Shown here: positions 1-64,000 of the stretch, one piece after another
Position numbering within the stretch: the first letter of the stretch is position 1
How the letters are laid out: the number at the start of each line of letters is the position of its first letter
Source: Turicibacter sanguinis
GTDB taxonomy: Bacteria; Bacillota_I; Bacilli_A; MOL361; Turicibacteraceae
Reading direction: 5' to 3'
Assembly (NCBI RefSeq): GCF_013046825.1
Contig: NZ_CP053187.1
Span: 124,001 to 188,000, forward strand
DNA: 64,000 bases
Translations under genes and position numbers: made by a program
The notes under the pieces: generated by a model
What the model was told of the DNA's origin: nothing
What the model saw: the letters and a program-made list of their open reading frames with translations, nothing else
The model's database searches: none

Positions 1-82
1 GTAATTCAACTTTACTGCATCCCATTACGATTAAAGTCATGGCACACATGATGATTCCGGCTAAATATTTTATTTTTTTCAT
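1..82 (-). CDS. lipoprotein, N-terminal fragment (cut by window edge)
   Basis: Only the first 27 codons lie in the window. They read as a bacterial lipoprotein signal peptide: MKKIK, then a hydrophobic stretch, then a lipobox ending VMGC at residues 19-22, so the mature protein would begin at Cys22 and be membrane-anchored. A GGGGG ribosome-binding site sits just upstream and touches the stop codon of the GntR regulator gene, so the two are probably co-transcribed. The function cannot be read from this piece. A substrate-binding or surface lipoprotein linked to amino-sugar use is a guess from context. Confidence 0.7.
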   Translation of the reverse strand, partial: MKKIKYLAGIIMCAMTLIVMGCSKVEL

Positions 83-96
83 TTTTTAAATCCCCC

Positions 97-813
97 TTAA
101 ATTCCTTTTCGATAAGCTGGCTGAATAAATTTATAGCGATCGGCTCGGTAATATGATTCCACGTATTCAAAAATTTGACCACTTTTTAAGTAAGACTGTA
201 AACAAATGAGTAAACAAGGTGCTCCCGCTTCTACTTCTAAATAAGTACTAATCGGGGCTTCTAGTGAAATAGCTTCAATTTCTTGAATCGAATAATCAAT
301 TAAAAGTCCTAACTCTTTTTCAATGTAATCATATAATGAAATAGCGCCGATATCATCAGGTAATGACTTAATAATTTGAACCGGTAAATAAACAATTTCT
401 ACTGCCATTGGTTCTTCATCAGCCATGCGAACACGTTTTAATTCAATCACTTCTTGACCTTCTTTAATTTGAAGTTTACTTGCAACGATTTCATTGGCGA
501 GCCTCACGGTCTGACTAATTAATCGACTACTCGGTTTGAATCCTTTTTGAATCATATCTTCGCTAAAACTTGTCAGTCCATGAATGCTTTTTTCATACTT
601 TTGATGATTAACAAACGTTCCTTTCCCTTTTACGCGATACAAAACACCTTCGTACACTAATTCATTAATCGCTTGACGTGCTGTCATCCGACTCACATCA
701 TAAAGTTTCGCTAATTCCGGTTCTGAAGGAATCGTTTGATGCTCTTTATAATGTCCCACTTGTATTTGCTCTTTTAATTCTCGTGCAATTTCACGATATC
801 TTGGTAACGACAC
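97..813 (-). CDS. GntR-family regulator, HutC/UTRA type
   Basis: A 238-aa transcription factor. Residues 1-70 form the GntR winged helix (IPSEPELAKLYDVSRMTARQ, then a GKGTFV wing). The remainder is a UTRA effector domain, as in NagR/YvoA and other HutC-subfamily regulators that sense phosphorylated sugars. It starts at GTG (813), preceded by GGATGAGG; no in-frame ATG with a better site exists. It has its own transcript, separated from nanE by a terminator at 861-893. The GT-N-TA-N-AC repeats in the nagB promoter match the HutC-type operator pattern, so it probably represses nagB in response to GlcNAc-6-P or GlcN-6-P. That ligand is inferred from family and neighbours. Confidence 0.88.
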   Translation of the reverse strand: MSLPRYREIARELKEQIQVGHYKEHQTIPSEPELAKLYDVSRMTARQAINELVYEGVLYRVKGKGTFVNHQKYEKSIHGLTSFSEDMIQKGFKPSSRLISQTVRLANEIVASKLQIKEGQEVIELKRVRMADEEPMAVEIVYLPVQIIKSLPDDIGAISLYDYIEKELGLLIDYSIQEIEAISLEAPISTYLEVEAGAPCLLICLQSYLKSGQIFEYVESYYRADRYKFIQPAYRKGI

Positions 814-860
814 GCCTCATCCATCCTTTATATTATATTAATTTGATTTTACCAAAAGAA

Positions 861-893
861 AAACCAGGTGTCTATGTAATCTGACACCTGGTT
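861..893 (-). terminator. rho-independent terminator after nanE
   Basis: An 11-bp perfect stem (862-872 with 883-893) with a 10-nt loop, followed on the minus strand by a T-rich tract. It closes the importer-nanE transcript and separates it from the regulator gene. Confidence 0.85.
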
Positions 894-911
894 CTTTTTG
901 TTTTATTGTTT

Positions 912-1610
912 CTAATCTTGATGCAAAGCATCAACAAATCGTTTTGTGATTTCTAAAGGCCTTGTAATAGCCCCTCCCACAACAACGGAAAAAGCCCCAA
1001 TTTCAAGCATTTTAGCCGCTTGTTCTGGATAATGAATTTTACCTTCTGCAATAACAGGCACCTTAATTGTTTGAGCTAACTTTTCTACTAACTCATAATC
1101 AGGTCCCCCACTTGGCATTGAATAACTGGTATACCCACTTAAAGTCGTTCCAACAAAGTCAACCCCACTTTCATAGGCATAAACGCCTTCTTCATATGTT
1201 GAAATATCAGCCATTAATAACAACTCTGGATATTTGTCCTTAATAGCCTGAATAAATTCTTTAACACTGCGTCCATCTACTCGATCTCTTAACGTACAAT
1301 CAAGCGCCACAATATCTGCACCAGCCCCAACTAATTGATCCACTTCATCCATTGTCACTGTAATATATTGCTCAAACCCTTCGTATTGTTTTTTAATAAT
1401 CCCGATAATCGGTAAATTTGTTTCTTCTTTAATCAAGGCAACATCACGAACACTATTCGTTCGAATCGCACAAGCTCCCCCACGTTTTGCAGCTCGTGCC
1501 ATCAAAGGCATGACACTATAATCCTCTTGATATAATGGTTCACCCTCTAAAGCCTGGCAGGACACAATTAAATTCCCTTTTAATTTTTCAAGTATAAAAT
1601 CTTTTGTCAC
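912..1610 (-). CDS. nanE: N-acetylmannosamine-6-phosphate 2-epimerase
   Basis: A 232-aa TIM-barrel enzyme that converts ManNAc-6-P to GlcNAc-6-P, the last step joining sialic-acid breakdown to amino-sugar metabolism. Typical NanE segments are visible: the [11 protein letters not shown] region near residue 45, [15 protein letters not shown] around 100-114 with the catalytic DxTxR-type segment, and the C-terminal [10 protein letters not shown] and [10 protein letters not shown] phosphate-binding loops. Length is usual for the family. The start is GTG at 1610 with GAGGGG just upstream. It follows the ATPase gene by 34 bp and is the last gene of the importer operon, which links that ABC transporter to sialic-acid use. 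Confidence 0.95.
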
Positions 1611-1644
1611 GTTTCCCCTCTCCTTTTATAACCGACATCAACCC

Positions 1645-2679
1645 TTAAATAACTTCTTCGACATCTTGACTCATTTTATCTGCAACAAGGTGACAAGCCA
1701 CAAAATGTTCTTCTCCGTCAATCAAGTAACGTTTTAATTCTGGTATGACTGTTTTACATTTTTCCATACAATCTTTACAACGTCCATGAAAATGACAACC
1801 ACTCGGCGGATTAACTGGACTTGGAACATCGCCCTCAAGAACAATACGTTCGGTCTTTTTATCTAAATTAGCTACCGGAATAGCCGATAAAAGAGCTTGT
1901 GTATATGGGTGAAGCGTATGCGAGAAAATCTGATCTGTTTTAGCAAGTTCAACAATTTTTCCAAGATACATCACCGCAATTCGATCACTAATATATTCAA
2001 CAACACTTAAATCGTGTGTAATAAAAATATATGTTAAATTTCGTTCTTTTTTGAGTTGTTTTAATAAGTTTAACACTTGAGCTTGAATAGAAACGTCTAA
2101 AGCACTAACGGATTCATCACAAACGATTAACTCAGGATTAATACTTAATGCTCTCGCAATCCCAATTCGTTGTCGTTGACCACCCGAAAATTCATTAGGA
2201 TAACGATCCATATAATCGCGTCGCATATTAACTGCCTCTAATAAATCACCAATAATTTGTCGTCTCTCTTTTTTGGATTTAACGCCAAATTTTTTCAAAG
2301 GATCTGATAAAGATTGATAAATAGTAAACGCAGGATTCAACGAAGAATGAGGATCTTGAAACACAATCTGCATCTTTTGTCGGGCCAAATCCATTTCCTC
2401 TGCTGTCAGTTTTCTTAAATCTTTTTGACCTTCTTCTTGAAATTGATACAGCATTTCTCCAGCAGTTGGTCTAACTAATTGTAAGATTGATTTTCCAAGC
2501 GTTGTTTTCCCACATCCTGACTCTCCCACTAATCCAATCGTTTCGCCACGATAAATGGTTAAGTCAATTCCATTAACAGCTTGAACATACTGTTCCTTTT
2601 TCTTAAACAATCCCGATTTAATTGGAAAATAAGTCTTAACCCCTTTTAATTCTAATAAAACTTCCTGATTATTTTCCAC
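1645..2679 (-). CDS. oligopeptide-type ABC importer ATPase (OppF/DppF-like)
   Basis: A 344-aa ATPase of the PepT (peptide/nickel/opine) class. Walker A is GESGCGKTT near residue 52-60, the signature is SGGQRQR, and Walker B is [12 protein letters not shown]. The C-terminal oligopeptide-ABC extension has a Cys-rich HFHGRCKDC segment, expected to bind an iron-sulphur cluster in this class. It starts at GTG (2679), overlapping the end of the paired ATPase gene by 11 bp, so the two are translationally coupled. With its partner it would power the permeases encoded upstream. Because the operon ends with nanE, sialic acid is the likeliest cargo (compare SatABCD of Haemophilus ducreyi, a PepT-class sialic-acid importer); a peptide cargo cannot be excluded. 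Confidence 0.9.
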
Positions 2680-3676
2680 TATTCATCACCTCTTTATATT
2701 TAAAACAGCGAACCATATGCGTGCCATCAACCATGGTTTCCCCTGGCATTTGATTACATTTTTCACACGAAAACTCACAACGTGGTGCAAATTGACATCC
2801 AGTCGGACGATCAAATGGATCAGGTGTTGAACCTTTGATTGGTTGAAGATCTTGATGACTTCCTTTTCCTAGAATCGGAATAGATTTCAGTAAAGCTTTT
2901 GTATATGGGTGCGCAGGGGTTCTTAGTATTTCGTCAACACTTCCACACTCAATAATATTTCCCATATACATCACTGCAACATCATCTGCTAGCTCACTCA
3001 CCACTCCCATATCATGAGTAATCAATAAAATAGCCGTTTCATGATCTTTCTTTAATTGATTCATTAACTCAAAAATTTGTGCCTGAATCGTTACATCGAG
3101 TGCAGTCGTCGGTTCATCCGCAATTAAAACTTTAGGATTGCAACTCATCGCCATCGCAATCATTGCACGTTGACGCATTCCACCTGAAAACTGATGTGGA
3201 TACTCATCAATTCGCTTTTCTGGAAATGGGATTCCCATCTTTTTTAATAATTGTAATGTTCGTTCTCGAGCCTCTTTTTTACTTATTTTTTCATGCGCTA
3301 AAATGTTTTCCATGATTTGAAATCCAACTGTATACACCGGATTTAAAGCCGTCATCGGATCTTGAAAAATCATTGAGATCTCCTGCCCACGTAAGGCTCG
3401 CATTTCTTTTCCATTGCGCTTTAATTGATCAATTCGAATATCTCCTTGATGCGAATGATAAATAATTTCTCCCGCTTCAATGCGAGCTAACTTCGGTAAC
3501 AATTGCATAATAGAAGATGAGGTTACACTTTTTCCACATCCTGATTCTCCAACAATACATAATGTTTTTCCTTTTTTTATTTCAAACGAAACGCCATTAA
3601 TGACTTTATTACAACGTTGATTCGTATAAAAATACGTATTTAAATTATTAACGGTCACTACTGCTTCATTTTGCAC
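2669..3676 (-). CDS. oligopeptide-type ABC importer ATPase (OppD/DppD-like)
   Basis: A 335-aa ATPase with Walker A GESGCGKSV (around residues 43-51), signature FSGGMRQR, Walker B VLIADEPTTALD and the C-terminal Cys-rich segment QFAPRCEFSCEKC. It pairs with the downstream OppF-like ATPase to form the nucleotide-binding dimer. The start is GTG at 3676. Its ribosome-binding site lies at the original end of the permease gene, 13 bp after the stop that the permease would have without its amber codon. This tight packing is typical of an intact opp operon and argues that the permease was full length until recently. Confidence 0.9.
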   Translation of the reverse strand: MQNEAVVTVNNLNTYFYTNQRCNKVINGVSFEIKKGKTLCIVGESGCGKSVTSSSIMQLLPKLARIEAGEIIYHSHQGDIRIDQLKRNGKEMRALRGQEISMIFQDPMTALNPVYTVGFQIMENILAHEKISKKEARERTLQLLKKMGIPFPEKRIDEYPHQFSGGMRQRAMIAMAMSCNPKVLIADEPTTALDVTIQAQIFELMNQLKKDHETAILLITHDMGVVSELADDVAVMYMGNIIECGSVDEILRTPAHPYTKALLKSIPILGKGSHQDLQPIKGSTPDPFDRPTGCQFAPRCEFSCEKCNQMPGETMVDGTHMVRCFKYKEVMNSGK

Positions 3677-3688
3677 ACTCTCACACCC

Positions 3689-3784
3689 CTATCCTTGTTG
3701 TGTTGGGTCGGTACTATCTCTTAGTCCATCTCCAATAAAGTTAATACTCATCACAAATAATGAAATAACAACCCCAACGGGTAA
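3689..3784 (-). pseudogene. orphaned 3' end of the permease gene after the amber codon
   Basis: Thirty-one codons plus a stop in the same frame as the upstream permease. They encode the last hydrophobic helix (VGVVISLFVMSINFI) and the GDGLRD ending conserved in OppC/DppC proteins. There is no further damage, so the nonsense change looks recent. Confidence 0.8.
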
Positions 3785-4618
3785 CTACAACCACCAGCTA
3801 TTTTGTAACGTAAACATATCCTGTGCGGCATTTAAAATATTTCCCCAAGTCGCGATTTGTAATGGAACTCCCAGTCCTAGAAAACTCAAAGATGCTTCTT
3901 CTAAAATAAACATCGCTGTACTTAAAGTAATATTAACTAAAATAGGACCAATCGCATTCGGTAACATGTGTTTATAACAAATCACAAATGAATTTAATCC
4001 AAAGGCTCTTAATGATTGAACATATTCCTCCTCTCGAATGGATAATATTTGAGCGCGTGTTAAACGATAAACACTCCCCCATCCAGTTAAAATAAAAATA
4101 ATGATTAAATTCATTAAACTTTGTCCAAGAATAGTCACCAATAATAAGACAAGTACTAATTGGGGAAATGACATAAAGACTTCAGAAATACGTAGGATTA
4201 AAGCATCAAACCAACCACCACGATATCCTCCATAACAACCCAGTAATACTCCAATACTTGCACATCCTAATGCACTTCCAAGTCCAATTAAGATTGAAAT
4301 TCTCCCTCCATATAAGACCCTGGCAAAGACATCACGCCCGACCTTATCTGTCCCAAACCAATGAGTGGCTGATGGAGCTTTTAAAACACTACTCATATCA
4401 ATGGCTAGTGGATCATACAGCGTTAAAAGTGGCGCAAAAATCGCCGATAACAAAATAACTCCAAAAATAATAACGCCAATAACGGCTAACCGATTATTTA
4501 ATAACTTTCTTAAAGAACGATTCATCTTTTTGTGACCGAGTTGCCCTTTTTCCTCTGCTTCTCTTAATTTATCAAGTCTTCGATCAAATCGACTTCTCTT
4601 CATTACACTCGCACTCAT
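3785..4618 (-). CDS. ABC permease (OppC/DppC-like), truncated by an in-frame amber codon
   Basis: An inner-membrane permease with an OppC_N segment (residues 30-80) and the BPD-transport domain, including the coupling loop around FVICYKHMLPNAIGPI. The frame stops at TAG (3785-3787) after NSWWL, giving 277 aa. Translation in the same frame continues for 31 codons to a second stop at 3689-3691 and encodes the expected family ending (SINFIGDGLRDSTDP). The full protein would be 309 aa, and the stop falls where this family usually has Trp, so TGG to TAG is the simplest explanation. The truncated product lacks the last membrane helix and C-terminal tail. It may be non-functional, or the stop may be a base error or be suppressed. 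The start ATG has AGGAGG upstream. Confidence 0.88.
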   Translation of the reverse strand: MSASVMKRSRFDRRLDKLREAEEKGQLGHKKMNRSLRKLLNNRLAVIGVIIFGVILLSAIFAPLLTLYDPLAIDMSSVLKAPSATHWFGTDKVGRDVFARVLYGGRISILIGLGSALGCASIGVLLGCYGGYRGGWFDALILRISEVFMSFPQLVLVLLLVTILGQSLMNLIIIFILTGWGSVYRLTRAQILSIREEEYVQSLRAFGLNSFVICYKHMLPNAIGPILVNITLSTAMFILEEASLSFLGLGVPLQIATWGNILNAAQDMFTLQNSWWL

Positions 4619-4627
4619 AAGAACCTC

Positions 4628-5587
4628 CTATTTTAATTTAACTCGTGGATCAAGTAAGGCTGTCACCACATCAACTAAGAAACTAGCAGTTAAAACAGCT
4701 AAGACAGAAAATAAAGCAATCATCATAACTAATGGATAATTTTGCGCACGCACAGCGGTTGCAAAGGCATTTCCAACACCCGGCCATCTAAAAATCGTTT
4801 CAATCACAACGGCTCCCCCGATGAGTGTTGGTAACCTAAATCCAATTAAAACAACAACCGGTGTCAATGCCACCCTAAATCCATGAACTAAATTAACCCG
4901 CCACTCAGGTAACCCTTTGCTACGTGCTGTTCTAATGTACTCTTTGTTCATCGTATCTAACATACTTGAGCGTGCATAACGCATAACCCCTGCTGTTAGG
5001 GCAATTCCAAGAACTAACGCAGGTAAAATTAAATATTCGATTCGATCAAAAAAGGCTGTTTGTCCAGGCATCGAACGTCCGCCAACGGGTAACCATTCTA
5101 AATTTAATGAGAACATTAAAATACATAACATTCCGAAGAAAAATTGTGGAATCGAAACTCCAATCATACCAGCTACTGTTAATAACCCTTCTGTAAAAGT
5201 CCCACGACGAATCGCACTGAATAATCCAAGGATACTTCCAAGAACAGTTGAAATAAATAAAGCGGCTGCTGATAACTCAAGCGTTGCTGGAATTAACTCT
5301 TTTAAGATTTGGCTAATCGGAACACCACTTGAAACACTATATCCAAAATTTCCTTGTAACAGTTCAACGACCCAACGGAAATAACGAACTAAGAATGGAT
5401 CATTTAAACCATATAACTGGCGTAACTCTTCAAGCTTTGCTGGATCGGCATTGGCTAATAATTCTGGACTAATTAAATGTGATACGGCGTCACCTGGCGT
5501 TAATTCTAATCCTAAATAAATTAAAAACGTAATAATGAACACCATCGGAATCATTCCGAGTAATCTTTTAACAATAAAATTAAACAT
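4628..5587 (-). CDS. ABC permease (OppB/DppB-like)
   Basis: A 319-aa permease, first of the two membrane subunits of the PepT-class importer. It begins FNFIVKRLLGMIPMVF, the usual OppB N-terminal helix, has further helices near residues 100, 135, 180 and 280, and carries the coupling segment RTARSKGLPEWRV. The ATG at 5587 is preferred because the GGGGGAGGG just before it is an obvious ribosome-binding site; the longer frame from 5602 would translate that site. It lies 9 bp before the OppC-like gene in the operon and is separated from the binding-protein gene by a stem-loop. Confidence 0.9.
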   Translation of the reverse strand: MFNFIVKRLLGMIPMVFIITFLIYLGLELTPGDAVSHLISPELLANADPAKLEELRQLYGLNDPFLVRYFRWVVELLQGNFGYSVSSGVPISQILKELIPATLELSAAALFISTVLGSILGLFSAIRRGTFTEGLLTVAGMIGVSIPQFFFGMLCILMFSLNLEWLPVGGRSMPGQTAFFDRIEYLILPALVLGIALTAGVMRYARSSMLDTMNKEYIRTARSKGLPEWRVNLVHGFRVALTPVVVLIGFRLPTLIGGAVVIETIFRWPGVGNAFATAVRAQNYPLVMMIALFSVLAVLTASFLVDVVTALLDPRVKLK

Positions 5588-5611
5588 GTGGCCCTCCCCC
5601 ATATTTTAAAA

Positions 5612-5640
5612 TAAGGAGTGGATTTAAGTTCCACTCCTTA
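5612..5640 (-). other. intercistronic stem-loop between binding protein and permease genes
   Basis: An 11-bp perfect inverted repeat (5612-5622 / 5630-5640) with a 7-nt loop lies between the binding-protein stop and the first permease. The tract after it is only moderately T-rich. It probably acts as a leaky terminator or mRNA-stabilising hairpin that raises the binding protein above the permeases, an arrangement known in many opp/mal operons. Confidence 0.65.
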
Positions 5641-5662
5641 AATCATGACACTAAGAATTAAA

Positions 5663-7348
5663 TTATTCCGCTAATTCCCAGTTTTGAATTTCCCAGTTGT
5701 AGTTATACTGTGGGTTCCCGATTGCATCAGCCCCTTTAACAATTTTTTGACTTTGCACTAAGAAAACTGGCTGGTAATATAATGCCATTGTAAATAATGT
5801 TTCATTTTCGTATTTTTGTAATTCATAGAATGCATCTTGTTGAACTTTAGCATCCATTGATGAGTTTGTTGCATCAATTAAAGTATTTAACGTCTCATCT
5901 GATGGAGTATGTGAGTTAGAAGCTGAGCCTGTACGGTAGCGGTCATAATATTCATGCATTGATAAAGCAGCATTTGCTCCATATGCCATATCCCAATCAA
6001 CAGCTGATGGTCCGTTGACTTGATCTTCTGGTGCTGACCATAAAATCGTTGCTAAATCTCCCTCAACTAATCTAAAATTCATCTGTATACCGATTTGGCT
6101 TAAGTAAGCTTGAATAGTTGTCATTAAATCAACAGTTAATTGGTCTGTGTAGTAGTAAACAACATCTAACACATAATTTGGATCCCAATTTGCCTCAGCT
6201 AATAATTCTTTTGCTTTTTCTGGATTATATTCATAATCATTTAAACCAGAAACTTTGCTTGATCCATTTGGCGTTAAGCTATTAGCAGGAACAGCTGAAC
6301 CATTGAATAAGTTATCACAAATTGCTTGCATATCGATTCCATAACGAATCGCTTGACGAATGCGTGCATCAGCTAATGGTGAAACAGATCCATCTTTTTT
6401 ATTAAATTTATTTACATACAATAAACGAGTATAACGAACATCCACTTGATTAATAGTTAATCCCTCAACCCCTTGTAAAGCTTTCACATCATCAACATTT
6501 TTCGTATACCCATAGTCAAGTAATCCAGCTTTTGCGTTATTAACAAAGTTTGAATCACTTTCACCACTTGGTGTTAAATGAATTTTAAAATTTGCCACAC
6601 CATCATAGTATTGATCAAATGGAACTAATACGGTATAGTCGTTCATTTTTACTTCTTCAATTTTATATGGACCTGACCCAATTGGGTTTTGGAAGAATTT
6701 TGCTTGTTGAATTTGAAGCGGGTCAACATCTGTGAAATACTTTTGTGGTAATGGAGCAAATTGTGTAAAAGTTAACAACGCATCTGGTGCTACTTTTTCA
6801 AACGTAATCATCACATTATTTCCATCAATCACGATTCCTTCAAGTTCTTCTGTATCTCCTGCTAAATAAGCATCAGCTCCTAAAATAGCATGGAAAGTTG
6901 ACGTGAAGACTGGATTTAACACAGCGGTTCTCATTGAGTATTCGATGCTCCATTTAATATCTTCAGGTGTAATCTTTTCTCCATCATGCCAATAGATATT
7001 ATCTCTTAAAACAAAAGTTAATTGTGTTCCATCTTCACTTAAGGAATAGTCTGAAGCAAGTCCTCCCTCTACTGGATTTAAGTTTTCATCTGCTTCAATT
7101 AAGTGCTCATATAATACTTTGTTATACATAAATAATCCTGGGTTTAACCATGGTGTTTCAAAAAACTCAACAGCCCCCCCATTTGAATACAGAACTTTTT
7201 CTTCATTAGATGTTGCTGGTTGCTCTGCAACTGTTCCTCCATTTGAACTATCGTTAGTTTCATTTTTTGCCTCATTTCCTCCATTACCACAAGCCACTAA
7301 AGATACACACGCTAGTGTTGCAATCATCCCAGTAAATAACTTCTTCAT
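5663..7348 (-). CDS. SBP_bac_5 solute-binding lipoprotein of the importer
   Basis: A 561-aa extracytoplasmic binding protein of the oligopeptide/dipeptide family. The signal peptide MKKLFTGMIATLACVSLVAC ends in a lipobox, followed by an Asn/Glu/Ser-rich linker and then the family-5 fold (NIYWHDGEKITPEDIKWS is the usual signature). The ATG at 7348 has GGAGG 5' to it; the frame could begin 15 bp earlier but would then include that site. It is the first gene of the importer-nanE unit and its promoter has a cre site over the -35 box. The cargo is inferred from context to be sialic acid or sialylated glycan fragments; oligopeptide binding remains possible. Confidence 0.9.
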   Translation of the reverse strand: MKKLFTGMIATLACVSLVACGNGGNEAKNETNDSSNGGTVAEQPATSNEEKVLYSNGGAVEFFETPWLNPGLFMYNKVLYEHLIEADENLNPVEGGLASDYSLSEDGTQLTFVLRDNIYWHDGEKITPEDIKWSIEYSMRTAVLNPVFTSTFHAILGADAYLAGDTEELEGIVIDGNNVMITFEKVAPDALLTFTQFAPLPQKYFTDVDPLQIQQAKFFQNPIGSGPYKIEEVKMNDYTVLVPFDQYYDGVANFKIHLTPSGESDSNFVNNAKAGLLDYGYTKNVDDVKALQGVEGLTINQVDVRYTRLLYVNKFNKKDGSVSPLADARIRQAIRYGIDMQAICDNLFNGSAVPANSLTPNGSSKVSGLNDYEYNPEKAKELLAEANWDPNYVLDVVYYYTDQLTVDLMTTIQAYLSQIGIQMNFRLVEGDLATILWSAPEDQVNGPSAVDWDMAYGANAALSMHEYYDRYRTGSASNSHTPSDETLNTLIDATNSSMDAKVQQDAFYELQKYENETLFTMALYYQPVFLVQSQKIVKGADAIGNPQYNYNWEIQNWELAE

Positions 7349-7432
7349 CCACTTTTCCTCCATCTCAATTTGATGTGAAAAAAATATTCATCATCTAAAT
7401 TTTTTTTGAATATTTATTTCATTTACAAACTC

Positions 7433-7469
7433 ATCATATCATCGCCCACACCCTGTGTAAACGTTTTTA
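7433..7469 (-). promoter_or_regulatory. promoter of the importer operon with overlapping cre site
   Basis: On the minus strand: -35 TTTACA (7456-7461), a 17-bp spacer, and -10 TATGAT (7433-7438). TGTAAACGTTTTTA at 7456-7469 matches the CcpA cre consensus TGWAANCGNTNWCA at all but one fixed position and shares its end with the -35 box. CcpA bound here would block RNA polymerase, giving catabolite repression of the importer and nanE. Confidence 0.7.
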
Positions 7470-7540
7470 AAAAATGAGAAAAAATAGTCCTAATGAGAAA
7501 CAAATTTGTCCATATCATCACTTTTTTAGGGTTCAATATA

Positions 7541-7575
7541 AAAAAACAGATGGTTTGATGACCATCTGTTTTTTT
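7541..7575. terminator. terminator after nagB
   Basis: A 14-bp stem (7541-7554 / 7561-7575) with U-rich flanks on both strands lies 9 bp past the nagB stop. nagB is therefore a monocistronic unit. Confidence 0.85.
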
Positions 7576-7583
7576 GACTTTTT

Positions 7584-8360
7584 TTATTCTGCAACAGCTG
7601 TTGAAGCCAATTGAATATTTAACTTTTTTGTATCCAACTTAACTTCAGATAAAGCTTCCTCATCTGCAATTAAAATGACATTGGGATGCACTTGTAAGAT
7701 TGAAGCTGGACAATCCGTTGTCACACTTCCCCCTACCATATGTGCAACTGCTTTCGCTTTATTTTTTCCAAGTGCGATTAACACAATTTGATTCGCTTGT
7801 AAAATGGAGCGAATCCCCATCGTCACTGCATATTTTGGTACCTCATCTAATGACTCAAAAAATCTCGCATTATCAAGACGAGTTTGCTCATCTAATGTTA
7901 CAACATGAGTCGTTGCATTAAATGGTGTTCCAGGCTCATTAAATCCAATATGCCCATTTGAACCAATACCTAAAATTTGAAGATCTACTTTATTTTGACG
8001 AATCACTTCATCATATCGTAAACATTCATCCTGCGGATTCAAACAATCTCCTGATGGAATATTAACATTATTTAAATCAATATCAATATGATTAAATAAT
8101 TGTTCTTTCATAAATGTCGCATAACTTTGAGAATGTGTTGCATCAATCCCAACATATTCGTCTAAATTAATCGTTTTAACATGTTGATACGACGTCTTAT
8201 TTTTTTTATGATCTTCAATCATCGCCTGATATAATCCAATCGGGCTACTTCCAGTTGCTAAACCTAAAACAGGATTTTCTTTTGTTTTTACAACCTTTAA
8301 GACTTCCGAAAGAGCAGCCTGTCCCATTGCTTCTACAGATTTAACTTTAATAATTTTCAT
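7584..8360 (-). CDS. nagB: glucosamine-6-phosphate deaminase
   Basis: A 258-aa enzyme converting GlcN-6-P to fructose-6-P and ammonia, the entry of amino sugars into glycolysis. Visible are the phosphate-binding LATGSSPIGLY (residues 34-44), NLDEYVG (with the catalytic Asp) and the GIGSNGHIGFNEPGTPF active-site block near residue 137. It starts at ATG 8360 behind AAGGAGG. It stands alone between two terminators, with a promoter embedded in tandem GntR-type operators, so it is probably controlled separately from the nan units. No nagA deacetylase is seen in the window, so that step must be encoded elsewhere. Confidence 0.96.
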   Translation of the reverse strand: MKIIKVKSVEAMGQAALSEVLKVVKTKENPVLGLATGSSPIGLYQAMIEDHKKNKTSYQHVKTINLDEYVGIDATHSQSYATFMKEQLFNHIDIDLNNVNIPSGDCLNPQDECLRYDEVIRQNKVDLQILGIGSNGHIGFNEPGTPFNATTHVVTLDEQTRLDNARFFESLDEVPKYAVTMGIRSILQANQIVLIALGKNKAKAVAHMVGGSVTTDCPASILQVHPNVILIADEEALSEVKLDTKKLNIQLASTAVAE

Positions 8361-8416
8361 CCTTATTCCTCCTTAATCAAAATCTTCTCAAATTCTTGAT
8401 TATCTTCCTTACCTAC

Positions 8417-8452
8417 ATTATACCTGTCTATACAAGTCCTGTCTATACAAGT
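8417..8452 (-). promoter_or_regulatory. nagB promoter with two tandem GntR/HutC-type operators
   Basis: The -10 TATAAT (8417-8422), a 17-bp spacer and -35 TAGACA (8440-8445) are read on the minus strand. The same 14-mer CTGTCTATACAAGT occurs twice on the plus strand, at 8424-8437 and 8439-8452, 15 bp apart. Each contains GTNTANAC, the core expected for HutC-subfamily GntR operators. One copy fills the spacer and the other covers the -35 hexamer, so a bound repressor would exclude polymerase. Confidence 0.75.
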
Positions 8453-8468
8453 TTTTGATTTTTTTTAA

Positions 8469-8487
8469 AAAGGCCTAACTGGCCTTT
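8469..8487 (-). terminator. terminator after nanK-like gene
   Basis: A 7-bp stem (8469-8475 / 8481-8487) with a 5-nt loop, followed on the minus strand by T and A runs. It lies immediately past the kinase stop codon and ends the nanA-esterase-kinase unit. Confidence 0.75.
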
Positions 8488-8489
8488 CA

Positions 8490-9428
8490 TTAAATATGAT
8501 GAATATGATAATAAACTGCACCAACTAAACCGGCATTATTAAAAAGCATGGCCGATTCAACTTTCAATTCTTTTTTGAACTGTTCCATTGCATGAGATAA
8601 GACATACTCTCTAATAGGCTTAATAAATCGCTCTTCTTGCGTGCAAACACCGCCACCAATCACAATAATTTCAGGATTAAATAAATGAACCAAACTCACA
8701 AGTCCTTTTGCAATCATAAGAATCCATTCTTCTACCATATCAGCTACTTTTTCATTCCCCGCTTCTAACGCCTCAAAAATAACACGTCCATTTACCTCAT
8801 CCCTTGAAACAGGTAAATCTAACTCATCATACCCCTCTAAAACTTTGTTAACTAACGCCGTCATCGATGCATAATTTTCATAGCACCCTATATTTCCACA
8901 ACGACATTTCACACCATGAGAATCAATCGAAAAATGCCCTAACTCACCCCCAATTCCAGTAGTCCCTTGCAAAATCTCGCCATTCACTAGGATTCCACCT
9001 CCAACTCCTGTTCCAATGGTTATTCCGATGACATGCTCGTAACCTTTCGCACGCCCTAACCACTTCTCACCGATAATCATACAGTTCGCATCATTTAAAA
9101 CGGTCGTTTTCAATCCATATTTAAGCTCTAATTCCTCTTTAATATTTGTATGACACCAATTTTTAATATTTCCCCCAACACCAATGACACACCCACTTCG
9201 ATAATCGATTTGTCCTGTTGCTGATACTCCAATCCCTAAAAAATCTGCCAACTCTACCTGCTCTTTTTCAAAAAACTCATCAATTGCTACCTTAACTGTT
9301 TCAATAATAGGGGTCTCATAAGCATCAAATGCAACACCTTTACTATACGTTGAAATAATCTCTCCCGTTTTATCAACAATCCCTAACTTAACAGCCGTCC
9401 CACCAATATCAACGCCTAAATATTTCAT
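8490..9428 (-). CDS. nanK: ROK-family kinase, probable N-acetylmannosamine kinase
   Basis: A 312-aa ROK sugar kinase. It has the N-terminal ATP loop GVDIGGTAVKLG, the catalytic-Asp segment LNDANC, IGTGVGGGILVNG, and the ROK zinc motif CRCGNIGCYE (preceded by GELGHF) near residues 155-180. In this setting, between NanA and NanE functions, ManNAc to ManNAc-6-P is the expected reaction; glucokinase activity is possible since ROK members are hard to tell apart. The ATG at 9428 has GGAGGGG 7 bp upstream and overlaps the stop of the preceding esterase by 4 bp (ATGA), showing translational coupling. Confidence 0.85.
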   Translation of the reverse strand: MKYLGVDIGGTAVKLGIVDKTGEIISTYSKGVAFDAYETPIIETVKVAIDEFFEKEQVELADFLGIGVSATGQIDYRSGCVIGVGGNIKNWCHTNIKEELELKYGLKTTVLNDANCMIIGEKWLGRAKGYEHVIGITIGTGVGGGILVNGEILQGTTGIGGELGHFSIDSHGVKCRCGNIGCYENYASMTALVNKVLEGYDELDLPVSRDEVNGRVIFEALEAGNEKVADMVEEWILMIAKGLVSLVHLFNPEIIVIGGGVCTQEERFIKPIREYVLSHAMEQFKKELKVESAMLFNNAGLVGAVYYHIHHI

Positions 9429-10393
9429 ACACACCCCTCCTCAAATTGAATAAATCTTAAAACTTCATCTTCAAATCGATTGCAAAGTTCATGATCAAAC
9501 TTTGCAAATACTAAGTGCATCTTATTACACATTGCCTGATTGAAAATAGCATACTGCGTACTTGGTGGACAAGATGAATCAAGCAAACCTGTTCCAAGTA
9601 AAAATTTACAGTTTAATTGCTTCGCAAAATGGACCACATCTAAATACCCAAGTCTTGAAAACACCTCATCCTCACGCTCATGAAGTGGATCAAACCATCT
9701 AAAATAATAACGAAGTCCTTCATACATTAATGAATCTAAATCCATTTCCCATACTCGTTTAAAGTCAGCTAAAAAAGGATCTTTAGCCACACATTTGTTA
9801 ATTTCTTTATTCATTGCGGCCACAACAATCGCAAGTGCTCCACCTTGTCCTTGTCCATAAGAGACTATTTTTTTGGTATCAATTTGAGGTAATTGTGATC
9901 CAATTTTTGATAATAAATAGGCATCTAAATAAACTTTTCGATAATACATTTGATCCAGTTCATCATCAATGCCTATCATTAAATGACCACAGACAGTTGT
10001 TCCTAAAACACCTCCCAAATCTTCACTCATTCCGCCTTGTCCTCGACAATCCATTGCTAACACGGCATAACCAATGCCAATATAGCGCGTTAGATGATAC
10101 CAACTCTTACTACTTTGCTTATAATCATGAAATTGAAGGATAAGCGGTACATTTTGGCGATTCTTTGGACAAATATATTTCGCATGAATTCTTGCGCCAT
10201 CAATTCCCTTAAAATATAACTCATAATAGTCAGCACACTCATTTAAGAACTCTTTTTTTACCAATTCATACTCTAAGTCTCTCTCATTTAGTCGCGCTAT
10301 TTGTCGATTCCAATAGTCAATAAAATCCGAGGGATAATTTCCTTTTCCTAAATAACAATTAAGTTCCTGTATAGGCATATCCATCATTGGCAT
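9425..10393 (-). CDS. AXE1-type esterase homologue lacking the catalytic serine
   Basis: A 322-aa alpha/beta-hydrolase of the acetyl-xylan-esterase / cephalosporin-C-deacetylase family, paralogous along its whole length to the next gene upstream. The Asp (D272, in GLLDSSCPP) and His (H301, in KFDHE) of the triad are present. The nucleophile elbow, however, reads G-Q-G-Q-G at residues 180-184 instead of G-x-S-Q-G, so Ser is replaced by Gly182 (codon GGA). The protein should be catalytically dead as an esterase, perhaps a binding or regulatory partner of its active paralogue, or drifting. The ATG at 10393 gives the same MPM-DMP start as the paralogue and has GAGGGG upstream. Confidence 0.88.
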   Translation of the reverse strand: MPMMDMPIQELNCYLGKGNYPSDFIDYWNRQIARLNERDLEYELVKKEFLNECADYYELYFKGIDGARIHAKYICPKNRQNVPLILQFHDYKQSSKSWYHLTRYIGIGYAVLAMDCRGQGGMSEDLGGVLGTTVCGHLMIGIDDELDQMYYRKVYLDAYLLSKIGSQLPQIDTKKIVSYGQGQGGALAIVVAAMNKEINKCVAKDPFLADFKRVWEMDLDSLMYEGLRYYFRWFDPLHEREDEVFSRLGYLDVVHFAKQLNCKFLLGTGLLDSSCPPSTQYAIFNQAMCNKMHLVFAKFDHELCNRFEDEVLRFIQFEEGCV

Positions 10394-10394
10394 C

Positions 10395-11360
10395 TTAATC
10401 ACTCCCCTCTAGAAAAAAATCAATTAACAAATTATCAAAAATTCCAATTTCTTCATGTTTATAATCAGGAAAGATGACGTGTTTTTTCGGTCCATTCAAA
10501 TGATTAAAAACAGCAAACTGCGTACTAGGCGGACATATCTGATCCATCAATCCTGTTCCTAATAACACAGGTACCTGAATTCGATGAGCGAAATGCTGAG
10601 CATCAATATATCCGAGTTTTGTAAATATTTCTTCTTTTCGTTCATGTAATGGATCGAACCACTTAAAGTAATAGCGAAGTCCCTCATAGGCTATCTGATC
10701 CAAATCCATTTCCCACACACGTTCATAGTCAGATAAGAATGGATACAGTGCAGCACATCGTTTTATCATTGGATTTAATGCCGTACAAATAAGAGCTAAT
10801 CCACCTCCTTGACTGGCTCCATTAGCAAAAATTCGTGTGTGATCAATCCCTTCTAACTGTTCAACAATGCGACAAAGAAGACAGATATCCTGAGCTAACT
10901 CAACATAATACATTTGTTTAGGATCCCCATCTAATCCTGCTACAATATGACCAGATACCGTCGTTCCAATTCGTTTGGATAAATCCTCACTTTTACCTCC
11001 TTGACCCGGACAATCCATTGCAATTACGGCGCATCCTATCCCAACGAAAGAGGTTTGCTCAAACCAACTTCGACTCGCTCCAGGATAGCCATGAAACTGA
11101 AGAATGAGTGGAACATTTTTGGACGATTTGGGCTTTATATATTTCGCATATCTTTTACCCCCACGTATTCCGATAAACGATATCTCATAATATTCACAAG
11201 TCTCAAACTGATAAATTTCATATGGATTCATTTCATAGTTTAACGAAACATTTAATACTTCTAAAATTCTTTCATTCCAAAAATCATCAAAATCTTGTGG
11301 AATCGGATTCGTTCCGTCGTAGATTTCAAGCTGCTTTAAAGGCATATCAACCATTGGCAT
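10395..11360 (-). CDS. AXE1-type acetyl esterase (probable sialate or glycan O-deacetylase)
   Basis: A 321-aa alpha/beta-hydrolase of the AXE1 family. The triad is complete: Ser183 in GASQGG, Asp273 in GLMDQICPP, and His302 in YKHEE. The oxyanion-side FHGY and the DCPGQGG loop are also present. The family removes acetyl groups from sugars. Between nanA and nanK the natural role would be O-deacetylation of acetylated sialic acids, which otherwise block the lyase; this is inference. The ATG at 11360 is preceded by AGGAGA. The start of the Ser-less paralogue lies 2 bp past its stop. A terminator lies between it and nanA. Confidence 0.88.
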   Translation of the reverse strand: MPMVDMPLKQLEIYDGTNPIPQDFDDFWNERILEVLNVSLNYEMNPYEIYQFETCEYYEISFIGIRGGKRYAKYIKPKSSKNVPLILQFHGYPGASRSWFEQTSFVGIGCAVIAMDCPGQGGKSEDLSKRIGTTVSGHIVAGLDGDPKQMYYVELAQDICLLCRIVEQLEGIDHTRIFANGASQGGGLALICTALNPMIKRCAALYPFLSDYERVWEMDLDQIAYEGLRYYFKWFDPLHERKEEIFTKLGYIDAQHFAHRIQVPVLLGTGLMDQICPPSTQFAVFNHLNGPKKHVIFPDYKHEEIGIFDNLLIDFFLEGSD

Positions 11361-11396
11361 CCGCGTCTCTCCTTTTAAACTAGGATTTATTTTAAA

Positions 11397-11425
11397 ATAA
11401 CACCCGCTACTTTGACGGGTGTTAT
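11397..11425 (-). terminator. terminator between nanA and esterase genes
   Basis: A 10-bp perfect stem (11397-11406 / 11416-11425) followed by TTTTAAAAT on the minus strand. No separate promoter is obvious in the ~35 bp before the esterase, so it is probably leaky and sets nanA expression above the downstream genes. Confidence 0.75.
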
Positions 11426-11460
11426 CTTTATTTAAATTTGTGTGCAGATCAATTTATCTC

Positions 11461-12390
11461 TTAAAGATGCTTTAAAAATTCAACATCATGAATTTCGTAT
11501 TTTTCTTTTAATACCTTGAATCCTTCTTTATAAATGGCTTCATTTTCAGGTGTTACATTTTCAAATGGACGACGGCAGTACCCTGCATTAATTCCCATCC
11601 ATTTAAGCATCACTTTCATTAAAGCATAGAACGATGGATAACTTAAAGCATACATAATAATTTCGACTGCTTCTTTTTGTAGACGCTTTGCCTCGTCCAA
11701 TTCCTTATTCTGGACCGCATTGTAAATATTAATAAATAATTCTGGCATCACATTGTAAAATGATCCAACAATTCCATCTGCTCCAGCTAATAGTCCAGCC
11801 ATGGCCATTTCATCTGCTCCGGAGTAAACCAAGAAATCTTCTCCAATTTCATCTTTTATTTGAGTAATTTCATATAAAGATAAGGCTGTGTATTTAATTC
11901 CTTTAACATTTTCAATTTGAGCTAATCGTTTAATAGCATTCATCCCAAGTAATCCAACAAGCGGTACGTTATAAACAATCATTGGAAGAGAGGTTGCATT
12001 GGCAATATCTTCATAGTATTTTACAATTTGATCCTCATTAAATCGCCAATAAAATGGTGGGACACTTGAAATTCCATCTGCTCCAGCTCTTTCAGCATGT
12101 TGTGCCAATTCAATTGATAATTTAGTTCCAATAGCTCCAACATGAACAACGACTGGAACGCGCCCTGCTACCTCATCCATGACAATTTCAACAACACGCA
12201 TTCTCTCAATAGATGACATGGTAAATCCTTCACCTGTTGAACCAGTTAAATATAATCCATTTACCCCTTTATCAAGTAAAAAGGAAACTAACTGCCTCAT
12301 TCCCATCTCGTCAATATTTTCGTCTTTGTCAAATACCGTTAATAATGCTGGTACAACCCCTTTAAAGTCTTGAATACTAAATTTACTCAT
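11461..12390 (-). CDS. nanA: N-acetylneuraminate lyase
   Basis: A 309-aa DHDPS-superfamily TIM barrel that splits Neu5Ac into ManNAc and pyruvate. Diagnostic features are the pyruvate-carboxylate loop GSTGEGF near residues 47-53, the catalytic Tyr in IVYNVPLVG (around 137), and the Schiff-base Lys in GIKYTALSLYEI, where the NAL-like K-Y-T-A-LSLYE pattern rather than a dihydrodipicolinate-synthase pattern follows the Lys. It starts at ATG 12390 with GGAGGGG upstream. It is first in the nanA-esterase-esterase-kinase unit, whose promoter carries a cre site. Confidence 0.95.
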   Translation of the reverse strand: MSKFSIQDFKGVVPALLTVFDKDENIDEMGMRQLVSFLLDKGVNGLYLTGSTGEGFTMSSIERMRVVEIVMDEVAGRVPVVVHVGAIGTKLSIELAQHAERAGADGISSVPPFYWRFNEDQIVKYYEDIANATSLPMIVYNVPLVGLLGMNAIKRLAQIENVKGIKYTALSLYEITQIKDEIGEDFLVYSGADEMAMAGLLAGADGIVGSFYNVMPELFINIYNAVQNKELDEAKRLQKEAVEIIMYALSYPSFYALMKVMLKWMGINAGYCRRPFENVTPENEAIYKEGFKVLKEKYEIHDVEFLKHL

Positions 12391-12489
12391 CTTTTTAAGT
12401 CCCCTCCGCCTAAGTAGCTTTTGAATCGATTATAAAAATATTTTTCAAACACTTCTTTTAAAATGGAGTTTTCCTCCAATTTCATTGTT

Positions 12490-12526
12490 ATCTTAACACT
12501 AAAACTACTATTAGTAAACGCTTACC
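12490..12526 (-). promoter_or_regulatory. nanA promoter with overlapping cre site
   Basis: On the minus strand: -35 TTTACT (12513-12518), a 17-bp spacer, and -10 TAAGAT (12490-12495). GGTAAGCGTTTACT (12513-12526) fits the inner 12 positions of the CcpA cre consensus exactly and overlaps the -35. The layout is the same as at the importer promoter. A second possible -10 (TATAAT complement, 12429-12434) lies closer to the gene but lacks a good -35. Confidence 0.7.
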
Positions 12527-12600
12527 GGCGGGATAAAGTAGAGTTCAAAAAAAAGTGAATATGAAGTGTGACTTTATCCATATCGTTTTAATATAGATTA

Positions 12601-12636
12601 AAAAGGAGTCTATCTCTTTTGAAATAGACTCCTTTT
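12601..12636. terminator. terminator after SafA-like gene
   Basis: A 13-bp perfect stem (12601-12613 / 12624-12636) with A and T flanks, just past the stop of the LysM coat-like gene. Confidence 0.85.
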
Positions 12637-12659
12637 TAGGAAATGGGATTAACTTAGTT

Positions 12660-13595
12660 TTAATAGTAAGGATAAGATGAGCCACAAGATGGTGCTCTGT
12701 GTCCATATCCCCATCCGTAATTAGGACGGCCCCATCCATAACCGCCATAATATGGATACCCCCATCCATATCCTCCGTAAAATGGATAGCCTCCCCATCC
12801 AAAACCTCCGTAAAATGGATAACCAAATCCACCCATAAAAAAGCGTTCATCTTCTGGTCCTCTTGTCATTCCACATACTGGTGGATAAGGAATCGAATAA
12901 GGACTTGGCATTGGTGGATATGGAACACCTGCATATGGGAAGGTCATCTGAGGAACATTAGGAACTTGATAATTTGTTGTCGTATAAGACGGAGCACCTT
13001 GATAATATGATTTATTCATATTAACTAGATATTCCTCCATTGTTTGTTGAGTACTTGCAATTTTTACACCCTCATTAGGCGCTTTTACTGCCTCGGTTTT
13101 GGTTTGAACCTGTTTAAGTGGAATAGTTACGGCTTCTTCGGTTTTGGTTTGAACAAGTGGGACAGTAGTCATTTCTTGATGGGTACTCACTGTGACTGGC
13201 GTCTCTGTCACTAAAGAAGTCATATTTTCAACTGGTTTTTGGGTTACCGTTTGCGTAGTCGTTGTCGTCGTTGTCGGTGTTTCAGAAAGCATATGACTCT
13301 CTGTTACTGTTACTTTTTTTGTTGGGGTTGTGTTGACAACAACAGGCTCTGTAGTTGTTGCAGTTTGTAAATTAATACTCTCCTTATCTAAATTAGGATA
13401 ATACTTTTGAATGTTTTGTGCTACATTTGGCTCATCTTTTCTGACTGGTGATGGCACTTTAACTTTTAATCCGGGTACGAGTGGAGTTAAATGATTAATA
13501 TGTGTATTCATCCCTATCAAATCCTGGACACTAACATTGTATTTTTCTGCAATAGAATCAAATGTGTCATTTCGTTGCACGATATGGATTTTCAT
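12660..13595 (-). CDS. LysM spore coat protein, SafA-like
   Basis: A 311-aa protein. Residues 1-46 are a LysM domain (KIHIVQRNDTFDSIAEKYNV, then a Leu-rich end with VPGLKVKVP). Residues ~50-185 are a Thr/Val/Glu-rich linker, and the C-terminal ~70 residues are a Tyr/Gly/Trp/Pro repeat region (units like PFYGGYGWG and YYGGYGWG). LysM plus a Tyr-rich tail is the plan of SafA, which docks the inner coat onto spore cortex. The ATG at 13595 starts at the LysM domain and has AGGAG upstream; the longer frame adds 17 unrelated residues. A sigma-E-like promoter lies 36-65 bp upstream. The name SafA rests on architecture only. Confidence 0.75.
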   Translation of the reverse strand: MKIHIVQRNDTFDSIAEKYNVSVQDLIGMNTHINHLTPLVPGLKVKVPSPVRKDEPNVAQNIQKYYPNLDKESINLQTATTTEPVVVNTTPTKKVTVTESHMLSETPTTTTTTTQTVTQKPVENMTSLVTETPVTVSTHQEMTTVPLVQTKTEEAVTIPLKQVQTKTEAVKAPNEGVKIASTQQTMEEYLVNMNKSYYQGAPSYTTTNYQVPNVPQMTFPYAGVPYPPMPSPYSIPYPPVCGMTRGPEDERFFMGGFGYPFYGGFGWGGYPFYGGYGWGYPYYGGYGWGRPNYGWGYGHRAPSCGSSYPYY

Positions 13596-13630
13596 AAGTC
13601 CGATTCTCCTCTCTACAATTTTCTCTTTAC

Positions 13631-13660
13631 AATATATGTTAACCATTTCTTGAATATAAC
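13631..13660 (-). promoter_or_regulatory. putative sigma-E promoter of SafA-like gene
   Basis: On the minus strand, GTTATATT (13653-13660), 14 bp, then CATATATT (13631-13638). The Bacillus sigma-E pattern is KMATATT, 14-15 bp, CATACAHT, so there is one mismatch in each element. It fits a mother-cell coat gene. Confidence 0.5.
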
Positions 13661-13715
13661 TTCGTATTTCATGAGAAAAAGATTCTATTATCTAAAGATA
13701 AAGATTTTTAAATGA

Positions 13716-14089
13716 TGTAATTCTTCTCAAGGGTTAGGTCTTTTAGAAGCTAGACCTATTTTTAAAAATAAAATCTATCTTCGATTACTCTAGAAAATAT
13801 CCTGCAAGAAAGACTGGCCTATCAAGAAGAAAAATCTCTGCGTTGCTAGAGTCATTTAATAACAGTTTCACACCATTACAAATCTAGACGTATAGTCAAT
13901 GCTAATCCATTACAAATAAAAATTTTTTTATTTAATCTGGCGCTCTTTAAACCAATACCGTCCCATTTTGATTATGAATTTAGAGTAAATATTTTATTTA
14001 TTATTGTTAATTTAAAAACAATAAAAGAATGAGATGAATTGACATATTCATGCTGTACCATGTTGGCTTTAAAGTAACGCATAAAACAA
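13716..14089. other. non-coding gap between SafA-like gene and obg
   Basis: No convincing gene on either strand. A small hairpin (13735-13741 / 13752-13758) followed by T on the plus strand looks like a plus-strand terminator, but there is no plus-strand gene before it. The rest is AT-rich and unremarkable. Confidence 0.5.
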
Positions 14090-14125
14090 AAAAAACCATA
14101 TTACGACATGTAACATGGTTTTTTG
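14090..14125 (-). terminator. terminator after obg
   Basis: A long stem (14092-14104 / 14110-14122, one mismatch) with a 5-nt loop and a run of eight T on the minus strand, just past the obg stop codon. Confidence 0.85.
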
Positions 14126-14133
14126 AAATAGGA

Positions 14134-15417
14134 TTAGTCTTTGAATTCAAATTCAAAGTTAAGAATACGAACAAGATCTCCATCTTGTACCCCAAGATCA
14201 CGTAATGCTTGATCAACTCCAGCATGACGTAATTGACGTGCAAATCGCATAACAGATGCTTCACGATTAAAGTCTGTTTGATGGAAGATTTTTTCAATAT
14301 GGGCTCCAGTTACCACATAAACTCCATCATCTCCACGAGTGATATGGAATTTAGCTTCTTCAGGAGCAAACTTATACATAACTGATTGTTCCACTTCTTC
14401 TTCATCATATAATGGGAATTGTGGAGTTGTTTCTAATAAATCAGCTGTTTTGTATAATAATTGGTCAATTCCTTGACGTGTTGCAGCAGAAATCTCAACG
14501 ATTGTAACATCGTCTCCTACTTTCTCTTTAAAGATACGTAAGTTTTCTTCTGCATCCGGATTATCCATTTTATTCGCCACAATAATTTGTGGGCGTTCAA
14601 GAAGTTTATAACGATATTGTCCTAATTCGTTATTAATCGTTACATAATCTTCATAAGGATCTCGGCCTTCCATTCCTGACATATCAATAACATGTAAAAT
14701 AACACGTGTACGTTCAATATGTCGTAAGAATTGATGACCAAGTCCAGCTCCACTTGCCGCTCCCTCAATTAATCCCGGTAAATCAGCCATAACGAATGAA
14801 CGACCATCCGGAACTCCAACAACACCTAAATTTGGCACTAATGTTGTGAAGTGATAAGCAGCGATTTTTGGTTTACAAGCTGAAACAACAGAAATTAAAG
14901 TTGATTTTCCGACACTCGGGAATCCAACTAATCCAACATCAGCTAAAACTTTTAATTCAACACGAATTTCGCGTTTTTGTCCTAACTCACCATTTTCAGC
15001 AAGTTCTGGCGCTGTATTTCTTGGTGTAGCAAAATGAATATTTCCACGTCCTCCGCGTCCACCTTTTGCAATAACAGCACGTTGTCCATTTTCAGTTAAA
15101 TCAGCAATAATTAAATTTGTGCTCGTATCATAAACGATTGTTCCAACAGGAACTTTAACAATTAAATCGTCTGAATTTTTACCATGGCAACTTTTTGCCA
15201 TTCCATTTTCACCATTCTTAGCGGCTAAAACTCGGTTATAGCGAAGATCGAGTAACGTTGATAATCCTTCATCTGCGACGAAAACGACACTTCCACCGTT
15301 TCCTCCATCTCCACCTGCAGGTCCACCATTGGCGATATATTTTTCGCGACGGAAGGCAACAGCACCATTTCCTCCATCACCTGCCGTCACTTTAATTTTG
15401 ACTTGATCTATAAACAA
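14134..15417 (-). CDS. obg: GTPase Obg/CgtA
   Basis: A 427-aa ribosome-associated GTPase needed for growth and, in Bacillus, for sporulation signalling. Residues 1-158 are the Gly-rich Obg fold. The G domain follows with P-loop GFPSVGKST (around 166), DLPGLIEGA (G3) and NKMD (G4). The last ~75 residues form the OCT domain found in Firmicute and actinobacterial Obg. It starts with TTG at 15417, 6 bp after GAGGG; no ATG is near. In Bacillus spo0B lies between rpmA and obg; here only a terminator and 150 bp of non-coding DNA separate them. Confidence 0.97.
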
Positions 15418-15529
15418 GGCAATCCCTCAATTCTATTTTGCGAAGCAAAAGCTTCATCAATTTGATTATCTATTTATATTATCAATTGATTTAGTCTTTC
15501 TCATACAAAGAAATCTACATAAAAATAAA

Positions 15530-15551
15530 CCCCTAATCTGATGATTAGGGG
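15530..15551 (-). terminator. terminator after rpmA
   Basis: A 9-bp GC-containing stem (15530-15538 / 15543-15551) with a 4-nt loop and a T-rich tail on the minus strand. It ends the rplU-prp-rpmA operon. Confidence 0.85.
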
Positions 15552-15565
15552 AATTATTCAATCAA

Positions 15566-15850
15566 TTAGTTAGCTGCTGGGTAAACAGAAACTTGTTTTT
15601 TGTCGCGTCCTAAACGCTCGAATTTAACAACACCATCGATTTTGCAGAATAAAGTGTGATCTACACCCATACCTACGTTTACACCTGGATAAATACGAGT
15701 TCCACGTTGACGGTAGATGATTGATCCTGCAGTAGCAAATTGTCCATCAGCTAATTTAGCTCCTAAACGTTTTGACTCAGAGTCACGACCATTCTTTGTA
15801 GAACCAACACCTTTTTTAGATGCGAATAATTGTAAATTTAATTTTAACAT
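15566..15850 (-). CDS. rpmA: 50S ribosomal protein L27 (cleaved N-terminus type)
   Basis: A 94-aa ribosomal protein of the peptidyl-transferase region. The N-terminus [20 protein letters not shown] has the Firmicute extension ending in F before ASKKG. In Staphylococcus aureus the protease Prp removes this extension to expose the functional N-terminus. The prp gene is directly upstream in the same operon. The start is ATG 15850 with a GGAGG-type site. Confidence 0.98.
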
Positions 15851-15861
15851 GTTTCCACCTC

Positions 15862-16173
15862 CTATTTGTTTTCTATTACTGTTAAATATTTAAAATGATC
15901 TTCTTCAATCGTATTCAAAGAAGTCAACATTCCAAACATCAGCGTTTGAGCCGCATCAGTTGATGGAATATTTTCAACGAATAAATAACCATCTTCCATT
16001 TTAATTGTAAGTTCTGATTCATCTAAGCTGATAATGGAATTGGTTAAGCCAATCGAAACAGCACTCACCGCAGCGCAGACTAAGTCTTCACCTGGTTCAC
16101 CTGCAAAGGCATGGCCGCTAATCTCAAATGACTCTACTTTATTGTTTTTATAGTTAAAATTGGCTGTAATCAT
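15862..16173 (-). CDS. prp: ribosomal-processing cysteine protease Prp (YsxB)
   Basis: A 103-aa cysteine protease that trims the N-terminal extension of L27. The invariant pair is visible: His in SGHAFAG (residue 21) and Cys in [11 protein letters not shown] (residue 33), spaced as in staphylococcal Prp. It lies between rplU and rpmA as in other Firmicutes, 11 bp before its substrate gene. It is essential where tested in that family. Confidence 0.95.
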
Positions 16174-16184
16174 GTGTCAACTAA

Positions 16185-16493
16185 TTAAGCGTTGATTGCT
16201 TCGATAACAACTTTAGTGTATGGTTGACGGTGACCTTGTTTCTTTTTGTAACCTTTTTTTGGTTTGTATTTGAACACGATAATTTTTTCACCTTTACCAT
16301 GTTTCTCAACCTTAGCAGTTACAGTTGCACCTTCTACTAAAGGAGCACCAACTTTTGTGTTTTCTCCTCCAACGAATAATACCTCGTCGAAAGTTACAAC
16401 TTCACCTTCAGCAACATTTAATTTTTCAATGTAGATTGCTTGACCTACTTCAACTTTTAATTGTTTACCACCAGTTTTAATAATAGCGTACAT
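16185..16493 (-). CDS. rplU: 50S ribosomal protein L21
   Basis: A 102-aa ribosomal protein with the usual start [14 protein letters not shown] and the C-terminal [17 protein letters not shown] signature. It is first in the rplU-prp-rpmA operon, preceded by a strong sigma-A promoter and a ~100-nt leader resembling the Firmicute L21 leader. Confidence 0.98.
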
Positions 16494-16499
16494 TTACCT

Positions 16500-16603
16500 G
16501 CACCTCCTTAAAATTTAACTAAGACTCGCCATCAAAGGCATATGAAGTTTCATATTTGAAACCTTGTCCGAGCGGTTGTAGTACCCTAAGGTGCTAACAA
16601 CAT
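16500..16603 (-). ncRNA. L21 leader (cis-regulatory, rplU 5' UTR)
   Basis: The ~100-nt transcribed leader between promoter and rplU has a hairpin (GAAACTTCATATGCC region) and an upstream conserved-looking single-stranded tract (ACAACCGCTCGGACAAGG on the minus strand). Its position and this CGCTCGGAC element suggest the L21_leader family, which is thought to provide feedback on this operon. The family assignment is from memory. Confidence 0.55.
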
Positions 16604-16608
16604 GATTC

Positions 16609-16637
16609 ATTATATCAAAGTGAATCCTATTCGTCAA
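16609..16637 (-). promoter_or_regulatory. sigma-A promoter of rplU operon
   Basis: TTGACG (16632-16637), a 17-bp spacer and TATAAT (16609-16614), read on the minus strand. This is close to consensus, as expected for a ribosomal operon. Confidence 0.85.
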
Positions 16638-16757
16638 CGATTTATAAGTGGTTATGTCTACCTTTTTTTACGTTTATCTATTCAATTTGACATTCACTGA
16701 ACTAATCTATGAGATAATCTATTCATTTTATTTTGGTTTATTTTTCACTTTTAAAAC

Positions 16758-16796
16758 AAAAAGCCTTATGTTTTTTTACGCACATAAGACTTTTTT
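16758..16796. terminator. terminator after orphan receiver gene
   Basis: The stem 16758-16770 / 16783-16796 has A/T flanks on both strands. It overlaps the end of the receiver gene and separates it from the rplU promoter. Confidence 0.75.
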
Positions 16797-17147
16797 AATT
16801 AAATTCAAATCAACAGGTTTTAATAAAATATCATCCATCTCAGCTTCCAAAAATTTCGGATCATCTTTTGATAAACCATTGGCCGTTAATGCAATAATGC
16901 GACCTGAATACCCGAGCTGACGAATTCTTTTTGAGGCTTCATAGCCGTCAATTACTGGCATACAAATATCCATGACCACGACATCGTAATTAGGATTTTG
17001 TTTTATTTCATCAATGGCTCCTTCACCACTGTCAATCGTTTTAACATGCTTCACATCTATTACCTCTAAAATATCTTCCATTAGCATGAGATTAATTTCA
17101 TTATCATCTACTACTAAAACGGAAAAATCATGTTCCATCATTTCCAT
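16776..17147 (-). CDS. stand-alone receiver-domain protein
   Basis: A 123-aa protein that is a CheY-like receiver and nothing else: acidic pair VVDDNE (residues 13-15), phospho-acceptor Asp in VVMDICMP (about residue 61), Thr in ALTAN and Lys in LLKPVD. The wording around the Asp (MDICMPVIDGYEASKRIR) resembles receivers of hybrid kinases more than OmpR-type regulators. The size equals Spo0F and the gene sits inside a sporulation/cell-shape block (between spoIVFB and rplU) where Bacillus has none, so a phosphorelay role is tempting but unproven. It starts at ATG 17147 behind GGAGGCGGAG. Confidence 0.85.
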   Translation of the reverse strand: MEMMEHDFSVLVVDDNEINLMLMEDILEVIDVKHVKTIDSGEGAIDEIKQNPNYDVVVMDICMPVIDGYEASKRIRQLGYSGRIIALTANGLSKDDPKFLEAEMDDILLKPVDLNLIKKVLCA

Positions 17148-17193
17148 TTAAACTCCGCCTCCATAGTTACTTAAAAAAGTGACAGTTATCATT

Positions 17194-18012
17194 TTAATCA
17201 CTTTTAATTTTAACGTCAATAATTACCTTATTATTTTCCCTAAATTTCAACTGTAACCAAGTTAGCTCGTCATGAAACCTTTCATTAAACTGAAACATGT
17301 TTAAATACCCTCGATAAATTTTATCCTCCCAGGAATCATCACAAAGAATCGTGATTTTTCTTGGTAAATCAACATTTCTATACATTTTCTTATGTAGTAA
17401 AAATCGTTGAAATAAATACTGAGCATTTTGATTAAACTTTACAGTCGAATAAAACAAAAAACCTAGGATTAAATAGAATTGTCGAAAATCGTATAAAATT
17501 GTAAGTAATACAATAAAACTGATAAACACAATATTAAAGTAACAAATTATTCTTAAAGAGTATCGATACGGAAAAAAACATGACAAGATATCTCCAAGTA
17601 TTCGACTTCCATCAAGTGGCGGTAATGGAATTAGATTAAATACGATAATAAAACATTGCGCCCATATAAATGAGTTTATCCATTTTAATTGAATTCCACT
17701 CACCTCTAGTTGTGCAAAATAAAGAAAAATGGATAGTAACATGAGATTAACCATGACGCCTGCACTACTGATCAATAAATCTTCTTTATTCGCCTTATTC
17801 AACTCTCCCTTAAATCGCATCTGTCCACCAAATGCAAAAAACTTTAGCTCATCTAATTCCCATTTGAAAAAAGAGGCCATCAGGAGATGACCACATTCAT
17901 GCAACAAAATACTAATTGCAAACACAATATATTGATTAAAATATCCAGTTAAGATAGCTAGTAACGTCACGATATAATAAGATGGCTCAAACTTAATCTT
18001 ATTCTTATGCAA
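17194..18012 (-). CDS. spoIVFB: site-2 intramembrane metalloprotease, SpoIVFB
   Basis: A ~272-aa membrane protease of family M50B, which in Bacillus cleaves pro-sigma-K. Zinc ligands are visible: HECGH near residue 42 and the N-x-x-P-x-P-x-L-D-G motif in NLIPLPPLDGSRI. Four to six membrane helices surround them, and a C-terminal cytoplasmic domain follows. The adjacent upstream gene is SpoIVFA-like, the inhibitor/anchor partner. The start is taken as TTG 18012, 8 bp after GGAGGG; an ATG at 18027 is in frame but has no ribosome-binding site and would place GGAGG inside the coding sequence. Confidence 0.88.
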   Translation of the reverse strand: MHKNKIKFEPSYYIVTLLAILTGYFNQYIVFAISILLHECGHLLMASFFKWELDELKFFAFGGQMRFKGELNKANKEDLLISSAGVMVNLMLLSIFLYFAQLEVSGIQLKWINSFIWAQCFIIVFNLIPLPPLDGSRILGDILSCFFPYRYSLRIICYFNIVFISFIVLLTILYDFRQFYLILGFLFYSTVKFNQNAQYLFQRFLLHKKMYRNVDLPRKITILCDDSWEDKIYRGYLNMFQFNERFHDELTWLQLKFRENNKVIIDVKIKSD

Positions 18013-18032
18013 CCTTAAGCCCTCCATTTCAT

Positions 18033-18824
18033 CTAGTTCATTAGGCTATTTAAAAAATCACTAACATCTAAGTACTCCCCATCTTTTTCTAATTGCAAAT
18101 AGAAATAAGCATAATCCCCTAACTCTGTTCCAGGTTCTCCAATCACTGAACCAACACCTAATGACTCTCCTTGTTTAACATGTTCATACAAACTCACACT
18201 TCGTTTTTCTAAAAAACCAACGGTTAAAATCATATCATTATCTAATTCAATACTCATATAATTACTGATATCTGGATCAATCCCGACATGAATCACAATT
18301 CCAGGCACTAAATTTGGAATACTTTCTCCGATTTCAGTTTTGACAATGACACCGTGATGGAAATCACGTAACACCATGTTTTCATTAATCTTAGTTAAGT
18401 ACTCCGCCACATCAATCATTTGTTCTGTCCCTTCAGATTCAACTCCCACGTCACTCTCCGTTGTTCCAATAATTCCACTAACTGTTGTGGTGTCATTCTC
18501 TTGAGTTGGTAAATTAAATTCAAATGGAAACATATTAGTTAAAAACTTCTCGTATTGATTTTTATACTTCAAAAAAGGCATCTCACTCAGTAAAATCGTC
18601 TTTACACTTTGATAAGCCGGAGTTTGTGGTAACTTTTGAAGAATTAAAACCCCCATCAAAATACATAAGCAAACTGTTGCCTGCATGCTAAAACGCCCCA
18701 CCATCTGGCTAGTCTCATCTTGCTGTTTTTTATTTCGATACTTTGCATAATAATTTGAATGTGTTGGTCGATATCCTTGATAATTAGACCGGTATGTGCT
18801 TTTTCTCTTTCTAGGATCAGCCAC
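18033..18824 (-). CDS. spoIVFA: SpoIVFA-like M23-fold membrane protein
   Basis: A 263-aa protein with a basic Tyr-rich cytoplasmic N-terminus (1-45), one membrane helix at about 47-62 and an extracytoplasmic C-terminal domain with the M23 (LytM-like) beta fold. The H-x-H and H-x-D zinc residues of active M23 peptidases are not seen, as in SpoIVFA, which regulates SpoIVFB rather than cutting peptidoglycan. It starts at GTG 18824 after AGGGGG. The pairing with SpoIVFB is the strongest support. Confidence 0.85.
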   Translation of the reverse strand: MADPRKRKSTYRSNYQGYRPTHSNYYAKYRNKKQQDETSQMVGRFSMQATVCLCILMGVLILQKLPQTPAYQSVKTILLSEMPFLKYKNQYEKFLTNMFPFEFNLPTQENDTTTVSGIIGTTESDVGVESEGTEQMIDVAEYLTKINENMVLRDFHHGVIVKTEIGESIPNLVPGIVIHVGIDPDISNYMSIELDNDMILTVGFLEKRSVSLYEHVKQGESLGVGSVIGEPGTELGDYAYFYLQLEKDGEYLDVSDFLNSLMN

Positions 18825-19001
18825 GATTTATTCCCCCTAACAACATCATTTACAACTCATAGCCTGATATTTCACTTTCATCATATGAAGGAAATTAAGC
18901 ATTTAGACCATTTGAGGAGAAATTCAAAACTTATTTTAAATAAAAATTATTTAGATTATCTCAATGCATTTATAAATGTGTCATCTTTACTTTATAAAAC
19001 A

Positions 19002-19027
19002 AAAAGCATCTCTTAAGAGATGCTTTT
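19002..19027. terminator. terminator after mreD
   Basis: A 13-bp inverted repeat (19002-19014 / 19015-19027) with A/T flanks overlaps the mreD stop codon. It separates mreCD from spoIVFA, so the sporulation pair needs its own promoter. Confidence 0.8.
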
Positions 19028-19541
19028 ACATATGTTCAAGTTGTTTTTGATATCTTCCAAACTGACTTTTCAAAATGGGATACAAGACTAAAACAACAAG
19101 TGAGTTAAATAATAAGGTTGGAAATAAAATTAATTTTACGAAGGCATAACCACTAACATTCGTTACCATCATCGTATTAACTAAAAAATAAACCGCCCAT
19201 TCTTCAATCACAATGACAATTGAGAATAAAGCAAGCATCGATAAAATATTGACTGGCATACTATTTGAAACAAAGCGTTGAAGTAAGAACGTAATAATCG
19301 GGAACAAACACGTATAGATTCCAAACAAATCCGCATAACAAATATCATATAAAATACCGAAAATAATCGCAAATACTAATGCCTTATTTCCACGATCATA
19401 AAACGTAAAGAAGCATAAACACATTAAAAACACATTAGGAATTGCACTATAAGAACCAAACATCGGTTGAATTGGTAAAAAACTAACTAACAAATTATCC
19501 ATAACAAAGCAGGTAATAAATAAAACAATGACTCTAACCAT
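19026..19541 (-). CDS. mreD: rod-shape protein MreD
   Basis: A 171-aa polytopic membrane protein with five to six helices, of normal MreD length, working with MreC in the elongasome that guides lateral wall synthesis. The ATG at 19541 overlaps the end of mreC by 8 bp and is preceded by GAGGCGG; a GTG at 19562 is also in frame. No mreB lies beside it in the window, unlike the usual mreBCD order. Confidence 0.9.
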   Translation of the reverse strand: MVRVIVLFITCFVMDNLLVSFLPIQPMFGSYSAIPNVFLMCLCFFTFYDRGNKALVFAIIFGILYDICYADLFGIYTCLFPIITFLLQRFVSNSMPVNILSMLALFSIVIVIEEWAVYFLVNTMMVTNVSGYAFVKLILFPTLLFNSLVVLVLYPILKSQFGRYQKQLEHM

Positions 19542-20385
19542 TATTCGGAACCACCGCCTCACGTTTTACAACAATGACATAATCCATATTATTATAGTTT
19601 TTCTCCCCTTTTAAATAAAGCGTCTGTGTCAAGCCATCTTTACTAACTTCAGCACGATCCACATAGCCAATTAATAAAGCACGCGGATAAACACCTCCAA
19701 GTCCACTTGTAATGACCACATCCCCAGGCTCTACCAATACATCTTTTGAAACCTGTGTCATCACTAACTCATCATTCATGTAATCATAACCTTCAACCGT
19801 TCCGATTGAATTTTCTTTCCCATCAATTAAAGCTGACACCTTACTACCGAAATCTTGATTTTTAATTAATTTAACTTTTGATGAAACTTCGTTGACTGTA
19901 ATCACTTTACCGATTAAGAACCCCTCTTTTGATAAAACAGCCATATCCGTCTCAATTCCATCTTTTTTCCCTTTATTAATCACCATAAAGTCATGCCATT
20001 GATCAACATTCCGCATCACGGTTGTGGCATTAATCGTATCATAGCTGGTCAGTGACAACCCTGTCTCTAATGTTTCCTCTAAAGAAGCCAACTGCTCTTC
20101 TAACTGATTCGTATAAACGTTTAAAGACTCATAATTATAAAGCTGCTGTTTTAATAACTTATTTTCCTCATACGTATGAAATAAATCATTCACATTCGTC
20201 ACAAACCGCTTAAAGCCTTCCACAATCCCTGTATACCCAGTCTGAACCACTGACATTCCATCTTTAATCACACGTTCAGGAAGTGGATTAAGCGTTTCAT
20301 TATGCATCGTATACCCCACCGTGATTAAGGTCATAAAAATTAAAACGATAATTCCAAAAACTTTTAAATGGTTAACACCCTTCAT
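19534..20385 (-). CDS. mreC: rod-shape protein MreC
   Basis: A 283-aa protein: cytoplasmic start, one membrane helix (about 10-30), a coiled coil (about 65-100, ENKLLKQQLYNYESLN) and the MreC beta-domain (NATTVMRNVDQWHDFMVINKG, then the VITSGLGGVYPRALLIGYV ending). It is a periplasm-side scaffold of the elongasome. The ATG at 20385 is chosen because a sigma-A promoter (20426-20454) lies immediately upstream; the longer frame from 20460 would begin before that promoter. Confidence 0.95.
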   Translation of the reverse strand: MKGVNHLKVFGIIVLIFMTLITVGYTMHNETLNPLPERVIKDGMSVVQTGYTGIVEGFKRFVTNVNDLFHTYEENKLLKQQLYNYESLNVYTNQLEEQLASLEETLETGLSLTSYDTINATTVMRNVDQWHDFMVINKGKKDGIETDMAVLSKEGFLIGKVITVNEVSSKVKLIKNQDFGSKVSALIDGKENSIGTVEGYDYMNDELVMTQVSKDVLVEPGDVVITSGLGGVYPRALLIGYVDRAEVSKDGLTQTLYLKGEKNYNNMDYVIVVKREAVVPNNG

Positions 20386-20425
20386 TCGAACACATCCTAA
20401 ACTTAAACAATAATATATACTGCTA

Positions 20426-20454
20426 ATTATATAGAATTGATATGTTATACACAA
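20426..20454 (-). promoter_or_regulatory. sigma-A promoter of mreCD
   Basis: TTGTGT (20449-20454), a 17-bp spacer and TATAAT (20426-20431) on the minus strand. Confidence 0.7.
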
Positions 20455-20678
20455 CCCCATTTGAACAGATAGATTTAACTGTGGAAAGTTTACACACTTT
20501 TTACACTATCTAAAAGAAAAAGAGTTACAATATTCCAAAAAGAACAGTATTTTTTTCCTATCTGACATGAAATATTCTTATTTAGTTTAACTCAAATTTC
20601 GTCATCTCATCCTTAATTCGAATCCGATCATCTCAATAACACTGAATGACCAGACAAAAACACATAAAAAGTGGAATC

Positions 20679-21281
20679 TTACATTCCACCTTTTATATTT
20701 GATTGAAAGGACTTAAAAAACTCCTCTTTCTGAATTTGATAAACCTTACAATCAATCCATTGTCGTCTACTATTTTGACAGGCGTTTTTCAACAAACGAT
20801 CATATGTCATACCAAGCTTTTGCATCACGCGGCCTGATGCCACATTTAACACATCGTGACGAGCCTTCACTCTCGTAAACCCGACTACTTCAAAAGCAAA
20901 AGCTAAAATCGCACAAGAGGCCTCCGTCGTAATTCCTTGATTCCAATACTTTCGACTTAAACAATAACCAAACTCACAAACAGCCCCTTCTTTTTGATGT
21001 AAGTTGACTATATTAAATAAAGAAATCGACCCAATCACATCCTGTGTTTCTTTTAAAACTATTGCCCATTGATAAGTCGTTAGATGTTGATAAGCCATCT
21101 CCCATCCTATCAATACTTTAGTAGTTTCCCCGATATGATGATGTATAGGCCAAGCCACATAGCGTGTCACTTCCCCATCACTTGCCCAATTATTAAAAAC
21201 CATTACTGCATCATCCCGTTTGAATTTTCTTAAAATCAGCCGTTTCGTTTCTAACTCACACGTTCCTACATGCTTGACCAT
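20679..21281 (-). CDS. GNAT acetyltransferase, RimJ/RimL type
   Basis: A 200-aa acetyltransferase beginning CELETKRLILRKFKRDDA, the usual start of the RimJ/RimL group (Acetyltransf_3). The acetyl-CoA loop appears as SRKYWNQGITTEA, and the C-terminal VMQKLGMTYDRLL segment is also conserved. The substrate (ribosomal protein N-terminus or small molecule) cannot be read. The ATG at 21281 is preceded by GAGG. It is a monocistronic insertion between mreC and radC; its stop codon lies inside a terminator hairpin (20666-20694). Confidence 0.85.
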   Translation of the reverse strand: MVKHVGTCELETKRLILRKFKRDDAVMVFNNWASDGEVTRYVAWPIHHHIGETTKVLIGWEMAYQHLTTYQWAIVLKETQDVIGSISLFNIVNLHQKEGAVCEFGYCLSRKYWNQGITTEASCAILAFAFEVVGFTRVKARHDVLNVASGRVMQKLGMTYDRLLKNACQNSRRQWIDCKVYQIQKEEFFKSFQSNIKGGM

Positions 21282-21376
21282 TCATACATTCCTCATCTCA
21301 TTCTATTACATTTTTATTAGTTACATTATAACATCTAACCCTTTGACTTAGACATCCTTTCAACTATCTCTTACAT

Positions 21377-21700
21377 TTATTTTCCACTATCACCGTAATT
21401 ACTTAAAAATCGAGCAATCGGATCCAAAACCTGACATCCTTCCCTTGCTTGATTCAACATCCAATAATCAATCTCAACCCCATAGACTTTTACACTGCAA
21501 ACAACTAAACTGCCATTTAACTCAAAAGGTTGCATCTCCGAATCTTCAACTCTTATAGTCGATAAATAATAAAACTCTCACATCCCCACACGATTTTCAA
21601 TCATACATCAATCAGGTCCTCGATACGAAATCTAGACAACACTTCCTTCAAACTCTTCTGTTTTTAAATCATTACACCATAAATCCACACATACCTCCTA
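21377..21700 (-). pseudogene. decayed coding remnant (unknown family)
   Basis: Minus-strand codons 21377-21577 form an open frame of 66 codons with coding-like composition (VVCSVKVYGVEIDYWMLNQA, then DPIARFLSNYGDSGK and a stop) but no start. Upstream, coding-looking pieces appear in other frames (KTEEFEGSVV; ISYRGPD) between stops, and a GGAGGT plus ATG lies near 21690. The most likely reading is a small gene broken by several frameshifts. The family was not recognised. Confidence 0.4.
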
Positions 21701-21842
21701 GCCCCCCACTTTATTAAAGTTTTCTAAACTATATATCTAGAAACGTCTAACAAATAACAAATTTTTCTGATTTTTTGAAAAGTTGTATATCTTTGTCATT
21801 ATTCCGAATAATAAAAATAATCTTATAAAAAAGAGGGACTTT

Positions 21843-22181
21843 ATGGTTGAATCAATAATTGATACTATATTACCTATCATTATTAGTATTTTAGAAATGA
21901 TGGGAATCTTAATTATAACCATTGGATCATTTAGGGCTTTTTATCATTATGTTAGAGCACTTCTCACAAAAGATGCCTACCCTGTTAAACATCAATTTGC
22001 TAATTCCATGGCAACAGGGCTAGAATTTAAATTAGCAGCTGAAATATTAAAAACTGTTCTCATCCAAAGTTTAAATGAACTTATTATCCTCGGTTCCATC
22101 TTTTTATTGAGAGTTTTAATGACGATTGTCATCCAATGGGAAATGAAAGAAGATGCTAAAACCAACGTTAAAACAGAATAA
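21843..22181 (+). CDS. DUF1622-like small membrane protein
   Basis: A 112-aa plus-strand protein with membrane helices at about 10-32 and 75-98, and a cytoplasmic loop FYHYVRALLTKDAYPVKHQF followed by MATGLEFKLAAEIL, the pattern of the DUF1622 family. Function is unknown. The ATG at 21843 has AGAGGGA upstream and is preferred over an earlier ATG (21783) whose extra residues are AT-rich leader. It is one of the few plus-strand genes and converges on radC. Confidence 0.75.
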   Translation: MVESIIDTILPIIISILEMMGILIITIGSFRAFYHYVRALLTKDAYPVKHQFANSMATGLEFKLAAEILKTVLIQSLNELIILGSIFLLRVLMTIVIQWEMKEDAKTNVKTE

Positions 22182-22208
22182 AAGCTCGCTGTAATAGCGA
22201 GCTTTTAT
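22179..22208. terminator. bidirectional terminator between DUF1622 gene and radC
   Basis: A 12-bp stem (22179-22190 / 22196-22207) with a 5-nt loop, A-tract on one side and T-tract on the other, between convergent genes. Confidence 0.85.
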
Positions 22209-22212
22209 AATT

Positions 22213-22884
22213 TTATAAATAACCTTTTTCTTTAAGACTTACAAATTGATCATCACCGATAATTAAATGATCCAGCACTTTAATACCAATTAATTCGCCT
22301 GCCTCATACAAACGATGAGTCAAGCCAATATCTTGTTCAGACGGTGTAGGATCGCCACTCGGATGATTATGTGCACAAATCACCGAAGCCGCAGAACGTT
22401 TAATGGCTTCTTTAAAGACTTCTCTTGGATGAACAATCGCTTTATTTAATGATCCAATAAAAATTGTTTTTTTCGAGATGATATAATTTTTAGTATCTAA
22501 GAATAAAACAACAAAATGTTCTTGTGTCAAATGTTTCATTTCAACTGCTAAATAATCGACACAATCACTAGGTGATAAAATAGCATCAACTTTTTGATAT
22601 TTCGCTTTAGAAATACGTTTCCCAAGTTCAATACTTGCAAGCAATTGAATCGCTTTGCTTTTGCCTACTCCCTTTACATTCATAAGCTCTTCAATGGTCA
22701 TCTCATTTAAAAACTTCAATCCTTGTGTTTGCTTTAAAATAAGCTGTGCCATTTGAAGAGCTGATTGATTCTTTGTCCCCGTTCTTAATAAAATGGCTAA
22801 AAGTTCAGCATTTGATAAAAACTCTGCCCCCTCAGTTAATAAACGTTCTCGTGGCCGCTCATCAAACGGTAAATCACGAATCAT
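22213..22884 (-). CDS. radC: JAB-domain protein RadC
   Basis: A 223-aa protein with an N-terminal helix-hairpin-helix (FLSNAELLAILLRTGTKN; MNVKGVGKSKAIQLLAS) and a C-terminal JAB/MPN domain with the metal motif HNHPSGDPTPSEQD. RadC is historically annotated as DNA repair, but its role is unsettled. The ATG at 22884 is preferred because GGAG lies 6 bp upstream; a further in-frame ATG at 22896 has no clear site. Its neighbours (spoIIB upstream, mre genes downstream) follow the Bacillus order. Confidence 0.93.
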   Translation of the reverse strand: MIRDLPFDERPRERLLTEGAEFLSNAELLAILLRTGTKNQSALQMAQLILKQTQGLKFLNEMTIEELMNVKGVGKSKAIQLLASIELGKRISKAKYQKVDAILSPSDCVDYLAVEMKHLTQEHFVVLFLDTKNYIISKKTIFIGSLNKAIVHPREVFKEAIKRSAASVICAHNHPSGDPTPSEQDIGLTHRLYEAGELIGIKVLDHLIIGDDQFVSLKEKGYL

Positions 22885-22918
22885 AAAGGACTCCATTTAA
22901 AATCAATCACTTCCAATC

Positions 22919-23584
22919 TTATTGAGTTAACCATTGATAGATTTCAAGTAACATTTTTTGACGCTCATTGGCAAGCGTCTCAAAGGAAGCATTTGATAAG
23001 GTCATATAATAACCAAAGATGTGCATCTCATCATCTGTAAACGTCTGTATAAACTCACTTGTCATTTCAAATGGATTTTGTTTGACAGCTTGTAAAAAAT
23101 AATCCCAACGTAAATCTCCACTTTCAATTTCTAATCGTTTAATGAAATACGTTAAATTTTGGCTTTTTAAAGCTTGTTCAACACTTTCTAATGATTCTTT
23201 CGTTCCTGAGATATGGGAAAATACAGAATACTTTCCATCCGTTCTAGTAACACCATAGTTATACCCTAGTTTTTGTAAATCTCCAGCTAACGTTAGAAGA
23301 TTATCATAGGTTTCAAAAACACCTAACTGCATAATATAAATGGCATTTTCATCATTTACTGCCACCTCTATCGAGGTCTTTTCTTCAGTTGTTTCATCTG
23401 ATTCGCCCGTTGCTTTAGTCTCTTCAGGTGTCTCAACTGAGACAGTTGGTTGATCCTCACTTGAATTTGGCAATAAAATCCCATCTAATATTTTACCAAA
23501 CGAAAACCCTAAAACAGTAAATATCAACGTCAACAACAAAAAAGCTCGAATCATCTTAGGATCCATTTTATTTTTTTTAACCAT
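22919..23584 (-). CDS. spoIIB: SPOR-domain membrane protein, probable SpoIIB
   Basis: A 221-aa protein with a short basic N-terminus, one membrane helix (about 14-33), a Glu/Thr-rich linker and a SPOR domain (YIMQLGVFETYDNLLTLAGD through LTYFIKRLEI, about residues 92-165), then an uncharacterised C-terminal region. SPOR domains bind denuded glycan at septa. Its place between folC and radC matches SpoIIB of Bacillus, which helps septal peptidoglycan dissolution during engulfment; the symbol rests on architecture plus synteny. The ATG at 23584 follows GGGGG. Confidence 0.7.
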   Translation of the reverse strand: MVKKNKMDPKMIRAFLLLTLIFTVLGFSFGKILDGILLPNSSEDQPTVSVETPEETKATGESDETTEEKTSIEVAVNDENAIYIMQLGVFETYDNLLTLAGDLQKLGYNYGVTRTDGKYSVFSHISGTKESLESVEQALKSQNLTYFIKRLEIESGDLRWDYFLQAVKQNPFEMTSEFIQTFTDDEMHIFGYYMTLSNASFETLANERQKMLLEIYQWLTQ

Positions 23585-23684
23585 AATCCCCCATCCAATC
23601 GTACAAATCATCCCATGATTAGTTTTACTAATTAGTTTATGAGTCTCATGATATCAAAATCATCTTAAGAAAATTGTTGAAATC

Positions 23685-24965
23685 TCATTTCATTAAATAT
23701 TTTCGAACTTCTGAAATGAAATATAAAGATCCCGTAATAATTAGGCACTTCTCATCCGTTAAGTGATCTAATAACTTCTCAAGTAATTGTTCATAATCTT
23801 CGTCATAATCTGCATTCAGACCGCTATAACTCTCAAACTGATTTTTTCCCGATTGTGCCCGTGGATAATCAAAGGTTGTAAAATGAACCTCATCCGCTAC
23901 TACTTTTAAATACTTAAACATCTCGCTATACTCTTTATCCTTTAAAACACTCACCATAAATACATGGCGTTTGGTTGGATAAAGCTCTTGTACTGTTTCA
24001 CATAGGTTCTTCATTCCCTCAGGATTATGAGCACCATCTAAAATAATGGCTGGCTCATCATGAATCAATTCAAAGCGACCTTTCCAAAAAGCTTCTTTCA
24101 TTCCCCTATATATATTTACTTCAGAAATGCTAAAAATCCTTTTTTCTTTTAAATACTTTAAGATAGAATAGGCTAAAGTCGCATTTTTAACCTGATAAAG
24201 TCCTTTCATATTTAACTTAACATTCGGTAAATCAACCCAATCAAATTGAATCCCTTCATGTCGATTCTTAATATTTGTTGGAGCATAAGTACTTAAGGCA
24301 TTTAAATATGGGCAATTTTTCCCTTCACAGGTAACTTTAAAAATTTCTAACACATCGTCATCATCCTCTGTTGTAAACAAAGGAACACCATGTTTTACAA
24401 TCCCCAGTTTTTCAACTGCAATTTTTTGTAAAGTATCACCTAAAATCGCTTCATGATCATGGCCGATATTCGTAATCCCACATGCCAGTGGTTGGATCAT
24501 ATTTGTTGCATCCAAACGACCTCCTAATCCCACTTCATAAATCACGACATCAACAGGCTGATTTTTAAAATAAACAAATGAAATAAGTGTGATTAATTCA
24601 AATTCTGTAAAAGGTCCAATATCAGTTTTATTAATTTCTTCAACGATCGGTTTCACGACATTCGCACACCACGCTAAATCATCATCACTAATCGGAACAC
24701 CATTTAATGTAATACGTTCATTAAATGATTCAATATAGGGAGACGTAAAGGTTCCTACAAGATACCCTGCATCCTGTAATACCGAACGAAGATACGTAAC
24801 TGTTGATCCTTTTCCATTCGTTCCTGCAATATGAATAGTTCTTATTTTTAAATGGGGATTCCCAAGACGTGCTAAAGCAGCTTCCATTCGTTCAAGTCCT
24901 GGTTTTATTCCAAATCGTAATTGTTGATTTACCCATTCAATGACATCATTTCCATTTCTAAACAT
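23685..24965 (-). CDS. folC: folylpolyglutamate / dihydrofolate synthase
   Basis: A 426-aa Mur-ligase-family enzyme adding glutamate to folates. The P-loop is GTNGKGSTV near residue 49, followed by the SPYIESFNERI folate-binding segment, the central YEVGLGGRLDATN motif and the C-terminal LDGAHNPEG. Length is typical. It starts at ATG 24965 with AGGTGG upstream. It lies downstream of valS as in Bacillus, with one extra membrane-protein gene between them. Confidence 0.95.
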   Translation of the reverse strand: MFRNGNDVIEWVNQQLRFGIKPGLERMEAALARLGNPHLKIRTIHIAGTNGKGSTVTYLRSVLQDAGYLVGTFTSPYIESFNERITLNGVPISDDDLAWCANVVKPIVEEINKTDIGPFTEFELITLISFVYFKNQPVDVVIYEVGLGGRLDATNMIQPLACGITNIGHDHEAILGDTLQKIAVEKLGIVKHGVPLFTTEDDDDVLEIFKVTCEGKNCPYLNALSTYAPTNIKNRHEGIQFDWVDLPNVKLNMKGLYQVKNATLAYSILKYLKEKRIFSISEVNIYRGMKEAFWKGRFELIHDEPAIILDGAHNPEGMKNLCETVQELYPTKRHVFMVSVLKDKEYSEMFKYLKVVADEVHFTTFDYPRAQSGKNQFESYSGLNADYDEDYEQLLEKLLDHLTDEKCLIITGSLYFISEVRKYLMK

Positions 24966-25000
24966 TTCAACACCACCTAATTACATCAAAATCAGCTGTT

Positions 25001-25513
25001 TTAATTTAGCGTCACTTGGATTTTTTCACCTTTCTTAAGTGTCCCTCCCATTAAAACAGACTGAGAAATATCCTGATTACCACTTCTTTTTTCCACTTCA
25101 TCTGATCCTTCAGTCGACACTACAATTAAATCATGTTCATTTGCAAACTCCATTAACTTTGACACGCTTTTCCCCGTAAAATCATCCATTACAGGGGCCC
25201 CTTTAGAAACGGTTACTGTTAAGACCAATGGATCTTTTCCAATGACAGTTCTTGGTTTAATGGATTGTTCCATGACCCTATTTTGTAAAATATCATAGGA
25301 ATAAACTAATTCATAAATCACTGTTATATTTTCGTGTTCTTTGTCATATGCCATCACTTCTTCGGCTGACCACCCATGAAAATTAGGAAGTGTATTTGAT
25401 TGAATTGAATATTTAACATTAAAAATTAATGTGCCAATAATCCCAAAAAGAAAAATCCAACAATAAAACTTAGCATTTAAACGATATTTTTTTCTTTTCT
25501 TTGACTCATTCAT
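25001..25513 (-). CDS. single-pass membrane protein with PASTA-like repeats
   Basis: A 170-aa protein: a very basic start (KKRKKYRLNAK), a membrane helix at about 18-36 and an extracytoplasmic part of two ~65-residue units. Each resembles a PASTA domain: LPNFHGWSAEEVMAYDKEH ... VTVSKG, and MDDFTGKSVSKLMEFANEHD ... KKGEKIQVTLN. PASTA domains bind muropeptides or antibiotics in PknB kinases and penicillin-binding proteins; here no enzyme is attached. Function is unknown. It is placed 36 bp before folC and is probably co-transcribed with it. The assignment is from pattern only. Confidence 0.65.
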   Translation of the reverse strand: MNESKKRKKYRLNAKFYCWIFLFGIIGTLIFNVKYSIQSNTLPNFHGWSAEEVMAYDKEHENITVIYELVYSYDILQNRVMEQSIKPRTVIGKDPLVLTVTVSKGAPVMDDFTGKSVSKLMEFANEHDLIVVSTEGSDEVEKRSGNQDISQSVLMGGTLKKGEKIQVTLN

Positions 25514-25783
25514 GTTGATACCACCCTTTCCCCATCCAATAATAGATTATTTTTCCCATTTTATCTAAATTTATAACTCTCTTTTGATTTAAGCATCATT
25601 TGATATCATATTTTTTGTAATACTATCATAATTCTACCAACTAATATTCGTTTTTGAAAGAAAAAACCGTCCCTCATAACTTGTATTTTTTGTCACATTT
25701 ACTAAAAAATATAATTACTTACAAAATTCATCATCTTAGTCGATAAAAAAAACTGCCCTAAAACTAAGGCAGTTTAAAAATAA

Positions 25784-28420
25784 TTATTTTTGAAGTTGTG
25801 CTAAACGTTCTTTAACCGTTTCAAATTTTTCTTTGTAATCAGCTAATTTATTACGTTCTTCTTCAACTAAGTGAGCAGGTGCTTTTGAAACGAATTTTTC
25901 ATTTGCAAGCTTAGATTCTCCACGTTTAACTTCACCTTCTAATTTTTTAAGTTCGGCTGTTAAACGATTAATTTCTGCACTTACATCAATTAATCCTTCA
26001 GTTGGTAAGAAGATATCAGCTCCTGTTACAACAGCTGTCATTGTTTCTTCTGATACTGTTAAATCTTTTTCAATCACTAATTCACTTGGATTACAGAAAC
26101 GAGCTAAGTAAGCTTGGTTTGCTGTTAAGTTGACTAATGCCTCTTCTGATTTAGCGTTGATAAAAATACGGATTTTTTTGCTCATTGGCGCATCTACTTC
26201 AGCACGGATGTTACGAACTGAACGGATAATATCCATTAATAATGTGAAATCAGCCATTGTTTTCGCATCATTGAATTCTGGTTTAACAACTGGCCATGCT
26301 GCTACTGCACATGCCGTATTTTCACGTGTAATCATTTGATAAATTTCTTCTGTTACGAATGGCATAAATGGATGTAATAATTTCACGATAGATTCTAATA
26401 CATAAGTTAAAACCATACGAGTTGAACGTTTTGCTTCTTCGTCTTCACCTTGTAATGGTAACTTAGCCATTTCAATATACCAGTTACAGAAATCTTCCCA
26501 GATAAAGTTGTATAAGTGACGTCCTACCTCACCAAATTCAAATTTATCTGCATTATAGTTGATTGCTTCAATTGTTTCATTTAAACGACCTAAAATCCAT
26601 TTATCTGCAACGTTTAATGTAGCAGCCTGTAAACATACATCTTCTACTGTCATCCCTTCCAAATTCATGATGACGAAACGAGAAGCATTCCAAATTTTAT
26701 TAATGAAATTCCATGTAGACTCTACTTTTTCTTCAATATAACGTAAATCTTGACCTGGTGCTGAATTTGTTGTTAAGAAGTAACGTAAGCTATCTGCCCC
26801 GTATTTCTCAATAACATCCATTGGGTCAACCCCATTACCTAATGATTTACTCATCTTACGTCCTTCAGCATCACGTACTAATCCATGGATTAAGACATTT
26901 TTAAATGGACGCTCATCTGTAAACTCTAAACTTTGGAAAATCATACGAGATACCCAGAAGAAGATAATATCATATCCTGTTACTAATGTATCTGTTGGGA
27001 AGTAAGCTTTAAAGTCCTCACATTCAACATCTGGCCAACCTAAAGTTGTAAATGGCCATAAAGCAGACGAGAACCATGTATCTAATACGTCTTCATCTTG
27101 GTTCCAGTTTTCAATATCTGCTGGGGCCTCTTCTCCGACATACATTTCTCCAGTTTCTTTATGATACCAAGCTGGAATTTGATGTCCCCACCATAATTGG
27201 CGTGAAATACACCAATCATGAATGTTTTCCATCCAACGTAAGAATGTATTTTCAAAACGCTCTGGAACGAAGTTTACTTTATTATCAGTTCCTTGATTTG
27301 TAACTGAACGAGCAGCTAATTCTTCCATTTTAACGAACCATTGTGTTGATAAATAAGGTTCAACGACTGCATCTGTACGCTCAGAGTGCCCAACTGCATG
27401 AACATGTTTTTCAATTTTAACAACTAATCCCGCTGCTTCTAAATCAGCCACTAATTGTTTACGTGCATCTGCACGATCCATTCCATTATATTTACCTGCT
27501 AATTCATTCATTGAACCATCTAAGTTCATACAGATTGGACGAGCTAAGTTATGACGATTTCCAACTTCAAAATCGTTAGGGTCATGAGCTGGCGTAATTT
27601 TAACAGCCCCTGTTCCAAAATCCATTTCAACATATTCATCAGCAATGACTGGGATTGGTTTAGCATTTCCTGGAATCAGAACATTTTTACCAAGTAAATG
27701 TTTATAACGTTCGTCTTCAGGGTGAACCGCAACGGCAACGTCTCCAAACATTGTTTCAGGACGAGTTGTTGCAACTTCTAAGAATTCATCTGTTCCTTCA
27801 ATCATGTATTTGAAATGATAGAAAGCTCCTTCGATTTCTTTATGAATAACCTCGATATCAGATAAAGCTGTACGAGCTGCTGGATCCCAGTTAATAATGC
27901 GTTCACCGCGATAAATTAATCCTTTTTCGTATAATTGAACGAATACACGGCGAACTGCTTTTGATAATCCTTCATCTAATGTGAAACGTTCACGAGAATA
28001 ATCTAATGATAACCCCATTTTTTCCCATTGCTGACGGATAAAGCCTGCATATTCTTCTTTCCATTCCCACGCTTTTTCTAAAAATGCTTCACGTCCAATA
28101 TCGTAACGAGATAATCCTTGTTCTTTTAAACGTGCATCAACTTTTGCTTGAGTTGCAATTCCAGCATGATCCATTCCTGGTAACCATAAAGCATCATAAC
28201 CTTGCATACGTTTCATACGAATAATGATATCTTGTAACGATGTATCCCAAGCATGTCCTAAGTGTAATTTTCCTGTCACGTTTGGTGGCGGAATAACGAT
28301 TGTATATTTTGGTTTATTTGATTGTGGTTCTGCTTTAAAACAATCTTGTTCATACCAGAACGCATATTTACCTTGTTCAACATCTAAATGATTATACTTA
28401 GGTGCTAAGTTCTTAGTCAT
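25784..28420 (-). CDS. valS: valyl-tRNA synthetase
   Basis: An 878-aa class I aminoacyl-tRNA synthetase. The HIGH motif is KLHLGHAWD (about residue 47), KMSKS is in [11 protein letters not shown] (about 522), the CP1 editing domain lies between, and a C-terminal coiled coil ([20 protein letters not shown]) closes it. The ATG at 28420 is preceded by GGAGGG; the longer frame from TTG 28438 would translate that site. Expression is controlled by an upstream T-box leader. Confidence 0.98.
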
Positions 28421-28439
28421 TTTAATGCCCTCCTTCAAT

Positions 28440-28671
28440 TCAAATTCACGATAAGGTCCCGTTTAATCATCAGAAAATAAGCTAGCAAAAGTGTGCATGT
28501 ACATCTTGAAATTTTATTCTTTCATCTCAAGACCAAACAATTGATAGACGACATCGAATTAGTGATATCCACCACAGGCGTATAGACGTTCTAGCTCTTA
28601 ATTCATTTAAGAAGAACATCTAACATAGTTAAACTAAGTCCGTATCAGTAAACCGACAAGCTCGACTAACA
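28440..28671 (-). other. untranslated stretch between T-box terminator and valS
   Basis: About 230 nt of transcribed leader lie after the T-box terminator and before the valS ribosome-binding site. No open frame with a start site, no second T-box core and no obvious terminator were found. Such a long spacer is not needed for T-box control and its role is unknown. Confidence 0.5.
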
Positions 28672-28930
28672 AAAAAAGCACTCCGTCCTATAAAAGGACG
28701 AAATGCTTAAAATTCCGCGGTACCACCTTAATTGTAAGTTTATACTTACCACTTATGCTTTAACGCAGCAAACGGAATTTCTTACTAACTTCTCTATTCA
28801 GAAACTCAACTCGCAGGCTACCTTCAAAGTCTTCACATAGAGTTCTTTCAGCACATGAACTCCTCTCTAAAATGTAAAAATACTTTTACTCCTCCTGGTC
28901 ACGGTTATTACCTATCATGCTATATATGTT
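28672..28930 (-). ncRNA. T-box leader of valS
   Basis: On the minus strand the conserved T-box sequence AAGGTGGTACCGCGG is at 28716-28730, followed by a terminator hairpin (28672-28707) with a run of seven T. Upstream are the Stem I elements (GAGAGGAGTTC, GCTGAAAGA). A GTA triplet at 28819-28821 in the expected loop could be the Val specifier, but I did not fold the RNA. Uncharged tRNA-Val would stabilise the antiterminator and switch valS on. Confidence 0.93.
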
Positions 28931-28933
28931 AGT

Positions 28934-28962
28934 ATTCTACAACATCAAACAAATTTATTCAA
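28934..28962 (-). promoter_or_regulatory. promoter of the valS leader
   Basis: TTGAAT (28957-28962), a 17-bp spacer and TAGAAT (28934-28939) on the minus strand, directly before the T-box RNA. Confidence 0.65.
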
Positions 28963-29024
28963 TAGCTGAATAAGAATTTCAAATTAATTCTAATACCTTA
29001 TAAAAGATATTAAGTGAATGGAAC

Positions 29025-29062
29025 AAAAAAACATCTAACTTAAAAATTTGCTAGATGTTTTA
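29025..29062. terminator. hairpin terminator downstream of ysxE
   Basis: The stem 29027-29036 / 29052-29061 has T runs on both strands. It could end the spoVID-ysxE transcript. The ~200 bp between it and 29263 holds no gene that I can support. Confidence 0.6.
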
Positions 29063-29269
29063 TATATAATGATTAATAACCTAGATCGTGAAAGTCAGTC
29101 TTGGTTATTCAAATGCTCGATTATCAAGTCTGAATACACATTCTCTCCCCTCGAAAAGCCGCCCTTCATTACTAGATAATGAGATAAAATTTTCTTTCTG
29201 TAGAAAATTAATCAGGGCTTATATATTATATCCCTTATCTCATGCATAAACTATATTAAGGGGGTGGAT

Positions 29270-29455
29270 ATGATGTATCCAAAAAATAATCCAAGAAGAG
29301 GTGGATGGCGAGCTTATCTAAGCTCTTTAAAATCAATTATTTGTCTTTTATTTTTTTATCAATTATTCCTCATCATTTTTTCTTTTTCACAGTTTGACTT
29401 TGTCATGTTGATGATCCTTGGGGGCTTGTTGGCGTTGTTGTGGTGGGTGTGTTAA
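29270..29455 (+). CDS. small hydrophobic protein, unknown
   Basis: A 61-aa plus-strand frame: a basic Pro/Arg start (MMYPKNNPRRGGWRAY) followed by two hydrophobic segments (about 20-38 and 42-60). It has a strong AAGGGGGTGG ribosome-binding site 5 bp before ATG 29270 (ATG 29273 is equally possible). The last ~50 bp overlap the 3' end of ysxE on the opposite strand. Function unknown; the clean translation signal is the main reason to believe it. Confidence 0.55.
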   Translation: MMYPKNNPRRGGWRAYLSSLKSIICLLFFYQLFLIIFSFSQFDFVMLMILGGLLALLWWVC

Positions 29456-30386
29456 ACTCATTATAAACTTGAAAAGCTAATAAATGAGGAGCTAATGTTT
29501 CATTTAATACTGCAATATTAATCAACGAGTGGTCTTGTAAAGACTCACCGAGCTCTGATAAGTCAACTAATAATGATTTAAAGAAAAAATAGTGCCGCAA
29601 AATTGCGGCTTTTTCATTTTTAACATAATCTAAAATAATTGATTTCATTCCAGGAACCTGATAATAAACCTCAACCAAATAATACATATCCAATGAAGAT
29701 AAAGAAAACAGGCTTTTTTCAAAATTAATCAGATATGTATCCTTTTCGCTTATTAAAACATTAGCCACATTCACATCACCGTGAATTAAACTAATCGGCA
29801 TCTTATGATCCCTTTTTAATAAATCGTAAAACTTTTTCAACTCCTCATGAGCCTGCTGTAACATCCGATAAATCATCGGATAAACCATCATAAAATACCA
29901 CTCATAAGGCGAGCGATCCTTCTTAAGTTCGCACGCCTCCATAATTTTTTGTAACTTCGAATAACTCGTCTCAAGTCGTTTATACTCTTTATTATAAATT
30001 TTAGAAATTTCTTCATCGCTTATATCCGTCATTAAACGCGTTTTCTCATGCAAGTCATTTAACAATTCAACATAATAGTATAACTGCTTTTCAAGTGGAA
30101 CAGCAATAATTTGAACATAATCTGTCAGATAAAAAAATTGACCTCGACAAGGAACTAAATGTTGTCGATCTCTCGTTCTATAAATGGGTAAAATATTTTT
30201 AGGTAATGACTTATAAGCAAATAATTGCTTCATAATAAATTCATCATTACCCTCTGCTAGCTTTAAAACATATTCGTGTTGTGCTGTCGAAACTTTCAAA
30301 GATTTAGAGGTAATGTTTGAAACCTTTTCAACACTCAGATTATAATTTGTTTCAATTAAAATTTTAATTTCTTCTAAATTGTCCAT
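29403..30386 (-). CDS. ysxE: spore coat kinase-fold protein (CotS/YsxE family)
   Basis: A 327-aa protein with an aminoglycoside-phosphotransferase fold. The Brenner motif is present as LIHGDVNVANVLI (about residues 202-214), but the metal-binding Asp of the following DFG-like position is Asn (LINFEKS), so kinase activity is doubtful, as for other coat members of this family. The C-terminus is a Thr/Pro tail. In Bacillus ysxE follows spoVID and precedes valS, exactly as here, and it overlaps spoVID by 23 bp. It probably acts in or on the forming spore coat. Confidence 0.8.
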   Translation of the reverse strand: MDNLEEIKILIETNYNLSVEKVSNITSKSLKVSTAQHEYVLKLAEGNDEFIMKQLFAYKSLPKNILPIYRTRDRQHLVPCRGQFFYLTDYVQIIAVPLEKQLYYYVELLNDLHEKTRLMTDISDEEISKIYNKEYKRLETSYSKLQKIMEACELKKDRSPYEWYFMMVYPMIYRMLQQAHEELKKFYDLLKRDHKMPISLIHGDVNVANVLISEKDTYLINFEKSLFSLSSLDMYYLVEVYYQVPGMKSIILDYVKNEKAAILRHYFFFKSLLVDLSELGESLQDHSLINIAVLNETLAPHLLAFQVYNEFNTPTTTTPTSPQGSST

Positions 30387-32337
30387 AATTTATCATCACA
30401 TGATCGCCTGGACAAAGAGGAGACTGAACATTTGCACAATTATAAATATGATCTTGGGTTACATTATATTTTGTACAAATATCATCAATGGTTGTTTCTT
30501 CCTCTTGAACAAACACGATTTTAATAATACTTTCCCCATCTGAGAATTGACTTGCAATCGAATCATCACTTGATGATGACATATTGACGGCTACCTTACT
30601 TTCCTTTACCTCTTCTTCAACAGGTTGTACAGCAACTAATGATTGTTCCACTTGAACCGGTTGTGTTATTTGTTGTGTTACTTGAACTGGTTGTGTCATT
30701 TGTTGTGTTACTTGAACTTTTTGAATAACAGGTTGTGAGACAGTTTGAATTGATGTCGAAACTGGCGTTTCAGATACAGTTTCTTGACTTTCCACCGTCG
30801 CCACTTCCTCCTCTTGATCTAATCCATATAACATATCAAACAAGTTAGACTTTTCTTTCACAACAGGCTCTTCAAAAGTTACTTCTTTAATATTTTGTTT
30901 TAATGGATACGGTAAAATTTCTTCCTCTTCTATCATTTCTTTTGGTTCTGTCACTTCTTCTTGCACCACTGGAATTGGCATCACTGGATGATATTTAGTC
31001 GGCATCGTTTGTTCTGAAATAACTTCTTCCCATCCTGTTGATTGTGAGATTGGTTGTTGAATCGTTTGCTCAATCGTAGCCACTTGCTCAACAACTTTTT
31101 GTTCAACGGGTACTTGAATTTCCTCAACTTCTTTAACGACTTCCTCTTTAACCGGTACGACTTCTTCAACCACCTCAGTAGCAGGAGTAGTTGGAACAGG
31201 TTCTGATTTTTTTTCTACAACAACCGGTTCTTTATTTAAAATTTGCTTAATTTTATCTGTTAATGTTTCTTTTCGAGATGCCTGCTCAACAAATGCACCT
31301 GAATCAGATAATTGTTCAACCACTGGCTCTAGCTCTTCTACTACTTCTGCTTCAATCACTGGCTCTAACTCTTCTACTACCTCGGCTTCAACCACTGGCT
31401 CTAACTCTTCTACTACTTCTGCTTCAACCACTGGCTCTAACTCTTCTACTACTTCTGCTTCAACCACTGGCTCTAACTCTTCTACTACCTCTACTTCAAT
31501 CACTGGATCTCGGTCTTCCACCACCTCTACTCCAATCGCTGGTTCTAGCTCTTCTACTACCTCGGCTTCAATCACTGGTTCTAGCTCCTCCACTACCTCA
31601 CCTTCAATTACTAAATCTGGCTCTTCTCCTACTTCCTCAATCGGTGCAACTGCCTCAACATCCCCCCCAACCACAGGAACAAATTCATCATTTGATTCAG
31701 TAAAGATTTCTGTTTCTCCTTCTTCCTCTCCATCATTTTGAACTTGGTTAACTGCTATTTCTTTTCGAGCCACCTCTGATAAAAATGGTTTAGGAAGTGC
31801 AGCATCTTTTTTAACTGGTTCCTCATCAACTAATTCCACCGCTTCCTGGTGAGATGGCATCGCAACGTCATCAAAATCTAAATAGTCAAGATCCTCATCA
31901 TCATTCGACGCAACTGATTTAGGAGAAAAAATAGCTTCCTTAGTAAAAATAACAGGCGGTTGTTCCTGCCCTTCATCCTCTTCATCAGGTTCAATTAATG
32001 TTGGTGTACTATCTAAATTATATCCTGCAATGCATAATCTAATATTTAAACATAACCTATTTCCATCTTCAATCGTATAATCAAAATTCTCTACATCAAT
32101 TTTAATATTCGTCGTACGATCGTTATTAGGTAGCGTGATATCTAAAGGAATACACTCATTAAATAAAAATTGCTCTTTAGTCGATGAAACATATTCTCCA
32201 TCAATACACACTTGCCCGCGAAGTGATAAATAATCCCCTTCATCATAAACGTTTGTCTCAGGTACAATATTAATCGATACAATATCTTCTATGTTTTTGA
32301 TTGGTAGTGTACAATCCCAATTAAATGAATAACTCAT
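30364..32337 (-). CDS. spoVID: spore coat morphogenetic protein SpoVID
   Basis: A 657-aa protein that in Bacillus encases the forespore with coat. The N-terminal ~115 residues are a beta-rich SpoVID-type domain. The middle is highly acidic and includes eight tandem copies of a 12-residue unit (EVVEELEPVVEA and variants). Val/Gln-rich VTQQ-PVQ repeats follow, and the C-terminal ~50 residues are a LysM domain (IKIVFVQEEETTIDDICTKY) that in Bacillus binds lipid II. It starts at ATG 32337 after GGAGGG. A weak sigma-E-like promoter is possible at 32369-32396 (spacing 13, two mismatches). The repeat array is prone to length change. Confidence 0.85.
   Translation of the reverse strand: MSYSFNWDCTLPIKNIEDIVSINIVPETNVYDEGDYLSLRGQVCIDGEYVSSTKEQFLFNECIPLDITLPNNDRTTNIKIDVENFDYTIEDGNRLCLNIRLCIAGYNLDSTPTLIEPDEEDEGQEQPPVIFTKEAIFSPKSVASNDDEDLDYLDFDDVAMPSHQEAVELVDEEPVKKDAALPKPFLSEVARKEIAVNQVQNDGEEEGETEIFTESNDEFVPVVGGDVEAVAPIEEVGEEPDLVIEGEVVEELEPVIEAEVVEELEPAIGVEVVEDRDPVIEVEVVEELEPVVEAEVVEELEPVVEAEVVEELEPVVEAEVVEELEPVIEAEVVEELEPVVEQLSDSGAFVEQASRKETLTDKIKQILNKEPVVVEKKSEPVPTTPATEVVEEVVPVKEEVVKEVEEIQVPVEQKVVEQVATIEQTIQQPISQSTGWEEVISEQTMPTKYHPVMPIPVVQEEVTEPKEMIEEEEILPYPLKQNIKEVTFEEPVVKEKSNLFDMLYGLDQEEEVATVESQETVSETPVSTSIQTVSQPVIQKVQVTQQMTQPVQVTQQITQPVQVEQSLVAVQPVEEEVKESKVAVNMSSSSDDSIASQFSDGESIIKIVFVQEEETTIDDICTKYNVTQDHIYNCANVQSPLCPGDHVMINYGQFRRN
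31317..31600 (-). repeat. 36-bp tandem repeat array inside spoVID
   Basis: About eight 36-bp units encode E-V-V-E-E-L-E-P-V-[VI]-E-A. Three adjacent units are identical in protein and nearly so in DNA, which suggests recent unit duplication. The opposite strand gives a Leu-rich open frame that is only a shadow of this array. Confidence 0.9.
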
Positions 32338-32540
32338 TTTTTACCCTCCTATTTTTCTTTGTCATTTCATTATATTCCTAAGTCTTTAAAATATGTAAAA
32401 ACTTGCGAGGATGACTAAGACTTCATCATTTTTTTAAACATAGAATCTTTTATCGCTTAACAAACATTTTAAACCGAAATGTTCTTTACCATTTTTCTAC
32501 ATTTTTTTGTTATTTCGACTATTTTTTTTACCATAAATTA

Positions 32541-32740
32541 TGATATAATTACTTCATCCAAGAAATTGGATAGCATAACACTACCCTAATTGATACGGTT
32601 TACCCCATCATGCCGTATCAGTATATTATTCTCTTTCCATTCCAATGTTTTATAATTACCCTTTTTTTGAGGTAGAATGGACCTCAAACTTTCTTAGAAA
32701 AGAGTCTGTTTAAACTTTTTTTAAATAGACTCTTTTTTTA
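32541..32740 (+). ncRNA. candidate small RNA, plus strand, unassigned
   Basis: An extended -10 promoter TGATATAAT (32541-32549) is followed about 7 bp later by a perfect 6-bp hairpin with a GAAA tetraloop (32556-32571). A second hairpin lies at 32591-32598 / 32613-32620, and a T-tailed terminator at 32700-32739. The ~185-nt transcript has no credible open frame. It lies between spoVID and the M42 peptidase gene, both on the other strand. I did not match it to a known RNA family; the -35 region is poor, which an extended -10 can tolerate. Confidence 0.55.
32700..32739 (+). terminator. terminator of the plus-strand RNA
   Basis: The outer stem 32700-32707 / 32727-32734 and an inner TTTAAA pairing are followed by seven T on the plus strand. 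The direction fits the small-RNA candidate. Confidence 0.75.
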
Positions 32741-32755
32741 TGTTAAAACTTCATT

Positions 32756-32792
32756 AAAAAAGACTATCTCACTTTAGAGATAGTCTTTTTTT
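32756..32792 (-). terminator. terminator after M42 peptidase gene
   Basis: A 14-bp stem (32756-32770 / 32777-32790) with A/T flanks overlaps the stop-codon region of the peptidase gene. Confidence 0.8.
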
Positions 32793-33877
32793 TATTCAAA
32801 TGTAATTTTGTTGACAGTTTCCTGATCTAAACGACGAACAACTTCTGTCATTAATTTAACTGTATTTTCATAATCATCACGATGAATCATTGAAGTATGT
32901 GAGTGAATATAACGTGATGCAATTCCAACTGACATCGCAGGGGCCCCATCATGTGCTAAATGCATTTTGGCTGCATCAGTTGCTCCTCCTGGCGTAATAT
33001 CAAATTGATATGGAATATTTAATTCATCCGCTACGCTCACAACAAAATCACGTAATCCTTTATGACCAACTAATCCACCATCAATTAAAGTAATGATTGG
33101 CCCTTTCCCCATTTTTGCTTGGATTTGATTCGTAACCCCTGGCACATCTCCAGCTAGTCCTACATCTAAAGCGAAAACGATGGATGGGTTAATCATTTGG
33201 CTTGTTGTCACTGCTCCACGGCATCCAACTTCTTCTTGAACTGTTCCCACACCGTAGACGATGTTTGGATGAGATTCACCTTTTAAATTATTTAACACTT
33301 CAACAGCTACGGCACAACCGATACGATTATCCCATGCCTTAGCTAATAAGTATTTATCATTCGCCATCGTACGGAACTCAATATAAGGAGTAATCATATC
33401 ACCTGGTCGAATACCAAGCTTTTCTACCTCTTCTTTACTCTCAACACCTAGGTCAATATACATTTCTTTAATATCAACCGGTTTTTGACGTGCCTCAGGT
33501 GTCAAAATATGAGGTGGTGTTGACCCAATAACCCCATGATACGTTTTCCCACTATTTGTTGTGATAGTGACTTGTTGTGCAAGCATCACTTGTCCCCACC
33601 ATCCACCTAGTGTCACGAATTTAATAAATCCATTATCATCAATACGTTGAACCATAAATCCAACTTCATCCATATGACCTGCAATCAAGATTTTCGGTCC
33701 ATCTTTTTCCCCTACTTTTTCAGCAATTAATGATCCGATATTATCTTGATAAATTTTATCTGCTGAGTCACCAATATATTTTTTCATCACTTCACGTGCT
33801 TGACGTTCTTGACCCGGTACAGCATTTGCATCTGTAATTTCTTTTAAGAACGTTAGAGTTTGATCTAACTTAGTCAT
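32792..33877 (-). CDS. M42-family metal aminopeptidase (YsdC/FrvX type)
   Basis: A 361-aa cytosolic glutamyl-aminopeptidase-like enzyme that forms large oligomers in its family. Metal ligands are visible: AGHMDEVGF (about residue 66), AWDNRIGCA (Asp, about 180), the catalytic pair in [20 protein letters not shown] and the late [10 protein letters not shown] His. It starts at ATG 33877 after AGGAGG. In Bacillus the homologue ysdC also lies just downstream of rplT, so the neighbourhood is conserved. It trims peptides from protein turnover or import. Confidence 0.92.
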
Positions 33878-33980
33878 TATGTTTCCTCCTATTATCCATA
33901 ATTTTCTATAAGTAGTATCATATCATTTTATCTCATTGATGAAAATAATTTTAAAAATATTTTCTTTAAAAATATCAAAA

Positions 33981-34004
33981 AAACACTACCTTAAGGTAGT
34001 GTTT
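33981..34004. terminator. terminator after rplT
   Basis: A 12-bp perfect inverted repeat (33981-33992 / 33993-34004) lies just past the rplT stop and ends the infC-rpmI-rplT operon. Confidence 0.8.
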
Positions 34005-34019
34005 GAAGTTTATAAAAAA

Positions 34020-34379
34020 TTATTTATTCATTGCAGCTTTTGCAGTTTCTGCTAAAGCTGTGAATGCAGCAGCATCAGCTACAGCTAAATCAGCTAACAT
34101 TTTACGGTTAACTTCGATTCCAGCTAATTTTAATCCGTGCATTAATTTGCTGTATGATAATCCATTCATACGAGCAGCAGCGTTGATACGAGTGATCCAT
34201 AATTTACGGAAATCACGTTTTTTCTGACGACGGTCACGGTATGAATATTGTAATGATTTCATTACTTGTTCATTTGCAGTTTTATATAATGTGTGTTTTG
34301 ATCCAAAGTAACCTTTTGCTAATTTTAAAACGCGTTTACGACGTTTACGTGATACAACTCCACCTTTTACACGTGGCAT
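34020..34379 (-). CDS. rplT: 50S ribosomal protein L20
   Basis: A 119-aa protein with the classic [20 protein letters not shown] basic start and the [19 protein letters not shown] core. L20 binds 23S rRNA and, in Firmicutes, represses its own operon by binding the leader mRNA upstream of infC. It is the last gene of infC-rpmI-rplT. Confidence 0.98.
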
Positions 34380-34420
34380 ATTGAGTTCCTCCTTTTGTAG
34401 TACAAAAAATATTTAAATGA

Positions 34421-34618
34421 TTATAAGCTATATAACATATCTTTGATACGTTTGTAATCGCTATTTGAAACAACAGCAGCTTTAGCTAAGTGTTTCTTTT
34501 GTTTAGTTGTTTTATTGTGAGCTAAGTGGCTTGTATAAGCGTGAGAACGTTTTAATTTTCCTGATCCTGTACGTTTAAAGCGTTTAGCAGCTCCACGATG
34601 AGATTTCATTTTTGGCAT
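34421..34618 (-). CDS. rpmI: 50S ribosomal protein L35
   Basis: A 65-aa very basic protein: [30 protein letters not shown] is split here as [13 protein letters not shown] and [15 protein letters not shown], both family signatures. It starts at ATG 34618 and sits between infC and rplT in the standard order. Confidence 0.98.
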
Positions 34619-34642
34619 GGTAGAGTTCCTCCTTTATCTTTT

Positions 34643-35170
34643 CTACTTTTTCTTTGGTGCTAAAACGAGAAACATTGAACGTCCGTCAAGTTTTGGATTT
34701 GATTCAAGGTCTGCGATTTCAGCACACCCTTCAGCAAAGCGAGTTAAAACATTGCGACCGAATTCTGTATGAGCAATTTCACGCCCTTTGAAACGTACGC
34801 TAACTTTAACTTTATCACCTTTACTAAGGAATTTTTGAGCATTTTTTAATTTAGTATTAAAATCATGCTGATCAATGTTAGGACTTAAACGAACTTCTTT
34901 AAGACTTACAACCACTTGGTTTTTTCTCGCTTCGCGAGCATGTCTTTGTTGTTCGTAACGGTATTTACCGTAATCCATAATACGACAAACAATCGGATTA
35001 GCTTGTGGTGCTACACATACTAAATCTAAATTTTGTTCAGAAGCAGCACGTAAAGCATCTTTGCGTTGCATTAAACCAAGTTGTTCGCGGTTAGGACCAA
35101 TGACTAACATCTCCTTAGCGCGGATATCCTCGTTGACTAAGCTCTCGTTTTTTACATTCTTCTTGCTAAT
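34643..35170 (-). CDS. infC: translation initiation factor IF-3 (ATT start)
   Basis: A 175-aa factor that screens start codons on the 30S subunit. The N-domain ([21 protein letters not shown]), the YGKYRYEQQ linker and the C-domain ([18 protein letters not shown]) are all present. The longest frame begins at ATG 35230, but GGAGGT lies 8 bp before an ATT at 35170, giving the start ISKKN that aligns with known IF-3 N-termini. infC normally uses ATT so that IF-3 discriminates against its own start, and I chose it for that reason (ATC at 35173 is the alternative). Confidence 0.93.
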
Positions 35171-35212
35171 GATGAGCACCTCCAATTTTATAGAACATTC
35201 ATGGAAAAAAAG

Positions 35213-35341
35213 AAAAACGTAGGCATTCAAGCGCCCACGTTTAAAATCACAGTTAAAAAAAACTATGCGACTTTTAAACCTATCGACTTAAGCCAATCAG
35301 GTGAGAAGTGGGTACTTCTTCTTTCCACATGATATTCACAT
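35213..35341 (-). ncRNA. L20 leader / attenuator of infC-rpmI-rplT
   Basis: The transcribed leader from the promoter at 35348-35376 ends in a strong terminator hairpin (35215-35224 / 35233-35242) followed by T-rich sequence, before the infC ribosome-binding site. An L20-type leader is expected here in Firmicutes: L20 binding favours the terminator. Position and terminator support it; I did not fold the L20-binding site. Confidence 0.75.
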
Positions 35342-35347
35342 TTATTA

Positions 35348-35376
35348 ATTATAACACCTTGATTAGTATATGTCAA
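35348..35376 (-). promoter_or_regulatory. consensus sigma-A promoter of infC operon
   Basis: TTGACA (35371-35376), a 17-bp spacer and TATAAT (35348-35353), a full consensus match on the minus strand. The -35 overlaps the stop codon of the upstream membrane-protein gene. Confidence 0.9.
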
Positions 35377-36398
35377 TCAAGCGCTATATATTCTTTAATT
35401 TTTTTAAGATTTGTATCATTTAGGAATCCACTCTCAACCAATGCGGTTAAAGCATCATCATTAATGACCTCATCTTTAACTAGTCTATCATAAGTTTTGT
35501 TTTTAATCAACTCTTCATAGTAAGAATTAAAAATTTCCAGTGTTATGGTTTGATTGTTCAGATATTCCTGAGTATTTGCTAAATATTCTTTCATTTCATT
35601 AATTCCAATCTTATTATTTGAAAAATTAGCTAAATAACCAGAAGTTGTTGCAATATACGGGATTAAATATTCATAGGCATCTTGCAACGAATTTTTACGA
35701 CTTGGGTCTTTTTGAATCATTTCTTCCATCACTTTAAGATTAACTGTCGTCCCATCAAAAATGAGATGTGCCTCTTCTTTGTAAGTTTGTAATACCTGAG
35801 TAAGTGTTTCATAGGGGGCATAAAACTCTTCAATATCCTTTGAAATAAAAGGAACTGTTTTTAATAAAAAAGAGGAGAATGTATGGGGGCCTACTAAATT
35901 AAACAAAGGAAATCCAACAATCATTAAAACAATGATTAAATACGTATACGTATTTAAAATGGTACACCCAGAACTTAGAATCCTTCCAAACGTTGAATTT
36001 AACTTAATTTTTCTGAATAAATACCTTTCCCATTCATAGTTTCTTCCGAATACATATAGAATGCTCTTTATAATAATAAATATAAATATATAAATAATAA
36101 CAAACATAATAAGTGGAATAATCATTTCTTCGTGAGGTTGCACTAAATAAAATAACTCATCAGGAATCATTAATCCTATATTCGCATTTTCTGGAATCGT
36201 CTGAATCGCTTTATTAGTTAAAAAAATAGAAATAAAATAAGTCGCTATCATTGAAATCAGTTGCAAAATAAGTTGAAGAAAACTGAAACGAAACGTATCT
36301 TTATAACCCAGATAAGCAGCGATTAAAAAAACAAGAAGGGCTATTACATCTACACTCGACTGTCTTAACACGACCATAGTTTCAATCATTTTTATCAC
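35373..36398 (-). CDS. CvpA-like polytopic membrane protein
   Basis: A 341-aa protein with four or five membrane helices in the first 190 residues (about 16-32, 40-62, 92-115, 145-170) and a helical hydrophilic C-terminal half (190-341). The N-terminal part resembles CvpA/colicin-V-production-type proteins, but the match is loose. It lies between thrS and infC. The promoter of infC begins inside its stop codon, so it has its own transcript. Function unknown. Confidence 0.65.
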   Translation of the reverse strand: MIKMIETMVVLRQSSVDVIALLVFLIAAYLGYKDTFRFSFLQLILQLISMIATYFISIFLTNKAIQTIPENANIGLMIPDELFYLVQPHEEMIIPLIMFVIIYIFIFIIIKSILYVFGRNYEWERYLFRKIKLNSTFGRILSSGCTILNTYTYLIIVLMIVGFPLFNLVGPHTFSSFLLKTVPFISKDIEEFYAPYETLTQVLQTYKEEAHLIFDGTTVNLKVMEEMIQKDPSRKNSLQDAYEYLIPYIATTSGYLANFSNNKIGINEMKEYLANTQEYLNNQTITLEIFNSYYEELIKNKTYDRLVKDEVINDDALTALVESGFLNDTNLKKIKEYIALD

Positions 36399-36517
36399 TC
36401 CCTACTTTACAATACCTACTTATTCTTTCCTTTTAACTGATAAAAACACAATCATCAACTAAATTCATTATTGTAATTCTCTATCATTCTATTCATAAAA
36501 TTCCAAAAATCTATAAA

Positions 36518-36545
36518 AAAATGAGAAGCTACAAGCTTCTCATTT
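36518..36545. terminator. terminator after thrS
   Basis: The stem 36518-36529 / 36533-36545, with a very short loop and T-rich flanks, sits just past the thrS stop. Confidence 0.8.
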
Positions 36546-36552
36546 TGACTTA

Positions 36553-38490
36553 TTATTCAGGTTTATAGTTTTTACGCTCTGCAATTTCTTCAACTAAGAA
36601 ATGAACGAATTCTTTTAATGGTAAAGTCTGAGTTTTTTGCTCACCGAAACGGCGGAATGTGACTTCATTATTAGCAACTTCTTTATCCCCTAATACAATA
36701 GACATTGGGATTTTCTTAGTTTGTGATTCACGGATTTTATAACCCATTTTTTCTTCACGCTCATCGATTTCTAAACGAACACGGTATTTACGTAATTCTT
36801 TAGCAACTTCTTTTGCGTACTCTAAATGATATTGATTATTAACTGGAATCACTGTTACTTGTGTTGGAGCTAACCATAGTGGGAATGCTCCTTTGTAAGT
36901 TTCAATTAAATAAGCCATGAAACGCTCATATGTTCCGATTAAACCACGGTGCATAACAACTGGACGTACTTTTTCACCAGTTTCAGATACATAAGTTAAA
37001 TCGAAACGTTCTGGTAATAAGAAGTCTAATTGAATAGTTGACATTGTAATATCATGTCCTAAAGCTGTTTTGATTTGGATATCTAATTTAGGACCATAGA
37101 AGGCCGCTTCTCCTTCAGCTTCAATGAATGGAATATTATTTTCGATTAATGTCTCGCGTAACATTGACTCTGCATTTTCCCACATTTGATCATCATCGAA
37201 ATATTTTTCTTTGTTTTCTGGATCACGAAGCGATAAACGATAGTAGTTAATTTCAACTCCGAAGTCTTTAATCACACGGTGAATTAATTCTAAACAACGA
37301 GAGAACTCTTCTTTAATTTGATCTGGACGAACAAAAAGATGAGAATCTGTTAAAGTCATCGCACGTACACGCTCAAGACCAGTTAAAGCACCTGAGGCTT
37401 CAAAACGGTGTTGAATAACTTGCTCTGCATAACGAATTGGTAAATCACGGTATGAACGTAATTTTGTTTTATATACCATCATATGGTGAGGACAAGACAT
37501 CGGACGTAATACTAATTCTTCATTATCCATTTCCATTGGAACGAACATATCTTCTTGATAATGTGCCCAGTGTCCTGAAGTACGATATAAATCAACAGAT
37601 CCCATAACTGGAGTTGCTACGTGTTGGTATCCGTAATCTTCTTCTAATTCAGTAATATATCGTTCGATTTGTTGACGAACTTTCATACCATTTGGTAACC
37701 AGATTGGTAATCCTTGACCTACTAATGGACTGAATGTGAATAATTCTAATTCACGTCCTAATTTTTTATGATCACGTTCCTTACGCTCTTCTAAAATACG
37801 TAAGTGATCAGCTAAAGCATCTTTAGATAAAGCAGCTGCCCCGTAAATACGAGTTAACATTTTATTGTCGCTATCTCCTCGCCAGTAAGCTCCTGCTACA
37901 CTTAATAATTTAAAGAACTTAACATCTTTTGTATTTGGAACATGTACTCCGCTACAAAGATCTGTAAAATCACCTTCTGAATAAGTTGTGATGATTTCAC
38001 CTTCTTTAATCGCATCAATTAATTCTAATTTATATTCATCAGCTGCAAATAATTCTTTTGCTTCTTCACGGCTTAATTCTTGACGAATAATCGGTAAAGC
38101 TTCTGAAGAAATTTTTTGCATCATTTTTTCAATAGCTGGTAAATCAGCTTCTGAAATTTTTGATTCTGTATCAATATCATAATAGAATCCATCTTCAATC
38201 GCAGGTCCTACTCCAAATTTTGCATCTGGATAAAGACGTTTAATAGCGGCAGCCATTAAGTGAGCAGCCGAATGGTTAATAATTTCCCACGCTTCTGGAC
38301 GATCATTTGTAATTAATTCAATTTTTGCATCTGCTTCAATTGGACGACTTAAATCATATAAATGTCCGTTAATTTTAGCAGCCACACATTTTTTACGTAA
38401 TCCTGGTGAAATAGAGTGCGCAATCGCATCTGCAGTAACTCCATTTTCAAATTGTTTCACATTCCCATCTGGGAAAGTAATGTTAATCAT
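36553..38490 (-). CDS. thrS: threonyl-tRNA synthetase
   Basis: A 645-aa class II synthetase: N-terminal TGS domain (about 1-60), an editing domain with [16 protein letters not shown] (HxxxH, about residues 73-77), the catalytic core with motif 2 [17 protein letters not shown] and the zinc-ligand MSCPHH, and the C-terminal anticodon-binding domain. It starts at ATG 38490 after GGAGG and is controlled by a T-box leader. Confidence 0.98.
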
Positions 38491-38545
38491 GGTATTTCCT
38501 CCTTTTATTTTTCGTTTACCTCGGAGCGAAATTTTTGAGTATAAA

Positions 38546-38811
38546 AAAAATCGCTCCTAAAATTTAATTAGGAACGATTATAATCGCGGTACCATCCTAT
38601 TTCCAACAAAGAAAAGACTCTTCGTTAGCAACTCAATTTAACGTTAACGCAGTCAGCGGGAAACTTTTTCAAGTCCAGTTCAAAGGGAGTAATTCAAACA
38701 TCGTACTTAGAAATCTTTCAGCCATGGATTCCCTCTCTAGAAAGTCGTATGAATAAATCATATCCTTATCAAAACCTTTGATATATCAGTCTACTCATTA
38801 GTATATGTATG
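38546..38811 (-). ncRNA. T-box leader of thrS
   Basis: The T-box core AGGATGGTACCGCGA is on the minus strand at 38583-38597. A terminator hairpin (38546-38578) with an eight-T run follows, and Stem I elements (AGAGAGGGAATCC, GGCTGAAAGA) precede it. An ACT triplet at 38688-38690 in the expected loop would be a Thr specifier; this was not folded. Confidence 0.93.
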
Positions 38812-38817
38812 AATCAT

Positions 38818-38846
38818 ATTATAATGTATGATTTTTTTGAAATCAA
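38818..38846 (-). promoter_or_regulatory. promoter of the thrS leader
   Basis: TTGATT (38841-38846), a 17-bp spacer and TATAAT (38818-38823) on the minus strand. Confidence 0.75.
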
Positions 38847-38865
38847 GCAAAAAGTGATAAGAATT

Positions 38866-39774
38866 TTAGCGATTTTGACGATAATTTGTTCCAGTAATAG
38901 CGACAGGAACACTTAAAGCTTTGATACGTTCTAAAATACGTGCCCCCTTAATTTCCTCAACTTCTCCTTTTTGAGTATAAGAATAATGATGACGTAATTG
39001 TTCATAATCCAAGTTCGAAGTGAAAAAAGTTGGAAGCCCCTGATGCATTCGATAATTTAAAATACGGCCAAGCACTTCATCCCGCATCCAGCTCGTCATC
39101 GATTCACTTCCAATATCATCTAGCATCAAGACATCGATTTGCTTTAATTGTTCAATTTTATCATATCCACTATTATTGTCACTATTAAATCCTGATTTAA
39201 TTTCAGCAACCAATTCAGGAAAGTAAACTAAGCCACAAACAATTCCACGTTGAGATAAGATATTTGCAATGGCGCTTAACATATATGTTTTCCCTGTGCC
39301 AAAAGGCCCATATAAATAAAGACCGCGACCTTTTTTATTTGTCATGTATTCATTAATAAATAAAGTTGCTTTTTCATAAAACTCGACACGCTCAGGATCC
39401 ATGATAAATCGTTCAAAATTCGCATTTACAATATCACCCGGCATATGAAAACTTTTAATATTCGCTAAATGTTTTTGATTTAACTCATAATGACAAGGCG
39501 TATATGCAATCTTAAGTTGCTTATACCTTGGTTCAAGTTCTGGTCGATGTCCTTTAACGGGTTGCTTACAATAATCTAATCCTAGACAACCCTCACATTT
39601 GGATTTATTTCGTGAATACTCATCTAAATCGGATATAAAGCTCGACAGACGTGACATATCCACCTCAGACTCATGACATTTTAATGCCTGTGCAATCTCT
39701 GGTTCATTTAATAACTCTTGATATGCCTGCTCAGCTCCAAACGTTTTCGGTATTAAATCACCTAATCGTTTCAT
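38866..39774 (-). CDS. dnaI: primosomal helicase loader DnaI
   Basis: A 302-aa AAA+ ATPase that loads the replicative helicase. The N-terminal domain has a Cys cluster (CEGCLGLDYC, about 60-69) for zinc. Walker A is GPFGTGKTYM (about 154), Walker B is VLMLDDIGSE, and sensor FFTSNLDYEQL follows. It lies 6 bp after dnaB, the conserved Firmicute pair. Confidence 0.95.
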   Translation of the reverse strand: MKRLGDLIPKTFGAEQAYQELLNEPEIAQALKCHESEVDMSRLSSFISDLDEYSRNKSKCEGCLGLDYCKQPVKGHRPELEPRYKQLKIAYTPCHYELNQKHLANIKSFHMPGDIVNANFERFIMDPERVEFYEKATLFINEYMTNKKGRGLYLYGPFGTGKTYMLSAIANILSQRGIVCGLVYFPELVAEIKSGFNSDNNSGYDKIEQLKQIDVLMLDDIGSESMTSWMRDEVLGRILNYRMHQGLPTFFTSNLDYEQLRHHYSYTQKGEVEEIKGARILERIKALSVPVAITGTNYRQNR

Positions 39775-39779
39775 CTAAT

Positions 39780-41147
39780 TCACCCTTTCCCATTTAGAAT
39801 CTGACTCTGTAATTGTTTCATGCGTTCAATCTTTTGTAAATCTTCTTCACTCAATGTTTTTTTATTCGATTCTTGCGTTTGCGGTGCTTTCAGCCAATCA
39901 GGAACTTGCTCTTGACGAACTACTCTCGCTGATTTTTGATAAGATGGTTTACTTGCTGCTGGCATCGTTTTTTCATTTTCACGTTTTTGCTTCGCTTTAA
40001 GCGTTGACTTAACTTGAGCAATTGCTTTTTCAGTATTATCAATCTCTTTACGCTGCCATTCACCCGCAATTTTTTCAACCAATTGCTTTGGCAATCGCCC
40101 ATCTGAAATATTTAACACATAATCAATCAACACATTCACAACACCGGATGGCATTTGTTGATCCACCACTAACCACTCAACTAATTGACGATCGGCTGGA
40201 ACAGGTTCTTTTTGATGTTGCTTAAACTTCAAGAAACTAAGTGGATGTTGTGACAGATGAATCAATAATTGTTTTTCCTTTGCACTTGCCGCATTCGCTT
40301 CACTAATCATGGTCTCTTGATTAACCTGCGAAACTTCCACCACCTCGATTGGCTTTCCTTTATTTAGAAATTGAAAATATTGTTTCGCTTGTTTTCTAAA
40401 TACCTCTAAGTTGACGAAGCCATCACTATCTAAAGCATCAAAAATAAGACGAGCTAATTCACTTTCATCTAATTTATATAAAAAGGCAATCTTATTAATT
40501 TGATCGAGAAGTTTATCCGATAAAATTTGATCATCGAGTCCAAACTGCTTGAGTAAAGCAAATAGTAACTCTTCATTAAAGGCTTTCTCTAGCTCTACTC
40601 CCTCACGCTTCATCTCACTAACCGGCAGTGGACTAGCTTGTAGGGTTTGAGAGTTACGAAGTAACACCGTCGTATCAAATACTTCATTAAATGGTTTTGA
40701 GACATTTTTTCCTTCTGCTTTAAAAGCATCTTCAATAAAAAATTGCTTTAATGCTTGATAATCTACATTCCCAACTTTTAAATTTAAAAAGACATTAATA
40801 ATTCCATCGCTAAAAAAGGCACGAGCTTTCATCGGTCTTTTTAAAACATACGTTATATGATGAGATTCTTCGGTGATATACACAGAAACTAATCCAACGG
40901 CTTCTAATTTATAACGCCACTCTAAAAACTCCTCAATATTCGTATTGAGTAACTGTAATAACAAATGATGCGTTAAAGATTGTTCCTGTTTTTTTAGTGC
41001 TAACGTATTTAAAGTCGTAAATAAACTCACGGCTTGCGGACCAATAATGGGTTGATACAGCAACGTCAAAACTTGTATTTCTTCCGAAGTCATCATTTGA
41101 ATGGGACTTAAGTCGAATGTTGTATTCGGTTTAAGAGATACTCCCAT
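39780..41147 (-). CDS. dnaB: replication initiation / membrane attachment protein DnaB (Firmicute type)
   Basis: A 455-aa protein that, with DnaD and DnaI, recruits helicase to the origin in Firmicutes; it is not the helicase. The N-terminal domain has the YQPIIGPQAVSLFTTL segment typical of the DnaB/DnaD family. The C-terminal DnaB_2 domain (about 285-375) is followed by a Lys/Glu/Gln-rich tail. A short hairpin (41178-41201) lies before it. Confidence 0.93.
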   Translation of the reverse strand: MGVSLKPNTTFDLSPIQMMTSEEIQVLTLLYQPIIGPQAVSLFTTLNTLALKKQEQSLTHHLLLQLLNTNIEEFLEWRYKLEAVGLVSVYITEESHHITYVLKRPMKARAFFSDGIINVFLNLKVGNVDYQALKQFFIEDAFKAEGKNVSKPFNEVFDTTVLLRNSQTLQASPLPVSEMKREGVELEKAFNEELLFALLKQFGLDDQILSDKLLDQINKIAFLYKLDESELARLIFDALDSDGFVNLEVFRKQAKQYFQFLNKGKPIEVVEVSQVNQETMISEANAASAKEKQLLIHLSQHPLSFLKFKQHQKEPVPADRQLVEWLVVDQQMPSGVVNVLIDYVLNISDGRLPKQLVEKIAGEWQRKEIDNTEKAIAQVKSTLKAKQKRENEKTMPAASKPSYQKSARVVRQEQVPDWLKAPQTQESNKKTLSEEDLQKIERMKQLQSQILNGKG

Positions 41148-41177
41148 TATTCAAACACTCCTTCTTTTAAAATGTTA

Positions 41178-41201
41178 AATCCCTATTAAAAATAGGGATT
41201 A
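41178..41201 (-). terminator. hairpin between hypothetical gene and dnaB
   Basis: An 11-bp stem (41178-41188 / 41191-41201) with a minimal loop and a weak T tail; a possible leaky terminator in the coaE-dnaBI direction. Confidence 0.5.
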
Positions 41202-41210
41202 ATCAATCTA

Positions 41211-41576
41211 TTATCGGTTTAAAGCTAATCCTTTAAACATAATTTTTTTATCTAATTCTTTATAGAATTCTTGAATCAGTTTTTTACCTTTTCCAAATGT
41301 AATGAGACCAGGCGTATTAATCGTAAAATCAACCGCTGATTCAATCGGCGTAATTTTAACAATCGTCACAATCACTTCAGCATCTTTACGCTTAAGCATT
41401 AATTCTTGACGATCATCATCTTCAAATTTTACCTCAAAGTTTAATGATTTAGCAACCTCAATAATCGCTGCTTTCGTTGGTTGATACTTTGCTTTATAGT
41501 AATGAGTCATTAACGCCTCATCCGTCGTTTTTTCACCTGATTCGTAGTGTGTTTTAAATAAGTCCATAAATCCCAT
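41211..41576 (-). CDS. conserved cytosolic protein of unknown function
   Basis: A 121-aa soluble protein with mixed alpha/beta pattern and no signal, helix bundle or catalytic motif that I recognise. It resembles the small 'cytosolic protein' genes found beside coaE/dnaB in Bacillota. The ATG at 41576 has GGGAGG 8 bp upstream. It lies 39 bp after coaE and probably belongs to the coaE transcript. Confidence 0.75.
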   Translation of the reverse strand: MGFMDLFKTHYESGEKTTDEALMTHYYKAKYQPTKAAIIEVAKSLNFEVKFEDDDRQELMLKRKDAEVIVTIVKITPIESAVDFTINTPGLITFGKGKKLIQEFYKELDKKIMFKGLALNR

Positions 41577-41615
41577 TTCTAGTTCCTCCCTTAATTCCTA
41601 TACTTTTCCACTATA

Positions 41616-42230
41616 TTAATTATGACTATGTTTAAGACAGCAGCATAACTGATGATACAGTGTCTCAAACTGAGTTCGTAACTCACTGACTTTACCTTCG
41701 TTAACTAAAACGAAGTTCGCAAGATCACGTTTTTTATCCAGTGACATCTGAGAATTAATCTTGGCGAGCGCATAGGCCTCCTCGATTTGGTCTCTTGCCA
41801 TCAGTCGTTTAATTTGCGTTTCCTGACTGACATAAACGACAATCGTCACATCCGTCAGTGATTCAAACTCAAACTCATATAAAAGTGGCATATCGAGAAC
41901 CACCATCGATTCATTAGCTTTTTTCGCGAGTTCAATCCCTTCTACTAACTTTTCACGGATTAAGGGTTTCATAATTTCATCTAATTTTGCTTTTGCAGCC
42001 TTATCTTGAAAAATTAAACGCCCTAGCCCCCCGCGGTCTAGGTTCCCATCCGCTAAAATAATATCCTGTCCAAATACATCTGCTAATCTTTTTAGAAGTA
42101 CCGTATTTGGTTGTTGCATCTGTCTGACAATTAAATCAGCATCTAAAACCGTCACACCCTTGTCTAAAAACAACTGAGTGACCGTACTTTTTCCTGATGA
42201 AATTCCACCCGTTAATCCAACTACTAACAT
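41616..42230 (-). CDS. coaE: dephospho-CoA kinase
   Basis: A 204-aa P-loop kinase, last step of CoA synthesis. Walker A is GLTGGISSGKST at residues 5-16, DADLIVRQM provides the catalytic Asp, and DMPLLYE is the family's third motif. It follows mutM by 14 bp in one operon, an order shared with Bacillus. Confidence 0.96.
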   Translation of the reverse strand: MLVVGLTGGISSGKSTVTQLFLDKGVTVLDADLIVRQMQQPNTVLLKRLADVFGQDIILADGNLDRGGLGRLIFQDKAAKAKLDEIMKPLIREKLVEGIELAKKANESMVVLDMPLLYEFEFESLTDVTIVVYVSQETQIKRLMARDQIEEAYALAKINSQMSLDKKRDLANFVLVNEGKVSELRTQFETLYHQLCCCLKHSHN

Positions 42231-42244
42231 GGATACAATCCCCC

Positions 42245-43078
42245 TTAAGACTTAATTATTTGGCATGTTGGACAAAAGTAAGTTCCACGTCCACCAACCT
42301 TAATTTTCTCAATAGGGGTTTCACAGATTTTACACACTTCACCCAATCGTTGATGAACTAACAACTCTTCTTGAAACGTTCCTGATACACCATGTGTGGA
42401 TGTAAAGGTTCGAATGGTTGTCCCACCTAATGAGATGGCTTTTGCTAACACCTCTACTGTATATTTTACCACATTTTCAATCTCGTTGTCGGATAATTCA
42501 TAGCTTGGGGTTAAAGGATGAATCTTTGCCCTAAATAACACCTCATCTACATAAATATTACCCAGTCCACAAACTACACTTTGATCTAGTAATAATGACT
42601 TAATCGGTTTCTTTTTCCCTTTTATTTTTCCTTTAACATACGCTGGGGTAAACTCATCTGAAAAAGGTTCCACCCCAAGCACTTTAAAAGCAGAGGTTTC
42701 TTCTAAATCTTGACCTTTTTCATATAAATGAAACGTCCCAAATTTACGCGTATCTTGATAAAGTAACTGACGTCCATTATCGAGTTTAAAGATAGCATGA
42801 ATATGCTTGTTTAATTCAAAATCATCTGCCTCATAAAAGTACTTACCTTCCATACGAAGATGCGAAAGGAGTTGATAATCTTGAAAATGAAAAACTAAAT
42901 ACTTCCCGCGACGACTAATCTCTTCTATCACTTGATTCGTTAGCTTTTCTTTAAAAACATCTGCACTCATATTTTTAACCATCGGTTCGTATCGTAACTC
43001 AATCTCTTTTATTCTTAAGCCTTTAATCTGGCTATTTAACACATTTTTAACTGTTTCAACTTCTGGTAATTCTGGCAT
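42245..43078 (-). CDS. mutM: formamidopyrimidine-DNA glycosylase
   Basis: A 277-aa base-excision enzyme that removes 8-oxoguanine. The mature N-terminus must be Pro-Glu (catalytic Pro2), so the ATG at 43078 before PELPEVETVKN is the true start although the frame is open to 43102. Lys in RRGKYLVF, the helix-two-turn-helix (SLLLDQSVVCGLGNIYVDE) and the C-terminal zinc finger CKIC...CPTC are all present. Confidence 0.96.
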   Translation of the reverse strand: MPELPEVETVKNVLNSQIKGLRIKEIELRYEPMVKNMSADVFKEKLTNQVIEEISRRGKYLVFHFQDYQLLSHLRMEGKYFYEADDFELNKHIHAIFKLDNGRQLLYQDTRKFGTFHLYEKGQDLEETSAFKVLGVEPFSDEFTPAYVKGKIKGKKKPIKSLLLDQSVVCGLGNIYVDEVLFRAKIHPLTPSYELSDNEIENVVKYTVEVLAKAISLGGTTIRTFTSTHGVSGTFQEELLVHQRLGEVCKICETPIEKIKVGGRGTYFCPTCQIIKS

Positions 43079-43118
43079 AGCAATTAGTCCATCCTTTTTC
43101 ATGTCATTTTCATGTTGT

Positions 43119-44549
43119 TTACTTCACAATGGATTGGTAAATCTCAAACATCATGATTAACAAGTCACGCTCAAGCGTTGAAATCGGTGCTTGATAATCT
43201 AAGTATTTGCCTTTAAAAACAATCTCTAAATCCGATGTCTGTAAAATCAATTGTTGCACCTGCTCGACTTCCTCTTGACTTAATTCAATCGTAATCCATT
43301 CGGTAACTTCATCTTCAATCCAAACTTGACGCTTTTCAGACGGATCCATTTCAAACGAAACGATTGCCTCTCCATTTTGACGAAGCTCAATCAAATCAAA
43401 ATCATTCATCGTCTGACCATAATATCCAAATACAACAGGCATCGTCGCACTTGTAATATCACTATTTGCCACGATATAAGGCATCACATTAATATTTTGT
43501 TCAACCATTGACTTATCTACACCCTCAGCCGTTCCTTTTTTTATATTTGTAAAAGCATAAGTGGCTAAGTTAACGGGATTAAAAGCGGTCGATGATTGAA
43601 GTGCCAGCTGATTATAGGTAATCACTTGCTGATTACTTTCTGTATTCACTAAGACTTGAATTTTCCCCGCATATTTACCGAGTGCCTTATCTCGTCGTTG
43701 AGCTCGCTGAAGTGTTACTTCAGATAACTTCAAATGAAGTGTCTCTTCATAACTACTTCCTAAATACGGCTCAATCTCTTGTAAAAAGTTAATAACAAAT
43801 CCCAGTTGATTATTCTCAATCAATTCCTCGATTTCCTTCATGACCTCTAAATAAAACTCCGATTGATAATACCATCTTAGCGACGTGATACCCTCGTCAT
43901 TTTCATTATCAATCAAATAATTCAATCGTTTAATTGCCTCAACATAATTTTTTTGTTCATAAAATTCATTTGCTTCCGTCAAATATTGTTCTTTAATCAA
44001 TTGAACACATTGCATGATTCTACCTTTAGCCAATTCATAATAAGACTGATCATTAAACATCACTTGACCATAAGCTTCAATCGCCTCTTCAATGAATCCC
44101 TGTTGTTGCAAATTCACACCTTTAATATAAGCTCTTTGTGATTGATAATACTTCGATACTTCATCAATTGTTTCAATTACTTTAGAACTCGAGAAAAATA
44201 ACGGTTCAATAATTTGCTCATACTGCAAATACTCTTCGTACTCAATTTTTCGAAGCATATATAAATTCGCATAATATTGATAACGACTAATCAAAGAATC
44301 TCCTAAATCCTTTTTAATTCGTTGTCCATAGTCACTATCTAAATTAATAAATCGCTGATAAACCGAAGTCACATCATCTGGCGATACTTCATCATAAATA
44401 TAATTAACTAAGATATTCAACTGTTTTTCATACAGGATAACATGTCGATTATAAATCATGGCCCCCCATATAATCAATGCTACAACCATAACAATAACAA
44501 TTTTTAATGAAAAGAACCAATAATTTTTTAACTGCTTTAATACCCCCAT
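43119..44549 (-). CDS. membrane-anchored extracytoplasmic repeat protein, unknown
   Basis: A 476-aa protein with one membrane helix at about 13-33 and a long extracytoplasmic part. Residues ~50-270 are helical with TPR-like pairs (GFIEEAIEAYGQVMFNDQSY; FYEQKNYVEAIKRLNYLI). The last ~180 residues are beta-rich. No enzyme motif was found. The ATG at 44549 follows GGGGTGG, better than the longer frame to 44609. It is the outermost gene of the coaE-mutM transcript; a cell-envelope scaffolding role is only a guess. Confidence 0.7.
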   Translation of the reverse strand: MGVLKQLKNYWFFSLKIVIVMVVALIIWGAMIYNRHVILYEKQLNILVNYIYDEVSPDDVTSVYQRFINLDSDYGQRIKKDLGDSLISRYQYYANLYMLRKIEYEEYLQYEQIIEPLFFSSSKVIETIDEVSKYYQSQRAYIKGVNLQQQGFIEEAIEAYGQVMFNDQSYYELAKGRIMQCVQLIKEQYLTEANEFYEQKNYVEAIKRLNYLIDNENDEGITSLRWYYQSEFYLEVMKEIEELIENNQLGFVINFLQEIEPYLGSSYEETLHLKLSEVTLQRAQRRDKALGKYAGKIQVLVNTESNQQVITYNQLALQSSTAFNPVNLATYAFTNIKKGTAEGVDKSMVEQNINVMPYIVANSDITSATMPVVFGYYGQTMNDFDLIELRQNGEAIVSFEMDPSEKRQVWIEDEVTEWITIELSQEEVEQVQQLILQTSDLEIVFKGKYLDYQAPISTLERDLLIMMFEIYQSIVK

Positions 44550-44794
44550 AACGTCCACCCCAACGAAACTTGCTTTTATTACCATTTTAACACAGAAAGC
44601 GCCTATCACCTATCATTTATTCGAATTTTTCACAAAGAAAAACGCTGACTAAAAAAAGATTTTCACAACCTCTAACGCCTAAAAGAAACTCAATTTTAAG
44701 GCGCTAAAGAAATATCTCCATCATCAACTATCACGCTTCCCTAAATGAGTAAAATAGATTAAAATAAATCTACTATCAAAAACGGGGGGATTTT

Positions 44795-45265
44795 ATGATT
44801 CGCAAGGCTTCTTTAAATGACTACAATCAAATCTCAAAACTAGTTTCAGAAGTTCATCAACTTCACGTCCTAAATCGACCAGATGTCTATTTGGATCTAA
44901 AACAACCATTTTCATACGATTCTTTTCTTCAGTTACTTGAAGAACCAACCTCAAATCTTTTCGTCATCGAAAATTCTAATCAAAACCTCATCGGATACGG
45001 TATCATCAACTTCCTTAAAACACGTTCACTCACCATCATGAAGCCATCAACAATCGCCTACATTGATGATTTTTGTATCTCATTTTCTTACCAACATCAA
45101 GGCTATGGTGCACAACTTTTTGATTACTTAAAAGAATATGCCAAAGAACAAGGTGCTACCTCTTTACAACTGACGGTTTGGGAGTTTAATGAACCAGCTA
45201 TAGCTTTTTATGAAAAAATGGGCATGAGTACGAGAAACAGACGATTAGAATTGCCGTTAAAATAA
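44795..45265 (+). CDS. GNAT acetyltransferase
   Basis: A 156-aa plus-strand N-acetyltransferase. The acetyl-CoA-binding segment is visible as FSYQHQGYGAQLFDYLKEYA (Q/R-x-x-G-x-G/A variant, about residues 97-108), followed by the classic EFNEPAIAFYEKMGM. The substrate is unknown. The ATG at 44795 has a GGGGGGA site. It converges with pepF across a shared terminator. Confidence 0.85.
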   Translation: MIRKASLNDYNQISKLVSEVHQLHVLNRPDVYLDLKQPFSYDSFLQLLEEPTSNLFVIENSNQNLIGYGIINFLKTRSLTIMKPSTIAYIDDFCISFSYQHQGYGAQLFDYLKEYAKEQGATSLQLTVWEFNEPAIAFYEKMGMSTRNRRLELPLK

Positions 45266-45267
45266 GT

Positions 45268-45311
45268 AAAAAGGAGAACGAAAACTTCTGTTTTCATTCT
45301 CCTTTTTTTTA
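45268..45311. terminator. bidirectional terminator between GNAT gene and pepF
   Basis: An 11-bp stem with an inner extension (45268-45285 / 45290-45308) and T-tract at the right, between convergent genes. Confidence 0.8.
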
Positions 45312-47108
45312 GATTAATTCTTCTAACATATCAAGTAATTCATTGAAGCGTTCAATCGTTGCCTCTAATGGCATTGAGGTCGTCATGTCAACCCCTGCAT
45401 TTTTTAGAGTATCGATTGGATATAAAGAACCACCTGCTTTTAAGAATCCTTTATATTTCTCAACAGCAACTTCACCATTTTCTAAAATCGATTTAGCGAA
45501 AGCCGATGCCGCTGCGTACCCTGTAGCATATTGGTAAACATAGAAATCACTATAGAAGTGTGGAATTCGTGCCCACTCAATTTTAATTTCATCATCCACG
45601 ACCATCTCAGGTCCGAAATATTTTTTATTTAAATCATACCAAATATTATCTAAATCATCTGACGTTAATGAACCACCGTTTTCTAACGTTTCATGCGTGA
45701 TTAACTCAAACTCTGCAAACATTAATTGACGGTACACGGTCGCTCTAATTTGCTCTAACTCCTGATTAATGAGATATAATTTTTTATTTTTGTCCTGCTC
45801 TTTATGAATTAAGTCATTAATTAAAAGAATTTCATTCGTTGTAGACGCCACTTCCGCACAGAATAACGTGTAATTTCCGTAAACGTATGGTTGTTCTTTT
45901 CTTGTATAGTAAGAATGGATGGAATGTCCCATTTCATGAGCCAGTGTTGAAACATCGTTTAACTCATAGTTATAATTTAATAACACATAAGGCATCGTAT
46001 CATAGCTTCCCCATGAGTAAGCCCCACTTTTTTTACCTTTATTTTCGTAAACGTCAACCCATCCGTCTTTGATTCCTTCATCAAAGATGTCTAAATATTC
46101 TTGACCCAGTGGTTTTAATCCTTCTTTCACCATTTCAATGGCATCGCTATACTCGATATGTTGTTTTGGGATATCGATGACAGACACATATAAATCGTAC
46201 ATATGAATTTCATCTAATCCTAATAACTTTTTCTTTAAACCAACATAGCGGTGAAGAGATTTTAAGTTGTTATTGATGGTTTGAATCGCATTTTTATAAA
46301 CTTCAACTGGAATATCATTTGGTTTTAATGAAGCTTCTAATGAAGACGCATATTTTCTTGTTTTCGCATAGAAAATAAATGTTTTTAATGAGCTTGTTAA
46401 GCTTGTTGCAATTGTATTTTCATATTTTTTATACGTGCTAAATAATAATTTAAACGCCTCTTCTCTGACACGACGATCTTTACTTTTGATTAATGAACTA
46501 TAGTTTCCTTCTGTTAATTCAATGTCCTGACCATTTTCACCTTTAATCGTTCCAAACGTCATATCCGCATTCGTTAGCATCGTATAAATACTTTCAGAAG
46601 CCCCTAAGCAATCTGATGCTGATGCTAATAATTCTTCCATTTCCTTCGATAAGATATGTGGTTTTTCTTTTAATAACACTTTGAAGAACGTGTCATACAC
46701 ATTTAATTCGTCATCGCTTTCTAACATCTTTTCAATTGTTCCATCTTCAAGTGATAAAATCTCCGGCGTAAAGAACGCATTGTAACTTGAAAACTGTGCC
46801 ATAAACGGATCGATTTTATTCACTAATGTTTGAAACTCTGAGTTTGAGGTATCTTCATGACTCTTCATATGCGCGAACACATATAATTTTTCTAATACAC
46901 GTGATAACTCTTCTTCTACCTTTAAGTATTCCTTTAAATCAGTGATATTTCCAAGACGTCCTTGGAATTCTTTTAATTTCGGCGCTTTTTCTTTTACTGC
47001 TTGAAAGTCTTTTTCCCAAGCCTCTGTACTTGCATAAACTTTGTCAATTTTCCACTTCGATTCTTCTTCAATTTCATTTCGTGATTTTAAACCCATTGTC
47101 TGACTCAT
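45309..47108 (-). CDS. pepF: oligoendopeptidase F (M3B)
   Basis: A 599-aa cytosolic zinc peptidase cutting short peptides. The HExxH motif is LAHEMGHSIHS (about residue 387), followed by the third-ligand segment FCAEVASTTNEILL. Length is normal. It starts at ATG 47108 after AAGGAG. It is monocistronic. Confidence 0.95.
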   Translation of the reverse strand: MSQTMGLKSRNEIEEESKWKIDKVYASTEAWEKDFQAVKEKAPKLKEFQGRLGNITDLKEYLKVEEELSRVLEKLYVFAHMKSHEDTSNSEFQTLVNKIDPFMAQFSSYNAFFTPEILSLEDGTIEKMLESDDELNVYDTFFKVLLKEKPHILSKEMEELLASASDCLGASESIYTMLTNADMTFGTIKGENGQDIELTEGNYSSLIKSKDRRVREEAFKLLFSTYKKYENTIATSLTSSLKTFIFYAKTRKYASSLEASLKPNDIPVEVYKNAIQTINNNLKSLHRYVGLKKKLLGLDEIHMYDLYVSVIDIPKQHIEYSDAIEMVKEGLKPLGQEYLDIFDEGIKDGWVDVYENKGKKSGAYSWGSYDTMPYVLLNYNYELNDVSTLAHEMGHSIHSYYTRKEQPYVYGNYTLFCAEVASTTNEILLINDLIHKEQDKNKKLYLINQELEQIRATVYRQLMFAEFELITHETLENGGSLTSDDLDNIWYDLNKKYFGPEMVVDDEIKIEWARIPHFYSDFYVYQYATGYAAASAFAKSILENGEVAVEKYKGFLKAGGSLYPIDTLKNAGVDMTTSMPLEATIERFNELLDMLEELI

Positions 47109-47269
47109 AAATGTCTCCTTTTTATCAATATCAATTCATCATACTTTCATTTTACTACATTTAACCACTGATAATTCATCATCCGGTTATTTTTTTTATG
47201 CGGTGACTGTCTCAGGGAATCGAAGCAAGTATCCATTTTACTAAGAGGGGATAACCCTCTAAATTCTTA

Positions 47270-47520
47270 AATATCATGCTTCTCTAAACGTGAAATTAAT
47301 TCCTCGTCCGTAACCTAATTTAAATCATTACACATCCAAAGAAAAAGGTTTAGATTGTTGAATATTTGAGATAGATTGTTCAGAGACTAAAAACTTCATT
47401 CTATAACCTACCTAAACAATCATAGGTTAACTTTTTTAATAATCCCTCCTTTGATAATCCCGCTTCTGTCATCGCATGGATATCATAGATTTTTAAAATT
47501 TGATAGCATTAATGACCAAT
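47270..47520 (-). pseudogene. decayed coding fragments upstream of pepF
   Basis: On the minus strand, 47401-47516 reads as 38 coding-like codons (LKIYDIHAMTEAGLSKEG, then LLKKLTYDCLGRL and a stop) bounded by stops. Shorter pieces follow in other frames (MKFLVSEQSISNIQQSK; DEELISRLEKHDI). Together they look like a broken gene, but no family was recognised and no start site is preserved. The rest of 47109-47523 shows nothing. Confidence 0.35.
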
Positions 47521-47523
47521 GCT

Positions 47524-48051
47524 TTACCTCGTATGAGCTCCTTTTTTATCTCTCATAAAAAATAGTAAGTCAATTAACGATGGCTGATACGGAATAAAAA
47601 TTTCTTCCTGAATCATCTTTAAGATTTCATCCCTTGACGCCCATTTAACGCTCTGAACTTCCTCGTATTGCAGTTTTAGTGCATCAATTTCTAAATCTTG
47701 TTGAATCAAATAAAAATCATCAAATCCATCATCAAAATTAATCGTTAGAGCAGGTCTAATCCCATCAAGTGATAACCGATATCCAATCTCTTCATAAACT
47801 TCACGTTCTGCTGCTGATTGACTCGTATCACCAGAAATAGCACTGCCCCCAACTGTCACATCCCACCTATTTGACCAACCACTTTTAAAAGGCTGTCTTT
47901 GTTGAATCAACATTTCACCTTGAGAATTAAAAATACAGACATGGACGACTAATCGATAAAGTCCTGGAATGATTTTTTGACCTCTGATCATCGTTTTATC
48001 CGTTTTAATTCTATCTTGCGTATATAAATCCCAAATCTCTATAATCACCAT
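47524..48051 (-). CDS. Nudix hydrolase, IPP-isomerase-like
   Basis: A 175-aa Nudix protein of the subgroup resembling type-1 isopentenyl-diphosphate isomerase (WDLYTQDR, then RGQKIIPGLYRLVVHVCIFN). The Nudix box runs from GSAISGD to REVYEEIGY; the first Glu of G-x5-E is Asp here, while R-E-x-x-E-E-x-G is intact. The substrate is unknown; members of this subgroup act on nucleotide derivatives. The AAGGAG site abuts ATG 48051, so translation may begin a few codons later (GTG, or a rare start). Confidence 0.82.
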   Translation of the reverse strand: MVIIEIWDLYTQDRIKTDKTMIRGQKIIPGLYRLVVHVCIFNSQGEMLIQQRQPFKSGWSNRWDVTVGGSAISGDTSQSAAEREVYEEIGYRLSLDGIRPALTINFDDGFDDFYLIQQDLEIDALKLQYEEVQSVKWASRDEILKMIQEEIFIPYQPSLIDLLFFMRDKKGAHTR

Positions 48052-48231
48052 CTCCTTTTAAGAACCAATGTCTCTTGACCCTCTACTGTATAATAAATCT
48101 TCGATAGATATGCTCATCATAATATAGATTGGGATTTTATTCCATTAAAAAATAACCTTCGCTGCTCACAATCTTATCTCATCTCTCTCAATACAACGAT
48201 ATCGTTTTAGATAAAATATAACCCCTATCCT

Positions 48232-49002
48232 TTATTCCTTAGATATTAATTTACTATGAACGATTGTACGAGCATTTTCAAACTCATAACTACAAGTATA
48301 CAGCGTCATAATCTGATCATTCGCGTTTAATTCAATCTGTTTTTGATATAACGATCGATCTTTTATATAGTTTAGATACGCTTGTTTATCTTTTTCATCT
48401 TCAAAATGAATTTTCAGATAATCCCCATGATAAAAATCTGCTACATAGGCCGAAAAAACTTCATAAATATAGGTCATCCCTTTATATTCAACTCTAATCA
48501 GGTTATTTTCATTAAAAAAATCTTCCTTTTTAAAATTAGCGACTTCTCCAAACATTGATTTATTTTTCATATCATGACCATATAGAATAATACTGTGATC
48601 TTCTTCAAATTTATTTCGATAATCCATAAATATACTACCGGAAGCTAGATAATTTTTATTAAAATCATGTTTTAGATAATATTGATTATCTTGACTCTGA
48701 ACCACCGGGTAATCAATATTAGTGTTGTCGACGTGTAACCAAAATCTATAGTCCGAATTGATAGAAGAAAGTTTATCATATTTATCATCTACAATCGACT
48801 GATCTACTTCTTTATTCTCTTCATTAGCTTCAGTCTCTTCAATAGGGGGCGTATCTGTCGTCGCTTTAGTCATTTCTCTAATATTTTCATATACATTATC
48901 TGCTTTTTTGTACGCCGTTAATTTAATTAAAATAGCAGAAGAAGAGAAGCATAACATCCAAATCAGAATTAACTTAACAACTACCCTTATATTTTTTTTC
49001 AA
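48232..49002 (-). CDS. class-B-like sortase
   Basis: A 256-aa membrane-anchored transpeptidase with one helix at about 8-27, an acidic linker and a sortase domain. The triad is visible: His in IILYGHDMKN (about 145), Cys in TLYTCSYEF (about 236) and Arg in ENARTIVHSK. It starts at TTG 49002. Its ribosome-binding site is a GGAGGGGGGGGG tract with nine consecutive G (49009-49017), prone to slippage. The only sorting-signal protein in view is the divergent gene at 49260, the likely substrate. Confidence 0.88.
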   Translation of the reverse strand: MKKNIRVVVKLILIWMLCFSSSAILIKLTAYKKADNVYENIREMTKATTDTPPIEETEANEENKEVDQSIVDDKYDKLSSINSDYRFWLHVDNTNIDYPVVQSQDNQYYLKHDFNKNYLASGSIFMDYRNKFEEDHSIILYGHDMKNKSMFGEVANFKKEDFFNENNLIRVEYKGMTYIYEVFSAYVADFYHGDYLKIHFEDEKDKQAYLNYIKDRSLYQKQIELNANDQIMTLYTCSYEFENARTIVHSKLISKE

Positions 49003-49259
49003 AACAATCCCCCCCCCTCCTTTTACATTTACTATAAATAATAGACATTTTATGAATTCTATATATTAAATTATCAATGAATGATGACTACATTATGCAT
49101 TTTATAACAGGATTGTTAAGGAAGTTATTTATGAACAATGTTAAAAATTATCGAAAAAAAGTAATAACTTTTAGTATGTAGGTAAATATAGTTGAGTAAA
49201 TAAGATTTATTTAAAACACAATAAAATCACAACTATTAGAGAAGGAGAAAAGTAAAAAA

Positions 49260-50363
49260 ATGAAAAAACACTTATTAACAAATTTTCTAACTATCTTGAC
49301 AGTGTTCATGATGTCGACCATGATAGTATTTGCAAATGGATCGGTAGAGGGAAATATGACAAGCTCAGAATTTTTAGCTAAAAGTAATTCCCAAGGGGAC
49401 ATTACTTTAAGTGATAATGTGGCACTTTCTGATGCATTAAAAATAAATGGAACTAATTATACGATTGATTTAAATGGCCATACTTTAACTCTCACAAAAG
49501 ATTCAAATTATTTGACTAATGGCGCAAATGTAACCTTTAAAAATGGAACAATGATTCTAGATAAAATCAAAGGTCATGCAGATTGTATCTTAGGAGTAGG
49601 TGATTATGGAAGCAGTGCTAACTTAACACTCAATCAAGTAACGCTACAGGCAAGTAACTATACTTCACCCTATGCTTTAATTTATGTCTACAATGACAGT
49701 ACCTTAAATATCGAAAACAATTCTGTTTTAAATGCCAAAAATGAAAAAAGTTTATCAGGAGGAGTGATAAAAACGAATGCCGGAAAAAATGGAAAAATTA
49801 ACATCACTGACTCTACTTTAAACTTTCAAAATACTGCACGTGGCTTTTTAGATGGAACAATCAATATAAAAGATTCTACTGTCAACATGAAGGGGTTAAG
49901 CAATGGGATCAATACAACCGCTGAAGGGCTAGATTTAACCATCGACCATTCCAAACTTACAATTACCGAAAGCCTAGGACGTGCTTTAACAGTTGATGGA
50001 ACAAACATAAATATTAAGAATAATTCTGTCGTTGATTTGAGCCATTCCGTTGAAGGCGACATCAGATTTAAAAATTCAGGAAAAATTCAAGTCGATCAGT
50101 CTTCTGAATTAAACTTTAAAACCGTTAAACTTGATGATCGAGGGATGGATTTAGGAAACTTAATCGCATCAGAAAAATATGACTATCAATTAGATGATCA
50201 AGGAAATGTGATCAAAATAGAAAAACCAATCACTCCAGAAACAGATATGCCTGATACAGGAGATGAGACTAATCTATCTCTTATGATTGGAATGGCCCTC
50301 ATCTCTACTATCGGTCTATTATATTTCAAAAAAACGACACCTAAAAAAACAGTAGCTAAATAA
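49260..50363 (+). CDS. beta-helix surface protein with LPXTG-like sorting signal
   Basis: A 367-aa cell-wall protein: signal peptide (1-25, cleavage after VFA), about 280 residues rich in short Asn/Thr/Asp/Val repeats typical of a right-handed beta helix (NGTMILD, DSTLNIENNSVLN, DGTINIKDSTVNMKG), and a C-terminal sorting signal MPDTG, hydrophobic helix, and KKTTPKK tail. MPDTG differs from LPXTG at the first position. A glycan-binding or lyase-like fold is possible, but no catalytic residues were identified. It is transcribed away from the sortase gene, 257 bp apart. Confidence 0.85.
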   Translation: MKKHLLTNFLTILTVFMMSTMIVFANGSVEGNMTSSEFLAKSNSQGDITLSDNVALSDALKINGTNYTIDLNGHTLTLTKDSNYLTNGANVTFKNGTMILDKIKGHADCILGVGDYGSSANLTLNQVTLQASNYTSPYALIYVYNDSTLNIENNSVLNAKNEKSLSGGVIKTNAGKNGKINITDSTLNFQNTARGFLDGTINIKDSTVNMKGLSNGINTTAEGLDLTIDHSKLTITESLGRALTVDGTNINIKNNSVVDLSHSVEGDIRFKNSGKIQVDQSSELNFKTVKLDDRGMDLGNLIASEKYDYQLDDQGNVIKIEKPITPETDMPDTGDETNLSLMIGMALISTIGLLYFKKTTPKKTVAK

Positions 50364-50373
50364 TAATATTCAT

Positions 50374-50413
50374 CAAAAAAGGCGAGAAAAGATTTCATCT
50401 TCTCGCCTTTTTA
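50374..50413. terminator. terminator after surface protein gene
   Basis: A 14-bp stem (50375-50388 / 50399-50412) with an A-run before it and a T-run after it on the plus strand. Confidence 0.85.
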
Positions 50414-50429
50414 TTGATCCTACTTTATA

Positions 50430-50766
50430 TTACTTTTATCTTCAATAGATGATTTCCTTTCACATCTATAAAAAACCTCTCTAAATAATTGAACCTCATG
50501 CTTCATTATATATTCCAGATTCCCATTATAGATCCCCCCTAGAAATACGTATTAATCTTGATATATAAACACCTAACCCTTCTTTAAATAAGAGTATTAT
50601 CCTAACATTTATTGAAATATTTTCACATCATTAATTTCCGTTGAATCTAATCCTGAAAATTTCTCTAACGTCAGCATCACTTATAAATATCCTTTTTCTT
50701 TTAATAACATAAAAGTGTTGCGGTAAATATAGTCACTATATATATCTTCTTCGCAGCTTCCTTCCT
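50430..50766 (-). pseudogene. decayed coding fragments downstream of ABC transporter
   Basis: On the minus strand 50609-50766 forms one frame of about 50 codons broken by a single TAA at 50681-50683 (EEDIYSDYIYRNTFMLLKEK before it, MLTLEKFSGLDSTEINDVK after it). A 28-codon piece (MKHEVQLFREVFYRCERK) follows nearer 50430-50510. Coding-like but with no usable start and no family recognised. Confidence 0.35.
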
Positions 50767-50780
50767 AATTTTCTAATATT

Positions 50781-53495
50781 TTATTCTGTTCTTAAAGCAG
50801 TTACTGGATCTTTCCTTGCTGCTTTTTTGGCAGGGATGAACCCCCCCATTAAAGTTAGTATGATACTTAAAGCAATAAGAAGAAGTGCACTACTAAAAGG
50901 TAATGAGGCATTAACAGTATCTGTACCCGTTAAAGTGTGAATGATAGAATTTGCTGGTATTAGAAGTAACAGCGTAATTCCAATTCCAATTGTTCCTGAA
51001 CATATACCGATTATAAATGTTTCTGCATTAAACACTTGAGAAATATTATGTTTTGAGGCCCCAATTGCACGAAGTATTCCGATTTCTTTAGTACGTTCCA
51101 TAACTGAAATATAAGTGATAATTCCAATCATTATTGAAGATACTATTAAGGAAACTGCAACGAAAGCAATTAATACATATGAAATTACATTTATAATTGT
51201 TGTTACAGAAGACATTAAAAGTCCTACATAATCTGTATAAGTAATTTGACTTTCCTCATCAACCAATTCGTTGTATTTCCCAATATAATCAGCTATAACA
51301 TCTTTGTCCTCAAAACTATCACAATATATGTTGATACTAGATGGTGCATCTAAACTTACAACACCAAAAGTTTTCATATTATCATCATAAGTTCCAGTAG
51401 ATATATAATGATCATAAATCGAAAGAAGTGCCTCATCATCTAAATTTTCATCTAGTGCCGCTGCAAGTTGTGTTTCATTCATTGACATCATTTGAGATGT
51501 TGCAGTTGGATTATCTGAATAAGTGTATTGTAAAATCTGTTTAGCAAGATTAGCTTTCTCACTAACTCCTAAATGATCGATATAAGTTTTTGCATCTTTG
51601 ACTTTATCTACATCATCACTAGGCGAAAATTCCATACCATTTAATACATTTAGATTCTTACTAGCTTCCTGTCCTTTTACAACCTCACTGTTATTTGTAT
51701 AATCAATGATATAATCTGTTAATGCTTTTGTATAACCTACAGTATTGCTAATTAAAACAGTTTCTGTATCTTCTTTAGGACGAATAATACCTACCACTTT
51801 TAACTCAACTGCATCTTCAAGTAGATTTTTTATCTCTGAGTTATCGTCTCCAATATAATCGAAAGTACCATTATCATTTTCTACATATAAATCACAACTA
51901 GGGATCATATAAAATGTTTGAGCTATAATATCTTCATAACTTAGTTTTTGTGTATCTAAAGTAACTGTTTCTCCGTCTTCTATCTTCGATATTAATTCAT
52001 TATATTCAGAAGAAGGAAGAAGTCCAAGTTTATAAAGAGTTGTGGCAGAAATCTCATTATTATGGTTAAGCACTATAACAAGCTCATTGTATTTGCTCGG
52101 CCATGAACCATATAAAACATCATAGCTATCTGTAATAGTTGAACTGATTAACTCATCTTCAGTACCTGGTAATAACTCTTCAAAATGATTAGAACTACTT
52201 GAACTCATAGCTGCCATCATTGGAGAGCTGACTGAAGCAGAAGATTGACTCCCCTCTAATGTACTACCATCTGTATTTACAAGAGTATCCTCTGAGTCAT
52301 AAGTATATACATCGAATTTTGTATCGTAAGAATACACAATTCCGTTTTCACCAATATACTGGTGAATTTCATTTTCTGTATCATCTAAGTACTTTTTAAA
52401 TTCTGTTAGATTATTTTCGGTAATACTTGTCGTCATCTTAGATGCCATTTCAAGTTCTGTACCATTTGAATAAACTGCATCTAAATCATGGTCAACCTCA
52501 CCGCTTTTCAGTTTCTTCATATTCTCTTGTCCTGATGACATAATGCTACTTAAATCTATAGACTGAGATTGAATGGATATAGGATAAGAAGACATTGTAC
52601 TTTTTTGAATATCAGAAATATAAGTATTAACTCCATTAGAAATCGATAGAATTAATGCAATCCCTATAATTCCAATAGAGCCCGCAAAAGCTGTTAATAA
52701 TGTTCTTCCTTTTTTACTTTTTAAATTATTGAAAGACAATGAAAGCGATGTCGAAAATGACATTGAAGATTTACCCATATTTTCATGTCTTGCTTGCCCA
52801 AGTTGTGAAGCATCTACCTGATATGGATTAGAGTCATCTATAATTTTTCCATCACGCACTTTTACGATACGAGTAGCATACTCTTCTGCAAGCTCAGGAT
52901 TATGTGTAACCATAACAACCAGTCTATCTTTTGCTACTTCTTTTAGAAGTTCCATCACTTGAACACTAGTTTCAGAATCAAGTGCACCCGTAGGTTCATC
53001 AGCAAGTAAAATATCTGGGTCATTAATTAATGCACGAGCTATAGCCACACGCTGCATTTGTCCACCAGACATTTGATTAGGTTTTTTATGAAGTTGATTA
53101 CCTAATCCAACTTTTTCTAAAGCTTCTATTGCACGTTTTTTACGTTCTGACTTTGAAACCCCAGAAATAGTAAGTGCAAGTTCAACATTTGAAAGTACCG
53201 TCTGATGAGGTATTAAGTTATAGCTTTGAAACACAAAGCCGATTGTATGGTTTCTATAAGAATCCCAATCTCTATCTGTATATCTTTTAGTCGAAATTCC
53301 ATTAATAATTAGGTCACCGCTATCATAATGATCTAGACCACCAATGATATTAAGTAAGGTAGTTTTCCCCGAACCACTAGGTCCAAGAATAGCAACAAGC
53401 TCATTGTCACGAAGATTTAAACTTACGTCATTAAGAGCTGTTTGCACTAAATCTCCAGTTATGTACTTTTTATGGATTTTTTCAATTTGAAGCAT
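50781..53495 (-). CDS. fused ABC exporter, MacB/FtsX type
   Basis: A 904-aa protein. Residues 1-230 are an ATPase (Walker A GPSGSGKTT about 40, signature MSGGQMQR, Walker B ILLADEPTGALDS). A first membrane helix (about 275-295) and a large extracytoplasmic domain of ~460 residues with a Ser-rich patch follow, then three C-terminal FtsX-type helices. Fused MacB-like exporters commonly handle antimicrobial peptides or lipoproteins. The ATG at 53495 follows GGGGGAG; the frame extends to 53528 without a site. The adjacent plus-strand response-regulator pseudogene may be its former regulator. Confidence 0.88.
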   Translation of the reverse strand: MLQIEKIHKKYITGDLVQTALNDVSLNLRDNELVAILGPSGSGKTTLLNIIGGLDHYDSGDLIINGISTKRYTDRDWDSYRNHTIGFVFQSYNLIPHQTVLSNVELALTISGVSKSERKKRAIEALEKVGLGNQLHKKPNQMSGGQMQRVAIARALINDPDILLADEPTGALDSETSVQVMELLKEVAKDRLVVMVTHNPELAEEYATRIVKVRDGKIIDDSNPYQVDASQLGQARHENMGKSSMSFSTSLSLSFNNLKSKKGRTLLTAFAGSIGIIGIALILSISNGVNTYISDIQKSTMSSYPISIQSQSIDLSSIMSSGQENMKKLKSGEVDHDLDAVYSNGTELEMASKMTTSITENNLTEFKKYLDDTENEIHQYIGENGIVYSYDTKFDVYTYDSEDTLVNTDGSTLEGSQSSASVSSPMMAAMSSSSSNHFEELLPGTEDELISSTITDSYDVLYGSWPSKYNELVIVLNHNNEISATTLYKLGLLPSSEYNELISKIEDGETVTLDTQKLSYEDIIAQTFYMIPSCDLYVENDNGTFDYIGDDNSEIKNLLEDAVELKVVGIIRPKEDTETVLISNTVGYTKALTDYIIDYTNNSEVVKGQEASKNLNVLNGMEFSPSDDVDKVKDAKTYIDHLGVSEKANLAKQILQYTYSDNPTATSQMMSMNETQLAAALDENLDDEALLSIYDHYISTGTYDDNMKTFGVVSLDAPSSINIYCDSFEDKDVIADYIGKYNELVDEESQITYTDYVGLLMSSVTTIINVISYVLIAFVAVSLIVSSIMIGIITYISVMERTKEIGILRAIGASKHNISQVFNAETFIIGICSGTIGIGITLLLLIPANSIIHTLTGTDTVNASLPFSSALLLIALSIILTLMGGFIPAKKAARKDPVTALRTE

Positions 53496-53553
53496 CTTTA
53501 TTCTCCCCCTTTGTTTCCTTGTCATCATATTTTACAATGCTTTTATAAACTGA

Positions 53554-53990
53554 ATGTTAATTTTAGGAATTTATTTATGCTTTTTTTCTAATACATTTAA
53601 ATTTTCACTTAATCTTTTGAAATATAATAATTTGGATATAGATAAACAACACATTGCTTTAATTATATTAGATGTGATGATGCCTAAAATGGATGGCTAT
53701 GAATTTACTATGAATTTACAGAGTATCTACGTAACTGTCAGAATAATATAGTGATTCTAATATTTACAGCTAAACAATTACTCGAAGAAACATGTAAAGG
53801 ATTCCTAGTAGATACCTATGATTATATGGTGAAATCTGTTAACAAAGAGGAGATACTTCTTCGTATGAGAGCACTTTTGTGTCATTCTCAGATTATCAAT
53901 AAACACAAGTTACATATTGGAAAATCACTTTAGATTAGAATGCGTTAACTATTTCACGATAAGGAATTAGTTATAAAGTAGTATTAAAAT
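53554..53990 (+). pseudogene. OmpR-type response regulator, broken
   Basis: A receiver domain is readable across two frames: IALIILDVMMPKMDGYEFT, with the phospho-acceptor Asp, then in the next frame NIVILIFTAKQLLEE through DYMVKSVNKEEILLRMRALL. The frame change comes from an exact 11-bp tandem duplication TATGAATTTAC at 53698-53708 and 53709-53719; removing one copy restores a continuous receiver. After 53930, stop codons in the expected linker (TAG, TAA) and loss of the DNA-binding domain show older decay. No histidine-kinase gene is nearby. Confidence 0.8.
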
Positions 53991-54121
53991 ATGAATAAAG
54001 TAAAAAAAGTATTAAAAGATATGCGACTTTCTTTGATGTTTTCAGTTATTTAGAGATAATAGGTATTTCGAATTTCTTTCGGACGTGGATACTAACCGCT
54101 CCCTCCATCTCCACCCTAACT

Positions 54122-54175
54122 TATAAAAAAACTTCTCTACACCAGAAATCAATTCTGAAATTAAAGAAGTTTTTT
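54122..54175. terminator. hairpin terminator-like element
   Basis: An outer stem AAAAAACTTC / GAAGTTTTTT with an inner CAGAA / TTCTG pairing and T tract. It could end transcription past the broken regulator. Between 54176 and 54324 I see nothing coding. Confidence 0.6.
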
Positions 54176-54324
54176 TATTTTATATCATAAACCAATGTCT
54201 AACACTTAGTAACACAGATTTAACTATTATTCATCTTTTTATAGGAAACGAATTACAAATCTTATAAATGATTCATAACTAAAAGTCTAAGTCATAGTAC
54301 TTTGTGATTTAAACACTTGAACCT

Positions 54325-54524
54325 CACACCCCACAGACTCAGTAACTGGACCTCAGTTGAGTTTCGAAGACCAAATGCTCGCCCTACTAGCGATAGAAAA
54401 CCACGAGCTACGCTACGTGGTGTAGGGAAACCATAAAGTTTCGTCTACACTACTCCTAAAAAGCAGAGGAGTGAGGTAGACGTCAACTCACTATACTTCA
54501 TACCCTACAGTCACAGTAACTGGA
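54325..54524. repeat. 26-bp imperfect direct repeats flanking a hairpin-rich insert
   Basis: Positions 54325-54350 and 54499-54524 match at 22 of 26 bases and share CAGTAACTGGA. Between them are a nested hairpin (54382-54387 / 54422-54427 enclosing 54401-54405 / 54416-54420) and a strong second hairpin (54442-54448 / 54476-54482 plus 54452-54457 / 54467-54472). On the minus strand both repeats can be read as the same protein ending (PVT-VG-EV), so they may be the 3' ends of duplicated coding sequence around an inserted structured element. Confidence 0.6.
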
Positions 54525-54727
54525 ATACAATCTATCTTCGATAACCTGACTCTTGAGAGCAAATACATAAGATTCTCTAGATTTCTTTTAGAAATCAGTT
54601 CATCTAAAAAATCGGGAGCATCCCATGTTTCAAAAAGAGAAACACAGGCTACTTCCTTGCATTTTAGAATATCTAGTTGAACTTCTAGTGAAACTTTAGA
54701 TATTCTTATCCCTTTAGGGGGGGTCAA
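54491..54727 (-). CDS. possible remnant protein, unknown
   Basis: A 78-codon minus-strand frame ending in IPVTVTVGYEV. Its DNA is full of small inverted repeats, and the homologous ending at 54325-54350 lies in a frame with a stop, so this is more likely part of a decayed repeat or RNA element than a working gene. No ribosome-binding site stands out before the first ATG. Confidence 0.25.
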   Translation of the reverse strand: MTPPKGIRISKVSLEVQLDILKCKEVACVSLFETWDAPDFLDELISKRNLENLMYLLSRVRLSKIDCIPVTVTVGYEV

Positions 54728-54797
54728 GAGTCAAAGCGGTTATCTCAGCCTTTTAGATATTCTCGCTGAAGTATGAAGCGTTAGACTATCTTATCCT

Positions 54798-54858
54798 GGG
54801 TATTTAATCTTTCTAATCTCGAAAATTCGAGATTTAGAAAGATTTTACTCAGGGTTAC
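54798..54858. other. long palindrome next to polA 3' end
   Basis: An almost perfect 16-bp inverted repeat (centre AAAATT near 54825, one bulged base), extended by a looser outer pairing, gives a ~60-bp hairpin overlapping the polA stop. It lacks a T tract, so it is not a classic terminator, but it may protect the mRNA 3' end. Confidence 0.6.
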
Positions 54859-57491
54859 TTCGCGTCGTACCATGTTGGTCCGTATGAGTAGTCTGCTTTT
54901 AATGGCACCTGAAGCTTTACAACGTCTTCCATTGTTTTAGTTACAAGTTCGATCATTAAATCTAACTCTTCTTGTGGGACTTCGAAGATTAATTCATCGT
55001 GTACTTGAAGTAATAAACGAGATTTAACTTGTTTTTCTTTCATGGCATTTGCGACGTCAATCATGGCTTTTTTGATAATATCGGCTGCTGTTCCCTGGAT
55101 TGGTGCATTCATTGCAGTACGTTCTCCAAACTGACGAAGTGCATAATTTTTCTGACTTAATTCAGGGATATAACGACGACGATTAAATAAAGTCGTTGCA
55201 TAACCATGGAATTTTGCATCTTTCACGGTATCTTCCATATACTGATTGATTCCTGAATAAGTCTCTAAGTAATGATCAATATATTTTTTCGCTTCTTTTT
55301 GCGTAATATTTAAATTTTCAGATAATCCGAAGGCACTCATTCCATAAATAATTCCGAAATTAATTGCCTTAGCTGAACGTCGTAAGTCTGATGTCATTTC
55401 TTCCTCAGATACTTTGAACACATCCATTGCTGTTTTTTTATGAATATCTTCACCTTCTTTAAAGGCTTCGATTAATGACTCCGTATTTGAAATATGAGCT
55501 AAAATACGAAGTTCGATTTGTGAGTAGTCCGCTCCTAAAATAACCCAACCTTCTTCACTTGGGACAAAGGCCTTACGAATTAAACGCCCTTCTTCTAAGC
55601 GAATCGGAATATTTTGTAGGTTGGGTTCAATCGATGATAAACGTCCTGTTTGAGTTAAAGCTTGATTAAAAATCGTATGAACTTTTCCATCACTGTAGCA
55701 TGCTTTCTTTAAACCCTCGATGTAAGTTGAATAAAGTTTGGTTAACGTACGATACTCCATAATCGATTTAATGATTGGATGAGCATCACTTAATTTCTCT
55801 AATACATCGGCATTTGTTGAATATCCTGTTTTCGTTTTCTTAATAACTGGTAAGGATAATTTCTCAAATAACACCTCTCCTAATTGCTTAGGTGAGTTAA
55901 TGTTAAATGACATTCCAGCATGTTCATAAATCTCATTTTCAAGCGCCGTGATGCGTCCTTTTAAATCTTGCCCCATCTCATCAAGTGTCTTTAAATCCAG
56001 AGCCATTCCGTTAAATTCCATCTCAGCCAACACATCTGCCAGTGGCATTTCCATCTCTTCAAATAACGTTAACTGATCTTGTTCTTTCAACTGTTCAAGC
56101 GCTGTCTCCTTTAACTTCAAAACGGCAGTCGCAATATCAATCGAGTGACGGGCAATTTGACTCTCTTCTGCAATAGCACGCTTAGCCCCTTTACCATAAA
56201 CCTCTTCATCGTACAACACATCATCGTAGTCATAACTCATCGCCACTTTTTTAAACTCATTGCTGACATTCGTCGGATTAATAATATACGTTGCGAGTAA
56301 TAAATCAAATGCCACCCCACGTAAATCAAATCCTTGCCACATCAGGGCAACTCGTGAACGTTTTAAATCAAAGATATCTTTTGCAATCTTTTCATCTGCT
56401 AAGAATGCCATAAAGGCCTCAGACTGCTTCGCTAATTCAAATGGGACATAATAAGACTCTTCATCATTTACAACCGCAATCCCTAAAATATTAGCATGAT
56501 GATAGTTCTCTTCAAAAATCTCAACATGAATCGCACTATGCTTAAAGATTTTAGTGTTTAATTCTTCTAAACTTCCGATGATTGCAACAGGAGCTTTAGG
56601 TGTTTCATCCTTCACCTCTTGCAGTTTCATTTTTTTTAGGAAAGCATTAAACTCCATTTCTTTAAACAATTCAATTAAACCCGCTACATCAGGTCCTTGA
56701 TATAATAAATCATCAAAAGTCACTGAAAGCGGCACATCTGTATGAATGGTCGCCATTCGTTTGCAAAGCAAAGCTTGCTCAACATTCGCCTCTACTTTCT
56801 CTTTCATCTTCCCTTTTAAAGAGGCCGTATTAGCGACTAAATTTTCAACTGTTTGATACTCTTTTAATAATTTAATTGCTGTCTTTTCCCCAACACCTGG
56901 GATTCCTGGTAAATTATCTGATGGATCGCCCATTAAACCTTTTAAGTCAACAATTTGGCTTGGTGATAATTCATATTTTTCAAACACCGCTTCTGGTGTA
57001 AACGACTCAATATCGGTAACCCCTTTTCTTGTAATATGAACCGTCGTTTTCTCATCCGCCATTTGAAGTAAATCTTTATCTCCTGTGATAATATGAATTT
57101 TTTCAAAATCGGCTTTCTCTCCAAGACGAGCCAATGTTCCAATAATATCATCTGCTTCATAAGTTGGTAGCTCTAATCGCTTGACACCTAGTAAATCAAG
57201 ATACTTCTTAATTAAATTAATTTGAGAACGCATCTCATCTGGCATCGGCTTACGACCATCTTTATACGTTTCTAAAAATTCATGACGAAATGTCGTTTTA
57301 CCTGCATCAAACGCCACTAGCATATGCGTATGATGATAATCATCCATCACTTTATTCATCATATTAACGAATCCATAAAGAGCATTCGTAAAAATCCCCT
57401 GACTCGTCTTCATTAAATTCCCGCTATATGCCGTTGCATAATATGCGCGATACATTAAACTATTTCCATCAATTAAAACTAATGTGTTCAT
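54855..57491 (-). CDS. polA: DNA polymerase I
   Basis: An 878-aa repair and Okazaki-fragment polymerase. Residues 1-290 are the 5'-3' exonuclease (LIDGNSLMYRAYYA; VAFDAGKTTFRHEF; GDPSDNLPGIPGVGEKTA). Residues ~300-470 are a 3'-5' exonuclease fold in which I do not see the usual Asp/Glu metal ligands, as in Bacillus Pol I. Residues 480-878 are the polymerase with motif A (DYSQIELRILAHIS), motif B (RRSAKAINFGIIYG) and motif C (QVHDELIFEV). The ATG at 57491 has AAGGG upstream. Confidence 0.97.
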   Translation of the reverse strand: MNTLVLIDGNSLMYRAYYATAYSGNLMKTSQGIFTNALYGFVNMMNKVMDDYHHTHMLVAFDAGKTTFRHEFLETYKDGRKPMPDEMRSQINLIKKYLDLLGVKRLELPTYEADDIIGTLARLGEKADFEKIHIITGDKDLLQMADEKTTVHITRKGVTDIESFTPEAVFEKYELSPSQIVDLKGLMGDPSDNLPGIPGVGEKTAIKLLKEYQTVENLVANTASLKGKMKEKVEANVEQALLCKRMATIHTDVPLSVTFDDLLYQGPDVAGLIELFKEMEFNAFLKKMKLQEVKDETPKAPVAIIGSLEELNTKIFKHSAIHVEIFEENYHHANILGIAVVNDEESYYVPFELAKQSEAFMAFLADEKIAKDIFDLKRSRVALMWQGFDLRGVAFDLLLATYIINPTNVSNEFKKVAMSYDYDDVLYDEEVYGKGAKRAIAEESQIARHSIDIATAVLKLKETALEQLKEQDQLTLFEEMEMPLADVLAEMEFNGMALDLKTLDEMGQDLKGRITALENEIYEHAGMSFNINSPKQLGEVLFEKLSLPVIKKTKTGYSTNADVLEKLSDAHPIIKSIMEYRTLTKLYSTYIEGLKKACYSDGKVHTIFNQALTQTGRLSSIEPNLQNIPIRLEEGRLIRKAFVPSEEGWVILGADYSQIELRILAHISNTESLIEAFKEGEDIHKKTAMDVFKVSEEEMTSDLRRSAKAINFGIIYGMSAFGLSENLNITQKEAKKYIDHYLETYSGINQYMEDTVKDAKFHGYATTLFNRRRYIPELSQKNYALRQFGERTAMNAPIQGTAADIIKKAMIDVANAMKEKQVKSRLLLQVHDELIFEVPQEELDLMIELVTKTMEDVVKLQVPLKADYSYGPTWYDAK

Positions 57492-57613
57492 GCTAATCAA
57501 CCCTTATCTTTGGCATATTTGAACGCCTAATTAACTATACTTTAATATTATTTTAACACAATTTATAAACTGATACATATTTAAAACATACTTTTAAAAG
57601 GATGGTGCTAAAA

Positions 57614-57886
57614 ATGGTCGAAAAAACAACAAAAAACTCACAAAGTCTGTTCCTCTTATTCAATATCACCTTATTATTGACCTTCCCCTTCAAACCTAAT
57701 CACCCCCTCATCTCGCAACTTATCCAGACGTCTAAATTTATGCTCGATTGGATTCCAATTTTAGGATACCTTAGCTTAATTACCTTCACCTTTATCAAAA
57801 AGGACAGTGAATTTCCTGCTACTATTCGAATCCTTTCCTTACTGTTTGCTTTTTACCACCTTATCCACTTACTCTTTTACGTTTAA
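57614..57886 (+). CDS. small membrane protein, unknown
   Basis: A ~90-aa plus-strand protein with three hydrophobic segments (about 14-32, 42-60, 70-88) separated by short polar loops. No family was recognised. The ATG at 57614 has AAAGGA 11 bp upstream; ATG 57602 is also in frame but sits on that site. It is followed by the phosphoesterase-fold gene after 75 bp with its own extended -10 (TGATATAAT, 57914-57922). Confidence 0.6.
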   Translation: MVEKTTKNSQSLFLLFNITLLLTFPFKPNHPLISQLIQTSKFMLDWIPILGYLSLITFTFIKKDSEFPATIRILSLLFAFYHLIHLLFYV

Positions 57887-57961
57887 TGCATTTTCCCAAA
57901 CCGAATTAATCTGTGATATAATAAAATATATTTAGATTTTTTGGTAAAGGATGAGTAAAAC

Positions 57962-58780
57962 GTGAAAAAATTTCCTATCTATGTTTTAACGGTCGCAGGT
58001 CTTATCATACTCTTTTTCTTCTACTCGCTTTGTATCTTAAAATTTTCGATCAAAGTGGATGAAACGATTATAAAAAACCCGAATATTCCAACTACCTTTG
58101 ATGGAATCCGCCTCATTCAATTTGGAGATACACTACTTGAGAATGAAGAAGATTTATCCGTATTTGAAAAAGCAGTGAATGAAATCAACCGTTTAAATCC
58201 AGATATCGTGATTTTCACAGGAGGACTGTTTCAAAAGGGAACTATCTCATCAGCTCTAAGTAATGAAGCTTCAAAGTTACTTTCAAACATCCAGAGCCCT
58301 TTAGCAAAAGTAGCAGTTCTTGGAGACGATGATTTAGAAAATGAACAGGCCATAACCGACCTTCTAACGAATGCCGGCTTTAGAGTTCTAAAAAACGAAT
58401 CCTTACCTTTATACAATGGTTCAAGCGAATCTATCACGTTAATCGGTGTTAATTCATTAACCACAACGCCTCCACTTCAAACCCTTCTAGCACAGAACAG
58501 CGATGCTAATACCTTTAACATTTTATTACTTCATGAACCGACTCTTGCATCAGTTGTTACCGATTATCCGGTTGAATTACAACTATCTGGCCACTGCCGA
58601 GGCATTACGTCAAATGATAAGACACAACCCAACTATTGTAGTCAATTCTATAACGGCACTTACCGTTTTGCCGATCGTCTAACTTTACATGTTAACCAAG
58701 GACTTAACCGCTCTAATGAGGTGGCAGCCCTTTTAAGAAGACCAACCCTTCAATCATTTTTACTCATAAAAGAGCAATAA
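57962..58780 (+). CDS. membrane-anchored metallophosphoesterase-fold protein with lost metal ligands
   Basis: A 272-aa protein: one N-terminal helix (about 6-27), then a calcineurin-like phosphoesterase fold resembling YkoQ/YpbG lipid-phosphate hydrolases. The family motifs are recognisable by position but altered: D-x-H is FGDT, GD-x is FTGGLF, GNH[ED] is LGDDD, and GH-x-H is SGHCRG; only the H of LLLHEP and one of GH remain. It is probably not a working two-metal phosphatase, perhaps a binding or sensor protein. It starts at GTG 57962 after AAAGGATGAG. A T-tailed terminator follows at 58780-58813. Confidence 0.78.
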   Translation: MKKFPIYVLTVAGLIILFFFYSLCILKFSIKVDETIIKNPNIPTTFDGIRLIQFGDTLLENEEDLSVFEKAVNEINRLNPDIVIFTGGLFQKGTISSALSNEASKLLSNIQSPLAKVAVLGDDDLENEQAITDLLTNAGFRVLKNESLPLYNGSSESITLIGVNSLTTTPPLQTLLAQNSDANTFNILLLHEPTLASVVTDYPVELQLSGHCRGITSNDKTQPNYCSQFYNGTYRFADRLTLHVNQGLNRSNEVAALLRRPTLQSFLLIKEQ

Positions 58781-58813
58781 AAAAATCGACTTTTAAACGA
58801 GTCGATTTTTTTA
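58780..58813 (+). terminator. terminator after phosphoesterase-fold gene
   Basis: A 12-bp stem with a short loop and a seven-T run, directly at the stop codon. Confidence 0.85.
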
Positions 58814-58822
58814 TTAGCGAGA

Positions 58823-58850
58823 ACCTAAACTCAACAGTCTGCATACACTA
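58823..58850 (+). promoter_or_regulatory. sigma-K promoter
   Basis: AC (58823-58824), 17 bp, CATACACTA (58842-58850). This matches the Bacillus sigma-K pattern AC-N16/17-CATANNNTA exactly and lies 34 bp before the Tyr/Pro-rich gene, implying late mother-cell expression. Confidence 0.65.
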
Positions 58851-58884
58851 AAATGAGAACTGCATACTGAAGGAGGAGTTAAAG

Positions 58885-59271
58885 TTGAATCAAAATATGA
58901 GATCGTCTTATCATGGCCAAGTTCCATTGACAAATCAAGTCCCCTATCTAGCGACTATGCCAGGTATTGAAAATGATGAACGATGGGGATTTTGGCCATT
59001 CATTGGGGGACTTGCTCTCGGGGGATTAGGTGGATTAGTCCTTGGTGGTGGACGTCCATGTTGTGGAGGATACAATTATCCAGTGTACCAACAACCCATG
59101 TATTACCCTCAACCTGTTTACTATCCTCAACCTGTTTATTACCAACAACCAAGCTATCCAATGGGATATCAACAACAAATGGTTCAAAACAGCTATTATG
59201 GACCTTATTCGGTGACCACAACCCCTAGCCAAGAACCGATGATTGAATCAAATAAATACTATATTTTATAA
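58885..59271 (+). CDS. Tyr/Pro/Gln-rich putative spore coat protein
   Basis: A 128-aa protein of low complexity: a Gly zipper (GGLALGGLGGLVLGGG, about 42-57), a Cys pair (RPCCGG), then PVYQQPMYYPQPVYYPQP-type repeats to about residue 92. Such Tyr-rich Cys-containing proteins are usual in spore coats and become cross-linked. It starts at TTG 58885 with an excellent AGGAGGAG site. The sigma-K promoter upstream is the main argument for a coat role. Codons for the repeats also give open frames on the other strand, which are shadows. Confidence 0.72.
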   Translation: MNQNMRSSYHGQVPLTNQVPYLATMPGIENDERWGFWPFIGGLALGGLGGLVLGGGRPCCGGYNYPVYQQPMYYPQPVYYPQPVYYQQPSYPMGYQQQMVQNSYYGPYSVTTTPSQEPMIESNKYYIL

Positions 59272-59320
59272 AAGAAAGACCTTAAACACTTTAATTAATG
59301 TTTAAGGTCTTTCTTTTATT
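59271..59320. terminator. bidirectional terminator
   Basis: A 19-bp perfect stem (about 59272-59290 / 59300-59318) between convergent genes, with A and T flanks. Confidence 0.9.
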
Positions 59321-60176
59321 TTTCATACAATTTATAGAGTGCCTGCGTTCCTAAATTTTCAAACTCACGATTCGCACATTCTTCATATAAACTTAAGACA
59401 AGATTAAGTCCTGGTAAATCAACTGACATTTCAGATGCTTCTGACGTTGCAATTTTCATATCTTTAATAAAATGTTTAATAAAGAATCCAGGATTAAAAT
59501 CGTCACGAATAATACGAGGGGCCATATTGCTTAATTGCCAACTTGCAGCTGACCCACTTGTAATGGCACTTAAAACTGTCTCTAAATCTAAATTAGCCCC
59601 TTTAGAATAAGCTAAAGCTTCAACCATTCCAATCGCAGCTCCAGCAATCGCAATTTGATTGGCCATTTTTGTATGCTGTCCACTGCCTGCTTCTCCCATA
59701 TAAACAATTACTTTTCCCATCAAATCTAAGATTGGACGAATACTTTGATAAACAGACTCTTCTCCTCCAACCATAATTGTTAACGTTCCATTTTTAGCTC
59801 CAACATCTCCACCGGTAACGGGAGCATCTAAACATTGAATCCCTTTTTGCATTCCCGCTTCATAAATTCGCTTTGCAAGTTCTGGTGTTGAGGTTGTCAT
59901 ATCAACTAAGATTGTTCCTTCTTTTGCCGTATCAATTAACCCACCTTCACCTAAATAAACAGCCTCAACATCTGCAGGAACACCAATAATCGTAAAAATT
60001 AAATCAGCATGATGCGCAACCATTTGAACATCTTCGCACCAAATAGCACCAGCTTCAACAATTTGATCTGCTTTACTTTTTGTACGATTATAAACATACA
60101 TCTTATGGCCAGCGTTTAATAAATGAGTCGCCATGGCTTGCCCCATGACACCAATTCCGATAAATCCAATGTTCAT
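59316..60176 (-). CDS. beta-hydroxyacid dehydrogenase (3-hydroxyisobutyrate / tartronate-semialdehyde reductase family)
   Basis: A 286-aa NAD(P)-dependent dehydrogenase. The Rossmann start is GFIGIGVMGQAMATHLL, and the substrate loop DAPVTGGDVGAKNGTL and catalytic Lys in GSGQHTKMANQ (about residue 170) follow. The Arg in YNRTKSK suggests NADP preference, but this is not certain. The true substrate (tartronate semialdehyde, 3-hydroxyisobutyrate or succinic semialdehyde) cannot be told. The ATG at 60176 follows GAGGG. It is monocistronic. Confidence 0.88.
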   Translation of the reverse strand: MNIGFIGIGVMGQAMATHLLNAGHKMYVYNRTKSKADQIVEAGAIWCEDVQMVAHHADLIFTIIGVPADVEAVYLGEGGLIDTAKEGTILVDMTTSTPELAKRIYEAGMQKGIQCLDAPVTGGDVGAKNGTLTIMVGGEESVYQSIRPILDLMGKVIVYMGEAGSGQHTKMANQIAIAGAAIGMVEALAYSKGANLDLETVLSAITSGSAASWQLSNMAPRIIRDDFNPGFFIKHFIKDMKIATSEASEMSVDLPGLNLVLSLYEECANREFENLGTQALYKLYEK

Positions 60177-60268
60177 TTAAATCCCTCTTTCAATTTCTTA
60201 GTCATCTTAATAAATTGATTATAACACAGGCAACAAAAAAGACTAGGAAAACTTCCTAGCCAATTTAT

Positions 60269-60952
60269 CTATTTTTTGAAAATATAATCTAACGTCCCTT
60301 TATTTGCGATACTTTCATAATAAGCTGTTTTCACCGTATAATAAGCCTCAACTGTTGTCATATAGTCTGTATGTAACGTTTGAACTTCACTGAAGGCCAC
60401 ATTTACACTTTGAAAATATTGAACAGCCTCACTTGTTTTCGTGTTATAGAACATTTCTTCAAAGTTTGATAAGGTGTTAACTAATGAAGAAAGTTGTGCT
60501 TCTAAAGCCGTTAACTTTGTTGTACGTTCTTGTTGAAGGGATGTCATATCATGACCTAATGTCTGTAAATCTGTTGGTAATTTTTTAATCACTTTTTCAA
60601 TTTGTTCAAAATTAGTTTTTTCAATGGCTGATGAAATACATGTTGCCACCGATTCATTATATTGTTTTAACATGTTATATTGTGTGTTAAATGACTCAAA
60701 TAACTCAGTTAAGTCTGCACTTCCATCGTAAGTCTGACCTGCACTAATCAAACTGCTCACCGATGCTTGTAAAGCATTTAAATTATCCTCTAATGTATTT
60801 GTATTTTGTTTTTCACAAGTGACAATTTCTTGATCTAAATGTTGATACATTTGAAATACTTGTACTTCAGGAATCTTATAAGTTAAGGCAAAGAAAATTC
60901 CTACAGCCGAAATAAGGATTACAATTAAAACTGGTAAAAATGGTCGACGCAT
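60269..60952 (-). CDS. coiled-coil membrane protein, unknown
   Basis: A 227-aa protein with one N-terminal membrane helix (about 6-24) and an extracytoplasmic domain that is almost entirely helical, with heptad-like stretches (TLEDNLNALQASVSSLISAG; QQERTTKLTALEAQLSSLVN). No catalytic motif was found. It lies 16 bp after a NodB-type deacetylase gene, so it is probably co-expressed and works in the cell wall. Confidence 0.7.
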   Translation of the reverse strand: MRRPFLPVLIVILISAVGIFFALTYKIPEVQVFQMYQHLDQEIVTCEKQNTNTLEDNLNALQASVSSLISAGQTYDGSADLTELFESFNTQYNMLKQYNESVATCISSAIEKTNFEQIEKVIKKLPTDLQTLGHDMTSLQQERTTKLTALEAQLSSLVNTLSNFEEMFYNTKTSEAVQYFQSVNVAFSEVQTLHTDYMTTVEAYYTVKTAYYESIANKGTLDYIFKK

Positions 60953-60968
60953 TTAGAATTCCCCTTTC

Positions 60969-61832
60969 CTATAAATCGCTACTTCCAAATAAATTTTTAA
61001 CAATATGATTATCAGGATTATAAGGTAAGAACTCATATCCTAAATCTAAATAATACTGAATAACAACAGGTAAAACTTGTACGGTAATATCTTTTTCATG
61101 GAATAAAATAACCGTATTAGATGGATAGTTCCACAACTTCATATTACTTTCAACATTTTTCATAATACTATCAACTGTTGCTCCCGATTCCCAATCATAT
61201 GAATCAACGTCCCAATCCCAACATTTTACGCCAATTTCATTTAAAGCAACAACATGTTCATCCGTAAATGTTCCGCCCGTTCCATAAGGAGCACGACATA
61301 ATTTACTTTCAAACCCACCTGTAATCTCTTTAATTAAGGCTTGTTCTTCCTTCATCTCACCAGCGAAATTAGAAGCGGCATTAGCATCTCCATATAAATA
61401 AGCATAATCATGAGTCATTGAATGCATCCCAATGTAATGACCGTCATTAGCCATTCGTTTTAACATGGCCTCCGAGTCAGAGTAATTATCGATAGCTGTC
61501 CCTAAAACAAAAAATGTCCCCTTAATTCCATAGCTATCTAAAATGTCTAAAATGGCACTTGTATTGCGTGAAGGTCCATCATCAAATGTTAAATAAGCAA
61601 ATTTAACTTCTTTATTATGCCAACTTTTAACCGTTTTGATTTCCTCGAAATCTAAATAGGTCGGCTCTACTGTTGCCATACTTAATCCTTTTACTTGTCC
61701 TGCAACATTAGCAAAGAAACATCCTGTCATCACTAAAATTGCAATTAACGTTACAAAAACATAAAAACGTGGTTTAACACGTCGACGTCGTCCTCGACTA
61801 CCATAATTTGAATAATACTGCTGTTTTGCCAC
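60969..61832 (-). CDS. NodB-type polysaccharide deacetylase
   Basis: A 287-aa membrane-anchored deacetylase. The basic RGRRRRVKPR start and one helix (about 24-43) precede the NodB domain with motif 1 TFDDGPSR (Asp base and metal Asp), the metal H-x3-H in MHSMTH, and motif 3 RAPYGTGG. Motif 4 is seen as WDVDSYDW and the late His as LFHEKD. The likely substrate is peptidoglycan or another wall glycan. GTG 61832 is chosen because GGAGG lies 8 bp upstream; ATG 61847 has no site. Confidence 0.88.
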   Translation of the reverse strand: MAKQQYYSNYGSRGRRRRVKPRFYVFVTLIAILVMTGCFFANVAGQVKGLSMATVEPTYLDFEEIKTVKSWHNKEVKFAYLTFDDGPSRNTSAILDILDSYGIKGTFFVLGTAIDNYSDSEAMLKRMANDGHYIGMHSMTHDYAYLYGDANAASNFAGEMKEEQALIKEITGGFESKLCRAPYGTGGTFTDEHVVALNEIGVKCWDWDVDSYDWESGATVDSIMKNVESNMKLWNYPSNTVILFHEKDITVQVLPVVIQYYLDLGYEFLPYNPDNHIVKNLFGSSDL

Positions 61833-61952
61833 TACTCTTTCCTCCATCTATGCTATTTGTTTTAATTATACAATATTAACTTTAAAAAAGCATTCTAAAA
61901 CCTTGCATAATGTGACAAATTATGCAAGGTAATTTATGGATGACTTCTTTCT

Positions 61953-62753
61953 TTATTTTTCATTTGATAAGGTACAATTAAAATCTTCACCTTCACAATA
62001 AGGCATAAATTCATAACCTAAACTGCGATAATATTCAATCACTTGAGGTAATACTTCTAACGTGAATTTTTTTTCATGAAATAACAAGACAACTTCTTTT
62101 GCATCCTGATTGCGTTTTTGTTCTGCAACAACTTGTCTAAATATTTGATCGGCACTTGATTTTGACCAATCTAAAGAATCAACATTCCAATCGATACATG
62201 TGATTCCTGCTTCTTCTAAAGCAACATAATGTTCTCTTGTTAAATGATTTCTTCCACCATATGGTGGACGGCATAATTGACTTGTAAATCCTTCCGTTAA
62301 ATCATAAACCATTTTTTGATCAGCCAACATTTCCTTAACAAAGTTTTGAGGAGCATTTGGACCATGATATAAACTATCCATATTATGTGTCATGCTATGA
62401 AGCCCAATATAATGTCCACGCTCCACCATTTCTGTTAATATCTCTTTGGCATTCGAAAACAGTTCAATATTTTCACCAATCACAAAGAAAATGGCGGGTA
62501 CATCATATTGATCTAGCACATCTAAAATCTCTAAACTATATCTAGAAGGTCCATCATCAAATGTTAAATAAACGACTTTTTCTGGTTTTTCCTTATTATA
62601 AATAAAATCGTCCACTCTATCTTCAACGGTTGCCGCAAATGTATCAAATGACCCCATAAATAGACTACAAAAAGTTATCATCAGGAACATAAAAAATAAT
62701 CCACTTTTTAAACTGATGGATCCAAAAAATTTAGTTTTTAACACTGATATCAT
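61953..62753 (-). CDS. NodB-type polysaccharide deacetylase (paralogue)
   Basis: A 266-aa paralogue of the next gene: N-terminal helix or signal (about 17-40), then TFDDGPSR, LHSMTH, RPPYGGRN, WNVDSLDW and LLFHEK, so the metal triad and catalytic bases are intact. A cleavable signal (FAA before TVED) is possible, making it secreted. The start ATG 62753 has only a weak GAG-type site. The two deacetylases may act on different wall positions; peptidoglycan GlcNAc or MurNAc deacetylase is the usual function. Confidence 0.86.
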   Translation of the reverse strand: MISVLKTKFFGSISLKSGLFFMFLMITFCSLFMGSFDTFAATVEDRVDDFIYNKEKPEKVVYLTFDDGPSRYSLEILDVLDQYDVPAIFFVIGENIELFSNAKEILTEMVERGHYIGLHSMTHNMDSLYHGPNAPQNFVKEMLADQKMVYDLTEGFTSQLCRPPYGGRNHLTREHYVALEEAGITCIDWNVDSLDWSKSSADQIFRQVVAEQKRNQDAKEVVLLFHEKKFTLEVLPQVIEYYRSLGYEFMPYCEGEDFNCTLSNEK

Positions 62754-62848
62754 TTTTATCTCAACTCTTTTCCTTTCGAAGTTCTTTATTAGGATGTCGT
62801 TTTTTGTCTTAATTATTCTTCAATTTAAATTTCTGCTCTTAGAAAACA

Positions 62849-62882
62849 AAAAAAATGTGAAGAATAAATTCTTCACATTTTA
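62849..62882. terminator. terminator after ptsI
   Basis: A 14-bp stem (about 62850-62863 / 62867-62880) with A and T tracts, just past the ptsI stop. Confidence 0.85.
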
Positions 62883-62889
62883 ATTTGGA

Positions 62890-64000
62890 TTATTTTTGAA
62901 TGTTTTCAACTAATTCAATAACTTCTTCAACTGTTGACATATTTAAAGCTTTTTGAGCTAATTCAGCCATTTCAGCTTTTGATAATTTGCTAATTAATGA
63001 ACGAGCAGGTAAGATTGAAGTCGCTGACATTGAGAATTCATCTAATCCTAATCCTAATAATAATGGGATAGCTGTTTGATCTCCTGCCATTTCTCCACAC
63101 ATTCCAGTCCATTTACCTTCTTTGTGAGCAGCATCAATAACCATTTTTACTAAGCGTAAAATACTTGGGTTATATGGTTGGTATAAGTATGAAACTTTTT
63201 CGTTCATACGGTCAGCAGCCATAGTATATTGGATTAAGTCATTTGTTCCGATAGAGAAGAAGTCAACTTCTTTAGCGAATTGATCAGCTAATACCGCAGC
63301 AGATGGAATTTCAACCATCATTCCGACTTCGATTTCTTCAGAAACTGTCACACCTTCTGCAATTAAGTTAGCTTTTTCTTCTAATAATAAAGCTTTAGCA
63401 GCGCGGAATTCATTTAAAGTTGCAATCATTGGGAACATGATACGTAATTTTCCGTATGAAGAAGCACGTAATAAAGCACGTAATTGCGTACGGAATAAAT
63501 CTGTATCATCTAAACATAAACGAACAGCGCGGTAACCTAAGAATGGGTTCATTTCTTTTGGTAAATGTAGATATGGTAATTCTTTATCTCCACCGATATC
63601 TAATGTACGAACAACAACTGGTTTTTCTCCCATTGCTTCTAATACTGCTTTATAAGCTTCGAATTGCTCATCTTCAGTTGGGAAGTTATCGCGTCCCATA
63701 TATAAGAATTCAGTACGGTATAATCCAACGGCTTCTCCACCATTAGCAAGTACTCCTTCAACATCTTTTGGAGTTCCGATATTAGCAGCAAGCTCTACAT
63801 GTTGTCCGTCTTTTGAAACTGTTGCTTCATTTTTTAATTTTGCCCATTCAGCTTTTTGAGCATCATAAGCTTTAGCTACTTCTTCGTAGTGTGCGATTTG
63901 CTCAGCTGTTGGGTTAATGATAACATTTCCTTCTAATCCGTCTAAGATAATCATATCTCCATCTTTAACGTCTTCTAAGATTGTTTTTGTTCCAACTACA
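62890..64000 (-). CDS. ptsI: PTS enzyme I, C-terminal part (cut by window edge)
   Basis: The frame is open through the window end, so the N-terminus (with the phospho-His domain) lies outside. What is present is the PEP-binding TIM barrel: [28 protein letters not shown], the [13 protein letters not shown] signature and the catalytic Cys in [11 protein letters not shown]. Enzyme I takes phosphate from PEP and passes it to HPr, whose Ser-phosphorylated form is the usual CcpA cofactor. That connects to the cre sites near 7.4 and 12.5 kb. Confidence 0.96.

Follow-up and report, generated by a model that had tools for sequence, protein, structure and literature searches.

The palindrome-rich stretch that follows polA in Turicibacter sanguinis (54310-54860 of the window, by which we mean the whole 64,000-nucleotide stretch of DNA analyzed) is neither protein-coding nor a unique scar, but represents one copy of a non-coding mosaic built from structured modules, whose family is spread through the Turicibacteraceae. 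The units represent a real, previously unlisted repeat family that is BOX/REP-like in behavior: it is dispersed, duplicates in tandem, preserves its fold, usually shares the strand of the upstream gene and starts at gene 3' ends. Half of the units are placed at stop codons with nearly single-base precision, and this in a common gut bacterium. Their fold is kept while the sequence drifts; bacterial structured repeats are usually recognized through their sequence, and their benefit is disputed. We put at roughly 55% the probability that the units, lying in 3' UTRs, act as RNA at mRNA 3' ends.

The composite element downstream of polA

The palindromic feature starts at the polA stop (54857) and ends at about 54310; like polA, it is read 5' to 3' on the minus strand. 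All five inverted repeats listed in the original prediction are present where it had placed them; three are given in Table 1, and the others are GAATATCTA..TAGATATTC (54667-54703) and a long hairpin (54798-54858). The direct repeats, which had been described as 26 bp long, exist but span 52 nt at 71% identity, so that the 26 bp correspond to their better-matched core. On the minus strand, 54525-54860 folds with -111 kcal/mol vs. -68 ± 5.4 for dinucleotide shuffles (z -7.9), while the fold of 54310-54524 is weaker (z -2.6 vs. dinucleotide shuffles).

Table 1. Features of the polA 3' region in the window, with the basis of each assignment.
Feature	Position	Strand	Basis or remark
polA	54855..57500	-	ORF list; 83% identity with the PolA of Turicibacter sp. 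UBA7094, which places the window in Turicibacter; orthologues found in four sister species
polA TAA stop	54857-54855	-	first hairpin begins 0 nt after
Type-2 element	54745..54860	-	covariance model R3, 97.9 bits, E 6.6e-15, own genome (copy among those used to build the model)
Type-1 unit (GGCTGAGATAACC..TTGACTCTTGA ... TCAAGAGTCAGGTTATCGAAGATAGATT)	54525..54752	-	covariance model R2, 41.3 bits, E 3.6e-9 (search of 1.5 kb, filters off; copy absent from the model-building set)
Type-2-like mini hairpin pair (CCCTAAAGGGATAAGAATATCTAAAG...TAGATATTCTAAAA), nested in type-1 unit	54663..54722	-	GGATAAGAnnTCTAA common to other type-2 copies
Apical hairpin of type-1 unit (TGTTTC..GAAACA)	54627..54645	-	sequence
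Hairpin CGTCTAC..GTAGACG	54442..54482	-	sequence, fold
Hairpin module IV (CCCTACACCACGTAGCGTAGCTCGTGGTTTTCTATCGCTAGTAGGG; CCCTAC..CCACG..CGTGG..GTAGGG)	54382..54427	-	five relatives, all in sister genome G002
3' end of type-1 unit (direct repeat, copy 1)	54495..54546	-	repeat comparison, R2 match
3' end of degenerate second unit (direct repeat, copy 2, 71% identical)	54321..54372	-	unit identity inferred
17-nt inverted repeat, then T run on minus strand	54123..54178	-	likely transcription terminator

The window copy is a composite, with a type-2 element at the stop codon, a type-1 unit carrying a nested mini type-2 pair, and module IV further down. The type-2 element reads TAACCCTG-hairpin-CAGGATAAG, then AGATAGTCTAA-hairpin-ATCTAAAAGGCTGA, and overlaps the start of the type-1 unit, which is enlarged through inserted hairpins and has GATAACC/GGTTATC and GACTCTTGA/TCAAGAGTC as its outer stems. 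The nested pair includes the GAATATCTA/TAGATATTC repeat, and the apical hairpin resembles that of one unit type in the array L154. Relatives of module IV were found in G002 (L177, twice; L131/L178; L031; L140/L179; G000 denotes the genome of the window, and G001, G002 and G004 are sister Turicibacter genomes), where the module often accompanies type-1 units; its inner stem covaries (CCACG/CGTGG, CCAAG/CTTGG, CTACG/CGTAG). No firm relatives were found for the hairpin at 54442..54482.

The predicted terminator below these modules (Table 1) would place the elements inside the polA 3' UTR. The segment 53554-53933 of the window holds a degraded response-regulator-like fragment, between an ABC transporter gene and the polA 3' region, and elsewhere in the window Rfam models match two T-box leaders and the L20 and L21 ribosomal protein leaders (28691-28911, 38567-38781, 35205-35329, 16512-16587). 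The comparison of the polA flank that had been suggested as a check showed four sister species to lack the element, their genes ending with TAA or TAG; relatives do not have a single-copy coding sequence, which would have spoken against the original prediction.

A family of folded repeats in Turicibacter and related genera

The search for further copies that the original prediction had called for was productive: BLAST against the window's own genome returned copies of 54745-54857 at three other loci, reading the matched places revealed a longer unit, and a second search yielded more copies. Type-1 units are about 118 nt long, begin with GGCTGA and close with GAAGCTAGATT, following the layout AAGGCTGA-stem-CGnTTA-stem-CGTAnAA-stem-variable hairpin-stem-ATAG-stem-TG-stem-GAAGCTAGATT. 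Between the ends AAGGCTGA and GAAGCTAGATT, unit lengths range from 111 to 181 nt. Type-2 units (TAACCCTG-hairpin-CAGGATAAG-AGATnnTCTAA-hairpin-TTAGAnnATCTAA) are mostly joined to type-1 units. Tandem arrays reach up to eight units, with two unit types alternating. Immediately behind a T-box leader, a type-2-like unit was noticed in opposite orientation (L228, G000:C1:2004411-2004513).

Covariance searches gave 49 type-1 matches in the window's genome and 11, 6, 1 and 5 in four other Turicibacter species. The type-1 model also produced weak matches in a second genus, and a model rebuilt on all copies added a third, so that copies occur in every Turicibacter tested and in two related genera. Type 2 was seen in the window's genome only (about 12 firm copies, 17 counting weak ones). 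Among 395 genomes of the class, convincing matches were confined to Turicibacter and the related genera; those in G074 and G175 do not lie at gene ends and were judged to be due to chance. No unit copies were found in phages, plasmids or IMG/VR, no paper on such repeats in Turicibacter was found in the literature, and no Rfam 15 family scored above its gathering cut-off for the units; the family adds an RNA family missing from Rfam. A separate dispersed family of 51-bp tandem repeats (CTAGGGCTTGGGTCACCTAGCGATTTCTGAAAGAAATCTAATCCTCAACTG) exists in another Turicibacter species, G001 (L054:2180-2640 and other loci), and in L167 a stretch resembling it comes after a type-1 unit.

Folding with a covariation check, likewise proposed beforehand, indicates that the paired stems change in step and hence that the fold itself is preserved. 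Across 78 aligned type-1 copies, 91.2% of helix cells are paired, two-sided (compensatory) changes occur at 20 of 21 pairs, and the covariation score reaches 0.606 vs. 0.178 ± 0.010 in shuffled alignments; sliding the partners by 1-3 columns lowers it to 0.119 or less. For type 2 the score is 0.463 vs. 0.148 shuffled, with compensatory changes at 24 of 30 pairs. These alignments were fitted to the model, which favors structure, and a single genome does not yield fully independent copies; the same pattern is nonetheless seen in MAFFT alignments that predate any model. Among imperfect pairs (62 clusters), G-T outnumbers A-C (53 vs. 25) and G-A outnumbers C-T (51 vs. 9), i.e., those tolerated are those of the sense strand, a bias aided by the model's own tolerance of G-U. 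The type-1 ends pair as GCT/AGC (3 bp), followed by tandem G-A pairs. Hammerhead cores require G8-A9, which is not conserved in the units, and such a core was therefore rejected for their CTGA..GAA motif.

Copies at the same locus in species pairs also carry compensatory changes (ahpC, ricT, purB, purL, an rbsR-like gene, tRNA-Glu). In the closest of these pairs (68-84% identity), eight changed pairs are broken vs. six that are doubly compensated, and same-locus units of low identity may have arrived separately instead of descending from one ancestral copy.

Two of the ideas originally put forward thus hold in part: the region is a palindromic repeat element without genes of its own, with copies dispersed in the genome, and its secondary structure is conserved and covaries strongly. 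The idea of a mobile-element scar within a duplicated gene, with both direct repeats encoding the same protein C-terminus, has to be abandoned. Although a gene remnant could appeal to the 71% identity of the repeats and to a 78-aa frame across 54491-54727, this frame has no Pfam match, open frames are at the level of shuffles (34 vs. 38 ± 5.6), unit lengths are not multiples of three and cover all residues modulo 3, and the changes track base pairing, a pattern that already contradicts this explanation and leaves it practically no credence. We infer instead that each repeat is the conserved 3' end of a structured unit, the two units following one another.

Placement at gene ends and host genes

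Half of the leading units (23/46) start within -6 to +8 nt of a same-strand stop codon, counted on same-strand open frames of at least 150 codons and with orthologous loci included, so that the events are not fully independent; of random non-ORF positions at the same loci, 1.9% fall in this range. The commonest distance from the stop is 0-5 nt. Junctions usually read TAA|AAGGCTGA or TAATATAA|AAGGCTGA, or else a TGA belonging to the element acts as the stop, and type-2 units start on the stop TAA in the window (polA ...AAG TAA CCCTGAG) and after oleate hydratase. The upstream gene lies on the same strand in 35 of 44 arrays. About a fifth of the arrays are antisense or unrelated to the upstream gene (e.g., the pst locus L117 and purE, L166), so that not all of them can have a sense role in a 3' UTR. 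Units also occur directly 3' of tRNA-Glu and tRNA-Val, within a tRNA operon.

Strong hairpins right at stop codons would suit transcription terminators or attenuators of the upstream gene. This reading is improbable, as the GC stem followed by a T-run that defines intrinsic terminators is not found: the units end with GATTGAATATAAAAG and similar sequences, no T-run follows them, a consensus scan gave no terminator at the type-2 hairpin, the inverted repeat with a T-run at 54123..54178 is a separate one further down, and units lie within a tRNA operon as well. Integron attC sites, which act as folded single strands after gene stops, share with the units a kept structure with free sequence, constant ends and placement just after stop codons. 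The R boxes of attC sites (RYYYAAC/GTTRRRY) are, judged by eye, absent from the unit ends, and the host genes are housekeeping genes in ordinary context rather than cassettes, which makes recombination sites of this type very improbable.

The host genes comprise polA, nrdD, tdk, a deoxynucleoside kinase, a dUTPase-like gene, purL, purB and pyrR, as well as ricT, ahpC, yebC, a YabN-type methylase, a YeeE-like transporter, oleate hydratase and presumably murF, which was assigned by reading its sequence, without a profile match. Units are found at the same gene in two or three species for purL, purB, ahpC, ricT and the rbsR-like gene. The first eight genes named, all of DNA synthesis or nucleotide metabolism, make up 8 of the 15 identified hosts in the window's genome, a raw share that looks striking. 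It is tempting, if rather doubtful, to see here cis-acting RNAs of a new class that would be physically coupled to the terminating ribosome at gene 3' ends and co-regulate nucleotide supply. The nrdD gene (L154 and L118 in G000, L172 in G004) appears split by an intervening sequence that encodes a GIY-YIG endonuclease in G000 and has a type-1 unit inside; Rfam reported no group I intron in it.

The main rival to a role as RNA is selfish non-autonomous mobile DNA, the hairpin of the folded single strand being the mobile form on which a transposase or rolling-circle (HUH) nuclease acts, without host function; gene ends would then be hit because insertions there are least harmful. We regard this as possible, though not probable. 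It would account for dispersed and tandem copies with constant ends, for the polA flanks that lack the element in sister species, and for the tRNA-Val unit missing from G004, where the tRNA-Val/Gln spacer is 10 nt long and that of G001 is filled; moreover, folding of single-stranded DNA would leave the same covariation as folding of RNA. A lead toward a mobilizer is that in G001, G004 and G002 the one rolling-circle Rep gene (PF23343; PHROG replication initiation) belonging to a small recombinase/S24/SSB island has a type-1 unit at its 3' end. However, G000, the genome richest in copies, is without such a Rep (a sub-threshold match lies beside SpoIIM and FUR genes), the Y1 transposase and reverse transcriptase loci of the sister genomes are not flanked by units, the unit ends are not inverted repeats beyond 3 bp, and general tolerance of gene ends leaves the placement 0-5 nt from the stop unexplained. 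A link to reverse transcriptases or IS200-like copies was rejected on account of the missing flanking units, the one exception being a unit about 1.1 kb from a reverse transcriptase. As regards a target-site duplication, the unit flanks show short similar stretches (e.g., GAGT at L157, ACAC at L156), with no filled/empty pair that has clean boundaries. The island itself (L253:3082-9984, L255:6740-13747) is integrated, and holds two large serine recombinases, an S24 repressor, an SSB and the Rep (PHROG 3584), whose gene was found in three Turicibacter genomes.

Proposed role and comparison with known repeats

As RNA in the 3' UTR, the units would probably control termination and/or the stability of the 3' end. 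A terminating ribosome would run into a helix that starts at the stop codon, and such a helix could also form a barrier to 3'-to-5' exonucleases. A unit would thereby reduce or buffer the translation of its host gene and/or determine mRNA stability. Copies multiply through tandem duplication and are also dispersed to other gene ends. For E. coli, an earlier study cited in PMC12306157 reportedly found that REPs lying within 15 nt of the stop codon stall ribosomes and reduce translation, and BOX elements in 3' extensions of transcripts have been proposed to hinder 3'-5' exonucleases (PMC3049150). The exact placement at the stop would fit ribosome stalling, and the tRNA-flanking units would fit a block to exonucleases better. 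Since the fold is kept and the units lie at stops, action on translation termination vs. passenger status is directly testable.

Like the pneumococcal RUP, other MITEs and Correia elements, the units are small non-autonomous intergenic repeats, but they are without long terminal inverted repeats, type 1 having only the 3 bp GCT/AGC and tandem G-A pairs at its ends. With the REP/BIME elements of E. coli and REP-RAYT systems (PMC12306157, PMC3733652), they share extragenic hairpins, many of them near stop codons (within 15 nt, as in the 23 of 46 leading units). REPs, in contrast, are palindromes of 20-40 bp with terminal GTAG or CGTC tags and a RAYT; the units, about 118 nt long, lack such tags at their ends. 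A RAYT system was ruled out, as G000 has no Y1 transposase (PF01797) and the Y1 copies examined in sister genomes have no units nearby. The BOX elements of Streptococcus pneumoniae are likewise modular, dispersed non-coding stem-loop repeats with a tandemly expandable unit; some form 3' extensions of operon transcripts, and their mobilizer is not established either (PMC3049150). Their modules differ, and the units described here keep their fold with free sequence and abut stop codons. The family thus fails the defining tests of REP-RAYT systems and MITEs, but in its behavior it is of the BOX/REP kind.
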